Positions 1 through 64,000 of a stretch of 64,000 nucleotides of DNA are shown here, piece by piece (position 1 is the first letter of the stretch; every line of letters starts with the position of its first letter). Origin of the DNA: Zygnema cylindricum (lineage: Eukaryota > Streptophyta > Zygnematophyceae > Zygnematales > Zygnemataceae); the NCBI GenBank assembly GCA_037447655.1, contig JBBHKE010002916.1, positions 1 through 64,000 on the forward strand, written 5' to 3'. The translations under genes were made by a program, and so were the position numbers. Under the pieces are notes generated by a model. It was not told the origin of the DNA. It searched no databases and saw only the letters and a program-made list of their open reading frames with translations.

Positions 1-1002
1 CATATAATTCCAAAATATTTGTATGACTCCAAAAATAGCCGAACCATATATTTTCCGAGATATCCGGATCAGATTCCGTCCGTCTGATCTGGCGATTCCA
101 ATTGCCTGTTGCGTGACGCGTGTCGTCGTCACTCCGTAAAACCTACAGAGGTACAATACACTCTATTGTACTGTGCCTACAGTAACACTAATAAAGGTAA
201 GACTTATAAACCACTTTTTAGAAACTATTCTAAGTCTACTCTATTTACTAACTAAAGATTTCAAATCTCAACAAGTTCTAACTTGGTATGTAACTCGTCT
301 GGGTTCTTATTTTTTTAAACAACTTAGTTGATGTTACAACAAGTGGGAGAGGAAAATGAATTCAAAAGTGAAAAGAAAGAACCTAAGGCTACCCCGAGGA
401 GGAAGCTTAAATATTTTAAGTTGTTATTAAACAGGGCGTTTACATCTTACATCTCATTGGCCAATCCTACAATGGCCTCAGATACTAAGATACTTAGTAC
501 ATTATCTCTGGCTTGTTGCTCAATGTTTTGTCCTCTAGCAAACACTTACTAATGGACTCCATGTGAACACTTTGTTGGTGACGACAGTTTTGCCGTTTAA
601 TTTGATTTTCTGCCTTTTTTTGGTTGGTGAAAGTTATTCAATTTCGTTGTGTCACTTCAAATATTGTACTTTTGGCAGTGGGAGTTCATTTTTGTCAAAG
701 CTATTGGTATGATCGTTAAAAATAAAAGTTGGTGAAGTAAGTCGTTTTTTGCACAATCTGTCTAAAATGGTATTGTATATAACTCTATTAAATCCGATAA
801 AGGATGAAAAAAAAATGATCTACACCGGTTTCTGTTTTAATGTGAAAGAAAAGTTGTTATTTTTTCCGTGCTCAACAAAACTAAAGTTCGGGGAAGCTTT
901 GTTAAAAATGACAAAAAGTGACAAGCGTGATATACAACAAATAGAGTAGAGGGCTTCAGTATGTACAAGCGTGAAAGGACTTCCTTAGAGAAAAAAGTGA
1001 CA
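1..1002. other. Intergenic sequence, no gene seen
   Basis: AT-rich sequence. The short open frames here (up to 74 codons) have no recognisable composition, domain or splice context. I see no gene or structured repeat. Confidence 0.5.
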
Positions 1003-1862
1003 GGATAAATTAAAAAGCACGATGGTAAACCATCTGTGTCCAGGGGTACAAAAGGGGTGGTATGGCCAAAACTGAAAAACTACAATAAAAAACAAATAGA
1101 GCGATGGGAACACAATAAAAAAAGAAACAAACAACAAAGAAAATAAAAGCACCCAAACTCAAAACGAAAAGCACGGCAACTCACAAAACCAAAACTACAA
1201 CCCCAACCGTAAATCAATTAAAAATCTACAAAAAGCAACCCCGTAAATCCCCCCAGCCTAGGAGCACGTTGAGGGAGTTCCGGAACACGGTGACGATCCA
1301 TAACCCCAACAGCCGATCGGAGGATAATAGAAGCTTGCACTCGCTGTAAAGCCACCGATAAGCTTTGACGATAAAAAGAAGTAAGGACCGAAGGTGGAGG
1401 GCTGCCAGGTCCTCGGCGCCCAAAAGCACGTCGAGCACAAGTACGGAGAAACTCGTTCAGTGCAACACCCAAACAACCAAAGATCTCGACCGCCATCGGA
1501 ATAAAGTCATCCATAGGGTCCCGGTGGGCATAATCATGCTCCTTTGCCTTAGCGGCATCACGAGCTGCCACCCCAAAATGTCGAGCTGCCTGACCAACAA
1601 CTGTAGCTGAAGTAGGGTTCGCCATAACAATATCACCGAAGGTGCGACGGGCACCATCAAGCAAAACAACATCGATCCGACGCAAGGGAATAATATGAGA
1701 AACCTCTCGACGCACAGAAAAGCCCCCCTCCGAAGCGATAGTCGCAACGGTGTCGCGAATAGTGTTGTGCGCCTAGATCAAATCTCCCCCATGGGAACAG
1801 CGAGGCAAATGCACACCATCGGGCCCCAAGACACGACCACAGCTGTGCACACCTCCGCACTA
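1003..1862 (-). pseudogene. LINE-type reverse transcriptase C-terminus, degenerate copy A
   Basis: The minus strand encodes the tail of a non-LTR retrotransposon ORF2. In order it shows a Cys/His knuckle (CGRVLGPDGVHLPRC), then DIVMANPTSATVV, FIPMAVEIFGCLGVALNEFL and a tail with FYRQ and SVALQR. The block FIPxAVExFGCL is, from memory, common in the C-terminal part of plant and algal LINE-like polyproteins. A stop interrupts the frame near 1785, just after CSHGGDLI. The same protein is present at 49471-50880 at roughly 70% identity by eye, and both copies end in a shared untranslated stretch. The polymerase core is absent, so this is a 5'-truncated dead copy. The assignment to a particular LINE clade is inference. 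Confidence 0.6.
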
Positions 1863-2024
1863 AAAAATAAGGTTAATAACTTGCGGCCCTATGAACCGCG
1901 TATCAAATATTAAAATGATAGCAACAGACACTATACATGATCTTGGCCAAACCGCCGACAAAAATACGGCTCCACGAAAGGTATTAAACTATTTATGCAA
2001 TTGGGGATTGGCGGTTTCTGTTCT
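1863..2024. other. Short spacer, nothing recognised
   Basis: Sequence between the LINE fragment and the left arm of the foldback element. No gene is supported. Confidence 0.4.
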
Positions 2025-3710
2025 GAATTTGGGAGAAATTTTAAAATGGGAATTGATCATGGTAGTGACTGTTTTGGTTGCGCACAGTCACTTACGTCAT
2101 TTTGTCAAAAATTGTACGTTTGAAGTACACATTGGTACAAATAAAGCACCCTGAGTACAAATTTGACGATCAATCGGTTGGACAACTTTGACTTTCGAAA
2201 TATTGTTTCAACCGCTTAAAATTTTGCCGCGCTTGCGAACGTCGACCGTCATAATAAAATTAGAAATTCACATGGCCAGCGAACATTTACGGTAACAAAA
2301 CTACGACAACTACATGTAAATTAAAGTGTTGCAGACAGTCACTTTTTGTCGTTACGTGAGCTCCACGGTTGGAGCGATACTTATGCAAGATCAAGGGAAA
2401 GGCCTTCAACCCATCGCCTACGACAGTCGAAAACTAAAGGCAGGAGAGCTGAACTGGGCCACCCATGAGAAGGAGACAATAGCTATCATCAATGCGTTGG
2501 AGGTTTGGAAGTGTTACGTTCAAGGAAAACGGATCACAATTATCACGGATCACCACGCCTTACAATATCTCCAAACCCAGCCGAAGTTGTCCAAGAAACA
2601 AGTGCGCTGGGTGACGTTTCTGCAGACCTTCGGCCCGAAACTTGTCATAGAATATAAGCCGGGCAAAACGAACCTGGCGGATGCGCTGTCAAGAAGACCC
2701 GCAGTCGCTGCGCCAGTAGCGGAGCAACGACCGCAAGCATCGCAGTATGGGAACGTAAGCTCTGCGAAAGAGGACATCGCAGCGTCAACCGCAGATCAAG
2801 ATCCGAAACTCAGCGCAGTCACCAGTACGGTGCAGGTGGACGAACAATGGTTAAGTCGGATAAAGGCCGCCTACGGCGACAATGATTCACTAAAAAATTA
2901 CTAGAAATTTATGCCGTATGATGATTGTCGTATCATTATTGTCGTATGATGATTTCGTACTCTGATACATGGTACGCAAGTGAAGATTTGAAGTTAAGTT
3001 TGTCGGTGCTAAAAATCTGAAAGATATTCAATATCGGGTCGTAGCTTGCGTGGTGTCAGTCAATTTAGAACAAGTGGTGTGGTTTACAAACTCTTCGTGA
3101 TGGAACATCGACTCAATCGACCCGGTCTGTAGAGTTGGCCGTACGATTTCAGAAACGTATGATGGAACTTCACCGTTAGACACAAGTTAAAAGAAGACGT
3201 CATATGGATAAATTAACTTGCATGAAACGAAATAAAACTTCGTACTAAGAGAAAAAAACGTAGCCGAGTAGAAATATCGATAAAATTAAATGATAAAAAT
3301 GCGCCTCATCACTTAAGAATATTGTCCTTTAAGTGCGTACTTTATTATGTCTTTACGTGCGCATTTTACTTTTTCCGTGCGCATTTATCATTCGCGGCAA
3401 AGTCGCTGAAAGTGGAAAGTACCTGCGCGTAGCAATTTTATTTACATGTGGTTTCCGCAGTTTTGCTACAGTAAACCTTGGTCGGCCGTGTGAATTGTTG
3501 ATTTTCTTATGACGGTCGACGTTCGCAAGCGCGACACTTTTTTAACCGTCGTTACAATATTTCACAAGTCAAATTTGTTCGACAGATTGGCCGTGAAACC
3601 TAAACTCAAAGGTACGTAACTTATACTAATCTGTACTTAAAATGTATAATTTTTGACAAGTTGATGCAAGTGACTGCGCAAAGCAAAAATTGTCATTGCG
3701 ATTAGCAATT
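2025..3710. mobile_element. Long-arm foldback DNA element carrying a Gypsy fragment
   Basis: The left arm (about 2025-2345), read in reverse complement, aligns with the right arm (about 3415-3710) over some 300 bp. The best core reads TATGACGGTCGACGTTCGCA on the plus strand at about 3508 and in reverse complement at about 2240. The outer ends converge on a sequence like GCAATTCC. A third fragment of the same arm is at 25229-25275. Between the arms lie a Ty3/Gypsy RNase H fragment and about 500 bp of unassigned DNA. No transposase is visible, so the element is non-autonomous. The exact termini and target duplication were not resolved, and the superfamily is unknown. Confidence 0.6.
2326..2904 (+). 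pseudogene. Ty3/Gypsy RNase H fragment
   Basis: The translated open frame contains the RNase H domain typical of Ty3/Gypsy polyproteins: GAILMQDQGKGLQPIAYDSR, then NWATHEKETIAIINALEVWK, TDHHALQYL, and the closing KPGKTNLADALSRRP that precedes the integrase linker. Recognisable homology starts near 2350. The residues before it do not match the expected DAS motif, which marks the break. Reverse transcriptase is missing upstream, and no integrase follows the stop at 2902-2904. The fragment sits between the two arms of a foldback element, so it looks captured rather than independently inserted. Its composition is more GC-rich than the flanks. Confidence 0.85.
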
Positions 3711-4793
3711 CCATTTGAGTGTTTGATCAAATAGAATTTTGTATTTTGAGCTATTAGCGCATACGACAAGACAAACGAAAGGCTCTCCGTTACTGTTATG
3801 AATAAACATTTGTCATAGGGCGTAATTTTCATCGGTACAGTGCAACATGTTATGCTGTCCGGACCCTAAAAGTTAAGCGTCACCAAGATCTCCTATTAGG
3901 TTCACACCAATAGTAATATACATAGGGCAGAGGTCGCAAAAGTCAAAATTTCCGATACTCGAATCTGACATTTTATTTTTTTTCAAAATTTGAACACCCC
4001 AAATCCGCCCGCGTTATGTCACGCTCCTTAATCGTAACCCCGTGCCCGATACGCATTTACGAAACAAAAAGTTAACCCTAACTCGATTTCTCGCGGCTAC
4101 ACGTACCCCCCTGTGCCCAAATAAGTACAGAATTAGTGGTACATCTCCCTCATACTTTCCATAATACCAAGTGTACAAAGTACAATAGTGTTGTATAGTA
4201 TGGACAATCCTGTATTGTACAGTACTGTAGTGGATCGTACCTACGAAACCTTCAATTTTCTTCGTTTTTTGCTTACCCGGCCCGTACCCGAATTGGTTTT
4301 TTTTTTTTTAAACACCTGGCCGGATCCGGCCGGCCCGCAAAATTTGGCACCTGAATTCGTTCCGGATCCGACGCGGCCGGTCTGGTACCGGTCAGGTACG
4401 GATTCGGGTACCCGATTGCGACCTCTGACATAGGGAATTGCTCCGCGATACTCGCTACAGTAGTGGTATTAATTTTGTCCTCGATATGCAATACAAAATT
4501 ATTTCCGTATCGAGACGGATAGCCGATATATGACCGCTAATAACATACAATAGCCGTCAAAGTACGATATATTTCTCAAAGATTTGCAAGATTTTGCTAA
4601 TCTGACTGATTTGAAGTTGAAAGCACATTATACGTATCCACGTGTCAAATATTCTACGTGAGTACAACTGGCACCTACAATTGTCAGTTTAGGCCATTTT
4701 CAGATTCATTAATTCAACGTGAACAGGGATACGAGACCGTCGAGGACATTTATTACCAAAACCTCACGAACATTGTACCAAGTTCGTATCTAA
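3711..4793. other. Intergenic sequence, no gene seen
   Basis: No coding signal. A GC-rich patch at about 4275-4430 is full of short palindromes (GGATCC, GGTACC, GGCCGG) built from a degenerate GGGTACCCG-like motif. It resembles a decayed simple repeat more than a gene. Confidence 0.4.
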
Positions 4794-5264
4794 CATAGTT
4801 GTTCAAATCGAGCGATTTTTTCATTTTTTCCTATTTTTACGTATTATTCATGACTTTTGAAAAACTCGCTATCGGAAAACTGAACGGACAATTTACGGAA
4901 ACTGTACGGTATTTTACGGAAATGTACGTTGTTTTATGGTAACTGTGCGGTTTTTTACGGCAAGTGTACGGACTTTCACGAAAAGTTACATTACACTTCG
5001 TAGTACTTTCTGTCCGGTAAACTGAACAGAAATTTCACAGAAAATGTAAGGAATTTTACCGAAAATATATGGCCTATTACGAAGAGAGACGGAAATTGCA
5101 CGGAAAATGTACAAACCGCGGTACATGTAAAATTCATTTTTTTTTACATGTTCGGAATAGTACGGATTCACAATCACTAACGATATTTTCAAATCAACCT
5201 CTCCGATTTCTACGTAGTATTCGCGTGTTTGAATCGTGAGTAAAATACGATTTGAACAACTATG
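4794..5264. mobile_element. Small TIR element A, CATAGTTGTTCAAA ends
   Basis: The element starts CATAGTTGTTCAAATCGAGCG and ends CGATTTGAACAACTATG, so the ends are inverted repeats. The interior is full of ACGGAAATGTACGG-like motifs shared with a copy at about 46900-48032. It is preceded by GTATCTAA and followed by GTATCTAG. Target copies of about 8 bp suggest a hAT-like insertion, which is inference from the duplication length alone. There is no coding capacity. Confidence 0.6.
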
Positions 5265-5273
5265 GTATCTAGG

Positions 5274-5563
5274 CATAGTTGTTCAAAACACATTTTACGC
5301 ACGATTCAAACACGCGAATAATACGTAGAAATCGGAGAGGTCTATTTGAAAAAATCTTAGAAATCGTTAATGCGACGTATCTTTTCGTCAAATTCCATAC
5401 ATTCCCGTAAAAAACCGTACAGTTAACTTAAAATACCGTACAAATTCCGTAAATTGTCTGTTCAGTTTACCGGACAGAAAGTACATCGCGCTTTTTTCAA
5501 AAGCCACAAATAATGCGCAGAAATCGGAAAAAATGAAAAAATCGCTCGATTTGAACAACTATG
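5274..5563. mobile_element. Small TIR element B, same family, 8-bp target repeats
   Basis: This element lies 9 bp after element A. It starts CATAGTTGTTCAAAACAC, ends ATTTGAACAACTATG, and is flanked on both sides by the direct repeat TATCTAGG (5266-5273 and 5564-5571). Its left half is the inverted counterpart of the right end of element A, so A and B together form a large palindrome centred near 5268. It is non-coding. Confidence 0.65.
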
Positions 5564-5571
5564 TATCTAGG

Positions 5572-6875
5572 CTTAAAACAATGAGAAATATCTAATTATA
5601 CGGAACGAGTGGAATATCGCCCACAATACAGTATTGCGATACAGACCTGAATCGGCGATACGAATATGTTTTACAATTCTATATTACATCCTTTCACAAC
5701 AACAGTAACACCAATATCGTAAAATACAAGGTTTTAACGACGCTCAAGCAAGTCTGGCTGGCTATCCAGTCATCTTTCTTTTCCAGTGAATTGTGGCGAC
5801 CAAATGCTGGCCGAATAGATTGGGTCCAGATAATGAAACTTGAACACATAAAGCGGCAACTTTCATATGTCTTAAATGGAGAACAAACCTGGACCAAAAA
5901 AAGCTAATAGCGAGACCTATAGATATACACATGCCATATTGCAATTAAATTTTAAAAAGAATTCACTTCAAAATATGTCTATCTGAAAGTATTCAACACA
6001 CTTTAAAGAGGGAAAACAGGTCTGTTGGCTTCTTCCTGCTGCATTACCAACAACTATCATTATCACACGCGAGTGAAACTGTTCAAAATATAACCACAAA
6101 ATGAAGGTCCACCTAGATTACAGTTGAAACGAAGAATTGTGGAAAATTAAAAGAAGAATGACGAATAAGATGAAGAATGGTAAGAAGAACGGTGACGAGG
6201 AGGAAGAAGAGTTGAAGAAGAATGAAGAATAATGAAGAAGAATTGACGAATTGAAAAATTAAAAAAATGTGTAAAATTGTGGTACATTGTACAAATAGCA
6301 AAAGACTCTTGTAGAATCACAGCCCTAGGAGTACACCTTCCATACAAATAGAGGACAAGAAAGGCATTCCAGACAGGAATCCTTTGGCCAAACTTTACCT
6401 CGTGACTAAAAAGGGGAAAAAGAAAATATAGTGACCAAAATATTTGAAAAAACGTCATATACACAATATATGACTCATAACAAAAGCTGTTTGCCCTTGC
6501 TAAACCTAAAATTAGAGTTTTCTTTTCAATCGCACATGTATACCACACCACCTTATCTAATTTTCAGGGAAACAATCGTATTATTCGAGGACGAGCATGT
6601 GATCAATTAGAGAAGACCAACAAACTGATAAAAACAGAGTCTTAAGCAGTATAATTGACGATTAAGACATTGGAATAGAGCTTTCCATTGAAGTTCTTCA
6701 CGTTAAAAGCTACACTAATATACCAACCAAAGACCAACAGAATAGTCTGCTTTAACTCGTTCCGGTAGGACGAATGTAAAACATGTTTATGACAGGAAAA
6801 AAGCGTTTAACAAGAAAATTATTTATGGTGCATAATGTAGACTAACCCGATGCAAGAGCAGTACTCATATTAGGG
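5572..6875. other. Intergenic sequence downstream of the metal tolerance gene
   Basis: No gene recognised. A GAA/GAAGAAT-rich stretch occurs at about 6125-6250. The 3' untranslated region of the minus-strand transporter gene should lie in the last few hundred bases, but no clear end signal could be fixed. Confidence 0.4.
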
Positions 6876-9800
6876 CTAAAGAGGTGACGCATTACTGCCT
6901 GAATGCTCCGGTTTGTGAGAAGACTCGTAATCAAGGTGAACAAAGGCACGATCCACTTCTGCCATAGACTCAAGCTTGTTTTGAAGACTCTCTCCGATGT
7001 CGTGAGCTTCCTTCAAAAACATGTCCTCCGGAAGTTCAATATCAACCTGCCAGTCCAACCGAACGAGATACCGCTTTTCTGGTTTAACAGTGGGTTTCAC
7101 TGTAATGGACATAAGTGATGTTTATGCACGTTAATGGCCACAAATTGTAACAAAAAATAATTGTGTCGACCAAAACAGTCATCAAGGATAAAAGACCTTT
7201 GCGTGAGGTAACCATCTCAACTGTCTACATTAGTAAGAAATAAGGAGACTTGGACAAGGTTTGCAATGCGAGCTGCTTCCCATGTTTCTTTCACTGATTG
7301 TAGGTAGAGATATGTCACCAGAACATATAAAATGCTAAACACTACTCATCACCTTGACCTTCATCACTAAACGCTTCGATCTAGTGAATAGAAAGACAAA
7401 AAAAAGTAAAGATAGTATCGTTTCACTCACTTCGACCATGTACAACGATCCAAATGTCCAGGCTCGCACCGTGTCAATCTTCCTGATGCGCACATCGTGA
7501 TTGAAAACCAAATATGTTACCTTTGAAATAAATTCAGGTGGAGCAGCAACACCAACCAATGACACTGCACATGAAATGAAGCAACAGAATAGCTTTTTTA
7601 GTCGGTTGTGACAGAGAACAGCAATTACGCTACTCTTTCCCTGACAGTCCACTCGATTTTTTCGGCTTGGATAAGCCTGAAAAGCTTGACATAATGACAA
7701 AGGAAAAGCAGTCTATCTACCTAAAAAACTGACCATCAGAATTTGGAAAAAGAATACCAAGCGACATGAAACCAATACAATTACAACTGGCCATTGGACA
7801 CCAACTCGGAAAGAGCAGGCTACATATAAACTCTACATAATATTTTCTAATATTTTATAATATTTTATAACATATGTAGGTTCAGAGATACTTGGCTAGT
7901 ACTGTCCAAAATCACCAGATCCTTCGACCCGTACTACCCTATGGTTGTTTTAGGGGAAGGATAGTGTTTTTGCCTGCATTCTGGAAGACAGTCGTAGACC
8001 AGTTAAAGATGGTGTATAAAGATATGGCAATTGCACCTCCAGGATCAAGCCACCAAAAAAATTGTCTGGCTAGAAACACAGCTGCCAGGCTGACGGTATT
8101 GGTGACAATGTCAAAGAAGTGATCCTGCACCAAGGGACAACAGCAAAAAGTCATTGTCTGTTAATTTCGAATCATAAGTCAAACAGAACGAGAGTAGACT
8201 ATTGCTCGATCCTTGTTTGCCTCAACATTAAAAGTATCTATCGGTCAAACACCAAAACATGAACGTCAAACGCACAGCATGCACACCTAAAATTATAAAA
8301 CAACACTTGCAAAATAAATATTAAGGCATTTAACCTTTTATCACTGAAGTATATAAACAGAGTGCGTACATAAAATGGCTGCCATATTGTACGAGCTTTG
8401 CCACTACCAGTTAAAGTTGCTTGGCTAAAGTATGGTGGCACATATAAAGAACCGTTTCTGAATGTACAATTGCAGTGATAAAGTAAGAGGGAAGACCAAA
8501 TGGTGCAGGAAACAACTGCTGCATTACATTGCACTCAAATAGCGTGATATAATTAACATTTGTAGCAAGCTAATTTTATCAAAGGAGTTGCTTATCCATT
8601 TCCATAACATATTTTCTTTTTGGAAGCCGTAACTAAGCTATAAACCATCACTTTTTGTGAACGGAAGGGCGCTTTGGAGCATACAATAGTTCCACAAATC
8701 CGAACAAATATTTGGTCATGTAACAGAAAATCAAAATTGGTCATATAACACAGGATATTGTACCCTTATTCATGGTCGTTGAGGAATCCTTATCAACCAA
8801 TTGACTTGGCAGCCAGCGTTTGTATGCCAGAAACCTCTGGACAGCGATACAAACAAAGCTAGCATTTCTACAACCATATAGTCGGTAACACTGAAAGCAC
8901 TTTGTGCATTAACCAGCTCTTCAACTTGCACTCTTGAACATAGGCTAAATAGACGAGTATAAACCTTACCTCGGAAAACATAGAAAACATAATGCCAATA
9001 AGAGTATGATCTAGCATGAACATTTACCATAAAGGTAGAGTGCTGAACCATTTCAAATGCTAATAACATAACGATAATAATTTTGGTGCTGCCATCTACA
9101 AGCAAACAAATCCCTGCAATGACCCAATCCCTTTCCACCCTCAACATAGAGAAAAATCATAAACCAATATAGGCTATAGATAGTACAACAAGTACACTTG
9201 TAACTGCACCTTCCGCCAGCCACTCAAGGATCACACAGATGCGTCACGCCTGTGCTACAAATTGATGACTATGATAATCGACAGTGTTGTACCAACATGG
9301 ATAAATGCACGGTGTCTGGGGTCAGCTAGTGAAAAGAGAGACTGCACTGTCAAATTCATGGATGCCTACTCTACGGCCTATCGTTCAACATCTTGCATTA
9401 AAAGCGCAATACCACGGCAGAAAGGACAGAGTTCTCATGTACCATGGCGTATGCTTGAACAATCTCATTGTCATACAATCGACAGAGGAGGAAGAGGCCA
9501 AGCTTCGAAACAATCACAGAGGTGAAGACGGCAGCAACCCAAAACAATTCCGATGGGCCAAGTTGGGCATCTCCGTCATTGCCTGACATGAGCTGCTTCA
9601 CTCCCTCCAACAGGACTTGAACACCTGCAGAGACACAAAAGAAAGTGAAATTGCGAAACTAAGGAGGAAAAAGCATAAATTGATCAAGAATAAGAAAAAA
9701 TTCAAGCAGATTCCATTCAAGAAGAACTGAGATGAAGTTGCACCTCTGAAGTTCCTAATTCTAAGCTCGTTAGGCAAGTGCATATGAAAGGCCTAAAAAG

Positions 9801-12002
9801 TACAGCTAAGAATACAAAGTTCCCAAAGTCAGGCTAATTGTAAAAGTACAGCTAAGTGATAAAGACAGGTAAATTACAGATGTGATGTTACTGAATGCTT
9901 GCTGAGGAGGTATCCAATGATAAACCCCGCTTCCAAAACTATCCCAATGGGACCCTCTCAATTCTATAATTAACAAAAACACACTTCTACAAGCCAATTA
10001 TCCGTTCAATATTGGCCCCATTCTGTAATCCCAATGAAAATGTACATACGAATTAACAACCATGGATTGATTGGAAATTTGCACAAGACGATAGTTTGAA
10101 GGCTTGCAGGACCTTCGGGATAACTTGACGCGCACCAAGAGTTGCCATAATGGCCGCAAAAACTATGATGCCAACTGGCTGCATACGTTGATTTCCAACA
10201 GGATATTTGTACTTGTTCTGCTCCTGCATCGACCAAGCTGTCATCCACAAGATGCCGCCAGCTACAAGGTCCAAAAGGGAATCAAGTGTGGAGGCTATAA
10301 CTGCCAGCGAACCACTGCTGATGGAGGCATATGTCTGCACCATTCTTGCCCTCAGTGAAACTGTGCTTTGTTTGCTACATCTGTATTCAAATCAAAACAA
10401 TCGGGAACGGCTTTACGTGCATAGTAATCTGGTTTAACAAGCAATCTGCAAATAGGACCTCTCTATGGAGTAGAACATATTGAAGCCATGATTATTACTC
10501 GCAGTCAAACATCAAAGCCACTAGAAGTTTAGTCAATGCATTGTAGTTTACCTTAAAAAATGTCATGAAACAACAAATCAACATTACACAGACTTGCAGA
10601 TCATCTTGAAACTAAATCCACCTTCATACCAACTGTAAACTGAAGCAACTTCATAATTATTTGTTGTAGGTCACTTGAATAGCGTTAGAAATAAAATACT
10701 AAAAAAGCCCTCATCAATAACATTAAAAAAATTATACTGAAGCTTGCTCCGTATTGAAAAGCAAACTTGTGCAAATTCCAACGAGGATTTTCTGTCGAAG
10801 AAAAGAATTTGTAGCCCACCTTAGCTACAAACAAGAGCACATTCACCCCGTTCGACAGACGAACGGCAGTCCGTTCGCCCTTCTTTATGTCCTCCATTTG
10901 ATGCCTCTGCTCATCTGTGATAGGCTGTGCTGTTATGAGCTCGTCCACATCACGGAAGCCCTGGAGTACAGCTCGCTGACGTCGATAAAAGTCACGCCGG
11001 CCTGCGTGACATCATAACCACATGGTACAACAACTGAATGATCATTTTACATCAAATGTGGGTGCTGAAACAAAATGATTTAAAATAGCTTATCAAAACT
11101 TTACATGGCGTGTATCAGGGGAAACCAAAGTCAATTGTTTTGAGGAAATCAAGTAACCAGTGTTCTTCCGGAATTTTTTTTGCTCTAATGTACTAGCATG
11201 CTACCTCGTCAAATGATAACAGGGCTGATTATCTAAAACACTTCACACGATGTAATGAATTGACACGTCAATATTCTTCAAGGATTTGCCTCAAGTATGA
11301 AAAAGCCAAGAACTTCACCAATGAAAGGCTTGTCAGCCTCCCTAGCATTCGTGATTTTTACACCAAGAAATGAAACAATTACGACTCTAACTTAGAAACC
11401 CACGACTAGAGCTAATTCACTAGGATTTCTTGACGAATAATATCATATGGTGCCGCCAACAACTGGCTTCACTTGTGACGAGAAAATTGATAAATTTCCG
11501 CAAACATCGGTAACACACTAAGCATGGGCAAGTGAACCAATCAGTCCTTTCGAAAAAAAAGAAAATAAGACTGCTTGACATTTCTGCTACCTAATGAAAC
11601 ACAGAACTATGAATGCACAAGGCCTACCCGGATTCATGTTGCAAAGAAAATTGATTGAAAGAGTAAATACCTCCTTGAAAGCATTTGAAACTCACCCGAA
11701 TCGATGCTAGGGTCCTCTTCGGCTGGCAGCGCCGACCAGAAATGTTCGTGAGTGTATCGCCACGGGGCGGCAGCAGACGTCAGTGATCCTCCAAGAGAAG
11801 CCTTACGGCTAAGGTTACGGAGGTTCCAGAGACTGCCTCTGCCATTACTGCTTCCCATACTTGACGATAAGTTACCCTCCGTGGTTGATCTTCGCTGCCC
11901 ATGCTGTTCCAAAAGGTGAACATCCTCATCACCGACAACTTCCGATGACGCATTGGAGGGGAAACGCTTTGAAATCAACCTGCTGTTCGAGCTATCCGCC
12001 AT
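6876..12002 (-). CDS. MTP: Metal tolerance protein, Mn-type cation diffusion facilitator (7 exons)
   Basis: Probable proton-coupled Mn2+ exporter of an endomembrane (Golgi, prevacuole or vacuole by family), like Arabidopsis MTP8-MTP11. Exons: 12002-11696, 11001-10820, 10334-10136, 9624-9443, 8124-7974, 7564-7431, 7046-6876. They sum to 1326 bp, 441 residues, with all phases compatible. The start MADSSNSR follows an upstream stretch without homology. The N-terminal region is Ser-rich and cytosolic. Exon 2 carries [15 protein letters not shown]. Exon 3 carries the first DxxxD signature, [14 protein letters not shown]. Exon 4 carries NEIVQAYAM, and exon 5 the second signature, [11 protein letters not shown]. 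Exons 6-7 encode the cytosolic ZT-dimer-like tail with [21 protein letters not shown] and AFVHLDYE. Exon 5 must end AG|GC (base 7974), a GC-AG intron. All key residues are present, so it looks functional. Assignment to one MTP subgroup is less certain. Confidence 0.93.
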
Positions 12003-12459
12003 GCCTAAGAGGAACTCAGCGATGGGAGCAATGTATGAGGAAGGGCAATGAAAATAAAGGAGTGCAATCACCTTCTCACATAACCGCAGTACGCTTGTAC
12101 TTCTCGTACAGGTGTACACATTAGAATTGTAAGAAATCAATCTGTATACTTTTGAGTCCTGACCGTTGTGACACGTGATTATCTCCACATATAACACCTA
12201 CCCAGCAAGATATTTACGCCCAAATTTTTTGTCGCTTTTGAAAAAAAGGTGCAGGAAAAAGTTCACGGCAACCACGTGGGACCTTAAAGCCGTCGCACAA
12301 TTGCAACTTTCAGTGTGTAATGCTCCACGTGGCTGTACAAATGTCAATATCGCGAAAGTTAATATTTTAGGGGGAACCTCCATCAGGGAAAAAGTGTGGT
12401 CGATTACTGGATCATACAGATCCAGCTCATTTTCGTACATAGCCGTACTGTTTTTTTTT
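12003..12459 (-). promoter_or_regulatory. Upstream region of the metal tolerance gene with two G-boxes
   Basis: Two perfect CCACGTGG palindromes occur 53 bp apart (12272-12279 and 12325-12332), about 270 and 325 bp upstream of the start codon. G-boxes of this form are bound by plant bZIP and bHLH factors. Regulation by them here is inference, and no transcription start was identified. Confidence 0.4.
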
Positions 12460-12625
12460 TTTATAAAACATGATTACTGGAGATTCGTCACGATTCTCCA
12501 AAATTTTGGGCGACAACGTCGACCGTCCGATTATGTGTTTTCGAAGCAAACACTCCTTCTGTCCAATATCTGGCGACTCACCTCAAGTGTACTCATGAGG
12601 AGACTAGCTAGAAACTGGACGTCTA
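12460..12625 (+). repeat. Arm fragment of the foldback family seen at 22.4-23.3 kb
   Basis: The segment matches the right arm at about 23005-23160. Shared blocks include GATTCTCCAAA, CGACCGTCCGATT and GTTTTCGAAGCAAA in the same order and spacing. Only one arm is visible, so it is a fragment. Confidence 0.55.
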
Positions 12626-14414
12626 AAATTTTAATGAAATGTTGAGAAAGCATCTGAATGCATGTAAAAAAATCGACAAGGATTCCAAGTCCCCGTCAAG
12701 ACTTGACGAATGCGTTAGGGTAAATGTGTCCGCATGATGTTGACACCAAACCTCCCACCGGACTGATGGTAGGATGACTTATGACAAGGGAATTATGACA
12801 CCAAGAACCAACATATAGAAAGTTTTAAGAACGTGCGAATGTCTTCGGACGGATATGAGCTTCCTCTTCCAAATCGAGAGCACGTACGAATTGGAAAGCA
12901 ACATCACTTTGATGACAACCCTAAAAACGCCTCTTCTTCTGCATATATTTGATCCCTTTCGGAATTTCTTTGGTGCGGATCTTGTAGGTTAAGTTTATAC
13001 ATGCATTTGGGTGTTAGTGTACTTCACCAACATGCGTTTTAGATTAGGATGACATATTAAGGAGAAGGGTCATGGATTCAATTGTGAATCCTCCTGCGCG
13101 AGGTTAACTAAGGCAACATTGATGTGTGTGGTATGACTCTTAAGAACCGTTTACTAACTGCATATCACATAAGGGTTCTCACATAGTTGACAAAGATTTA
13201 CTGACTTAAGGAGTAGACCATGTTGGGTTTGTCTCATAAAAGAGTTTCGACATTCCTACCTACATTCCTACGTGCAGAGTGTCGTTTTCTTCAAAACATG
13301 TCGTTCAATTTCTATTACTATCAAGCAAGCTTCTTATAAATGAACACAAATAAAGATCCGAAACGCAAACAATAATGAATATTAAGTTTAATAATACCTC
13401 ACTATCTCTGCTTTAAAAAGCCACAACGAATCACATAGATGTAATAGCATAGGATTTTGGAGTTAAAAAAACTTACCTTGTTTGGGTGAGGGAAGGAGGA
13501 TGTAGAATCACTACAACCTAGTTTGTTAAGGTTTATATCACAACCAAGATCTATATCCGAAAGTGAGCTCGATATAAGCCTAGCTTTGGCTTATCTTGCA
13601 ATTCATAGCCATTGTCTCGGTAATACAGAGACTACAAAATAAAATAAAAAATCTCTTATATTCTTTTATAATTCTCTTCTAAATATCTTCTAAAATCTCT
13701 TTTAAACTCTCTTGTGAACTCTGACTAGTATAAAAACTTGCCAAGATTCTCACTTATCAATATGACTAAAAAGTCCACTTTTCTTCGAAAAGAATGTTGA
13801 GAAACTATTCTAGCAAAACTCAAAAAATGAATTTGAACCCCAACTTTGTTTTGTACCCTACCTTGCTAAAACTAAATGTACCAAAAGATGTTGTTTCAAA
13901 CTCAGCTATCCCTTCGATTTCCTCCCTTGACTTTCACTAAACGCAGTGTTAAGCGCACTATAAATTGAGCATTCAACGCACGCATTCAACGCACTGAAGC
14001 AACTCACAATATTCCTCAACTTGTACGCAACATGTAATCGCAATTATCTCATAGGTTGACAGCCTCCATCCATTACCATAGCAATTTATGAGGAAAATGT
14101 GGAAAGCTGTAAGATTATTCTTTTCTGGAGCCTTCCATTGATGAAAAGCCCAACACTGGGTAAACCAACTATGGAATAAATGAATTGAGTCACAATAAAA
14201 ACGAAAGAAAAACACTACTCTCCTAATCACATCCTGGTATTCTTGGGAAAACATAAAGGCAATCTATGGAAAAAACTCAACAGCATCTAAGCCATTCTCA
14301 AATATGCTCGAGCTCCACACAATGTTGAAAGAAGAAACAATTGCGCCCCTCATTTTCACTTTCGTAAGTTTTCCGTAATTTCCCTATATTTAACTCAAAA
14401 TTGCCACCAAAGTC
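12626..14414. other. Intergenic sequence, no gene seen
   Basis: AT-rich with no domain-bearing frame. A run of related CTCTTTTAAACT/CTCTTCTAAAT words occurs at about 13660-13720. Nothing else is supported. Confidence 0.4.
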
Positions 14415-14790
14415 TTGTACTGACTGCACAAATAGTAGCTGTCATTTGAAACAACGACCAATTCCGATTAAGAGTCAATGTCCTTCCACCACGACTAGGT
14501 TTCGGTGGAGGGGTTGCAACACTCGGTGGAGTAGTATACGGACAGGTGTCCAAAGGAGGTCCACAAAGGTTTGTATAATTTGCATATGAAGAGACAAGAA
14601 AATGGCAAAGTCTCCACCAGGCACGGGCCCCTCCAATGGATTCTTGGCCACATTGAATATTTTCAAATTATCAAGGTTATCCATGTTTGTCGGGAAGGAC
14701 CCTAAAAAACTGTTTCTTGATGGCTCAAGCTTTTTGAGGATAAAAAGTAAACCTAAAGACGAGGTAAGGTTACTAAAAAGAATGTTGCTT
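14415..14790 (-). pseudogene. Leucine-rich repeat protein fragment, minus strand
   Basis: The minus strand encodes two plant-type LRRs: LKKLEPSRNSFLGSFPTN, then MDNLDNLKIFNVAKNPLEGP with VPGGDF. After a frameshift near 14580 comes CGPPLDTCPYTTPPSVATPP, the cysteine cap plus proline-rich stretch that commonly closes the LRR domain of plant receptor kinases and related secreted LRR proteins. No kinase follows. The frameshift and missing ends make this a remnant. It faces away from a second LRR fragment at 14845. Confidence 0.6.
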
Positions 14791-14844
14791 AAAAAAAAAT
14801 TTAGTAGACAACACTCATTCGGGTGTTGTCCTCTCTCTTCAAAA

Positions 14845-15235
14845 AATATCGTTGACTCTTGCTTATGTTGGTATATCGAGAAACAAGCTATCTGGGAAGG
14901 CTGATTTTATTTCCGATGTTCTCAATGGCGACAACCTTACTTCAATTGATATGAGCTTCAACGAGGTTATTAGAAATTTGTCGGAATATATGTTAAATTT
15001 CGATGTAGAGTTTGGTGTGAATTGCATTAAACAACAACAAGCTATTTGGACCTCTTCTTGGAGCGGTTGCCAAAGTCAATATTTTGGATCTTTCATTTAA
15101 TCGTTTCAATGGAAGTATCTTAAAGTTGAATTCTTAAAAATGGAGTGCTTGCCTCGTCAACAAAAACAGCCTTAGTGGGTCGATTCCTTCCCTCGCTATA
15201 ATTCAAATTAGGGAGAGCAGATTATGCAATTCTTA
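14845..15235 (+). pseudogene. Leucine-rich repeat protein fragment, plus strand
   Basis: The plus strand shows LAYVGISRNKLSGKADF, then NLTSIDMSFNEV. After a frame change come NNKLFGPLLGAVAKVNILDL and SFNRFNGSI, matching the LxxLxxNxLxG pattern of extracellular plant LRRs. Frame changes and a stop show decay. Together with the minus-strand fragment 60 bp away it forms a divergent pair, either by inversion of one gene or by two separate insertions. Confidence 0.6.
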
Positions 15236-15324
15236 GGATTGTATTCACACTTACAAACTTGTTATTTTTGTAATCACTATCCTCTTTGCTGAACAATTTG
15301 GCGCCTATGAGAGATAACACCGTC

Positions 15325-15640
15325 TGTTGTTATTATTTATTTTATGTAGTGTACAAAATGTTAATTTAAAAAAAAAAAAAATCTATTAATTTTTTATGTG
15401 TATAAAATGTGAACTTTTATCATTTTTTTTATTCAATATTTTATGAAGTGTACAAAATGTGAAATTTTATTCTTATTTTTATTAATTATTTTATGAAGTG
15501 TACAAAATGTGAGTTTTTATTATTATTTTTATTTATTATTTTTCAAAGTGTATAAAATGTGAATTTCTATTCTTTTTATTATTAATTATTTTTTGAAGTG
15601 TACAAATTGTAAAATCTTATTATTATTTTGATTGAATGGA
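15325..15640. repeat. AT-rich tandem repeat, about 65-70-bp unit
   Basis: About four to five imperfect copies of a unit containing GAAGTGTACAAAATGTGAA followed by a TTATTATTTTTATT spacer. It is non-coding. Confidence 0.7.
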
Positions 15641-15649
15641 GTAGCATTA

Positions 15650-16145
15650 GGTAGTACGACCTGCTACAATAACATTGCCAACAGGTAGTACTACAGGCAG
15701 CAGCTAGTACTACTGGCAGCAGCTGTAAGCTAGTACTAGCAGCAGCAGCTGTAATAGCAGCAGCGGCTGTAAGCTAGTACTAGCAGCAGCAATAAGCTAG
15801 TACTAGCAACAGTTGTAAGCTAGTTCCAACAGTAGCAGCAGCAATAAGCTAGTACTAGCAACAGTTGTAAGCTAGTTCTAACAGTAGCAGCAGTAAGCTA
15901 GTACTAACAGCAGCAGTAAGCTAGTACTAGCAGGTGCAGTAACACCAGTTCTGGCTGCAGGTGCACCTAGTTATAGCAGCTGCAACTAGTACTAGTATGG
16001 CATAAGTAGTAGCTAGTACTACTAGGTAGCAGTACTGCACTATTAATGGCAACAGCACTAGTATGGCATAAGTAGTAGCTAGTACTACCATGTAGCACTA
16101 CTGCACTAGTAATGGCAGCAGGAGTAGTATTAGCAGCAATAGCAA
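15650..16145. repeat. CTAGTACTA/GCAGCAG minisatellite-like tract
   Basis: Imperfect tandem array of words such as AAGCTAGTACTAGCAGCAG. CTAGTACTAG is itself palindromic, so both strands look alike. Open frames across it are low-complexity and not credible genes. Confidence 0.7.
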
Positions 16146-16159
16146 TTTGCAAGATTTTT

Positions 16160-16320
16160 GTTTTTTTAAAAAGCCTCGATATATCGACGATACGATATAT
16201 CGGCGATATATCGCGATATTTAGCTTTTCGATATATCGAAGCGATATATCGATTCTTGGATAACTGAAATTCGATATATATCGAATATCGGCAAATGGTC
16301 CTCGATACCCAATACTAATA
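16160..16320. repeat. TATCG/CGATA palindromic repeat, copy 1
   Basis: Dense ATATCGnnGATAT palindromes ending in CCTCGATACCCAATACTA. The same right end recurs at 16540-16562 and 52130-52150. Confidence 0.65.
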
Positions 16321-16404
16321 ATGACACTGAAATGCTTTCGGATATTTACTACCAGCTGCTACAGCAGCATTAGTGCTAGTAGTAGTAGCAAAAATAGTTT
16401 TACA

Positions 16405-16562
16405 TTTTTTTTAAAAGCCTTGATATATCGACGATACGATATATTGGCGATATATCGCGATGATTTGAAATTCGATATATTGAAGCGATATATCGAATAT
16501 CGGGTACATGAAATTCGATATATATCGAATATCGGCAATGGGTCCTCGATACCCAACACTAC
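16405..16562. repeat. TATCG/CGATA palindromic repeat, copy 2
   Basis: Direct duplicate of the preceding repeat with the same order of motifs, ending CCTCGATACCCAACACTA. The two copies are separated by about 85 bp. Confidence 0.65.
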
Positions 16563-16672
16563 AAATTACGACTATGTATGAGTCTATGAGACAACGATAC
16601 CCTGTCGACTGAAACCCTTCCTGCAAACCTTTCTTAACTCACAATACTGTACAGTAGTTTGTTTCGCACTCT

Positions 16673-16686
16673 CTGCCACGTGGCAG
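16673..16686. promoter_or_regulatory. Perfect 14-bp palindrome with G-box core
   Basis: CTGCCACGTGGCAG lies 52 bp upstream of the next gene's start codon. It holds a CACGTG G-box, so it is a candidate bZIP/bHLH site or part of the 5' leader. Confidence 0.4.
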
Positions 16687-16737
16687 TCACTCAACTCACT
16701 AGCTCCCTTCCTGCCTCGCGGCTGCCCCGGAGTAATC

Positions 16738-16862
16738 ATGGCGCAAGTTCTCGCCCGATCAGCCGCCCAGCGTCTCCGGATCTCCTGCCCTCCCTCTCTC
16801 GTGCAGTTCCGCCGGGGTTTTGCCGCTGGTCGATTTCCTCTCTATTTCCCCTTCAGTTTTTC

Positions 16863-16920
<58 letters not shown>

Positions 16921-16923
16921 TTT

Positions 16924-16971
<48 letters not shown>

Positions 16972-17844
16972 TTTTGCAATATTTATTACTATAATTTTAG
17001 TATTGATTATTGGTATGATTATTGTTGTAATATGTTATTATTATGACTAATATGATCATTTTTGTGCTTCTTCTCCTTTATCCTATCATCATGATAATCT
17101 ATTGAAAGCCTTTTTTTTATTCGATCGTTGGTTAAGAAATTTTTTCCCCCAAAAATTGGTTACTGTATTCGAATTGGAACCTTTTTTCATTATTTCCTGG
17201 TTTCCCGGCTGCATTCCATGTACATTGCTATTAGTTTTAACGTTTTTTTGGTCATTTAAACTCATTTTTCTCCGTAGACACTTGTTTGATTATGTATCCG
17301 GCAGTTGCGACAGTTGGCAAAGGGAGGGAAAAGGGCAGAGGGGGAGAGGAGTTGAGAGAAGAGGAGGAAGAGGGAGGGAGCAGAAAGGAAAGTAGGACGG
17401 GAGGGAGGGAGAGAGGGAAGAGGGAGAGAGCAGAAAGGAAAGTAGGACGGGAGGGAGGGAAAGCAGGGCAAGGAGGAGTGCGGAAGAGGAGGAAGAAATT
17501 GAGTAGTGATAAGAGGATAGGGGGAGAGGGAATAGAAATGAGACAAAAAGATGGAAAGGGAGGGAGGAGAGTCAAGGCAAGGTTCGCATCTTCCGATTGG
17601 CGGTCTCCAAACGAAAAAGGCATATGTGTGTACAGAGAAAATTTAGTTTACGTGGCGAAAAAACATTAACAGTTTTAGCTATACTCGGTGTACTCTCGTG
17701 CTAGATGTAGATGTTTGCAGGCAAGTATTCTTGGAAGCTTGATATGAAGTGTGTGTTTGTGTGTGTGTGTGTTTTTTTTTTGTAATTATTAGAAAGCCCT
17801 AAAGTATCCTAAGAAGAGGCAAGTATTTTTTGAAGCTTGATCTG

Positions 17845-17886
<42 letters not shown>

Positions 17887-19202
17887 TTCTTTTTTCTTTT
17901 TTTGTTTTTGTTATCATCAGAAAACCCTAATAGTCTTCAAGAACAGGCAAGTGCTCTTAGAATCCTGATCTGAACAGTGTGTATGTGTTTTCTGTCTTTT
18001 TTTTTTTTTTCGGTTTGAATAAATTTTACAAAATTTTACGTCTCTTCAGGCTTTTCAACAAATTCTGTTCCCTTGTGGTTTATTGCGTTTATTTGACTTC
18101 TTGAATTCTTTCAAGTGCAACGTGATATCTATTATCAATGAGATCTATTGTTAAACAATAATACTACTTTTTTTATATTTCGTTTGTAATGCATTCTAAG
18201 AAAGTTTATTCTTGTTTTCTCCCTCAATTCATTTTTCTACAGATCATCATGGGCCCAAAAAAGTGAATATTTGGGAGCAACCCACAAACCCGGGGAACTG
18301 GAAGGAGGAACAGGTAATTCAGGAAAACTGATTCCTCCGTCTCACTTATATGTAAAGAAAAAACTTTTTTTTTGTCGAATTCCTCGTTAGGTTGGGTAGA
18401 CAATGGACAGGATTTGCAGGAGCTTGGGCATTCTGCAATGCAGTTTGAAGGTTTTTTGCTTGTGAAATTTTAAGTCATGTTTCTCTTTCTGGTGTAAGCA
18501 ATTAAAATCACATTGGCAGGTAAAATACCCTTTGAAAGATAACATGTTTAATAAAGGAATTCGTTTGTCTAAATTTGGAACCCGAATTTTATTCTGTTGC
18601 TTTGGTTATTGGAAATAAAGTCATTTTAGACCGAAGATTAAACTTTTGTCGTATATATTCCATCATAAAAACCTATTTTTGTATCGTATTGTTTTGTCAC
18701 ATAATCTTTTTATATTTTTCTACCCTCTGGCATATTTTCTGGCCAATTGTTACAGAAATAAGGAAAGCTTTGGATACATTCAAGCCTGACTTAACTTTTT
18801 TTTTTATTATTCACTTCCTTATTATTTTAAGGAAGTGAAAAAATGGTTTTTCCTCTTTGACTAGTGTAAAGATCACAGTAAAGCTGAATCTATTTTTTTT
18901 TACACTGTACTAATTTTACCTTAAAAAACTGCCCATGATTCTGCTGTTGTTTAAAACGCATAATTGTATTTTTAAGCACAGTTTGAAAAGTTTTACGTTT
19001 TTGGGCTAAAACCGGCTGACCCAAAGCTAATGGGTGGTTTTTTTCACAGTTTGTATTTGTGTCTCTCGGAGGATGGGGACTTGTTTTTTACCTTGGGTAC
19101 AAATCTTTTGCGGGTGGTAAAAAACCCGAGACCAAAGATATCTCGAAAGAAATCGAAGAGCACTCTATCCCGGAGAAACACCCGGAAGGACACAAGGCTT
19201 GA
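16738..19202 (+). CDS. Mitochondrial small membrane protein, probable complex I ESSS/NDUFB11-like subunit (3 exons)
   Basis: Exons 16738-16828, 18243-18313 and 19050-19202 sum to 315 bp, 104 residues, with GT-AG introns in phases 1 and 0. The N-terminus MAQVLARSAAQRLRISC, followed by FRRGFAA, is Arg/Ala-rich without acids, as in a mitochondrial presequence. The middle exon gives DHHGPKKVNIWEQPTNPGNW and KEEQ. The last exon starts with a single hydrophobic span (FVFVSLGGWGLVFYLGYKSF), then a charged tail ending HPEGHKA. From memory this HHGP...W-KEE...GWG arrangement fits the plant ESSS-type accessory subunit of NADH dehydrogenase. The gene model is strong and the name is tentative. Intron 1 holds a long poly-T, a foldback element and GT repeats. 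Confidence 0.8.
16864..16968. repeat. Poly-T tract in intron 1
   Basis: About 105 bases of almost pure T, interrupted by A at 16919 and 16925. It lies 35 bp after the donor site of exon 1. Its length is likely unreliable in the assembly. Confidence 0.9.
17221..17692. mobile_element. TA-type foldback element with internal purine expansion
   Basis: The left end (TACATTGCTATTAGTTTTAA) and right end (read inverted, TACACCGAGTATAGCTAAAA) are inverted repeats that continue inward with CATTTTTCTCCGTAGACAC against its counterpart. Relatives are at 21941, 27374 and 28745. About 250 bp of GGGA/GAGA-rich sequence (17317-17570) separates the arms here and is absent from the short relatives. Confidence 0.65.
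17837..17884. repeat. GT dinucleotide microsatellite
   Basis: Continuous GTGT tract. A shorter GT tract occurs at 17752-17771 in a partly duplicated context (AAGCTTGATnTGAAGTGTG). Confidence 0.85.
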
Positions 19203-21154
19203 GCATTTTTGGAGGTGTGTTTGTTATGAAAGTCAATAGCATTTCTGTGTTTTCTTTTTTTTTTTTTGGTACTGAACTTCAGCAGGATACTGATTTTTCA
19301 AGAGCCAAGTGGAGTTGGGTTTATCATCGTGAAATGTCAGTATCTTACATAAATTGGATCAGATAAATAGAAATAAACAACTTTTTTTTAAATGAAAAAG
19401 CCTGTCAACATCAAATTATATTGTTCAGGGTCTGGTTTTCGTTTTGTCGGTGAAAACAATGCAAGAAAAACCTTTCGAGATAGGAAACACAATACATTAT
19501 TCTCCCTTTTGAAACTTTGAGTTTCTATTTTTGGGTCTCCTTGTATTCTATATGAAGGTTTTCTTTGTGTTTCCTTCCCCTTTTTGCTTTTTCTTAGAGG
19601 AAGATTAAAACCCTTTTAAACATGTTTCTCGTTTGCTCTCAAATGAAACCCTAAAAGTTTTATTTAAAACCGCTTTTTTCTGGTCTTTCCTGTCATCATT
19701 TTTCTCGTCTTTTTCTCGCAGGAAAGTAAAACTTTTACTCCTCTTTTGAGATCTTATCTGGACTTAAAAAGTTGAAAAAACGGAAAGGGTTTTCTGTGTC
19801 TCAAATTGGACATAGTAGTCTTCAGGGAAACAAAAAAAAAAGGAAAACACAAGAAGGAGAACAAAAAAAGGACAACAAGAAAAGGACAACAAAAATTGGA
19901 AAACAAAGAAAAGGAAAACAAAAAAAAGGACTATTGTATTTCATTAAAATAAAGAGCCTCTATTTGCCTCCTTCAAAACTTATCCTTTTTTTTCTTTTTG
20001 CTCCTCCTTGTCCCATTTTTCTCCTTCTCCCATTTCATTTTGGGGCCTTCTAGAAGCTTATTCTGGAAGTTCTATTTTGGGAATCCTGATCCGATCGTCT
20101 GACCCGTGGATCTGTCTGTCCGTCTTATCACGTCCACGCACGCCCTTTCTCTCCCTCTCCCTTACTTTCAGACGGGTCTCCTCACCACAACATCCATCTG
20201 GCAAATAGTTCTGCGATGATGTGACTTTGAGCTTTTATTTTAACAAACTATGTCATTTTTGTTATTTTTTTTTTCCCCTTTCTTTTTTTTGGGTTTGCAA
20301 GGTGATAGTTAAAAACAAATCCAAGTTGATATTACAATATCTTTGTTTCAATATTAGTGTGGGTGTTTACACACAACCTTAGATGGTATTTACACACCTT
20401 AGATGATACGTACACACCATCCCAAAATATTGAGGAATGATTGGCTCCTGAAAAAAAGTATTATTTTCTCATACCGAAACAATTTGTATCAAAAGAAGGT
20501 TCACTCTTGTTTTTTCTGATAATCGGTACGATTGTAGTATGTCTCTAAATATGTCAACGGAGCGGTGATATAATCATGTTTATTCTTTACTTTTCACATC
20601 CTCGTGGAACATAATAAGCGATAGTAAATGATGGTAAATGGTGGTACAGGAAAGTAAATGATGGTAAATTATGTTAAATGGTAGTAATGTAGAATTGGTC
20701 CACAAAATTGTAAAAAAAAAGTCAAACTGAAACTGATTTGCAGCCTAATTAAAGCTTATAGGGCATTACATTGGAGGTATTTGCCCTGATGTTGAGGTAA
20801 ATAGTACACTTTTTAAGGTAGACTCTGCTTGATTTATCCAGAGAATTGTACAGAGCTGTGAGAACCCGGATGAAGTATTTGCTGGGAGTTTTTTGAAACT
20901 GTAAGCATTGATACATGTAAAGGACGTTTTAGTGTTTGGATCGACAAGGCAAGATTGAGAAAACTTTTCAAACACTAAATTTTTAAATACCAAGTTATGT
21001 GTACAAAATTTTCAAACTTATGTGTCTGGAGGCAAAAATAAAGTCAAATAATTTTGTAGGAGGTATTTGTTGACAAGGAAACTTCCAGTATAAACTACAA
21101 TGGTCAATTCGAGGATCTAAGTCTTTAGAGAGTTGTGAGAAGACAATAAATATG
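19203..21154. other. Intergenic sequence, no gene seen
   Basis: A/T-rich with poly-purine runs at 19830-19930 and degenerate AGTAAATGATGGTAAAT repeats at about 20620-20690. The first part presumably contains the 3' untranslated region of the mitochondrial protein gene. No coding frame is supported. Confidence 0.4.
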
Positions 21155-21370
21155 TACATTGCCCATTGCTATTAGAGTTTAACGTTTCCCATGCATTCTT
21201 TTTTCAAGCAGTCAAACTCGTTTGATTTTGTAATTGACTGCTCAATTTTTGTTTTGAGGGAAGCAATCGAAAGATCACGGGTTTACTATTCAATCGTGAT
21301 GAAAATTGGGAAATTGTGATGAAAAAAAGTACTGAAAATGTCTAACTCTAATAACGATAGGGCATTTATT
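21155..21370. mobile_element. Degenerate TA-type foldback element
   Basis: The left end has TTGCCCATTGCTATTAGAGT. The right end, inverted, has TGCCCTATCGTTATTAGAGT. About 215 bp, non-coding, same general TIR type as the elements at 21941 and 28745. Confidence 0.5.
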
Positions 21371-21940
21371 GTGGAAGGCATGGTATTTGATGGCGTTGTA
21401 CTTTATATAACCATGCATTAGATAATTGAAATTTAGGGAGAAATTGGTGAATGAATAATTCAAAGAGGGGAAAATAACATTAGGCGTTGGACGTAGATCA
21501 ACTTCCAAACCGTTCAGTTGTACAGAGAAAGCCTGTTTTGGCTTTCATTTGACGAAGAACAAAACAACATAAAAGCACCTTTAAATAAGCAACACAAAAA
21601 AAGCATAATTAGAAATGGGCCCGTTGTTAAAATCAGTAAACTACTACAGTGAACATTTCATTCGTGTTAACAATTGAATGAATTTTTTTTGCCGAGCGGC
21701 TCATTATGGGCCGCTTCACTGGATAGTGTTATTAAAATGTTTCCAATTTTGGGTCAAAAAACCACCACTGGAACTAGTGTTACTAACTCTAATAGCGACG
21801 ATGGGCGTGACTGGATATCCACCCGCAAGGCATTCGCTATATTTTTTTTGAAATCGAATAGTCGCGACACGTTGGATGATGAAGATACGTGTTAGAATGG
21901 ACTACCACCGTAATTTTTCTCAAAATTTGCACATGACATA
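21371..21940. other. Intergenic sequence, no gene seen
   Basis: No domain-bearing frame. A 73-codon open frame at 21674-21895 has no recognisable feature. Confidence 0.4.
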
Positions 21941-22161
21941 TACACAATGTATCGCTATTAGTGTAAAAAAAAAATTGGCCACTTAAAACAGCTTTTCTCC
22001 AAACACATTTGTCCGATTTTCAGTTTGAGACCGCCAATTGGAAACTCAGAATCTTACCTTTCAATCACAACCGTCGGGTCAATAATCCAACAAGTGTGTA
22101 CGGAGAAGAGTTGTTTGAAGTGGCAAAAAAAACATTAACGCTAATAATGATACACGGTGTA
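21941..22161. mobile_element. TA-type foldback element, about 221 bp
   Basis: The left end TACACAATGTATCGCTATTA pairs with the inverted right end TACACCGTGTATCATTATTA. The arms continue with GCCACTTAAAACAGC and CTTCTCCGTACACACTTG. It is short, hairpin-forming and without a gene. Confidence 0.7.
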
Positions 22162-22444
22162 CCTTCCAAAATCCAACTGAAAATCCAGAAGTAATTTCAT
22201 AACGCGATTTCTTCACGCTAAATTTTGATGACTTATCCATCAGGTCGTGCCAACAATGCACCTATCGCCTAAGTGCTTTATTGTGATTTGTGCCACGTAG
22301 GTTCTTATTCAAACACCGAGAATAGTCCACTCTTTTAAAAGCACAAAATCTGAAAGTCGCATTTGTTCGGACGGAGGAAATTAAAGATTTGGAAAACAGA
22401 TTGAACTCTAAGATATGTGCGCGCGTAGTTTATCACAGGAGAAG

Positions 22445-23345
22445 GTGCGCCAATATGTTTTAAGCGCAAAGTTCTTCCCGTGAAGGTCAATGGATGCCAA
22501 AAGGAGTGTTAGATGATATCCTTCGGCAATGATTTTTCGTACGGATTGGTCGATATGAATCTACCCTTTCCAAAGGCACATGGCCTTCGATAGTAATGTT
22601 GTCATCGCTCGTCCTCCGTATATCATATATTCTATTTCCAAGTGTACCAATCATACACATCCACTTTGTGGCTAGTTTCCTCTTGGAGAGAACACTTGCG
22701 GACAATAGCCAGACACTCTTAATAGAACGGGCTTTTCCTTCAAAATCACAAAATGGGACCGTCAAAGTTGAAGCCTGGAATCTTGCTAAATTCCTCTGCA
22801 ATAAAAAGCAGCACGGCTTAGAAAGGCATTTTTATAAACATCTCATTTTGCCATGGAGCCCCACCCTTAGGTTGGGGCCTACGGATAAGGGTGGCTCCAT
22901 CGGCAAAAAGTGAGGTTGTTTACGAAAACGTACCTTCTGACAAGGTATCTTTTATATAGGATATAGGATATATATGATAGGAGGATAGGAGGATATATAT
23001 ATATATAAAGCATAGTTACAAGAGATTCGGCAAGATTCTCCAAACTTTTGGGCAAAAATTTCGACCGTCCGATTTTGAGTTTTCGAAGCAAAAACTCTTT
23101 CTGTCTAGAGTCGCTCCTCAATTGTCCCAAGGAGGAGACTTGCCACACACTAGACGTGTCTATTGGTACACTTGGAAACAAAAGATATGATCCACGGTGG
23201 AAGAGCGGTTACATCCTAATAATTGGCAAAGGCTTTGTGCCTTCGTACATGCTAGATTCAAATCCATTAGAAACGACGAAAAAATCTTTGCCGGAGGATA
23301 TCCTCTAATGCTTCTTTTCGTTCACGCAAGGGACTTGGAGTTTGA
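22445..23345. mobile_element. Foldback element with roughly 300-bp arms
   Basis: The left arm (about 22480-22800) and the inverted right arm (about 23020-23320) align through blocks such as TATTTCCAAGTGTACCAAT (22633) and its right-arm counterpart TGTTTCCAAGTGTACCAAT, plus GATATCCTnCGGCAA near the outer ends. The centre holds a GGAGCCCCACCCTTA / TAAGGGTGGCTCC hairpin. One arm recurs alone at 12460-12625. There is no transposase, and terminal details and target duplication were not resolved. Confidence 0.6.
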
Positions 23346-24647
23346 AACATAATGGTATATTTTCATATAGTGATAAAGGACACACGTTGAAAAGTTCAAT
23401 TTTAATAAGTTTTACAAATCTTAAATTTCTCTTGTCCGTTCAGATACGTCGTTCACATATTGTGCTTTTCAAATATTTTAATATTCTCGGCCGTCTCAAC
23501 ATAAACCTACGAGGATCCAATCCAAATAAAACACGTAGGAGATAAGTGCTTAACTGGCACAACCTGATGGATAAGGCGGTGTGCCCATTAACCGCAACTT
23601 TAGAATGTTACTTTGGAATTAAGCGCAAATTTTCATGCGTACTTTTCAAAGTGTTCCTATGGCATCTATTACTTGGGCCTTTATTACTTTAAATATGACG
23701 TTTCCAAAACTTGCGACAGTGTAGACGCCAACAAATTGCGGACACACGCCCACACGTGGAGAAAATAAAGAATGGTTCTTGAAAAGCTCGTATGTTACGA
23801 AGCTAAAATTGCACCGATTATCGGACCACCCATACAATAATGAAGAGTCAAATTCATAATAACAACATAGACCTCTTCGTCACTAGAGGGAAAAAAAAAT
23901 ATAGAGAAATAGAAAGAAATGAAACATAGAAAACATGGTGAGAATTCCCTTATGAAAGTAAAACATCGTATGTCACAAACTTCAACGGAATGCGAAAACC
24001 ATTAAAAACCACGGTAGTTCAGTCGCAATTTAAGTCTAGTGAAAAGGGAACAAACACGACAAAGTACATTAATGTTGCATTGGTGTAAACTATATTATAT
24101 TCTCTTTGTATAATACTAGATGATTAAATTGTCTTATATTATTAAGTATTAATGTATCATATAACAAAATTATGAAGTATTATAACATATACATTATACT
24201 TAATTAGGTTATTGTGTCACATTTTTGTATTGTATCATATTATGTCATAATACATTAAACAAACTATATTATATAAATTATAATACGACATTGTTATATT
24301 GTATTACAGTATATGTTACAATTACATTAAAATGTATTGTGTTAAGAATCGATCAAGTGCTCACACAGATGCTCACAAATGACAAATCAAATCTCACAGC
24401 GGAAGCTTAAATAAACATATTCACATAAAACACTCACGGCTCACGATAAAACATGTCGGCCAAATATCAATATATTAAGCCGAAGATTTCTCATTTCAAC
24501 CTCTCTTCTTCACAGTTCTTCCCTCCTTAAATCTTCTTCTCTTTCTACATATATTGCATGATGCATCTCCCCAGACTGCATACTAAAATTTTAGTAACGC
24601 GCTAATATACCTTCTTAACACCGACAACTCACGACCACTTACTCCAC
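23346..24647. other. AT-rich intergenic sequence, no gene seen
   Basis: Very AT-rich from about 24080 to 24340 (TATTATAT words). No supported gene. Confidence 0.4.
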
Positions 24648-25190
24648 TACACCGCCAATCGTTATTAGCGTTGTGTACACTAATTCCGTCCCGCTTTTTT
24701 TTTTTATTATTCTCCATTAGTGTAGTTCATTCTATTTTTTTCTTTATTCTATTTAGGGTTATTTTCAGTACGTTGTCTCTTAAATAGAGTTATGTACGGT
24801 CATTGTCAGACCGTACATAAATGTACATTTTTAAGTTATAAATTTCAATAAATTAGTTTTAGTAACCGCAGACGCATGAGAATGTGCGTTCTAAAAAGGA
24901 AAAAACCCAGGTCGTAAAACATCTCGTTCCCACTTATTCGTCCGACAGCTGCGTTTCGACCGTGTGAATGTACGATTTGTGTACGATTTGTCAAATTTCG
25001 TTCGAAGACCTGTATTAGTGTAAGCATGTTTGCGACCGACATTTATTTTTTCAAAGATCCAAATTACCATAATCAAACAATTAGAATGTATAATTTTTTC
25101 CAAACTTTTCAAATTCTTAAATAGCGTACACCACTGTTATTATTATTATACGCTAATCAAACTCCCACGCTAATAACGATTGGCGGTGTA
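24648..25190. mobile_element. TA-flanked TIR element, about 543 bp
   Basis: Starts TACACCGCCAATCGTTATTA and ends TAATAACGATTGGCGGTGTA, perfect inverted ends of about 24 bp. TA at each end is consistent with a TA target duplication. The interior is AT-rich and non-coding. Confidence 0.75.
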
Positions 25191-25226
25191 CTGTACTGTA
25201 CTGTACTGTACTGTACTGTACTGTAC
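25187..25226. repeat. CTGTA pentanucleotide repeat
   Basis: About eight perfect copies of CTGTA directly after the TIR element end. Confidence 0.85.
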
Positions 25227-25228
25227 CT

Positions 25229-25275
25229 GCGTGCAGCAAAAATTGTCACTGCGATTAGCAATTCCCTTTTATAAA
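25229..25275 (+). repeat. Arm fragment of the 2-3.7 kb foldback family
   Basis: GCAAAAATTGTCACTGCGAT and the following TAGCAATTCCC match the outer end of the right arm at about 3675-3715. Confidence 0.5.
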
Positions 25276-25343
25276 TATACTACGCCATTATACGTTATGG
25301 CCTTTTCTGTGACTAAACTCATAGTCTCCCTTCTCCCATTGCC

Positions 25344-28300
25344 ATGTCTTCGCCTCTTTCCGGCCAAACTCTCTCTTCCCCCGGTCTCCCTTCCTTCCGT
25401 CTTCTCCGCCATGTCCCCGTCCGAATGGCCGCCATGGTTTTTGCTGCCCTCCTCTTCGTTGTCCTCGACTTCCTTGAACTCGGACTCCATGGATCTTCTT
25501 CCTCTCCCTCTCCCTCCCCTTCTCTCTCTCCTTCTCAGGGCGGCGTCGACCAAGGATTAAACTTCTCCTCGGGGCAAAACGCATTTCTAAAGATAAAGAA
25601 GCTGGGACACTATGAAAGGAAGCTCCTTCCTGTTTTGTGGAGGGGTGCCACGTGGCAGGAGGAGGTGGGGAGGTGGCTCGAAAAATGTCACAAGGGGGAG
25701 AATATTGTGGAGGTTGTAGAGGTAAGAAAAAGGGAGGGAGGGAGGGAGGGAGGGAGGGAAGGAGGTGGTGACCAAGGGGGCAAGTTTGTGTCTAGAACTC
25801 TTCAAAGTATTTATGAAACCCGAGAAAACCCTAAAAATCCGAGAAAACCTTATGAACCTTGTGAACCTTGAAAAGCTTCGAAAACCGTTTAAAACCCTAG
25901 GAAATCCCAAAAATCCTTGGAAAACCCCAAAAAACACCAGAAAACCCTATTAAAAACCATACCTGGACCATTGAAAACAAAAGTCCTTGCAACCCTGCAT
26001 AAATGTTTAGGCTACATTTTCTGGTTTTGTATATCGAGCGAGATTTGTCGGTAATTGAAATGTACTATTTTGAAGAGTCTCGATGATTGATGTACGGAGC
26101 CAATAACTTATTTTGTAAATTGTGGCGATTTATTGACATAAGTATTGTGGCATTATCAGTATCCGTACCATTATGTCCACACTATTCAAACCTTAATTTT
26201 TCCTATGCCGTCGAGGCTGGAAAAAAGAGAAGAATGTGGTGGAGGGTTTTAGCGGTAAGAAGAAGGGAGGGAGGGGAGAAGAAGGGAGGGAGGGGAGAAG
26301 AAGGGAGGGAGGGGAGAAGAAGGGAGGGAGGGGAGAAGAAGGGAGGGAGGGGAGAAGAAGGGAGGGAGGGAGGGAGGGGAGAAGAAGGGAGGGAGGGGAG
26401 AAGAAGGTGGCGGTGGGGTGGTAAGTTTGTTCATAATCTCTTCAAAGGTTTTGAGAAACCCTAGAAATCGCTAAAAAACCTAAAAATCCTTAATGCCCTC
26501 AAGACTCTAGTTATCATGTTAAACCCTAAAGCTCTAAAAAAACTTGAGAAACCCCCAAACTTTGAAAACCCTAAAAAACCCCAAACAACCCTAAAAGCCT
26601 ACTGAAAACCAGAGAAAATATTGAAAACCCTAGAAATTCCATAATTTTCTAGAGAAACTTAAGAAAACCGTTGGAATTCCAAAGGTTTTTGGAGAGGTGA
26701 AAGAGAACAGATTTCAGGAGGGAAGGTGTTTTGGGAGAGCAGAGGAGAGAGAGGAAAGAGATGAGAGAGAAGGAAGGAGAGAGGAGAGGGGGAACGGGGG
26801 TGATGAAGAGAGGTGAGGAGAGAGAGGAGAGGCTGAGAGGAGAGAGAGGAGAGAGGGGCGAGGGAGAGGCAGGGCGGGAGAGCGGGATATAGTTAGAGGG
26901 AGAGAGGGTGAAAGGGAGAGAGGGAGAAAGGGAGAGAGGGAGACGGGAGAGGGCAGATCGGCAAGGCCGTTTGGAGTTAGAGAATTAGAGAGATGAGGGA
27001 TTTCAGAGAGGGGAGCGGAAGAGGGAGGGAGAGGCAAAAGAAACAGGTGAGAGATGCTGGGAGCGGAGTGGGAGAGGGAAAGAGAGGGAGAGGCGCATAG
27101 GTGAGAAGGGGAGAGAGGGTTCGGTTCTGTTTGTGACATGTCTGTTGGGCAGGCGGTGTATGGCAGGCACTGTCCGGGGGATTGTGGAGGCAATGGGATC
27201 TGCAATTTTGAACTCGGGGAGTGCCGCTGTGCCTCGGGATTCAAAGGTACTTTACTTTTAATAGTGTTTTTTTAAGGTTTTTGAAGGTTTTGGTGTTTTC
27301 TTAGGGTATTTTAGGTTAGGGAATTTGAGGTTTTCAGGGTTTTGCAAAGGTACTTTGTTTTTATCGGGCTGTGAAGGTATATCGTTTATCAGTACGAGCG
27401 TTTAGGTATTTCCCGACATGTAAATCATTTTTTCTTCATGAACACGTGTCTGATTTTCATTTCTAGACGACCAATCGAAAGGTAAGAGTCGTACCTTTCT
27501 ATCGCGACAGTCCGAATAATAACCCGGCGAGTGTGTATGGAGAAAAATGATGTTGAAGTCCGAAAAAGACATTAAATCTAATAGTGATAATCGTTTAAAC
27601 CTGCCTATCATTTAAACCCTATCATTTAAATGTTAAAACCAGTTTTAACCTTAAAAAACCTCTGCAGAAGACACAATGAATTGTGCACAATCAGATACAT
27701 GTCTTCATGACCTTATTAAATAATTTTTTCTTTTGTCTTTATAGTGTTTCATGTCGATTTTGCATCATTGAAACTCATTGAATTCCATGGTTGACCTTGG
27801 GATTACATGAGGTGAGGAAGAGGAGCCATATAAGACAAAAGACAACAAAGCGAAAATATACAAAGAAGAGACAAGACAGAAAGAGAGATATGTCTCGGTT
27901 CCAAGTGATATTTTTCATAAAAGAAAGGTCTAACATATGCGATGGTGTGGACGTCACTTTTGAGGACGTAAAATCTAATGAAGCGTCTGAATTTGACCAG
28001 ACTAAAAGAATGCTAAATAACCTAGGTGAAAACGGCCAAAAAGATTTGAGGTACTAATTTACATGAAGGCATTATTAAGGGGATTCCCTACGAAACATAA
28101 AGTGCGCACTATTGACAAACCACAAAAATTATAGTGTAAGTTGTTGATTCTAACACACCCCCACAATCTATGGTAAAGTCTTGAAAATAAGAGGAAAAGA
28201 GAGACCAAAGGTAAAACGATCCTTTTGAAGTGAGGCTTGTGAAGAGCCTTGGTGCAGTAGCCAACAACAATTTCAAAGCTTATATAGAGCCTTGGTGAAA

Positions 28301-31300
28301 TAGTCAACAACTGGATCCTCAGTAGGGATATAGGAGAAGAAAAGAGAGCCATCCACAATGTGCCCTTTGGAAAAAAGGGAAGAAAATGGAAAATTGGAAA
28401 AAAAAGGGGAAAAAAAAAAAGGAAAAAGGAAAATTGGATATGAATGTGCTTGGTGTGCTTGTGATGCACCAGATTTTGCATGAGGGCCAAAGCACCTTGA
28501 GAGTCTGTGGACATTTGAGTTGAGGAAGCAGGAGGAAGAGCCAAATGAGTGAGAAGAGAATGTAACCAAATGGCCTCATTGGCCGCATGACAGGCTGCCA
28601 TATCTCCCCCTCTCTCTCCCCATCTCCCTCTCCCTCTCCCTCTCTCCCCCTCCTTAGTAGACGAGACAGTCACTGTCTGCTTGCAGCTTGACTAAGAAAT
28701 GAAGGAGCTATCGAGGAAGAAACAAGAACTAGTGATGGAGCAACTACACCGTGAATCGTAATTAGCGTTAATATTTTTTTTTTCGTCTCTTAAAACATCT
28801 TTTCTCTGTGCACACTTGGATCTGACGGCTCAGCTTACGAATGGCGGTCTTAAATTGAAAATCGGACAAATGTGTACGGAGAAAATATGTTTTCAGTGGC
28901 GAAAAAATTATTAACGCTAATTACGCTTCACGGTGTAGTGTATTGAAAGCCTGCATAGTTAGAACCCACAAATCCGTCAATTTCAATGGGAGTGGAGGAA
29001 GGAGAATAGGTAAGCATGATTCCTTTGTGCCTTGGAGATGCGAGAGGACACGGTTAGCTACAACGAGAAGGGAAGGGGAAGGAGATATAAAAAAACTGAC
29101 TGGGTGGGTTGGTAACTGTTGTGGCAATGTTTGGGTGGAGTTTCATGCATGGCATACATGAGACTTCCAATGAGGGAGAGTTATAGAGAATGGGAAGACC
29201 TCAGTGATAGAGGGGAAGAGCTTTGACATTGACATCAAGGGGGGTAGAAACTGAAGAGCAATCAGACATAAAGAACCGCTCAAGATATCCGTGATAAAAG
29301 TAGCCCGAGAAGGTGGATGGTGTGAGAGGGATGATCTCTAATGACACTTGTGCCTAAATAAAAATGCAAATTCCTTAAAGTGAGAACAGAGGATGGACTC
29401 ATCATCAAAGATGTGGGAAAGGCTAGGACAGAGGAGAATCAAAAAAAGAAAAAAAACAAAAAAAAAACACGGCAACTATAAACCGACGGCTCCGGGGGGA
29501 CGTTGGTGTTGACCACGTTGACTCGGTTAAATGTTGGACAGTTGCCACACTCATTGATTTGCCGTCCCTAACCATTTTCTTCTCCAATTTTTTGGATTCG
29601 AGAATCATGTGTATCCTCTCTGCAATAATTACAATGAAGTTTAAGACCAAGAGTTGGTGGAAGACTTAGAGAAAGCATTGCTTGGAATAACGGGTCCCAT
29701 TTTTCTTTTGCTCAGTTTACTTCATGAATTAATTTTTGCGTAAAAACCTGGAGGTCACGAGATCCATGTCATACTCTCTATCAAAATTGACAAGAAAAAT
29801 GTTGACTTTAGTATACTGCACAAATGACAACACCGATGAACAAAAACGTACAAAGATAGGCTTTCAAATGATGAATAGGCCGGAGAGGGAGAGAGAGAGG
29901 GGAAAGGGACATGCAATATGGGAAAGGATACGAAATACCATTGTGGCTGTCCTTTACAATCAAAGGATTCCCATCAGACCATTGGTCCGCCTTTTCTCCC
30001 ACTCTGTGAGCCCTGACAAGAAAAGAACGGTAGAAGACGCAATGATACGACTCAGGAAAGCCATCAAGTAGCTTCTGAAAAATTTGAGCATCCGTACTTG
30101 GGAGACTTACACTTCAACATTTTTCACCAAGGATTTGAACATGGGAAATGTAGGATTGCATTTGGGGAGGTCCATGAGATTGTCCGGAAATTCATTTTGG
30201 AAAAGATGTTGGTTGGACCAATTATCCGTTTCCTAAACGTGAGGATTATTAATACGAAGAATAGTCTCAATCACACAAATTGATTACCATATCGATTTTT
30301 TGCAATTCACACAAAATGTAGTAAGGCGACATTATCTTTATCTTTTTGTTCCCCAACCCTAAAAACCCTTATAAGAACTCTAAAAAACCCTAAAGGAACG
30401 TTTAAAAACCCGATAAACCCGCGCCTCATTGTGAGCAACGCCAGTGCCATCCGGAGGGGAAGGGAAAAGCGAAGGAGGGGGAGGGGTCGAAATTTTTTCA
30501 TTGGAAAAAGGCCGAGTATGTCTTAAAAAAGGAGATTGCAACAAATTTCTAATCGTAAAAGTGAGTCCCATCAAACTTAAAAAGCGGACCTCAAAAAGTT
30601 TGTTGCTGGTGCCCATAACCTATAGGAGGTGAGGGAGACGAAACCATAGTAAGACAAAGGAAAGTACATGAAGATGAGACAAGACGGGAGGAGAGAGTTT
30701 GTCGTCACTTTTGGAAATGAAGCGTCCTACTTGGACCAAACTAAAAGAGCTCTGACTAGAATATAAGTGAAAACGCCAAAAAAAAACTTGAAACTTCTAA
30801 TTTACATGAGCAAAGTTTTAAGGGGATTCCATAAGAAACATAAAGTGCGTTATATTGACAAGACACAAAATTTCAGTGCAAGGTGCTAACTCTAACAGGG
30901 AAGTTAATGACCTTGGATGTTCAATTTCAACAATTCAATGGATGTTCAATTTCGACATTGACCATAGAAATAGCTAAAATTTCATATCGGTCATGTTTAT
31001 ACAGTAGAGTTCAACATTCAATTTGTTAAACCGACATAACATAGAAATCTAAGTTTGATCCAACATTGGTTGACATTTGATTGGCACCACAAGATGTACA
31101 ATCAAATTCTATGACATTCGGCAGAAAAAATAACGAAGCATTTGGCGTGGAATTCCGAAGTTCAATTTCAGCATCGATTGATGTTATTTTGGAATCCCTT
31201 AACGATGCAATTTTTGAGTTTACATTACAAATTGGGGCTTTAAGTTCACTTTGAAATGGTAAATTTTGGGCATGTTTTCTTGTGTAGCAACACATGTCAA

Positions 31301-34300
31301 ATGTTTTTGCAGCTCTTAAAGAACGATGTATGTTATGAGAATGGTATAGGGAGTAAACCTTTAAGCCTTTAAAAGTATAATGGAGGTTAGGAATGGATGT
31401 TTGTTATTTATGCTTGTATTTATGTTATTATCGGCAGATGTTATGAGAATGAACCTCTAATTTATAATTGATGTTAGTAGCTTGATGGGCTTTTCGGAGT
31501 CGTGCAACTCCCAAGTGATGTCAACAGGTTATGAAATAAGTGTTATGATGTTGATTTATGCCATGATGACTACAGTTAAGCTCCTAATGCTTTAATATAG
31601 TCATCGTAAAGACGATGAAATAACGTAATCTTTTGTATGAATATCAGGTTGCAATGTTTGTGTAACCATGTCTCTAAAACGGAACCAATTGGGCTTTTTA
31701 CAAAAGTCCAACAAGCTAATTGTGTATGCGTGAACTAAAAAGGATTGGACTGAGAATTAATGAAAGATACATTAAGAAATTACCGGGAAGTTGATTAAAA
31801 AGAACCATTCGAAACATTCATGCTCGAGGTTGAGATGTGTGGAAATATTTCACACAAGATGTCATGACACATCATTTTCTCTCTTAATGTTTCTTTTGAA
31901 TCCATTAAGATGCCTTCTTGTCAGAGGACCTCACGCTCTAGAAAACCCGTGGACAAGAAACCCAAAGGGTTTAGAGGCCCTTCGTTTTTTCCGGATTCAA
32001 GAAAGTACTGATTTTTTTGAAAGTGACATTAATTGTTTGTATAGGAGGACCTGGCCCATGTCACAATTTTTCGCACAATGTCACCAAGCGTCTACAAACC
32101 GGTTATGATCCATATATTATTGCGGTCTTGTTTTATGATATGATAAAGATTATTCTTTTTTTCTCTTAAATCGGAGTGTAGTGTTGCATATCAGACTGGA
32201 CTTTTGTACTTTCTGATACGATGTTTGTACAACGCAGAAGCCAATTTTGGCAACAACCATTTGTTACTCTCTAGGCTTTGAGACAGCTTAAATATCCAAT
32301 CACCTAGAGTTGTTAGGGGTGTGGTCTTACAGTGTGATTTTTGTCGTTTTTTCTTTGCGCTTTGTTTTTGCTTCATTTTTGCAGTTAGTAATCTTTCTGT
32401 TAACATATCTAAAAGGAAATATACAAATACTTGTATGCCATGTCCATTTACACCTGTGTGAACTAGGTAAATACTCTGTCTGACACCACAGAATAGGGCA
32501 AAAGTAAAAAACGATGTTTTCGGTGAAAAAATTCTCGACTTTTGATACACTGCCAACATTTGGCGAAACTGGAAATCGCCAAAAACCTTAGCCTCCCCGA
32601 TTATGCAAAAGGTTCCGATACAGCACTAGGAATTTCCTCATTGACCGAGGAAATAATTGGGTGAATTTTCTTAAGCATTAATTTAAAATTTTAAGTTGAT
32701 GATTGTTTGTTGCCATGTCATGTGCAATGAATGTATCTTTTTCTAACATTGAAAATCAGTATTTGATGTTTATTTATATCGGTTGTAACATAATTTACCA
32801 AACTTACAGTAGCTAATCTAATCTCATCTTTCCCTTCTGACCTTATACAATTTACAATTTTCTTTCGTCTCCACTTTCATGAAGCTTGAGGCAAATCCTT
32901 CCTTTTGTGTTTGAAATTGCTGTGATTTCAGGCCTTGACTGTACAGAATTGGAGCCAATCGAATGTAATTTTGAACCAGTTCCTCACGAATCTAAAAAAG
33001 AACCTCGACGCGAATCAGCCGTAGCTTGTATGGAGGACGCTTTTTGCGATAAAACAATGGGACTTTGTCGATGTGGACCCAATACCCCTTTTCCCATGCG
33101 TTCAGTTCCAGAGCAATGTGGTACAATCCGTACGTGAGTTTAACATCTTGCAATGGCTTGAGAATTGAGAGTAATATCATTGGACATTTTTGTTTCTTTT
33201 TCGCATTTTTCCCCATTACTTTTCTGTATTTCGTTTTATAGAAATTGCTCAGTTTTATGATGTTGTTTTCATCTGTAAAGCTGTACAGATCCATCTTATG
33301 AGTCTATTGGACTTGCACTATATTGAACTTTTTTGCTCGTTTAAAACTTACTTTTCTACATGTGTTGCCTCCATGACTTTCTAAACAGTAAAGGCAAACC
33401 GGTCACCACTAATCTAGGTGTACTAATAGAGCAATCACAGTGAGAAAATTAATCTTTGGTAATAATGACCTTTTTCAATAGCTCTGGATTTTGTTCTTTT
33501 TATTTTGTGCTCAAGTTTTCTTGTAACACCCATGGATTTGAATCAAAAACCTAAAAAACCCGTAACATGACTCATTGTTCCACCCTTGCATATGGATTAT
33601 AAGTTGATTAGTTCAAGTCTTGTTTAATCGCTAAAAAATGGGATGGTTGGAGGTGAATGGGTAAAATTGCAGAGAGTACGGAGCCGCGTGGAATGAAAAA
33701 TTGAAGAAAGATTTGTTTTCTAACGATACAGAAAGACCAGGATGGTGTTTTGCTGATCCAGTCAAAAGAGGACGAATAAAACCTCGAAAATTGTGTCATT
33801 GTACATTCGATGGACAGTTCGGGGAGCTTTGTGAGATTCCAATTCGTCATTACTGTGTTAACGGTTGTAGCAACCACGGAAACTGTGATAACGGATACTG
33901 CCAGGTGGTTTCTTTGGCCGTTGGACTGACAGTTCAAATGTGCGAAAACTATTATAGTCATATTACACCTCTATTATACCGTATCATATTGTATTAACCT
34001 GTGTTATATTGTATTAATCATACTCTCAGGTGGTGACTTTTCTTTGGCCCTTGGACTCATATTTCAAATCTATTTGTATTACCGAATTATACGGGTATTA
34101 TACCACTTTTACCGTTTTACTGTATAACGCCTGTATTATACCATATTATATTGTATTATACCGTATTATGCTTTGTATAGTATGGGGTAATCATACTGCC
34201 AAGTGGCGACTTTTCTTTGGCCCTCGGACTCACAGTTCAAATGTGTGTGAACAATTAGAGTCGTATTATACCGTATTATAAACACTATATGTTGTTAACC

Positions 34301-37300
34301 CATACTATACGCGAAGTATACGTAGATAGTATGGGGTAACAGCATATAGTGTTTCCAAATGTTTACGTACATTTGAACTATGCTCAACTAAAAGAATTTA
34401 TACTCTGAAGTACTGTGAAAGGTTAAAACTTGTGCTTTTGTCTCAAATCCCAGTCTCAACTAATAAAGGCACTTCTAAAAAATAACGGTTAATTATTATG
34501 CTTGAGAATAGATGGAACTTTTTTCATCTAGTTCATAACTCTTTTTTTACCTGACTTTTGACTTTATCTTTTTGTGTCATGTTTTGGTCTTGAATACTTT
34601 TTCTGTATGGGGAACATAATTGGACAGTGTGAGAATGGATGGTACGGTGTCGACTGCAGTATCCCTTCTATTTCGTCCTTTCCTGTGGATGAGACAACAG
34701 TGCCATGGCTATGGCCTCCCTCCTCCCCTTTTCCTATTTCCTTTCCCCCTCAAATATCTCTAGGGGAAGAGATCTCAAGGTCCACTCTGGAAATCGCCCC
34801 TTCAAAGCTTGAGGAGGGAAAAGAAGAGACCCAGACGTTTGTATGGAAAAGAAAACGGCCTTTGATTTATGTGTACGAGTTACCGGGAGACTTTACCTCT
34901 CATATCTTGCGGGTAATTTTTGGTCCATTTTTGAATTGCTGTGCAAAAAAATGTTAGAACTGCGTCAGAAAAGACTGAAAACAAAAATAAATAAATTAAA
35001 AATGCTCAAAACTGCAAAATACAAACTGCGTAAAAAAAATCATCATCATTATCATCAACATCATCATTGTTTTTCTGAGTCAAAATGCTTCAGAAAACAA
35101 GTCAGAAACTATGATGAAAATATGTCAGAAATCATCCTTTTTTCAAATGTAAATTTTCGACAGTCGGTTGGTTTTCGCCCATTTTAGCCCCTGCCATAAT
35201 AGGATACATATGTATGAGTATAGTAATATGTTTAAAGCCCCATTTATACCCAAAAAATAGATGCGAAGAAATAGAATCTTGGAATAGGTGCCCATGCACT
35301 TAAAATTCTTTGAAGGCCCACTTTTGTTACTTTGGAAGTTTGACTCCTAGTTAATGAAGGAACTCTAAAAATTAATTAAGCGGGGTTTATATGCAGGGCC
35401 GTCCAGTTCCGTATTTCTGCGTTCCGTGGATATACACCCCGCTAAACGAAACTGAGTGGAACTACAGGTTTTTGTACGGAATGGAGGTATGTTACAGAAA
35501 AAAACGGTTGTAATATGTATTGTAAAGAAAAAGAAATGTCAGAATCCAAAAAACCTAAAGCATGGGTCAGTTTCGTAATAATTTCCATGTAAATGTTTGA
35601 AGTATTGATAGCTGTCCCGTGACTAATTATTATTATTATTATTTTTTCTTTATTTTCTTTTTCTTTTTTTGACATGGGAAAGCCGGTATTATACGAGTTG
35701 CTTTTGTCGAGTCAGCATCGGACAACTAATGGAGATGAAGCCGATTTTTTTTTTGTTCCCATTTTTGGAGGCTGTATTATTGCCCGGGCAGATTTATCTC
35801 CTCTTTACGCCTATGAGGTTTGTGAATCTCTTCTTTGTTTCCTTTTTTTTCAACTTTCCTTAGGGGCCATTCCTTACGGTTCTACCACTCCTCTGTTTCT
35901 TTTTCTTAAATTTTTATCAGAGGCTGCCCTTTCCTTGATGCTTTTTCCTCTCATTTGTTTCCCTTTTTTTTCCTACTTTTTTAGAGGCGTTTTTGTCATG
36001 CTTCCCTTTGTCTTTGAGCTTCAGTTACCTTTGGTTTTGCAATAGAGTTCTGTGCAATATTTGTTTTTTCACAGTTTCTGTTTCCGTTATTTTGCGACAG
36101 CCTCGACACCAAGAATCTCGTCCTCACGTCTATGTCGATTATGCTATTCGTGCTTACGAATATGTACGAGATAACTTTCCCTATTGGAATCGTACAGGCG
36201 GCCGTGACCACCTCTGGGTAAAAAGCAATCTCCATTTTCACAAAAAAATTATGTTTCATACGCCATCTGTCGTCGTTTTTTTTTCTGTTTAGTTTTTAGT
36301 ATTTGCAAATGATATTCTCCTTATTGCCTGGCATCAATAGTTATCTGAAACCGAGTGCATGTTTTGCGTCGTTGTGGAAATATTCTGCAGATTGCTCCTT
36401 TTTCTCCTTCTCCTTCTCCTCTGTCTTCTCGATCATCATTGTTGTCAAAACATCTTACATTTGTTTGTTTTTGTAAAATCACAGACTTTCCCTTGGGATG
36501 AAGGCTCCTGCTATGCTCCGAGAGTGATACGGAATAGTACGTTACTTTCATCATTCGGGAATACTGGGACTAAATACAAGAAATCCACAACTGCATATTA
36601 TTTTGACCTTTGGAGTAAGATCTCTTGGGAAATTAGAGGAGACGACCCATGTTTCGACCCAACCAAAGATATTGTCTTACCAGCATGGAAAGCTCCGGCA
36701 ACAGAACACATTAACGGACGTTTATGGGCCAGGCGAGTTGCGAATGTTTTTCTTTTTTTTGTTATTTTTAATTCATTTCTATACATTTCTTTAGGACTCA
36801 AGTGCACTGGCGTTTTTATTATTATTATTATCTGTCTCTCAGTAATGTTCCTATCGTGAACAGTAATTAGTTGCTGGTACAAATGCAGGTTGGTTTTTTT
36901 TACAAATTGGTTCGTGTAATGCGTATTTTTGTTTTTTCAAATGAAACTATGGGTTTTATAGGTTTTTTTTTTTGTACGTGTGTGTGTTTGAGATACATTA
37001 CTCAACATGTGAACAAGTAACCAAAACAGTAATTTCTCTGGAGTCTTAAACTTTTCTTGGGAATGGAATCTTATATTTGTGTGGCATGCAACCTGTAAAA
37101 CTCCTAAGAAAACCCTAAAAACCCTAATTCGAAAGCCTAAAAAACTCCAAAAAGACCATAAACGTCCGAAAACGTTTTAAACATGTTCAGCAATTGTGAC
37201 TCATGAGCAATTGTGACTCATGTAACAGACCCTTCGAGGAGCGACTAACTCTTTTTTATTTCAACGGAAACTTGGGACAAGAGTTTAAAGATCGACCTGA

Positions 37301-40300
37301 ACCCTTGTAGGTTTTTCTTTTACCTACGGTTCTTGTCGTTCTTCGGTCACTTAGACCGCGGAAACACCCAAGACTATTGCATCCCCAGCAATGAACACTA
37401 TAGGCCAATGCGCACTCAAGAATGAATGATAACAAACACCCTCATACTCAAAACAAACTTACAACACCTTAGGACGACTCCTTCAGATTTACACATAAAA
37501 AAGGTTGACAAACTTAAACAACGCTCAACACATGAGGCAAACACATAAAACACTTAATGATAACAATATACTTGAGTCATCAACTAACCTCACACTTCTC
37601 ATTAAAGGAACAAGATCACAATGTAGTCTATGTCTTCTACTTGAGCACTTTACACACTCGATAACTCTCAAGTCCTATATCTTTGGATTCTACTTTTCTC
37701 AAGATATAGTTGTCTATAAGGCTCAAAGAAATATATACGATTGTGAGCTACCTATAACAACAAAAATACTAAATGCGCACGTCCTATAATTGGTCAACTT
37801 GATATCCTTTATTGGCTATTCATCCATTAAATGTTAGCCTAAGTAGATTCCTTTAAACTACTCTAATATGTTTGTATGTACAACTACGAATTGTTACTTC
37901 CTTTAGATTACTTATCATTGGACGCATTTTATCTTTTAAGTTTCATAGAAGGACTACCTGTACTATTGTAAGTACGCCAACATTTATGCACGAGTGTTTT
38001 GGTCCATAATGCCGTACAGTATAATCGTTGTCGCGTATAGGTTGCGGGGACCACTTGTCAAATGTTTTCGTGCTACATGACTAAAGTTCATGCTTCCCTA
38101 CGGTCATAAAGAATTTTTGTACCCGATCGCTTCGGCGAAGTATACTTTTCTCCACAGCCCTGTTCTTTCGTTTCAACTCGTTCGTACTGTTGTAAACAAT
38201 CCACGTCTTACTCCCCGAATGTTATCGCGCCACATGTTTAGTCACCGCTTCAAATCCGGATCGGTTTTTTGATGTGATCCTCCAAATGCTATCGTACCAT
38301 GACATATGAATCCACCACCAAGTACATCTTCTCCGTATGTCAAGTAAATAAACATTCATTCCATCGGCGCTTTTTCCCCCACTTTCCGTACCTCTAATTT
38401 GTGCCTGCATTGAAATCGCTTACTGTGCATGTAACCAAATCTTCAATTACAATAGTTCTCAGGCATCAGTATCAACCTACATTACTCAGTGATACACCAT
38501 GATACACCGTGAATCAGAATTAATAGTCACGTTTGAGGCCTCTTCAGCCATAGAAGACCTTGCAAAAGTCAACCCAAACTGACGATTCCGGGCAGCTAAC
38601 TTAGTACAGTCCGATCTTAATTAACAGAAGGAAATAAGGATCACAAAGTTATGCTCCCTCAAGGTTTCATTTTAATTGCACTTTGTGCATCTCTTAAACT
38701 AACTCAGAAAATGTACAAGCTTGACAATTTCTTTAAGAATTCTTATATATATTAGCCTGCATGCCTGCCTGCCTGCCTGAGCAGTACTTCGAATGTACCT
38801 AACTGTTTGACTGCACCTAGTCATTCTTTTGAAAGACCGTCCACCTGTACCTATCAGACTATCAATGAAAAGAGGGTCTTTCATGTCAGTTCATACTTGG
38901 CGTTTATGGATCCCGGTTTTGTATTATTTGTACTTTTGATTCCTTAAAGGAATCTTTCTTTTCCACACTATTAGTGGTCAATAGTTTTTCCCCAATTTTC
39001 CATTATTTCTCTAAGTTTTGGTGGTCTCTGTCTATCTCAGACATCTCAGTTAACAGGTAAAGCTTACGAAAGCGTATATAACATTACTCGCCTTAAGCTT
39101 TAGAAGCTTTAGCCATTAAGTCCACATGCATTGCAACAAAACTCTAACAGAGCTGGTAGAGCTGTTGTTATCATATCAGCAATCATTTTAGCATTTGGCG
39201 GGTAACTCAACTTAAGAACTTGAGCAAAAACCTTTTTCCTCACAAAGTGTAGTTGAATGTCCATGTGCTTGCTCTTGAAGTGATGACTTGGATTGGTAGC
39301 AACCTATATAGCTGCTTAATTGTCGCACCAAACGACTTGTGTTCCTTGTTGTGTGAACCCGAGCTCGTGCAAAAATGCAGTGACCCACAGGAGTTCTTTC
39401 ACAGCTGAACTGGCTGCCATGTACTCCACTTCCATTGTCGATGAGCAGTCACTTTCTGTAGCTTGTTGCTCCAACAACAGGTTCCTTGTCTCACCTGCAA
39501 TACATATTGTGTTGTTGACACATAACTAGCATCACTCCATGTGTTTATAGTGTCTTCATCTCCCCTTAGGTTCAGCCACAAATTTCTAGTTCCAACTAAG
39601 TATCGAAGAACCCTTTCAGCTGCTTCCCAATCTGACCTTTTCGGATTCTGTAAGCTTCTGCTAAGAACTCCTACAGCTGCTGTAGTGTCCGGACAAGTAC
39701 AGGTCATAAAGTAAATCAGACTTCCTACCACTTGCCTGCACGGGATCTGAGACATAGACTCTTGCTCCCCTGATTTCAGACTTGTCTCCTACTAAGACTC
39801 CATATTCACAATCTTGTCACTCTAGTTTGTGTTTGAACTCCATGGGTGTAGCACAACTCTTAGCATCTGTCATCCCGAACTTTTCAAGCATGTTCCCGGT
39901 GGCTTCCTTTTGTGTTTACTGAATAATTCTTGTGCCTCTATCCCTCTCTACCTTTATGCCCGAGATATACTTGGCCTGTTTCAAGTCCTTCATCTCGAAC
40001 CTAGAATTTAAAGTCGTTTTTCTCTCTTTCCTCTCCCTCTATTGACTTGCTAATGATGAGTAGATCATCGACCTAGGCTGCGATGAATATGACTTCATCT
40101 ATGTTGTCAGAGTTCATTACTGCTTCTAGTAAAGCCCAGCCCAGTTAAGAATTCATCTAACTTTAGATTCCATTGTCTAAAGGCTTGCTTTAGTCCATAT
40201 AAAGATTTCAGCAGTTTATTAACCAGATTCTCTTGCCCTACTTCTTCATACATCTCCGATTGTTTCATATATATTTCCTCTCCTAACAGTCCATGCAAAA

Positions 40301-42473
40301 ATGTTGTCTTCACACCCATTTGATGTATATCTAGATCCTTTCTTGCAGCTAAGGCTAGAAGTATGACAGATGGGAAATGCACAACCACGGAAAATGTTTT
40401 CTCAAAATCTATCCCCTCTTTCCGATTGAAACCCTTAGCTATCACCGTGCTTTCTACCTTTCAATTGTGTTATCTGCGTTAAGTTTGACTTTAAAAACCT
40501 GTTTACTCCCGATCGCTGTTCCATCTGGGTGAAGATTCACGAGCTCCCATGTTTGGTCTTCCATTATGGATCTCCTTGTTAACTCCCTTTTCCAATTTTC
40601 TCTCGCTGGGTAAATAAATAGAGCAGTCACTCCACAAGCGTAAAGACCGAAAACAAGGCTTTAAATTACGTATGCGAAACAGGTACAAAAGTATTAGTCA
40701 CACTAAATTGTGAGGCATCGAGCTGAATCTTTTCGACGACAGATTCGTACTTTATCATATCGCGGTATGGTAGAATAATCACCCTATTGCTGGTTTTTCG
40801 CCTCAAATATCTCAATCTTTCAAATGTTTCCCTTATAGCATTTGAAGCATTAGAAAGTCTCAAATGAACTCCTGCAGGACATAGGCGATTACCTAGTGGT
40901 AGTTGTGTTTGTGTTAAGTTTCCTCTCAATGACTTTGTGATATTTGTTGGATTGGCACGTGAATGCCGGTTCAATACGGTGTAGAATGTGATACGTCGCA
41001 CTCGAAGCCGCCTAAAAAAGATAGGTACGGACCCGCCAGGCTCTAGATCGAGATGGTGGCACAGTGGTTAGTGCGCTGACAGCTCAAGCCAGGGGGACCA
41101 GGTTTACATGGACAATTATGACCGGCTACCTCTCGAGGGGGGGTGTTGACGTACGTAAAACGTGCGATCGATACCCGGAATTGTGGTAAAATCCACTCTA
41201 AATACCTATATAAAATTGGACCCACCAGCGTAACATGTGAGCTGGTGGCACAGTGGTAGTACGTTCACAGCTAAAGTGAAAGGTCCCAGGTTCAAATCCT
41301 GGTCGGCTCATCAATCCCTTTATTGGGATCGTCCATTCTAGCCCCCGATTCTAGCCCCCGATTCTAGGAATCTTAACATGGTATCAGAGCCAGCAGGATT
41401 GCGGATGGTGTGACCGGCCTTCCCGTGAGGGGGGGTGTTGGATTGGCACGTGAATGCCGGTTTAATACGGGGTAGAATGCGATAAGTCACACTCGAAGCC
41501 GCCTAAAAGAAATAGGTACGGACCCGCCAGGCTCTACATCGAGCTGGTGGCACAGTGGTTAGTGCGCTGACAGCTCAAGTCAGAGGTCCCAGGTTCGAGC
41601 CCTGGCCGGCTCACTTTTCCCTAGTATGGGACATGCCGAATCCCGGATTTCACGGAAATCAACATGGTATCAGAGCAAGGGGGCGTTGGCAAGCCACACG
41701 AGATGGAGTACATCGTGAGGGGGCGTGTTGGAGGAATGTCCACTTCGGACTCCACACGTGTGTATCGCAGTAAATGCTGGTTCCGCCAGTGCGCCGTTCA
41801 TTGCCGTAAATTTGGTTTCAGGCGCTGCTTGAATGCACATCGGCCGGGTAGCTCAGTTGGTAGAGGTAGTGTACGGCTAACATAAGGTCCCGGGTTTGAT
41901 CCCCGGCTTGGCCATTTTTCAAAATTTTCACTTTGGCGCCCATGCGATATGTTGAATATCGCCGATCCTCAATAATATTCATGGGGGCGATCGGGCTCAA
42001 TACGATGATGACTTTGTTTGAATTGGGAAACAGAAGCTTCGGAGTTTGATAGCCATCTTAGAGTCAAAAGCAGGAAGTCTTCAAACGCAGAAACTCGATT
42101 TTTCTCTTAGAGTCAAAAGCAGGAAAGTATTAAAAGAAAATAATTGATTGGCTTCTTAGAGTGAAAACACGAAAATGTTGAAAGCGACAGCTTAGAAATT
42201 TTATTGCCTTCTTAAAGTCAAATGCAGCAAAAATTTTAAAAGCAGAAGAAATGATTGGCTTAAAATGTTAAAAGCAAAAATTTATATCATTGGAAATTTG
42301 TCTGCCTTTGAGTCAAAGCAGGTATTGGGAGAGGGGACAGGTATTCCATGGGGATTCGACAGAAAGTAGCACATTATTTTGCATCCATAGAAAATCAGGA
42401 GCACAAGAAGGGGGTGAAGGCCGAGAAGGGAGTCATTGTGACCAATAAGCATTCTCCGGACTATGGACAACAG
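25344..42473 (+). CDS. ExAD-like GT47 exostosin-family glycosyltransferase with EGF modules (3' end not found)
   Basis: Probable Golgi type II glycosyltransferase. Exons: 25344-25721, 27153-27246, 32932-33133, 33673-33904, 34628-34912, 35397-35486, 35683-35817, 36101-36217, 36485-36732, 37229-37306, 42341-42473. That is 1992 bp, 664 residues, all phases matching. Exon 1 has a signal anchor (MAAMVFAALLFVVLDFLELG) and a Ser/Pro stem. Exon 2 is an EGF-like module (CPGDCGGNGICNFELGECRC). Exons 3-5 hold more cysteine modules, ending CSNHGNCDNGYCQCENGWYG. Exons 5-11 form the exostosin domain: LIYVYELPGDF, DEADFFFVPIFGG, WDEGSCYAPRVIRNSTLL, LFYFNGNLG, YSMGIRQKV. The module order resembles Arabidopsis ExAD (extensin arabinosyltransferase), from memory. 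The donor after exon 9 is AG|GC. The C-terminal GT47 part (expected GDGW region, about 100-130 residues) was not located, so the gene is truncated, or its last exons lie elsewhere or were missed. Confidence 0.85.
26255..26410. repeat. Purine minisatellite in intron 1 of the GT47 gene
   Basis: Tandem copies of a 19-bp unit GGGAGGGAGGGGAGAAGAA. A second, irregular GA-rich tract covers about 26740-27115, just upstream of exon 2. Confidence 0.85.
27374..27604. mobile_element. Degenerate TA-type foldback element in GT47 intron 2
   Basis: Matches the 21941 element through GACCAATCGAAAGGTAAGAG-like and GTGTGTATGGAGAAAAATGA segments. The inverted end similarity is AGGTnTAnACGATTATCA against the left end. 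Its ends are eroded. Confidence 0.5.
28059..28673 (-). pseudogene. Copia RNase H remnant
   Basis: The open frame reads through the RNase H C-terminal half. It includes the acidic residue in TDSQGALALMQ and the VHHKHTKHIHIQ motif, then runs out of register into low complexity. A neighbouring frame holds SYIPTEDPVVDYFTKAL, showing an indel. It continues into the LTR without a domain. Confidence 0.65.
28745..28937. mobile_element. TA-flanked hairpin MITE, 193 bp
   Basis: Starts TACACCGTGAATCGTAATTA and ends TAATTACGCTTCACGGTGTA. The two halves pair along nearly their whole length, for example CATCTTTTCTCTGTGCACAC against GTGTACGGAGAAAATATG. The TA ends are consistent with a TA target. It is nested in the minus-strand Copia remnant and is the best-preserved short member of the family. 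Confidence 0.8.
30898..32931. other. Rest of GT47 intron 2, nothing recognised
   Basis: No gene, no clear repeat. AT-rich intronic sequence up to the acceptor TTTCAG before exon 3. Confidence 0.5.
33903..34260. repeat. Tandem triplication starting at the exon 4 donor of the GT47 gene
   Basis: Three diverged copies begin at about 33903, 34027 and 34196. Each contains CAGGTGG- or AAGTGGC-like sequence, then TTTCTTTGGCCnTnGGACT, followed by TATTATACCGTATTATAnTG stretches. Copy 1 contains the authentic exon 4 end and splice donor. Confidence 0.65.
34281..34355. repeat. 29-bp-stem inverted repeat in GT47 intron 4
   Basis: AAACACTATATGTTGTTAAC with CCATACTAT pairs with ATAGTATGG and GGTAACAGCATATAGTGTTT across a 17-bp loop, with only a couple of mismatches. 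It is a hairpin of unknown origin. Confidence 0.7.
37307..39089. other. First part of GT47 intron 10, nothing recognised
   Basis: No coding exon of the glycosyltransferase found. A lone TACACCGTGAATCAGAATTA end of the TA-type elements is at 38491-38510, and a TGCC repeat at about 38759-38780. Confidence 0.4.
39090..40600 (-). pseudogene. Decayed Copia reverse transcriptase/RNase H in GT47 intron 10
   Basis: Minus-strand remnants in order: MEDQTWELVNLHPDGTA and FKVKLNADNTIER (about 40590-40460), then IAKGFNRKEGIDFEKTFSVV, LLKSLYGLKQAFRQWNLKLD (reverse transcriptase, 40445-40107), CRQVVGSLIYFMTC and AERVLRYLVGTRNLW (39755-39399). In shifted frames comes an RNase H with EYMAASSAVKELLWV and HHFKSKHMDIQLHFVR, ending near 39100. 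Frameshifts, stops and the absence of Gag and integrase show a dead fragment. The protein resembles the intact-length Copia at 55.4-61.7 kb but is not the same copy. No LTRs were identified. Confidence 0.8.
41050..41112 (+). other. Truncated tRNA-like segment in LTR1
   Basis: Matches the LTR3 tRNA-like sequence from the acceptor stem to the anticodon arm (GGTGGCACAGTGGTTAGTGC, then CTGACAGCTCAAGCCAG). It loses register in the T arm, where the LTR is deleted and fused to downstream sequence. Confidence 0.55.
41239..41310 (+). tRNA. tRNA-like cloverleaf in LTR2
   Basis: Foldable as a 72-nt cloverleaf: acceptor GAGCTGG/TCGGCTC (with GU pairs), D arm GCAC-loop-GTAC (one mismatch), anticodon stem TTCAC/GTGAA with loop AGCTAAA, and T arm CCAGG-TTCAAAT-CCTGG. 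Internal A and B box motifs are present. Base 33 is G instead of the nearly universal U, so a role in translation is doubtful. A TATA-like CCTATATAAAATTGG lies 20-35 bp upstream. Confidence 0.5.
41541..41613 (+). tRNA. tRNA-like cloverleaf in LTR3
   Basis: 73 nt fold with every stem paired: acceptor GAGCTGG/CCGGCTC, D arm GCAC/GTGC, anticodon stem CTGAC/GTCAG with loop AGCTCAA (nominal anticodon CTC, but base 33 is G), T arm CCAGG-TTCGAGC-CCTGG. The A box (GGCACAGTGG region) and B box (GGTTCGAGCCC) of a Pol III promoter are intact. It begins 105 bp into the LTR. It may be a genuine tRNA gene captured by the element or a selected Pol III promoter module. Confidence 0.55.
41842..41914 (+). tRNA. 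tRNA-like sequence in LTR4, different tRNA type
   Basis: Acceptor GGCCGGG/CTTGGCC (GU pairs), canonical TAGCTCAGTTGGTAGAG D-arm start, and T arm CCGGG-TTTGATC-CCCGG. The anticodon arm is imperfect, so no anticodon is assigned. It is clearly a different parent tRNA from those in LTR1-LTR3. Confidence 0.45.
41961..42340. other. End of GT47 intron 10
   Basis: About five diverged copies of a word like CTTAGAGTCAAAAGCAGGAA form an irregular tandem repeat (42050-42320), which runs up to the exon 11 acceptor GGGGACAG. Confidence 0.6.
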
Positions 42474-43667
42474 GTGCTGTGACTGCATCATTTTTTTTTT
42501 TTTCTAAATTTCGACAAAACTCTGATAAAAACCCTTAAATTTTTTGATGTTTAGGATTTGCGGCAACTTTTTTTCTGCTAAGTAAAGCCAGCTCACTGTG
42601 TAAAAAATAAATTGTTAGCCAAGTTTGTAGAAAGACACACATTCCAGTCCAGAAACAGAACTGAATACATGTGATCTATAAAGCTGTATTGAATCTTACG
42701 GAAGAAATAGGCAGATAAATCACACATGCTTATTCTTCGTTAGCTCATTCTGATGTAAACAGAGATGCTTTTGTGTTACAAAAAGCTGTTTTGTAAATTT
42801 TTAACTGTAGTCACTTTACTGTACTTCTGTTTTGCGAAATTATCGCCAGTTGTGGCTATTACTTAGTAATAGCGATGTGTTTCTCTTTTTCTCTGGCGAT
42901 TGTGTTTCTTTTTTTCTCTGACGATGCTATGCGTGAAAATCGCACGTGTGAAATGCATGAATAATTTTTTCGCAACTTTAAAGCCATGTTAATGGCATTT
43001 TAAAAAAATGAGTTAATTGTCAACATTGGCTCAGATCACCCTGGTTTTGAGACATTCCCTTGTTTGTGCTTACACAAAACAGTCCACGATTTACATTTCT
43101 CATATGCTCTAAAGTATTTTGTGGTTTTGTATATCGAGTACAATTTGCTGATAATCAATATGTATTTTTTTTGAAGGGTCTCTATAATAGATAAATCGAG
43201 TCGGTAGTTGATATTGCCGCTAACCACGATAAATTGATATCAGTATCGCGACATCATCTGTATGAATACGATAACTTCCATACTATTCAAACGTTTTTTT
43301 TCCTTCGCCGTCGAGGCTTAAAAAAAACTTTACACACATTACAGTACACTGTAGCATACCGTAATGGATTGCAGTATGATAAAATTTGCATGTGAAATAA
43401 TATTTGACTTTTTGCCCTGATTTTCATTTTTCAGATACTGTAAATAGAATTTTCTGCCAATCAAGTGATTGATGAAGATTTGAAAAGATATGATTTCCGT
43501 TTGGTAGAGATTTACATATTCAGTAAACCTTATTTTTACCGGTTGATAATCGCCAGTTATTGCGATATCGATAAAATAATCGTTAAATTCGGTAACAATT
43601 AAATTTTCAAGTAATGGTATCCTGATATTGCAATCTACCAACTCTAGATTCCTTCAATGTGCAACAC
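42474..43667. other. Downstream of GT47 exon 11, no certain exon
   Basis: After a TTTAG at 42551-42555, the in-phase sequence reads DLRQLFFC then TAA. Related proteins have a short D/ELxxxxFC motif at this point, so this may be a remnant of exon 12 or chance. Nothing else resembling the rest of the GT47 domain was seen in this stretch. Confidence 0.3.
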
Positions 43668-44211
43668 TACACCGTGAGTCGTTATAGAGTAACGGAATTA
43701 TTAGCATGTGGTTTACATTAGTGTTATTTTTTGCAATTCAGTAACAAATGACGCGGCTGATTCTTAAAGGTGTATAAAATTACCTTAAAGAAAACATAGT
43801 CTCGCTGCTTTAGGTTCGAAGGGTAAAATTTAGGGCCACTACAGTACATGGTGTGGTAGGTTAGAATTTTCACCAAATATTTGCCTGTAAATTGTTTAGG
43901 CTCAATAGTAAAAAACTTGTGGAAAATCCTATGATCATCACGAAACTGTGTTTACAGTTATTTGCATATGACGTGCCAGGTTTAGGGTTACATGAAATAT
44001 TTCAGCAAAAGTTCGCGAAATTACATGATAAAACTAAATCATCTGCAAAACTTGTCAAAATCCCGTGATTACCTCTGTGGAGGTATATCCTGAATCGCTA
44101 TTATTGTTAAGAATTAGTTAGAATGAAGACTGTTTAAGTGTAAATGATTATTTTTCAGGTGCAAATGGAACTGAATTAGTGTTAATAACATATATAGGAA
44201 TTCACGGTGTA
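43668..44211. mobile_element. TA-flanked TIR element, 544 bp
   Basis: Starts TACACCGTGAGTCGTTATAG and ends ATTCACGGTGTA. Non-coding interior. Same end type as the 28745 and 24648 elements. Confidence 0.65.
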
Positions 44212-44508
44212 GTTGTTTGAATATAGAAGGACCAGGACTGCATCAATACCCGCATAGAGAATTTTGTAAACTTTACCAAAAGGAGGATGAAGACGACAGA
44301 AACAGAAGATTCTTAAGGAAAAATATTGTTTTTGTCCTTCTTAAAATCACGTGCAGAAAACTCTAAAGAGTCTTACACTCCCTAGATGACAGCAGTTTCG
44401 GTGTAGTTCAGGTTCTATAATACTGCATATTTTTACATCCACCTGCATCCCCCAAAGAAAGGGACAGGTGAGGGAAAGACACCCAACAAAAAAAAAAAAG
44501 AGGGAAAC

Positions 44509-44526
44509 ACGCTCTCCCTCTCCCTC

Positions 44527-44562
<36 letters not shown>

Positions 44563-44564
44563 CC

Positions 44565-44608
<44 letters not shown>

Positions 44609-44618
44609 NNNNNNNNNN
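44509..44618. repeat. CT microsatellite ending in an assembly gap
   Basis: About 100 bp of CTCTCC/CTCTCT repeats run directly into ten N at 44609-44618. The gap size is nominal, so the two sides may not be truly adjacent. Confidence 0.95.
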
Positions 44619-44887
44619 GTCAGTGAGTAAGAAACAGGTTAGTGTTGGCCAGAAAAAAAAACAAACAAGGGAAATTTCGAACAACAAAACCCTAAAAAAG
44701 TAAGCATTCTAAGAAAGTAAGCAGATGGCAGGAAAGCGATGACGTGGGCGACGTGCAATCCATGGCGGTGAAAAAGGGAGCGAGACTTTCACAGATCCCA
44801 TTTGAAAAATTGGAGAGATTTTCCGGATGGCGGCGCAGTCAAGATGGCGGTGGTTGTCAGATTCCAAAGGGAACAAACAAAAAAAAA

Positions 44888-44959
44888 GACCGGTTGTGAT
44901 TGGACAAAGAATGAGTGACTGTGATTGGACAAAGAATGAGTGACTGTGATTGGTCCAAA
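44888..44959. repeat. Triple tandem repeat with CCAAT-type boxes
   Basis: Three copies of a 28-bp unit containing GTGATTGGACAAAGAATGAG. Each contains ATTGG, the reverse of a CCAAT box. A TGACGTGG motif is 150 bp away. It could be promoter-like, but no adjacent gene is recognised. Confidence 0.5.
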
Positions 44960-45329
44960 AATATTACACTTTGTGAGGTCTGCCCGCATTTGGCGTTACC
45001 TCACGACATGTATCACCCACGCCAAATGATGTATATTTACTCTATTTTTGTCAATATGGTTACTCTATTTCATGTGCCATCGTGGTAAAAAACCCGTATT
45101 ACAGTTAAAAGTTACTCCTTTCAAGGGTCATTTTGGTAAGTCTGGTTTATTTAGAATTAATATTTACGCTAATATAGACGCGATCCTATATTAAAATACA
45201 TTTTTAATGAAATTGCTACGAAGTTCCCTATTCTAACTGAATACGCGGAATGTCGAACAACTGTTACAAAACTATTACGGAAATATAGGCAAACATGTAT
45301 TTTCGTCGTTGTACTATAAACTTCTGGCA

Positions 45330-46315
45330 TGGATACGAACGTAAGTGTTCACACTAACGACGATGCTGTCGACGGACAAGAGTTATGCGAACAACTTTTT
45401 TTCGATATGATTGAGTCTTTTTGTTTAGTGCAATTTCACGTGTGAGCGTGACTCTTTAAATCGTTAAATGTATCTTTTTACTTAAAAAGTACAATTTTGC
45501 ACGGTCGGACGTCGTCCGTATTCCACACTATTTAAAACGGACCTATATTAGAATGTTGTTACGCTAATTAAAACATACCTAAATTAGAATAATGAAAAAT
45601 ATAGAATCGATTACTCTATTTGATGTGATAGAGTGGAAATTTCGAGCGACCGAATTAGAGTAATTTACTGTAATTACGATGCGCGGTGTACTGTTCACCG
45701 CGAATCGTAATTAGAGTATTGAAAAAATTAGAGTACAAAAACCAAAAAAAAACAATTAGAGTAATGAACGCTAATTTATGTGATAGAGCATTTTCAACTA
45801 TGAAGTTTTCTCTAATTTATTTAAGCATTCTATATTAGGTTATGTCGGCGATAATTTTTTGCGCGATAATTATGAATACTAAATTACGTAGACGAACAAA
45901 ATGTGTCAGTCCGTATAGTATTGACGTCATTATGACGCTAGTAGTATTTGTCGCATTAAATGTCAATTAATGTTCACACTGACGACGATGCTCTTGACGG
46001 ACGAGAGTTATGCGAACGGATTTTTTTCGATGTGATTAATTATTTTGTTTAGTGCGATTTCACCTGCGAGCGCGATTCTATTTAATCATTATTTGTACCT
46101 TTTTACTTATAAAAGTACAATTTTGCACGGTTAGACGTCATCCGTACTCCACAATATTTAAAATTAACCTATATTAGATTTTTTTATGCTAATTAAACCT
46201 CACCTAATTTAGAATAATGAAAAAATTAGAATCGATTACTCTTTTTGATGTGGTAGACTCGAAATTTCGAGCGACTGAATTAGAGTAATTTACTCTAATT
46301 ACGATTCGCGGTGTA
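45330..46315. mobile_element. Two adjacent related TIR elements (tandem pair)
   Basis: Element 2 (45694-46315) starts TTCACCGCGAATCGTAATTA and ends TAATTACGATTCGCGGTGTA. Element 1 ends at 45690 with TAATTACGATGCGCGGTGTA, three bases before it. The right 350 bp of both are closely similar (for example GTTATGCGAACnnnTTTTTT and GTACAATTTTGCACGGT). The left end of element 1 is unclear, possibly near 45080. Related internal sequence is in the 62085-62636 element. Confidence 0.6.
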
Positions 46316-46796
46316 CTTGTTAACTTTTTGACTAATTAAGACCAGTTTCACATGTCTATATTACTTGAGATTCACATGGTGCAAGTTTGCGTTGATGTTC
46401 CAATTCGTACGGATTTCAACTTTTTTACTAAAATTATGTGTTATTAGTCGATTCCATACTTTTCGTAAAATTCGTGTAGATTTTTATGTAGGAAATTGTA
46501 CGAACAAGTACGAAATTCATGGAGGAGGAAACAACTTATGATATTATGGACCACAGTTGCACATTATCTTTAAACTAGGTACGGACGCTGGCAGTCATGT
46601 GCTGGTCTTTATTTGTCTCGAAATCGGGACCATTTGTACGGTAAAGCTTAAACCTTGTCTTTAGCGTGCCGCGTGGCTCGAGGACGGTCCACGGTTACCT
46701 TTTGGCGCGATTATGTTAATGGCGCAAAGGTACATGACAGTACAAAAACTACGGTAGTGACAGTACAGAAAAGTACGGTAGGGAACGGAATCAAGT

Positions 46797-48880
46797 TTGT
46801 AGTGTTGTGTATCGGTAAAAAAGTTATAGCGATAACACCGATACCGATAGTTATCGGTTATCGAACGGTTAGAGGTCTCGATATATCTGTACTTTCTGTC
46901 TGGTAAACAGAACGAGAAATTTACGGGAAATGTACGGTTTTTTAAGGAAATGTACTGACTTTGACGAAAAAATACGTTGCACTTTGTAGTACTTTCTGAC
47001 CGGTTAACTGAACATAAATTTTAGGGGAACATACGACATTGTACCGACAAACTGATGATCATGGAACGGAAAAAAGACGGCGGACACAGTACAACGGTCG
47101 CAAAAGAACATTTTGCGCGCCGCTGGAATCGAACGGTTGACTTTCAATGATAAAATACAAGCGAACGGCCAGCGTGAGCAGGGGCATCTCAAAATGGCTC
47201 TTTTGGCGGCTTATACCAAAAAAGGCGATGGATTGACACGTGGTAGGTTTTCAGCTATCCCAAGGAAGAAAGGGACAAAGCCATGGCGTCGGATGTGAAA
47301 GGTACACCGTTCTAACTAGAGACGTACTAAAGTCGTAAATATCTTATGATCGCTACTGTACTTTCGGCTTGTACAAATGATCTGATTGGTAGGCACCTCA
47401 ATAGATAGGGGTTGTGAGTAGGGCGCGTCGAGGGAATAACAAGTAAAGTTGAGTGAACTTACCGTACATTTATCTGTATTATTCTCTTCTCCCGAATTTA
47501 TATACTCTTGAGCTCTTCCTTGTGGATGTTGTGTGCTCTTACTGTCGCTACGAGTGGTTCTTATAACCATTTCGCTGTGCACCGTAGTGTTGTTTTACTC
47601 CTTTTACAACAGTGATTTACAATAACTGTGCTGTTATTTACTGAAATGTACAGAATTTTACGAAAAAACACGTTGCACGTATAAGTACTTTCTATTCGGT
47701 AAACTGAACAAAGATTTCACGGATAATGTACGGAATTTTATGGTTCATGTACGGACAATTTAAAAAAAAAAAAACGTTGCAGCGTCACACTATTTCCGCG
47801 CGGTAAGTTTGAAATTTGTACGAACTTCTTTTTCAATTTTTTTCCAAAGAAGCCGCCATGAAAACTTGAACAAACTGCGGTACATGTTCAATTCAATTTT
47901 TTTTACATGTACGGAATTGTGCAATTATAAATTCATTAACGATTTTTACGATTTTCTCAAATCACCCTCTCCGGTTTCTACACATTTTGTGCGCGTTTGA
48001 ATCGTGCGTAATATGCGTTTTGAACAACTATGCAAAGGACCCATGAATAAAAATGGAGGTTTGGGACCCTTGCTAATTTTTTTTCCGTAAATGCTCGTCA
48101 TTTTTATAAATACATGCGCGTTACGACCATGGAAAAAAATAGTTGTACTCTCCCTCGTGAATCAAATTTCAACAACGTGTGACGCGTGGAACAAAGCTTT
48201 AGTATTCGTCGCTCAACTGTTTATTTTAATAAAATAGATTCGCGTGTTGATGTAGTACGAGTTTGAAGATGAGCTGGCATGACGTGGTAGTGGGTCGAAA
48301 AGATAATAACGCCAAATTGGAATATATAGTAAGTTTCAAAGTGACTCAGAATGTTCTTTGGTTCACGCTTTTTTAGTATAGTGTAAGATTTTCTCGTTTG
48401 AGGTCCCATATTTTGGAAAAACGGCCGAAAAAAACTAGTGTTATATATCGATGGTCATTTGGGGATAATCGATATGTCCCTTTTTTGACCTATCAATAAT
48501 CGATATATTGGCAAAATATATCGGTACAGGTGTTATCCCGATAAAAAACTTGTAGTTGATACTATCAATTTTTTATCGCGCTAACATCGATTCGATAACC
48601 ATCGGCGATAATTGTATGGTTCATACCGTACAATTGTACGATGTAGTATATGTACAATACAAATTGTCATAGGTGGTAAGCTACGCTACATATAGTGAAA
48701 AATACAATACAATGTGGTATAAAGTACTATTATGTAGCGTAATATATTATTTTCCACTTATTGCCGATAAATAGTTTGTTGGTCTTGGAGTGATATATTA
48801 GGACCCCTGACCATTCGATAACCGATAACCGTTGGTATCGGTTTTATCGCGATAAGTTTTGACCAGATACACAACACTGA
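46797..48880. mobile_element. Nested repeat block bounded by TAGTGTTGTGTATCGG-type ends
   Basis: The left edge TAGTGTTGTGTATCGG (46799) and right edge GATACACAACACT (about 48866) are inverted and linked to CGATA/TATCG palindromes. Inside, about 46900-48032 belongs to the CATAGTTGTTCAAA family (its right end TTTTGAACAACTATG is at 48032), itself interrupted by unrelated DNA at about 47040-47640. No gene. Whether the outer pair is one element is inference. Confidence 0.45.
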
Positions 48881-48989
48881 AAAAAACCCTTACGTGAACA
48901 CATGGGCACACAACCGAAGTTACAACCAACATGTGTTTAGACTGTGCATGAGAAACAAAGCGTGCGTGCGCAAGCGTGGATTCGCTCTA

Positions 48990-49090
48990 TGTGTATATCG
49001 GGCCCTTTGGCCCCTCGATATTGGATATATCTAATATCGAGATAATAGGGATACAAATTGCCCGATACTCAAAGTTACAATTTTCCCTTA
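48990..49090. repeat. TATCG/CGATA palindromic fragment
   Basis: Contains CCCCTCGATATTGGATATAT and a following TATCGAGATAATAGGG, ending CCCGATACTC, as in the other copies of this repeat. Confidence 0.5.
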
Positions 49091-49470
49091 AGCGTAATAC
49101 TACGACTTTACTTGTTATGAGTGTATAACGCCTGGAATTCATTAGGCGGTATTGGTAATCGTACGGACACCTCTCTGTCAGTAAATATTTTGAGCAATCC
49201 TCCTTTGTTTGATGAATGCCATATAGGCTTATGTTTACAAATTGACTAGTTTTTAAAACATGAAATGTGAATGAAATTTCTGTAAGTGCTGACTAAAATT
49301 AACATTTTTAAAAGGCGTATTAGAATGTGAAAATCGTAATTGCATACTATATCATTGTACTTGTATACTATGTCATTAGAGTAACAATGTTCCAATGTTT
49401 AAAAACTCAAAATATGTTTCACTAAGGCCAATAAATAGCAAATGGATCGTTATGATGTAATGTCTAACTT

Positions 49471-50880
49471 TATTAAAAAACGCGATGGTAAAAGATATGA
49501 GTCCATGGGAACAAAAGGAAATAGCATTGCAAAAAATTGAAAAACTACATTGGGGGGGGATAAACGAAAAAGATAAGCAAGGGAAAAGCAACGAAATTAC
49601 AAAAAGATGAGAAGGAGTCAAAAATACCCAAAAAAGCAAAACCTAACAAACAAAACATCAAAGGAAAAAACTAACACGTAGCAAAAAACCCCAACAGAAC
49701 TAAGAATTTACGGAAAGCAACCACGTAAGTCCCCGAATCCCGGAGGAGCACGAGGAGGAAGTTCCAAAACACGTCGTCGATCCATAACGGCAATAGACGA
49801 TCGAAGTAATATAGAAGCCAACACTCGTTGTAGGGCCACGGAAAAACGTTGACGATAAAAAGAAGTAAAGACTGAAACAGGAGAGCTCCCAGGTCCTCGT
49901 CTCTCGAACGAGCGCCGACCACAAGTACGGAAAAACTCGTCCAAAGCCACACCCAAAAAACCAAATATCTCGACCGCCATCGGAATGAAGCCATCCATAG
50001 CATCGCGATGGACAGAATCATGCTCCCTCCTCTTAGCCGCGTCACGGGAGACCAGACCCACATGCCGAGTTGCTTGACTTACGACTATATCCGAGGTAGG
50101 GTTTGCCAATACAACATCACCAAATGTAAAACGCACACCGTCGAGTAATTCAATGTCAATCCAACGCGAAAGAATAATATGGGAAACCTTCCAACAAACA
50201 GAAAATCCGCCCTTGAAAGCGATAACATCAATGGTGTCCCACATCGTGTCTTGCGCTTGAATCTACTCGCCTTCGTAGGAGCAACAAAGCGAATGGACGC
50301 CATCGCGCTCAACAACGTGGTCACACGAGAAAACAAGAGAGCTAAGCAAAGGTGAGTTAAGGAGGCCAAGCAGAAACCTGAAGGTCGTGGTGAACTGAGC
50401 CGGCGTGAAACGGAGGGTGGATAAGATAAGGGTAGCCAATACCCAAGCTGCACAACAAGGTACGCTATAAGAGAGAAAAAGTGCAAGCACAGGATCTGAA
50501 GGAAGCCCCTTAAGAAGCTCGATCTTAATGTCGGTGACAACTTGATCTGAAATGGATTCTTGAACAAGCGCAACTGATATCATAACAATAGTGGAAAGAA
50601 TCGGTGTGCCCGATTGCAGCCGCTAGAAGAAAACGCGATGCATTAAAAAGAAAACGTTGGAAGGCGAATATATCATCCGAAACAAGGAGAACAACAATAA
50701 AAAGAAAATTAGTGTCTCTAGCCAAAAAACGTGAGACAATAGTGGAGGCAACAAGACACCAACTTCCCAAATAGAGAACGAGAGCAACATCCGCCATCGA
50801 TATTAAACCCAAACCGCTAGCAGAGACAACAACAAAGGCCAAAACGGGGGCTACATGCCCAAACTCGTTATGGGATATCC
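49471..50880 (-). pseudogene. LINE-type reverse transcriptase C-terminus, copy B
   Basis: A longer copy of the element at 1003-1862. In order the minus strand has VALVLYLGSWCLVASTIVSRFL, GLPSDPVLALFLS, LRFTPAQFTTTFRFLLGL and a Cys/His knuckle (CDHVVERDGVHSLCC). After one in-frame stop at 50263 come DIELLDGVRFTFGDVVLANP, FIPMAVEIFGFLGVALDEFF and FYRQRFSVALQR. The minus-strand 3' end closes with TTTTTTAATAAAG. Upstream polymerase motifs are missing, and frameshifts occur between the blocks. It is a 5'-truncated copy. Confidence 0.65.
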
Positions 50881-51205
50881 TTTAGCAAAGATTTTGTGGC
50901 TTTTGGTGGATTTGGTTTCACCTATTCTGAAAGCACCTAGCCAACACAACGTGTAAGATTGTCATTGCTCTTCCATTGTGAATAGTATCTTAATTTTCCA
51001 AGAGTACAAACAAGATGGATTGAGCGAAATTAAAAAAATGGATGGGGAGGGGTGGTTAAATTAACTTGGAAAATATATATACACATATATATATACATGT
51101 GTGTTTATATATGTATATATGTAATTATTTATGTGTGTATATAAAGGTGTGTATATATGTGTATATGTATGTACATATATGTATAATATATATATATATA
51201 TATAT
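50881..51205. other. Intergenic sequence with TATA/TATG low complexity
   Basis: No gene. 51070-51205 is rich in ATATATGTGTATAT words. Confidence 0.5.
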
Positions 51206-51955
51206 TAGTATTGTGTATCGGCACAAAAACTATCGCGAGAATACCGATACCAATAGCTATCGGTTATTGAACGGTCAGAGGTCCTGATATATCGGTCCGA
51301 GATCAACAAATTCTTTATCGGCGATAATTTAAAAAAAAGTATAGCATGCATTCAATAGACCTTTATAATATATTGTACTACATTATTGTCTTTATATAGC
51401 GTGGCATGCCATGTATAAGAATATGTTACGTATTCTGTTTAACTAGAGTTTTTTACGGACAACACAACAAATAAACGTTGACAAATTTAAAACAATAGTT
51501 TATAGATCTAAAATTATAGTACCAAAACGAAAAAAAAAAATACATAGTAAATTTGTAAAATCAGACTTTTTCGAAAACCAGACGAACATACGAACCGAGC
51601 AGACGAACAAATCTGTTTGACAGCCGCCATTTACTACCACCATCTTTTGGAAATTGTGTGACCAAGTAGCACTTATTTTTTCCAAAAATCGGGGGGAAGG
51701 GGGTCCGCGTCGCGTCCTCGGAGTAACTTGTACAGTTGAGTGTGCGGGCCATACCGGTCGTACGTTTAGCTGTACGGTCTGTATAGTTATCGCCGATAAT
51801 TATCGATGTTGGTGTTATCGCCTACAAACAACCGATATTATCTGTTGTTTATCGGCGATAACACCGATGTTGATATATCGTGCCTATATATCGATCAATA
51901 ACAACCCGAAAAAAGGCCCATATCGGTTATCGACAAATCTTTGCCGATACACACC

Positions 51956-52043
<88 letters not shown>

Positions 52044-52150
52044 TTTTCACAAAAATATCGCGATGTTTTGCTTCTTGATGTATCGATTATCTGGCTATTA
52101 AAACTCGGCACATACCGAATATCGGCAAGTGGTCCTCGATACTCAACACT
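51206..52150. mobile_element. TATCG/CGATA foldback element with long TA microsatellite
   Basis: The left end TTAGTATTGTGTATCGGCAC and right end CGATACTCAACACTACA are inverted. Both shoulders are packed with ATCGGCGATAA-type palindromes. A pure TA repeat of about 83 bp fills 51957-52040. Similar ends occur at 16562, 46799 and 48880. No transposase. Confidence 0.55.
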
Positions 52151-52343
52151 ACAATATGGGATCGAAGTTCCACGCTGGGACTTTTTTTATTGGTACGATC
52201 AGCATTAGTGGTCGTAATGTTTCTGAAAGAGAGAACATCGTGTAGAGTTTGTAAGCCACAAGTTCTAATTTGAGTGGTGCCACGTAAGTTACGAGAGGAT
52301 GATGTAGTGGTACTTTAATTTAGGGCAGTCAATAAAAAATTTC

Positions 52344-53310
52344 ACATTCCCTTAGAGTACGTCTCCATGTATTAAAGTATCGACTTAAATTTGTCGTTTT
52401 CACCCAAAACGCAGTTCCGTACGAGAAAAACTTTAGCCGTACAAAAAAATCAATTCTTTAAATGTACAGCAAACGTCAAATCGATTCTTTGAATGTACTT
52501 TATGTTTGTCGTCATGTGAACGCATTTTGGCATTTTCCTTTTTTCGACCCCCGGGCAAGAGAAACTAGCCCGTCAAAAAACTTGATCCAAAATCACCTTG
52601 CGACTGGATTTCAGGGAAAGTGTCAACCAAACAACGAATGAAAAATGATCCAAGCACGCGCCACACGAGTGAGAAAATTTTAGGATTCGGGAGAGTACCC
52701 GCTATTTTTATCCCAATCCGTCATGCGCATGTACGGAAAAGGCGAGGGTGTACGAAAAAAATCTGAAGGGGTATCGAACCTCCAATTTCATTCATGGGTC
52801 TTGGGTGGAATTTTGCATCGTCGTCGCCTCTCCATTCTCCCTCTCACACTATCACTTTTATCTCTCACTTTTTAAAATGACGCACGACAAAACTGGTATG
52901 AAATGAAAGATAATTGAAAAATAATTATTTTGACTACCTTTATGTATATTTTTATGGCAAGTAAAGCGAAAATAAGCAAAGAAATTGAAATCGGGTATCT
53001 ATGGCCCAAAGTTCTTGAAATAGTTGAGCGTGACGTTATAATGTAAAAAACCCTAAACATCTGTCATGTCACTAAATTACAAAAATTTAGACGTCTACAA
53101 CTGTCGGTGTTTCTGTTTGCGTCACCAATTTCGTAGTCGTCGTCAACCGTCACAAAGTTGTACCAACGTCTACAACCAACACATTTCAAAGTTTCGATTT
53201 CATTTTCGCACAAAGTAACGCTTTTCAAAGTAGTACGGAACACTTCACTACAGTCCAAAATAACTTTTCAAAGTATCGCTTACATGAAGACGTACCCTAA
53301 CTGTACAACA
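52344..53310. mobile_element. TIR element, about 0.97 kb
   Basis: The left end CTTAGAGTACGTCTCCATGT and inverted right end GTTAGGGTACGTCTTCATGT continue as AAGTATCGA against GCGATACTTTGAAAAG. Interior non-coding. Superfamily not determined. Confidence 0.5.
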
Positions 53311-54854
53311 TAGTACGCTAATCATATTATTCTGCAGTCTCGCGGTGTTTTCCCAGCCCGTAGCGTGCGCGCCTTTTAACTACAAAGCCATCTTCGATGG
53401 TCGAACCGTCTCACAACTTACGCCTCTATTCTCCAATTCCCCCAATCCGCCCCACTTTCTGTTGTTCTTTGGTCAAAAATAGACCGCAGAAGCCACCCAA
53501 AATATCATGCAAAAAGCTAAGCGAAGCTAGGCCAATGAGTAATCATTTGAAATGCATCCTCCATTTAACATACAACAACATTTAGGGTTTCATGAAATAA
53601 TCAACATAAATAAACCTTATGACATCATCTAAGGTTTGATGGAATAATCGACATAAACAAACCCTAGGACAAATGCATAAACAATGCATATCAAACATAT
53701 ATAAAATAACATAAATAAATAATAAAAACAAATGCATCACACATAAACAAGAGTATAATCAAAGTATAATCAAATAATCATTATATCATTCAAAGTGCAT
53801 GACCTAATCGACAACCCTAAAATACTACATCTTTGGTCCCCACTTTACTAACCAGCATTGATGATTAATTCCTAACAAAGCTCATTCCTATATATATACA
53901 CTTGTGAGCTGTCAACGAATCACTAAGTGTCAAAATAACCAACATAAATTACGTAACTGTCACTAAATCAAACTAATCGTAAGCGTACACCTGAGAGTCA
54001 AGCAATCGTAAGCGTACACATGTCTACAAGTACGACATCGTACACACACAAAATAAATTGTCGAAAACCCTAATTGATCACTTAAATATAAATATCATAA
54101 TCAATTCTAATTTATTAATACATATACGACAAGAAAATGTTTCTTCAAATATTTACACCGACGCATCCACAAATCCACGTCATAAGTGACAACTTGCTTA
54201 GTCACTTGTCGATAAGTCCACGTAGTGAACCGACATCGCATATGTACGGTCCACCTAATAATACATCATTAAAGATAATGAGATCCCTTGAAAATATCGG
54301 CGGACGCCGTGCGCCCTCCACGTGTACCTCGAACTACTGCCGAAATTAATCCGTACCTTCTAAATCTTTTCCGTACTGAATATGCGTCGTTTGCAATAAA
54401 TGCGCCTATCGCAAACTGTTTTGTACGTGCGACATAATATTTAAACTTGTCGCATTCTGTTTTGTACGTGCGACGTACTATTTTAACTTTTGGAATATTT
54501 ACATCGGATCGCTTCGCGATCCACCGTCCATTTCCCAACGCATTCCATATTTTTCGTACGCTTCTTCGCGTCACTTCATTTGTACTTCGTACGTTTCAAA
54601 CAATTCATATTTCATATCGGATCGCTTCGCGATCCGCCGTACATTTTCAAATGTTTGTTCGCGCCACTCACACGTCACTTTAATTTTGCTCGTACACTAA
54701 CTCCCCCGAATCGCAAATCTATTCAAAACTCCACAGTACATCATGTAAAATATATACGCTCGAAACGTCGCGTGCGCACCAAATTTTATGTACGCACGAA
54801 ACTAAATCTTCTAAAACAACACTTTCTCCTTTCACTCTCTCATTCTTTCACTCC
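53311..54854. other. Intergenic sequence upstream of the proline-rich gene
   Basis: No gene. CATCGGATCGCTTCGCGATC (54504) recurs almost identically at 54617, within a duplicated TTTnTTCGTACG / TTCATATT context. The last 100 bp, CT-rich, may be the leader of the proline-rich gene. Confidence 0.45.
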
Positions 54855-54929
54855 ATGTCTCGCTTCACCCTTCTCCTTTTAGCTCTTCTCGCCCTATCGA
54901 CTGCTTATTCCGTGCAGGCTCTCAGTCTA

Positions 54930-55398
54930 GTACCACCCAAAAAACCTCCTCCACCGACCCAAAAACCTCTTCCGCCGACCTAAAAACCTCATCTATTGAC
55001 CAAAAAACCTCCTCCACCGACTTAGAAACCTCCTCCGCCGACCAAAAAACCTTCGCCGACCAAAAAACCTCCTCCACTGACCAAAAAACCTCCTTCACGA
55101 CCAAAAAACCTCCTCCACCTACCAAAAAGCCTCCTCCACCAACGAAAAAACCTCCTCCGCCGACCAAAACACCTCCTCCGCCGACTAAAAAACCTCCGCA
55201 GCCGACCAAAAAACCTCCTCCGTTGGCCAAAAAACCACCTCCGCAGACCAAAACACCTCCTCCGCTAACCAAAAAACCTCCTCCACCGACCAAAAAACCT
55301 CCGCCAACCAAAAAACCTCCGCCGACCAAAAAAACCTCCTCCGCCGACCAAAAAACCTCCTCCACCGACCAAAAAACTTCCTCCACCGACCAAAAAAT
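54930..55398 (+). repeat. 21-bp proline-rich coding minisatellite, left block
   Basis: About 22 copies of ACCAAAAAACCTCCTCCACCG (TKKPPPP). Variants include shorter 15-bp units. It is split from the right block by the Copia element. Confidence 0.85.
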
Positions 55399-56391
55399 TG
55401 TTGAAATAACTAGCTTTTGGGTATTTTCTAGGTCTAAATGGATTAGCGAAAAAGATAAGAAAAGTATAGGCAGCCTGCCTCCATCTCTTCTCTCTTGCCC
55501 CCATACTTGTTGTAGTCTCTGAAAGAGAGAGAGAGTGATGGAGCCATGGTTGCCTCAGCTCCATAGGCAGAACAAAAGAGTGACTTAAGTAACTCTCAAC
55601 AAAAGGTTGAGTCTGGCAAGACTCGAACATCCAACCGGCAGAGCGCGGCGTAGCCGTTAGCTCTAACCAATCTGCCGTAGAAGTCCGTTAGGATACATAG
55701 GGTTTGATATCTATTTAAAACTTGTGTACGGTCTTGAAACCGATTAACTAAAATATGAACGAAGGAACATAGAGCAAGTTAGAGTTTAGTGCGCACGTCA
55801 TATCGCAAGAAACAAATGAATCGGACATTTGTTTCGACGGCTAAAGTTCAATGTCAGATCTAATCTTACGGCATACATCGCTGCCTAAATCCCGGAATGA
55901 TCACTTTGGCGTTTATGGACGTGGCATGACATAGCGCCACGTGGAGGGATAAAATTTAGTCGTAGGAATTGCGAGGAGCGTACGGACGAGTGAAAGGTTG
56001 ACACGTGTCCACTCAGGGGCCTTGTCATACACAGGCCGAACAAAAACAACATCGGCCGTAGTACCTTTTTGTACTTTACAGTTATGTGATTGGGTCGTAC
56101 ATTAGTGGATAGGGGTTGTGAGAGTGAAGTAGGACATTTTTAGACAGTCACCTATCCCTTGGGAACTTTGTATAAATTGGCATCTTTGCCACCTAATAAC
56201 TTTTCAGTTGGTTGGTCGTTTTTAGTGAGTCTTTTTGCTATGGACTCATGGGAGTTCAGGCTACACAGTGGTATTGTCAGATTGTCAGTTTGCCCTCTTC
56301 TGCAGCAGTGGTTGTGGCTTGAAATAGGTTAGCTAAAAGCTATCTAGAGGCTTCATGAATTCTGTAGTCCAATGGAGGACACAGAATTGCA
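55399..56391 (+). repeat. 5' LTR of the Copia element
   Basis: 993 bp. It holds an antisense tRNA-like stretch (55606-55680), a GCCACGTGG G-box near 55935, and a TATA box. The Gag start codon (56372) lies inside its last 20 bp. Confidence 0.85.
55606..55680 (-). other. Antisense tRNA-like sequence in the 5' LTR
   Basis: On the minus strand: A-box-like GATTGGTTAGAGCTAACGGC, a run CGCCGCGCTCTGCCGG, and a B-box-like ATGTTCGAGTCTT. The cloverleaf is not complete by eye, so it is tRNA-derived rather than a called tRNA gene. Confidence 0.45.
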
Positions 56392-59300
56392 GGTTATGGG
56401 CCCACCCTCTAGGGTGCCCACCTTCAATGGATCACGGTTCATCTATTGGGAAGCCATGATGATGCGGGCTTTGTGCGAAAAACGATACTCGGGTATTGTT
56501 AGTGGACAAGTGAAACGTCCACCTCAGAGAACTCCACCAGGGTTTGGAGGAATAAGGTTTGCTGCAGCAACCTCTAATGCAACAGAGGAGGCAGATGATG
56601 GGGACAACAGTGTGTCCGAAAAAGGGAAGGAGAAGGAGACGCCTCTTACTCCAATTGCTCCTATTACCACGGCACCCGGAGCGCAACCGTGAAGACCGCG
56701 GAGAACGACACCTAAACGTGGGAAGACATCAACATGGCTGCCAAAAATTTCATCGTAAGACACCTCACTCAAGCTTTGGTAACCCCCCATCATCACATTT
56801 ACAATGCCGAGGAGTTGTGGGTGAGTTTAGTGGAAATCTATAGAGTTGGTGCTATTAAGGAGCCCTGTTGGCTAATTAGAAGTTGGGAAATTATACTTAC
56901 AAATGGGGAAAGATATTAGACTATTGTAATGATCTCTCTTGTTTGTATATGGAGATGGAGAGTGCCGAGTGGATAGGTACAATGAAGATGAAAGTTAACA
57001 CTCTCATCATGAAGTTACCCGACGAGTATGAAAACATAGTGAATTGAGTACAAGAAATGACTGACAGTTCATCGAAGTGAACCACAGTGGTCAGGATGAT
57101 ACTTGTGCAGGAGAACACAATTAAGATTAGGAGGGGGGGAGTGCATCCAAGCTCTAGCTGCAAGAGGAAACCGATGGGGGGAAGATCTGAATAAACCATT
57201 CAAAGAAGAGAGAGATCAGTTGGAGGACCTAGGCCCCCAAAAGGCCTTTGTCATTTTTGCAAAAATCTAGGACACTTTATCGCGGATTGTGTCAAGCTGT
57301 CAGAGTTGAGGCTCCAAGAGAACCCTGGAGGGGGTTCTTCCGGATGGAAGAAAAAGGCACTTGTGGTCACAAAAGTGATTGGAGAAACCAAGGACGATTC
57401 ATCTGAGGAGGATGGGGAGCTTATTCTTCACGAGAGTCAGGAGAAGAAGAAGATCCCTCGGAGACAAAAGTGTGCCCTTGGAGCACCGAGAAGCTCCACA
57501 TGAGGATGGATCATCGACTCAAGTGCATCCATGCATATGTGTCGTGATAAGCAACTCTTCACTAAGCTAAGAAAGATCCCTACTGTAGAGATAGAGTATG
57601 GGGATGGGAGAGTGGTTACTACAGATCTAGTGGGGTCAGTAGATTTGACAGTCTTAGTGGAGGGTCAGACTTCTCTACTCACATTCTCAGATGTACTCTA
57701 CATTCCTCAGCTGAGTAAAATCTTGTCTCTACATCTGTGTTAGATGACAAAGAGTTTGATACCTTCACTAGAAAGGGAGTTTTCACAGCTAAGTTTGGGG
57801 ATGAAGTCTACATCAAGGCAGATAACGGTAGCCAAGGCATGTTTAGGCTTAATCTGGTTAATGAAAAGAAGAATGCTTATTATGTTGGTGTTCCAAAATT
57901 GATGATTTGGCATAAGCGGTTGGGGCATGTGCATTTTGATAGGTTGAGGGAAATGAAGAATCTTGGTGTAGTAGAAGGCATTCAGTTTGATCATAATGAA
58001 ATGGTGGATGATTGTAGTGGATGTGCTCAAGGAAAAGCTCACAGACTTTCTTTTCCCAAAGCCGCCAAATATAGGGGGGAAAAGATACTAGATCCAGTCC
58101 ACACAAATATATGGGGACCTGCAAGTGTACCTTCGGTTGGAGGGAAGAGGTTTATGTTAACAATAACCGATGAGTGGTCTAGGTACTCTAGAGTCTACTT
58201 CCTAAAAACAAAGTCTGAAACACCGACTTACTTCAAAGAATATAAAGCCTGGAGTGAGAAGTTGTATGGAACCCACATTATGAGAATAAGGAGTGATAAT
58301 GGGGGAGAATATACCTCTAAACAGTTTGAGGAATACCAGAGAGAGATGAGGGACTTAAGCACCAGAAAACTGTACTATATAACCCAGAACAAAATGGGGT
58401 AGCTGAAAGATTGAACCGAACACTAGGAGATAAAATGGGGTAGTTGAAAGATTGAACCAAACACTAGGAGATAGTGTATGTAGTATGTTGGTTGACAAGA
58501 AAATAGGAAAGAGATTTTGGGTAGAAGCCATGAACTGTGCCAACTACATTAAGAATAGAGTCCTTACCTCATCCGTAAAGGGAATGACACTTTATGAGAG
58601 ATGGGCTAGAAGGAAACCTGATATCTCACACCTTAAAGTATTCGGTAGCCAAGTTTACTTACTTGATACGGATAAGAAAAAATGGAAACTAGATGCTAAG
58701 GGCAAGCCTGGATACTTTGTAGAATATGATGAGGATGCCAAGGGATATAGAGTCTATGACTTAGCAAAGCAAGATATTATTCTGGTCAAACACCTAGTTG
58801 TCATGGATGATGAGAAGTCATTTGACCCCTTCAAATATACGAATAAGATAAAAATCCGTTTTTGAGTCTGAAAGCGAGGAGAGTCCTATCTTTCTCGAAA
58901 AGGACATGAGTGAAAGAGTGATTGCAGATTCAAGGGAGATCCAAGATACAAGAGATCTACCGGACACCTCACATATTCCTATGGACTTCGAGGAGACAGA
59001 AGAGAAAGAATTGGAACCGGCTTCCATGAATAGAGGACCTGATTAGACAGTAAGGAGAAACCCGAGACTTCTTTCCATTCCAACTTTAGAGTTTAACGGA
59101 GGGAGAAGGAGCAGCAAAAGGATGAGCCTCAGTCATACTTGGAGGTAGTGATCAGCCCAGAAAAAGATAGATGGATTAGAGCCATAAATGATGAGATGGC
59201 TTCCATCATGGAAGCAAATACTTGGGAACTAGCAGATTGTCCTCCACACAGAAAACCTATAGGCTGTAAATGGGTATTTAAACTAAAACTAAACCCAGAT

Positions 59301-60715
59301 AATACCATTGAAAGATATAAAACTCGTTTGGTAGCAAAGGTGTTCACCCAAAAAGAGGGGATTGACTATGAGGAGCCGTTTGCTCTAGTTGTTTGATTCC
59401 CATCAGTAAGGATTCTCCCCAGTCTAGCACCAGGGGAAGACATGGAAATTCATCAAATGGATATTAAGACCGCATTTCTCAATTGTGAGTTAGAGGAAGA
59501 AATCTTCATGCGGGAACCAGAGGGAATTGTGGAGAATGGGGAAGAGAGCAAAGTCTGCTGGCTCATAAAGTCCTTATATAGACTTAAGCAGGCTCCCCGA
59601 CAGTGGAATAAGAAATAAGATGAGTTTCTCACCGGTCTAGGATATATCCGGATCAGCTCTGACCATTCTATCTATATGTTTGAAGATGAGAATGGTGTGA
59701 TTTTCATTGTAATTTATGTGGATGATCTGCTGGTGTTAAGTAAGTCTTTGGAAAAGATCAATAAGTTAAAGAAAGATCTAAGAAGCAGATTTGATATGAA
59801 GGACTTAGGAGATGCAAGGTATATTTTGGGAATCCAAATGAAGAGAGATAGGGGGGAAAAGGTTATCAGACTTACTTAAAAGGAAGCAATAGGTAATATG
59901 CTTGAAAACTTCCAGATGGAAAAGGCAAACAGTTGTACCACTCCCATGGACATGAAAAAAATAAGTGATAGGAGAGTAGAAGGAGGAGTGATAATCTTTG
60001 ATGATCAGATGTGTACAGAGGAAAGAGAGTTTATGAAGTCTATTCCTTATAGACAGGTCGTAGGAATTTTGATCTACTTTATTAACTCTACAAGGTCAGA
60101 CATAGCTGCAGCAGTAGAAGTCCTCGGTAGGAGTCTTAACGATCGTAGGAAGAGAGGTTGGGAGGTAGCCAAGAGAGTCATGAGATATCTGGTAGGAACC
60201 ATATAGTTATGGTTGCATTTGGGAGGGGAGCACACTGATATCACTTCTTGGAGTGATGCTAGTTATGGGGATACACCTATGAGAAGATGAACTTCTAGGT
60301 ATGTGTTGTATGTGGGGGAAGGTGCTTATTGTTGGAGCAGTAAGCAACAAAAAGAGGTTGCTCAGTCTAATATGGAGGCTTAGTATATGGCCTCTTTTTC
60401 TGCTGTGAAAGAGTTAATGTGGGTCAAATCCTTGTTGCATAAATTGGGGTATATGAAGGAGGGAGTACATAAAGTTTTCTGTGATAATCAAGCTACCATT
60501 GTTATTGTAGCCAATCCAAAACATCATTTCAAGGCTAAGCATATAGACATAAGATTGAGCTTCGTGAGGGAAAAGGTTGAAAAAAAAATTGTAATCTTGT
60601 GTATAAATTCGATGAAGAAATGGTGGCTGACATGATGACCAAATCTGTTCCCTCTCCAAAGTTAAAATATTGTAGGGAAAAATGTGGATTAAAAGAAAAG
60701 CTAAAATCAGACTAA
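56372..60715 (+). pseudogene. Copia Gag-Pol, degenerate
   Basis: Gag starts at 56372 (VPTFNGSRFIYWEAMMMRAL). A CCHC knuckle, CHFCKNLGHFIADC, is at about 57250-57291. The protease motif reads WIIDSSASMHM near 57508 (usual DSGA altered). Integrase: zinc motif HKRLGHVHFDRL...CSGCAQGK and catalytic region DNGGEYTSKQFEE, the first acidic site being altered (VHTNIWGP). A 47-bp tandem duplication lies at about 58390-58480. Reverse transcriptase: RWIRAINDEMASIMEANTWE, HQMDIKTAFLNCELEEEIFM, then FIVIYVDDLLVLSKS with the YVDD box intact. RNase H: SWSDASYGDT, FCDNQATIVIVANPKHHFKA, KHIDIR. Stops and frameshifts split it into many frames. Confidence 0.85.
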
Positions 60716-60728
60716 AAAATAAAGGGAG

Positions 60729-61729
60729 TGTTTAAATAACTAGCTTCTTGGTATTTTCTAGGTCTAAATAGATTTGCAGAAAAAGACAAGAAAGGTGCAA
60801 GCAACCTGCCTCCATCCCTTCTCTCTAGCCCCCATAATTGTTGTAGTCACTGAAGGAGAGAGAGAGTGATGGAGCCATGGCAGCCTCATCTCCATAGGCA
60901 AGACTAAAGAGTGACTTAAGTCACTCTCAACAAAAGGTTGAGTCCGGCAGGACTCGAACCTCCGACCGGCACAGCGCGGCGTAGCCGTCAACTCTAACCA
61001 GTCTATCGTAGAAGTCCATTAAGATACATTGGGTAGGATACTTATTTAAACTTGTGTACAGTCTTGAAATCGATTAACTAAAATATGAACGAAGGAACAT
61101 AGAACTAGTTAATGTTCAGTGCGGACGTCATTTGGCACGAAACAAATGAATCGGACATTTGATTCGACGGCTAACATTAAATGTCAAGATTTAATCCTAC
61201 GGCATACATCGCTGACGGGATCCCATAATGGTCAATTTGGTGTTTATGGATGTGGCATGACGTGGCGCCACGTGGAGGGATAACATTTGGTCGTAAGAAT
61301 TCTAGGGAACGTACAGACAAGTGAAAGGTTGACACGCGTCCACTCAGTGGCCTTGTCCTACAAAGGCCGTACAAAAATGACATCAGCCGTAGTACCTTCT
61401 TGAACATTGCAATTATGTGATTGAATCGTATCATAGTAGATAGGTGTTGTGAGAGGGAAGTAGGACTCAACATATTTTTAGACAGTCACCTCTCCCTTGG
61501 GAGCTTTGTATAAATTGGCATCTTTGCCACCTCATAACTTATCGGCTGGTTGGCTTTTTTTAGTGATTCTTTTTTCAACGAACTCAAGGGAGTCTGGGTT
61601 GCACTGGGGCGCAATCCAATTGTCAATTTGCCCTCTTGTGCATCAGTGATTGTGGATTGAAGTGGGTTAGTTAAAATCTATCTAGAGACTTCCTAAATTC
61701 TGTAGTCCAATGGAGGACACAGAATTGCA
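60729..61729 (+). repeat. 3' LTR of the Copia element
   Basis: 1001 bp. It carries the same landmarks as the 5' LTR, including the TATA motif and the terminal GAATTGCA. Differences are scattered substitutions and small indels, implying an old insertion. Confidence 0.85.
60937..61011 (-). other. Antisense tRNA-like sequence in the 3' LTR
   Basis: On the minus strand: GACTGGTTAGAGTTGACGGC and GGAGGTTCGAGTCCTGCCGG, closer to canonical A and B boxes than the copy in the 5' LTR. Confidence 0.45.
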
Positions 61730-61975
61730 AAAAACTCCTCCACCGACCCAAAAACATGCTTCCGCCGTCCAAAAAACCTCTTCAACCGACCAAAAAACCT
61801 CTTCCGCCGACCAAAAAACCTCTTCCACTAACCAAAAAACCTCCTCCACCGACCAAAAAACCTCTTTTGCCGATCAAAAAACATCTTACGCCAACCAAAA
61901 AACCTCTTATGCCGACCAAAAAACCTCCTCCGCCGACCAAAAAACATCCTCCGCCGCCTCTTGCCTTAGTTCACG
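61730..61975 (+). repeat. 21-bp proline-rich coding minisatellite, right block
   Basis: Continuation of the TKKPPPP array after the Copia insertion, about 11 units, ending in PPPLALVHDGS and a stop. Confidence 0.85.
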
Positions 61976-62084
61976 ACGGATCCTGATGCAGTTGGGGAAG
62001 CCTGGCCGTCGAAACTCTATTCAACCTCTCGACGTGCGACTCGTTTGAGCAAGCCTGCGTCATCCATGTAGTACATCCATGTAG

Positions 62085-62636
62085 TACAGTGTCAATCACT
62101 ATTATAGTAAAGTAATAAATAGCGTAAAAAAAAAATTAGTGTTATTAACACTAATCGGGAATTTCATTTTTTTGAAAAAAAAAATATAATAATTAATCCC
62201 TAACTGTAATTTAGGTTGTCCTCAAAAATAAGTGCCCGCCCTTTCGATGTCTATAGTAATATGTGTATCCGTACAAAAATCTAACAATTCGTACGCCGTC
62301 GCGCTATTTACACGGTCGACGGACGGACATATGAGAACGTTATTTTTGTCGACGAGTTTGCATCTCTTTCTTCCACTGCATATTCACATGTGTGCGCAAT
62401 AATGTTAAGTGTCTTTTTATGCCTTTGTAATTCAAAAAGTACCATTTCGTAAGGAGATACCCTGTCCGTACGCCACACTATTTCCGTTGCAGTATACTTC
62501 CATTATTAACACTAATTGAAAAAAACCCTAATTAGAATAATTTAAAAATAGAATTATGGATTGTATTTCAAGTTTTTTTTTTTGAAAAAAGGGCACCGAA
62601 TTGGCGTTATTTACGCTAATAGCGATTGGCAGTGTA
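62085..62636. mobile_element. TA-flanked TIR element inside the proline/cysteine-rich gene
   Basis: Starts TACAGTGTCAATCACTATTA and ends TAATAGCGATTGGCAGTGTA. 552 bp, non-coding. Internal similarity to the 45.3-46.3 kb pair (CGTACGCCACACTATTTCC against CGTATTCCACACTATTTAA). It separates two coding parts of the disrupted gene. Confidence 0.75.
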
Positions 62637-63107
62637 TCCATACGAAACGCCACCACAGGCGGGACCGTACTTCCGTACGTCAGACGCTGCGATTCAAAAA
62701 TATTGGCTGAGCCGCATTGTAATAGGTTCGGCGTTAACTTCAAGATGGGACTGAGCGAGCTCACTATAAACCCTAATTGCTATTTGTGTAAATGTTGTCG
62801 GATCCTAGGAATGCAATCGGCGAGCTATCCATGTGAGCCAGTTGCATGGGCTTGTTATTTTGACTACGACCCGATTGGTTTAGGGAAAGGGTGTCCGGTG
62901 CTAGAAAGTAGATGTGTGATTAACGCGACGGGCGGGAGGGGAAAAGACAAAAATGGGTATGCGATAGATAAAGGAAGGTGCCAGTCATGGTCGGTGGAGG
63001 ATCGAAACATTTGTTTTTCTACTTCTCCTTATGGGGCGAAGTGGTATGCGGATGGCGTGAAAGGTGTCCCGCAGGTTGGTGATAGGTGCATTCGATGCAC
63101 GTGTTAA

Positions 63108-64000
63108 AAGGGGAATTTGGTCAACTGTGCGGCGGTTCCTGGTTGTACCAAACCCTAGGAAGAAACAAAATAATAGTAGGTATATATAGAAGAATATATA
63201 TGTAGGTACATATAGTAGGCATATGATAGAAGGTTCATATCGAATAACACTAAAATCTTAGTGATCTTGTCAACATTGTGAGATTGTTGAAGAAAGATTT
63301 GATAAAAATATGGATAATTATTGTTTAATTACTGTTTGGTTGTTCACATCGTGGTTTTTTAGGGTTTAGTATGAAAATTACCTTTTGTTTAAATTTTCTC
63401 GAGATTAAAGTGGAGAGAGATAAATGTTCATGTGAGGTTGCAATTTGAGAGTATATATCAAAGGCTAAATAAATCCTCTGGTTGCATGTGTGGTACATAA
63501 TTACTTGTTTTCGAAATGGTCACAAAGGTCAAGAGTTTGACTAAAATATATGTTGTATACTCCCACCTTGCTTATCTGGCATAACTTAGAGAGTTTATAC
63601 TTTACACCTGGTCTAAGAACATCAACACCAAAACCCCTAACTCCTCTATGAAGTCCTAAGTGATTACTACACCTCAAATATGAAACCGTTAGGGTACAGC
63701 TTGAGTTTTGTTAGAAAGCCTTCAAGTAATATGTTAATATTGGTCGAAATCAGTGTACTTTTGTGGTGTATGATGTTTGAGTGATGTTTTGTTGTGAGCT
63801 TTTTTGCCGGTGAATTCTTTCATTGTTGCTCATTCTAACTGTGAAATGATCCTATCGACTGGTATCCTCGCACGATAGTTTGAATGACATCACAACCACG
63901 AAAAGACTTAGACTTATGCACAGCTTTGACCCACGACTCTCCTCTTACACATACATTTTGTCTCAATATTTTGAAAGAGTAGTTGATCAATCACGGACAA
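63108..64000. other. Sequence after the cysteine-rich frame, no gene seen
   Basis: AT-rich, with TATATATAGAAG/TATATATGTAGG repeats at about 63180-63235. No coding frame or clear repeat is supported to the window end. Confidence 0.45.

What the first reader, a model, noticed from the sequence alone, without database searches (positions are those of the whole stretch)
40945..41960. Miniature LTR retrotransposons whose LTRs carry tRNA-like cloverleaves
Seen: LTR-like units of 229-235 bp with TGTTG...AACA ends, the initiator tRNA-Met primer site TGGTATCAGAGC right after two of them, purine tracts before the next, and internal regions of only 57 and 61 bp. Each LTR carries a tRNA-like sequence at a similar offset (95-116 bp). 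Known: Cassandra TRIMs carry a 5S rRNA promoter in their LTRs. I know of no well-established tRNA counterpart, though I cannot search. Inference: a Pol III module placed in the LTR may drive or start the genomic RNA. This is the strongest candidate for something undescribed here.
Basis: partly seen in the sequence, partly recalled or inferred. Interest (0 to 1): 0.87.

Follow-up and report, generated by a model that had tools for sequence, protein, structure and literature searches.

The report
Mini retrotransposons with tRNA-like LTRs
A green plant's genome carries many tiny parasitic DNA elements whose repeated ends hold a tRNA look-alike; this type (Helenus) was described in 2024, and the copies here add evidence that the tRNA-like fold itself is preserved and that different families get joined together.

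Summary
Window 40940-41979 is an array of gene-less LTR-retrotransposon units (TRIMs) whose LTRs carry tRNA-like cloverleaves at a fixed offset. LTR types run A (cut), B, A', C, with PBS and PPT at the joints and one 5-bp target duplication (ATATT) around the whole array. Copies of each type lie elsewhere in the same 352.8-Mb genome: 35 of 67 elements with both outer ends held have a perfect 5-bp duplication, against 0.8% for mispaired flanks. The 'unknown tRNA counterpart of Cassandra' is known: Helenus (Kojima 2024, PMC10886601), where Selaginella is the only plant listed. So this is a new member of a known kind, in a green plant not identified to species. Beyond what I read of that paper: the cloverleaf is maintained by compensatory changes (two in the anticodon stem, one in the D stem), and arrays mix types, with all five joints between unlike types among 74 units at the LTR/PBS boundary. 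Best reading: the cloverleaf is Pol III promoter and R region of an RNA copied in trans by another element, probably Copia-type. Transcription and the partner are not shown. T-run avoidance was tested and is not significant; U5 hairpin energies are unremarkable in five of six types.

The parts
40940..40944 (+). left target site duplication ATATT of the whole array
   Evidence: equal to 41975-41979
40945..41088 (+). LTR type A, 5' part, cut within its tRNA-like part (which begins at 41050); the ungapped similarity to A' runs on to 41104
   Evidence: (92% to 41436-41595)
41089..41143 (+). internal region of type B, 3' part, with purine tract 41135-41143
41144..41378 (+). LTR type B, 235 bp (221-223 bp in most copies elsewhere), TATA-like stretch 41207-41215
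41239..41310 (+). tRNA-like cloverleaf of LTR-B
   Evidence: 45.3 bits
41379..41435 (+). internal region type A, 57 bp: PBS 41379-41390, purine tract 41427-41435; joint between unlike types, LTR-B / internal A
41436..41664 (+). LTR type A (A'), 229 bp
41541..41613 (+). tRNA-like cloverleaf of LTR-A', followed by TTTT at 41615-41618
   Evidence: (54.6 bits)
41665..41725 (+). internal region type C, 61 bp: PBS 41665-41676, purine tract 41717-41725; joint between unlike types, LTR-A' / internal C
41726..41974 (+). LTR type C, 249 bp, ends CAATA
41842..41913 (+). tRNA-like cloverleaf of LTR-C, followed by TTTTT at 41915-41919
   Evidence: relatives folded; not called
41975..41979 (+). right target site duplication ATATT

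Best explanation
These are non-autonomous LTR retrotransposons of the Helenus type: gene-less TRIMs whose LTR is U3, then a tRNA-like cloverleaf, then a short U5. Shown: LTR-PBS-PPT-LTR anatomy, 5-bp target duplications, several families in one genome, and a cloverleaf kept by compensatory change. Inferred, about 0.65: RNA starts at the cloverleaf of the left LTR from its internal Pol III promoter and ends at or after the cloverleaf of the right LTR, so the cloverleaf is the R region used for the first strand jump. Inferred, about 0.85: initiator tRNA-Met primes at the PBS and an autonomous element (5-bp duplications suggest Copia, as in Kojima's fungal families) supplies the proteins in trans. 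Inferred, about 0.45: mixed arrays arise before integration, when the plus strand of one family (LTR plus PBS copy) anneals to the PBS end of another family's minus strand.
For: Anatomy. Genome copies: (48 PBS-to-PPT matches against 1 for the reversed pattern). Target duplications: 35 of 67 elements, control 109 of 13200 mispaired trials; same-type LTR pairs up to 100% identical, so recent activity. tRNA-like part at a fixed offset: ARAGORN finds it in 38 of 39 A LTRs; offset 105 or 106 (0-based) in 49 of 58 A, 94 or 95 in 37 of 40 B, 112-114 in 18 of 23 C. Cloverleaf: 21 pairs on 25 chosen copies, 96.8% of cells paired against 93.0% shuffled and 25-37% slid; 20 double-change cells against 5.2 shuffled; covariation 0.167 against 0.097, reached by 0 of 500 shuffles. 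Upstream, by eye: TATA-like stretch near -33, clear in B, B', A2 and C', weak in A and C; ACATC just before the cloverleaf in five of six representatives, TCATC in B'. Joints: 74 units in 101 loci; internal type equals right-hand LTR type in 72 of 72 classified (1 tie, 1 right side unclassified); left LTR of another main type in 5. All three 4-LTR arrays have an outer duplication.
Against: No transcript data. TTTT within 12 bases after the cloverleaf in 46 of 46 A LTRs, 6 of 20 C and 1 of 27 B, so Pol III might stop in the left LTR. Scarcity of other TTTT is not significant (1 seen, 3.9 expected, P 0.16). U5 hairpins recur in six of six representatives, but energies are not unusual in five. 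On the covariation test two measures are weaker or contrary: pairs with a double change 4 against 2.7 shuffled (15 of 500 reach it), further pair types 10 against 11.3 (495 of 500 reach it); the tool warns that shuffles ignore relatedness, and the pattern that picked the copies fixed most of the acceptor ends. End pieces of five Copia elements lack this PBS and PPT, so no partner was found. 32 of 67 elements have no perfect duplication. Five joints are few, and the type C query held internal region and LTR together, which favours seeing them joined.
Confidence: 0.8

Rival explanations
1. The tRNA-like part has no Pol III role. The RNA is made by Pol II from the TATA-like box, and the cloverleaf is an RNA structure kept for packaging, end processing by RNase P and RNase Z, or strand transfer.
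For: Two compensatory changes lie in the anticodon stem, which is in neither box A nor box B. The B' D stem changes a box A base while keeping its pair. TTTT follows the cloverleaf in A, A2 and C'. A TATA-like stretch near -33 fits Pol II too.
Against: The commonest box A and box B forms stand in 35 and 32 of 39 A LTRs, and Cassandra, the nearest tested relative, is reported to start and end its RNA in its 5S part by Pol III (PMC10886601).
Confidence: 0.25
2. SINEs inserted into unrelated repeats, so that the tRNA-like part is an accident of some copies.
For: The tRNA-like part may have entered an ancestral LTR as a SINE, as Kojima proposes.
Against: It sits at the same offset in nearly all LTRs of each family examined, and 5-bp duplications flank the LTR element. 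A SINE tail was not searched for.
Confidence: 0.03
3. The mixed arrays arose after integration by unequal or ectopic homologous recombination between dispersed copies, not during reverse transcription.
For: Same-type arrays of 3-4 LTRs occur here, and such recombination is one account given for TRIM and Cassandra arrays (passages of PMC7215508 and PMC11899658). L080, a B/C array, and others lack an outer duplication.
Against: The window array and L079 keep an outer 5-bp duplication. The five joints between unlike main types sit at LTR/PBS, none at the also shared PPT/LTR boundary. The LTR in L079 that changes from C to B does so inside the cloverleaf, as a first strand jump would give.
Confidence: 0.45
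4. A cluster of working tRNA genes.
For: ARAGORN and Rfam call two tRNAs.
Against: Odd anticodon calls, Pyl and Glu; the base before the anticodon is G in the commonest A and B loops and C in about half of C, where tRNAs have U33 (numbering recalled); embedded in LTRs with PBS and PPT.
Confidence: 0.02

Closest known systems
Helenus (Kojima 2024, PMC10886601)
   Same: [quoted passage not shown] several families per genome; tandem arrays reported for one fish family.
   Different: Sizes differ from the one listed plant family (Helenus-1_SMo: LTR 120 bp, internal 85 bp; here LTR 222-249, internal 57-66). Cloverleaf covariation shown here, whereas the paper says predicted structures do not support function as tRNA. 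Mixed-type arrays not mentioned in the sections read.
Cassandra
   Same: TRIM with a small-RNA Pol III module in the LTR; tandem arrays in plants (passages of PMC7215508).
   Different: 5S rRNA rather than tRNA.
TA-TRIMs (Gao et al. 2016, PMC4717578, passages read)
   Same: Tandem arrays of TRIMs with three or more LTRs.
   Different: No 5S found outside Cassandra there, tRNA-like parts not mentioned in the passages; TRIMs not found in Physcomitrella there.
tRNA-derived SINEs
   Same: Box A and box B of tRNA origin.
   Different: No LTR, PBS or PPT; copied by LINE proteins (recalled, and PMC10886601 introduction).

Membership tests
TRIM | two LTRs, PBS, PPT, under about 1 kb, no protein gene | tested here: met
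   units of about 510-555 bp; internal regions of 57-66 bp leave no room for a gene
TRIM | target site duplication on insertion | tested here: met
   35 of 67, control 0.8%
Helenus | tRNA-derived sequence within both LTRs | tested here: met
Helenus | boxes A and B conserved | tested here: met
   commonest form in 35 of 39 (box A) and 32 of 39 (box B) A LTRs, compared by eye with a recalled consensus
Helenus | 5-bp duplications in plants and fungi | tested here: met
Helenus | PBS complementary to a host tRNA | tested here: inconclusive
   PBS equals the complement of plant initiator tRNA-Met 3' end from recall; the host tRNA was not retrieved
Helenus | sequence match to a published Helenus family | not testable with these tools
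   Repbase not available
Helenus | mobilised by an autonomous LTR retrotransposon | tested here: inconclusive
   end pieces of five Copia elements do not hold this PBS or PPT
Cassandra | 5S rRNA-derived sequence in the LTR | tested here: not met
   Rfam finds tRNA and no 5S in the window at gathering scores
SINE | no LTRs, 3' tail, LINE-type insertion | tested here: not met
   LTR, PBS and PPT present; tail not searched for

The most novel reading that the evidence does not exclude
The cloverleaf is selected as an RNA fold, not only as a promoter. [quoted passage not shown]
Probability: 0.3. Interest if true: 0.6.

Novelty: new member of a known kind. Interest (0 to 1): 0.36.

Why it matters
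It adds Helenus-type elements in a green plant whose families differ in size from the one plant family listed in 2024. Six types or subtypes with some near-identical LTR pairs lie in one genome, so the open question of that paper (is the tRNA-like part a working Pol III promoter?) becomes testable in a green host. The compensatory changes argue that the fold matters as well. The mixed arrays record recombination between element families, which bears on how TRIM arrays form.

Tried and rejected
Rejected: SINE insertion (fixed offset, element-level duplications); working tRNA genes; Cassandra (no 5S). Avoidance of TTTT along the transcript as a sign of Pol III: 1 seen, 3.9 expected, P 0.16, not significant. 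U5 hairpins: same layout in six of six representatives, but energies not unusual in five of six; C has P 0.046. A stretch upstream of the cloverleaf shared by A and B types (GGACCCRCCAG, read by eye) can pair with it; P 0.15, 0.05, 0.037 and 0.037 in A, A2, B', B, and 0.55 and 0.85 in C', C: suggestive at best. Autonomous partner: end pieces of five elements out of 150 scored RVT_2 matches (two with LTRs seen on both sides, one with unclear repeats, two on the 3' side only) lack this PBS and PPT; partner not found. Host: no RbcL match in the assembly, 88 matches to the chlorophyll a/b binding family, one LHC protein searched: species not identified. The SAM_LFY search rang nowhere, controls included, and tells nothing.
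Full report
What is there. One search shows, from 40940 to 41979: ATATT; an LTR of type A cut within its tRNA-like part; the 3' part of a type B internal region; LTR-B (41144-41378); a 57-bp internal region; LTR-A' (41436-41664); a 61-bp internal region; LTR-C (41726-41974); ATATT. The two complete internal regions begin with TGGTATCAGAGC, and all three end in a purine tract. ARAGORN and Rfam find the tRNA-like parts of B and A'; that of C is not called.

Copies elsewhere. The window lies in a 352.8-Mb genome of 2689 contigs. Searches with LTR-A' plus internal C, LTR-B, and internal C plus LTR-C report 74, 74 and 68 matches, with 1023, 832 and 308 first-look candidates of which 40 were scored each time. 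A PBS-to-PPT pattern gives 48 matches against 1 for the reversed control and shows further internal types, A2 and C'. Representative sizes (LTR + internal): A 229+57, A2 229+57, B 222+66, B' 223+66, C 246+61, C' 246+61.

They are LTR elements. Of 67 elements whose two outer ends lie in the loci then held, 35 have a perfect 5-bp duplication (slip of up to 3 bases allowed). Mispairing left and right flanks gives 109 in 13200 trials. By LTR number: 7 of 23 with one LTR, 22 of 36 with two, 3 of 5 with three, 3 of 3 with four. First and last LTR of same-type elements run from 80.5 to 100% identity (the figure printed there for L079 compares unlike LTRs and is left out), so some are recent. The loci are top matches of three searches plus chosen stretches, not a random sample.

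The tRNA-like part. ARAGORN finds it in 38 of 39 near-full A LTRs. Its offset is nearly constant within each family. On 25 chosen copies of A, A2, B and B' (7, 5, 7 and 6 of the 26, 6, 25 and 7 that one search listed), the cloverleaf pairs in 96.8% of cells. Four pairs have double changes, three of them in six or seven copies: column pairs 11-24 (D stem), 27-43 and 29-41 (anticodon stem); the fourth is in one copy. The pattern fixed most of the acceptor ends and part of the D stem's 5' side, so the acceptor stem says little; the anticodon stem was free. Two other measures are weaker or contrary: 4 pairs with double change against 2.7 (15 of 500 shuffles), and fewer further pair types than shuffled. 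As A and B types share the sequence just upstream, the cloverleaf probably descends from one capture and was then kept as a fold. The isolated tRNA-like part has the full cloverleaf as minimum-energy structure in A2 and B, and all but its mismatched pairs in B' and C' (C' with a longer D stem); C is close, A folds otherwise. Their energies are not unusual against shuffles (z -0.74 to -1.85). Kojima states that predicted structures do not support function as tRNA; the covariation here is evidence for the fold, not for use as a tRNA.

Signals around it. By eye: a TATA-like stretch near -33, clear in B, B', A2 and C' and weak in A and C; ACATC just before the cloverleaf in five of six representatives and TCATC in B'. 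TTTT falls within 12 bases after the cloverleaf in 46 of 46 A, 1 of 27 B and 6 of 20 C LTRs whose cloverleaf ends the script recognised, from 58, 40 and 23 LTRs in the sets. Other TTTT runs are few, but not significantly so. Two U5 hairpins recur in six of six representatives; energies are unusual only in C, P 0.046.

Mixed arrays. In 101 loci, 74 distinct PBS-internal units were classed by five types. 58 are uniform. In 5 the left LTR is of another main type: three B/C, one B/A, one A/C. In 5 more it differs only at subtype level: four A2-like LTR ends with internal A, one C with C'; the former may be end variants of A. One internal region ties between A and A2; 5 left sides are unclassified. 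Internal and right-hand LTR agree in all 72 units where both were classed. Two of the five main-type joints are in the window, the others in L079, L080 and L085; L079 and L080 were fetched because their hits adjoined. A sixth, in L086, with a degenerate PBS, was seen by eye. The left LTR of L079 changes from type C to type B inside the cloverleaf. The window array and L079 keep an outer duplication; L080 does not. This fits strand transfer at cloverleaf and PBS during reverse transcription, but recombination between integrated copies is about as likely on five joints.

Known or new. Searches of the paper library (listings seen) led me to one paper on tRNA-bearing TRIMs: PMC10886601. I read its abstract, introduction, results, discussion, legends and tables, not its methods, conclusions or supplement. 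It defines Helenus and lists Selaginella moellendorffii as the only plant. PMC7215508, PMC11899658 and PMC4717578 were read in passages only; they describe tandem arrays of Cassandra, LTR elements and TRIMs. I saw no report of mixed-type Helenus arrays in these, which is not proof of absence.

Host. Chlorophyll a/b binding genes are present (88 matches), and the PBS is that of plant initiator tRNA-Met (recalled). Among the 120 of 2997 listed matches of one LHC protein, those named with a land plant reach 89% at most, and entries without an organism name reach 91-93%. I take the host to be a streptophyte, by inference; the species is not known to me.

Verdict. The feature is real, in part recent, and of a published kind. 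The specific families, the covariation of the cloverleaf and the mixed joints are the additions. Transcription by Pol III and the helper element remain inference.

Noticed in passing
window 1777-1967 (-): U2 spliceosomal RNA match, 60.9 bits.
   Followed up: no
window 2326-2904 (+), 40107-40460 (-), 57719-58865 (+): Fragments with reverse-transcriptase RNase H (PF17917) and with Copia-like pol domains; the RVT_2 fragment lies just left of the array. The PBS and PPT of the array occur nowhere else in the window within 2 mismatches.
   Followed up: partly
window 33665-36859 (+): Exon-like open frames, one with an exostosin GT47 match below the curated cut-off and, by eye, EGF-like cysteine stretches.
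   Followed up: no
G000, 150 scored RVT_2 matches: Very many Copia elements, many with open frames of about 1454-1489 aa; 22405 first-look candidates.
   Followed up: partly
PBS list of held loci: The PBS varies within families: after TGGTATC come mostly AG, GG or AA, then AGC, perhaps from several primer tRNA forms.
   Followed up: no
L083 (C927) and L100 (C2176): Type C and C' units in inverted arrangement.
   Followed up: no
G000:C704 107034 and 122137: Two B elements 15 kb apart with equal match scores, spacing and left flank, perhaps a local duplication.
   Followed up: no
G000:C519 3496-34847: A cluster of chlorophyll a/b binding gene matches on one contig.
   Followed up: no
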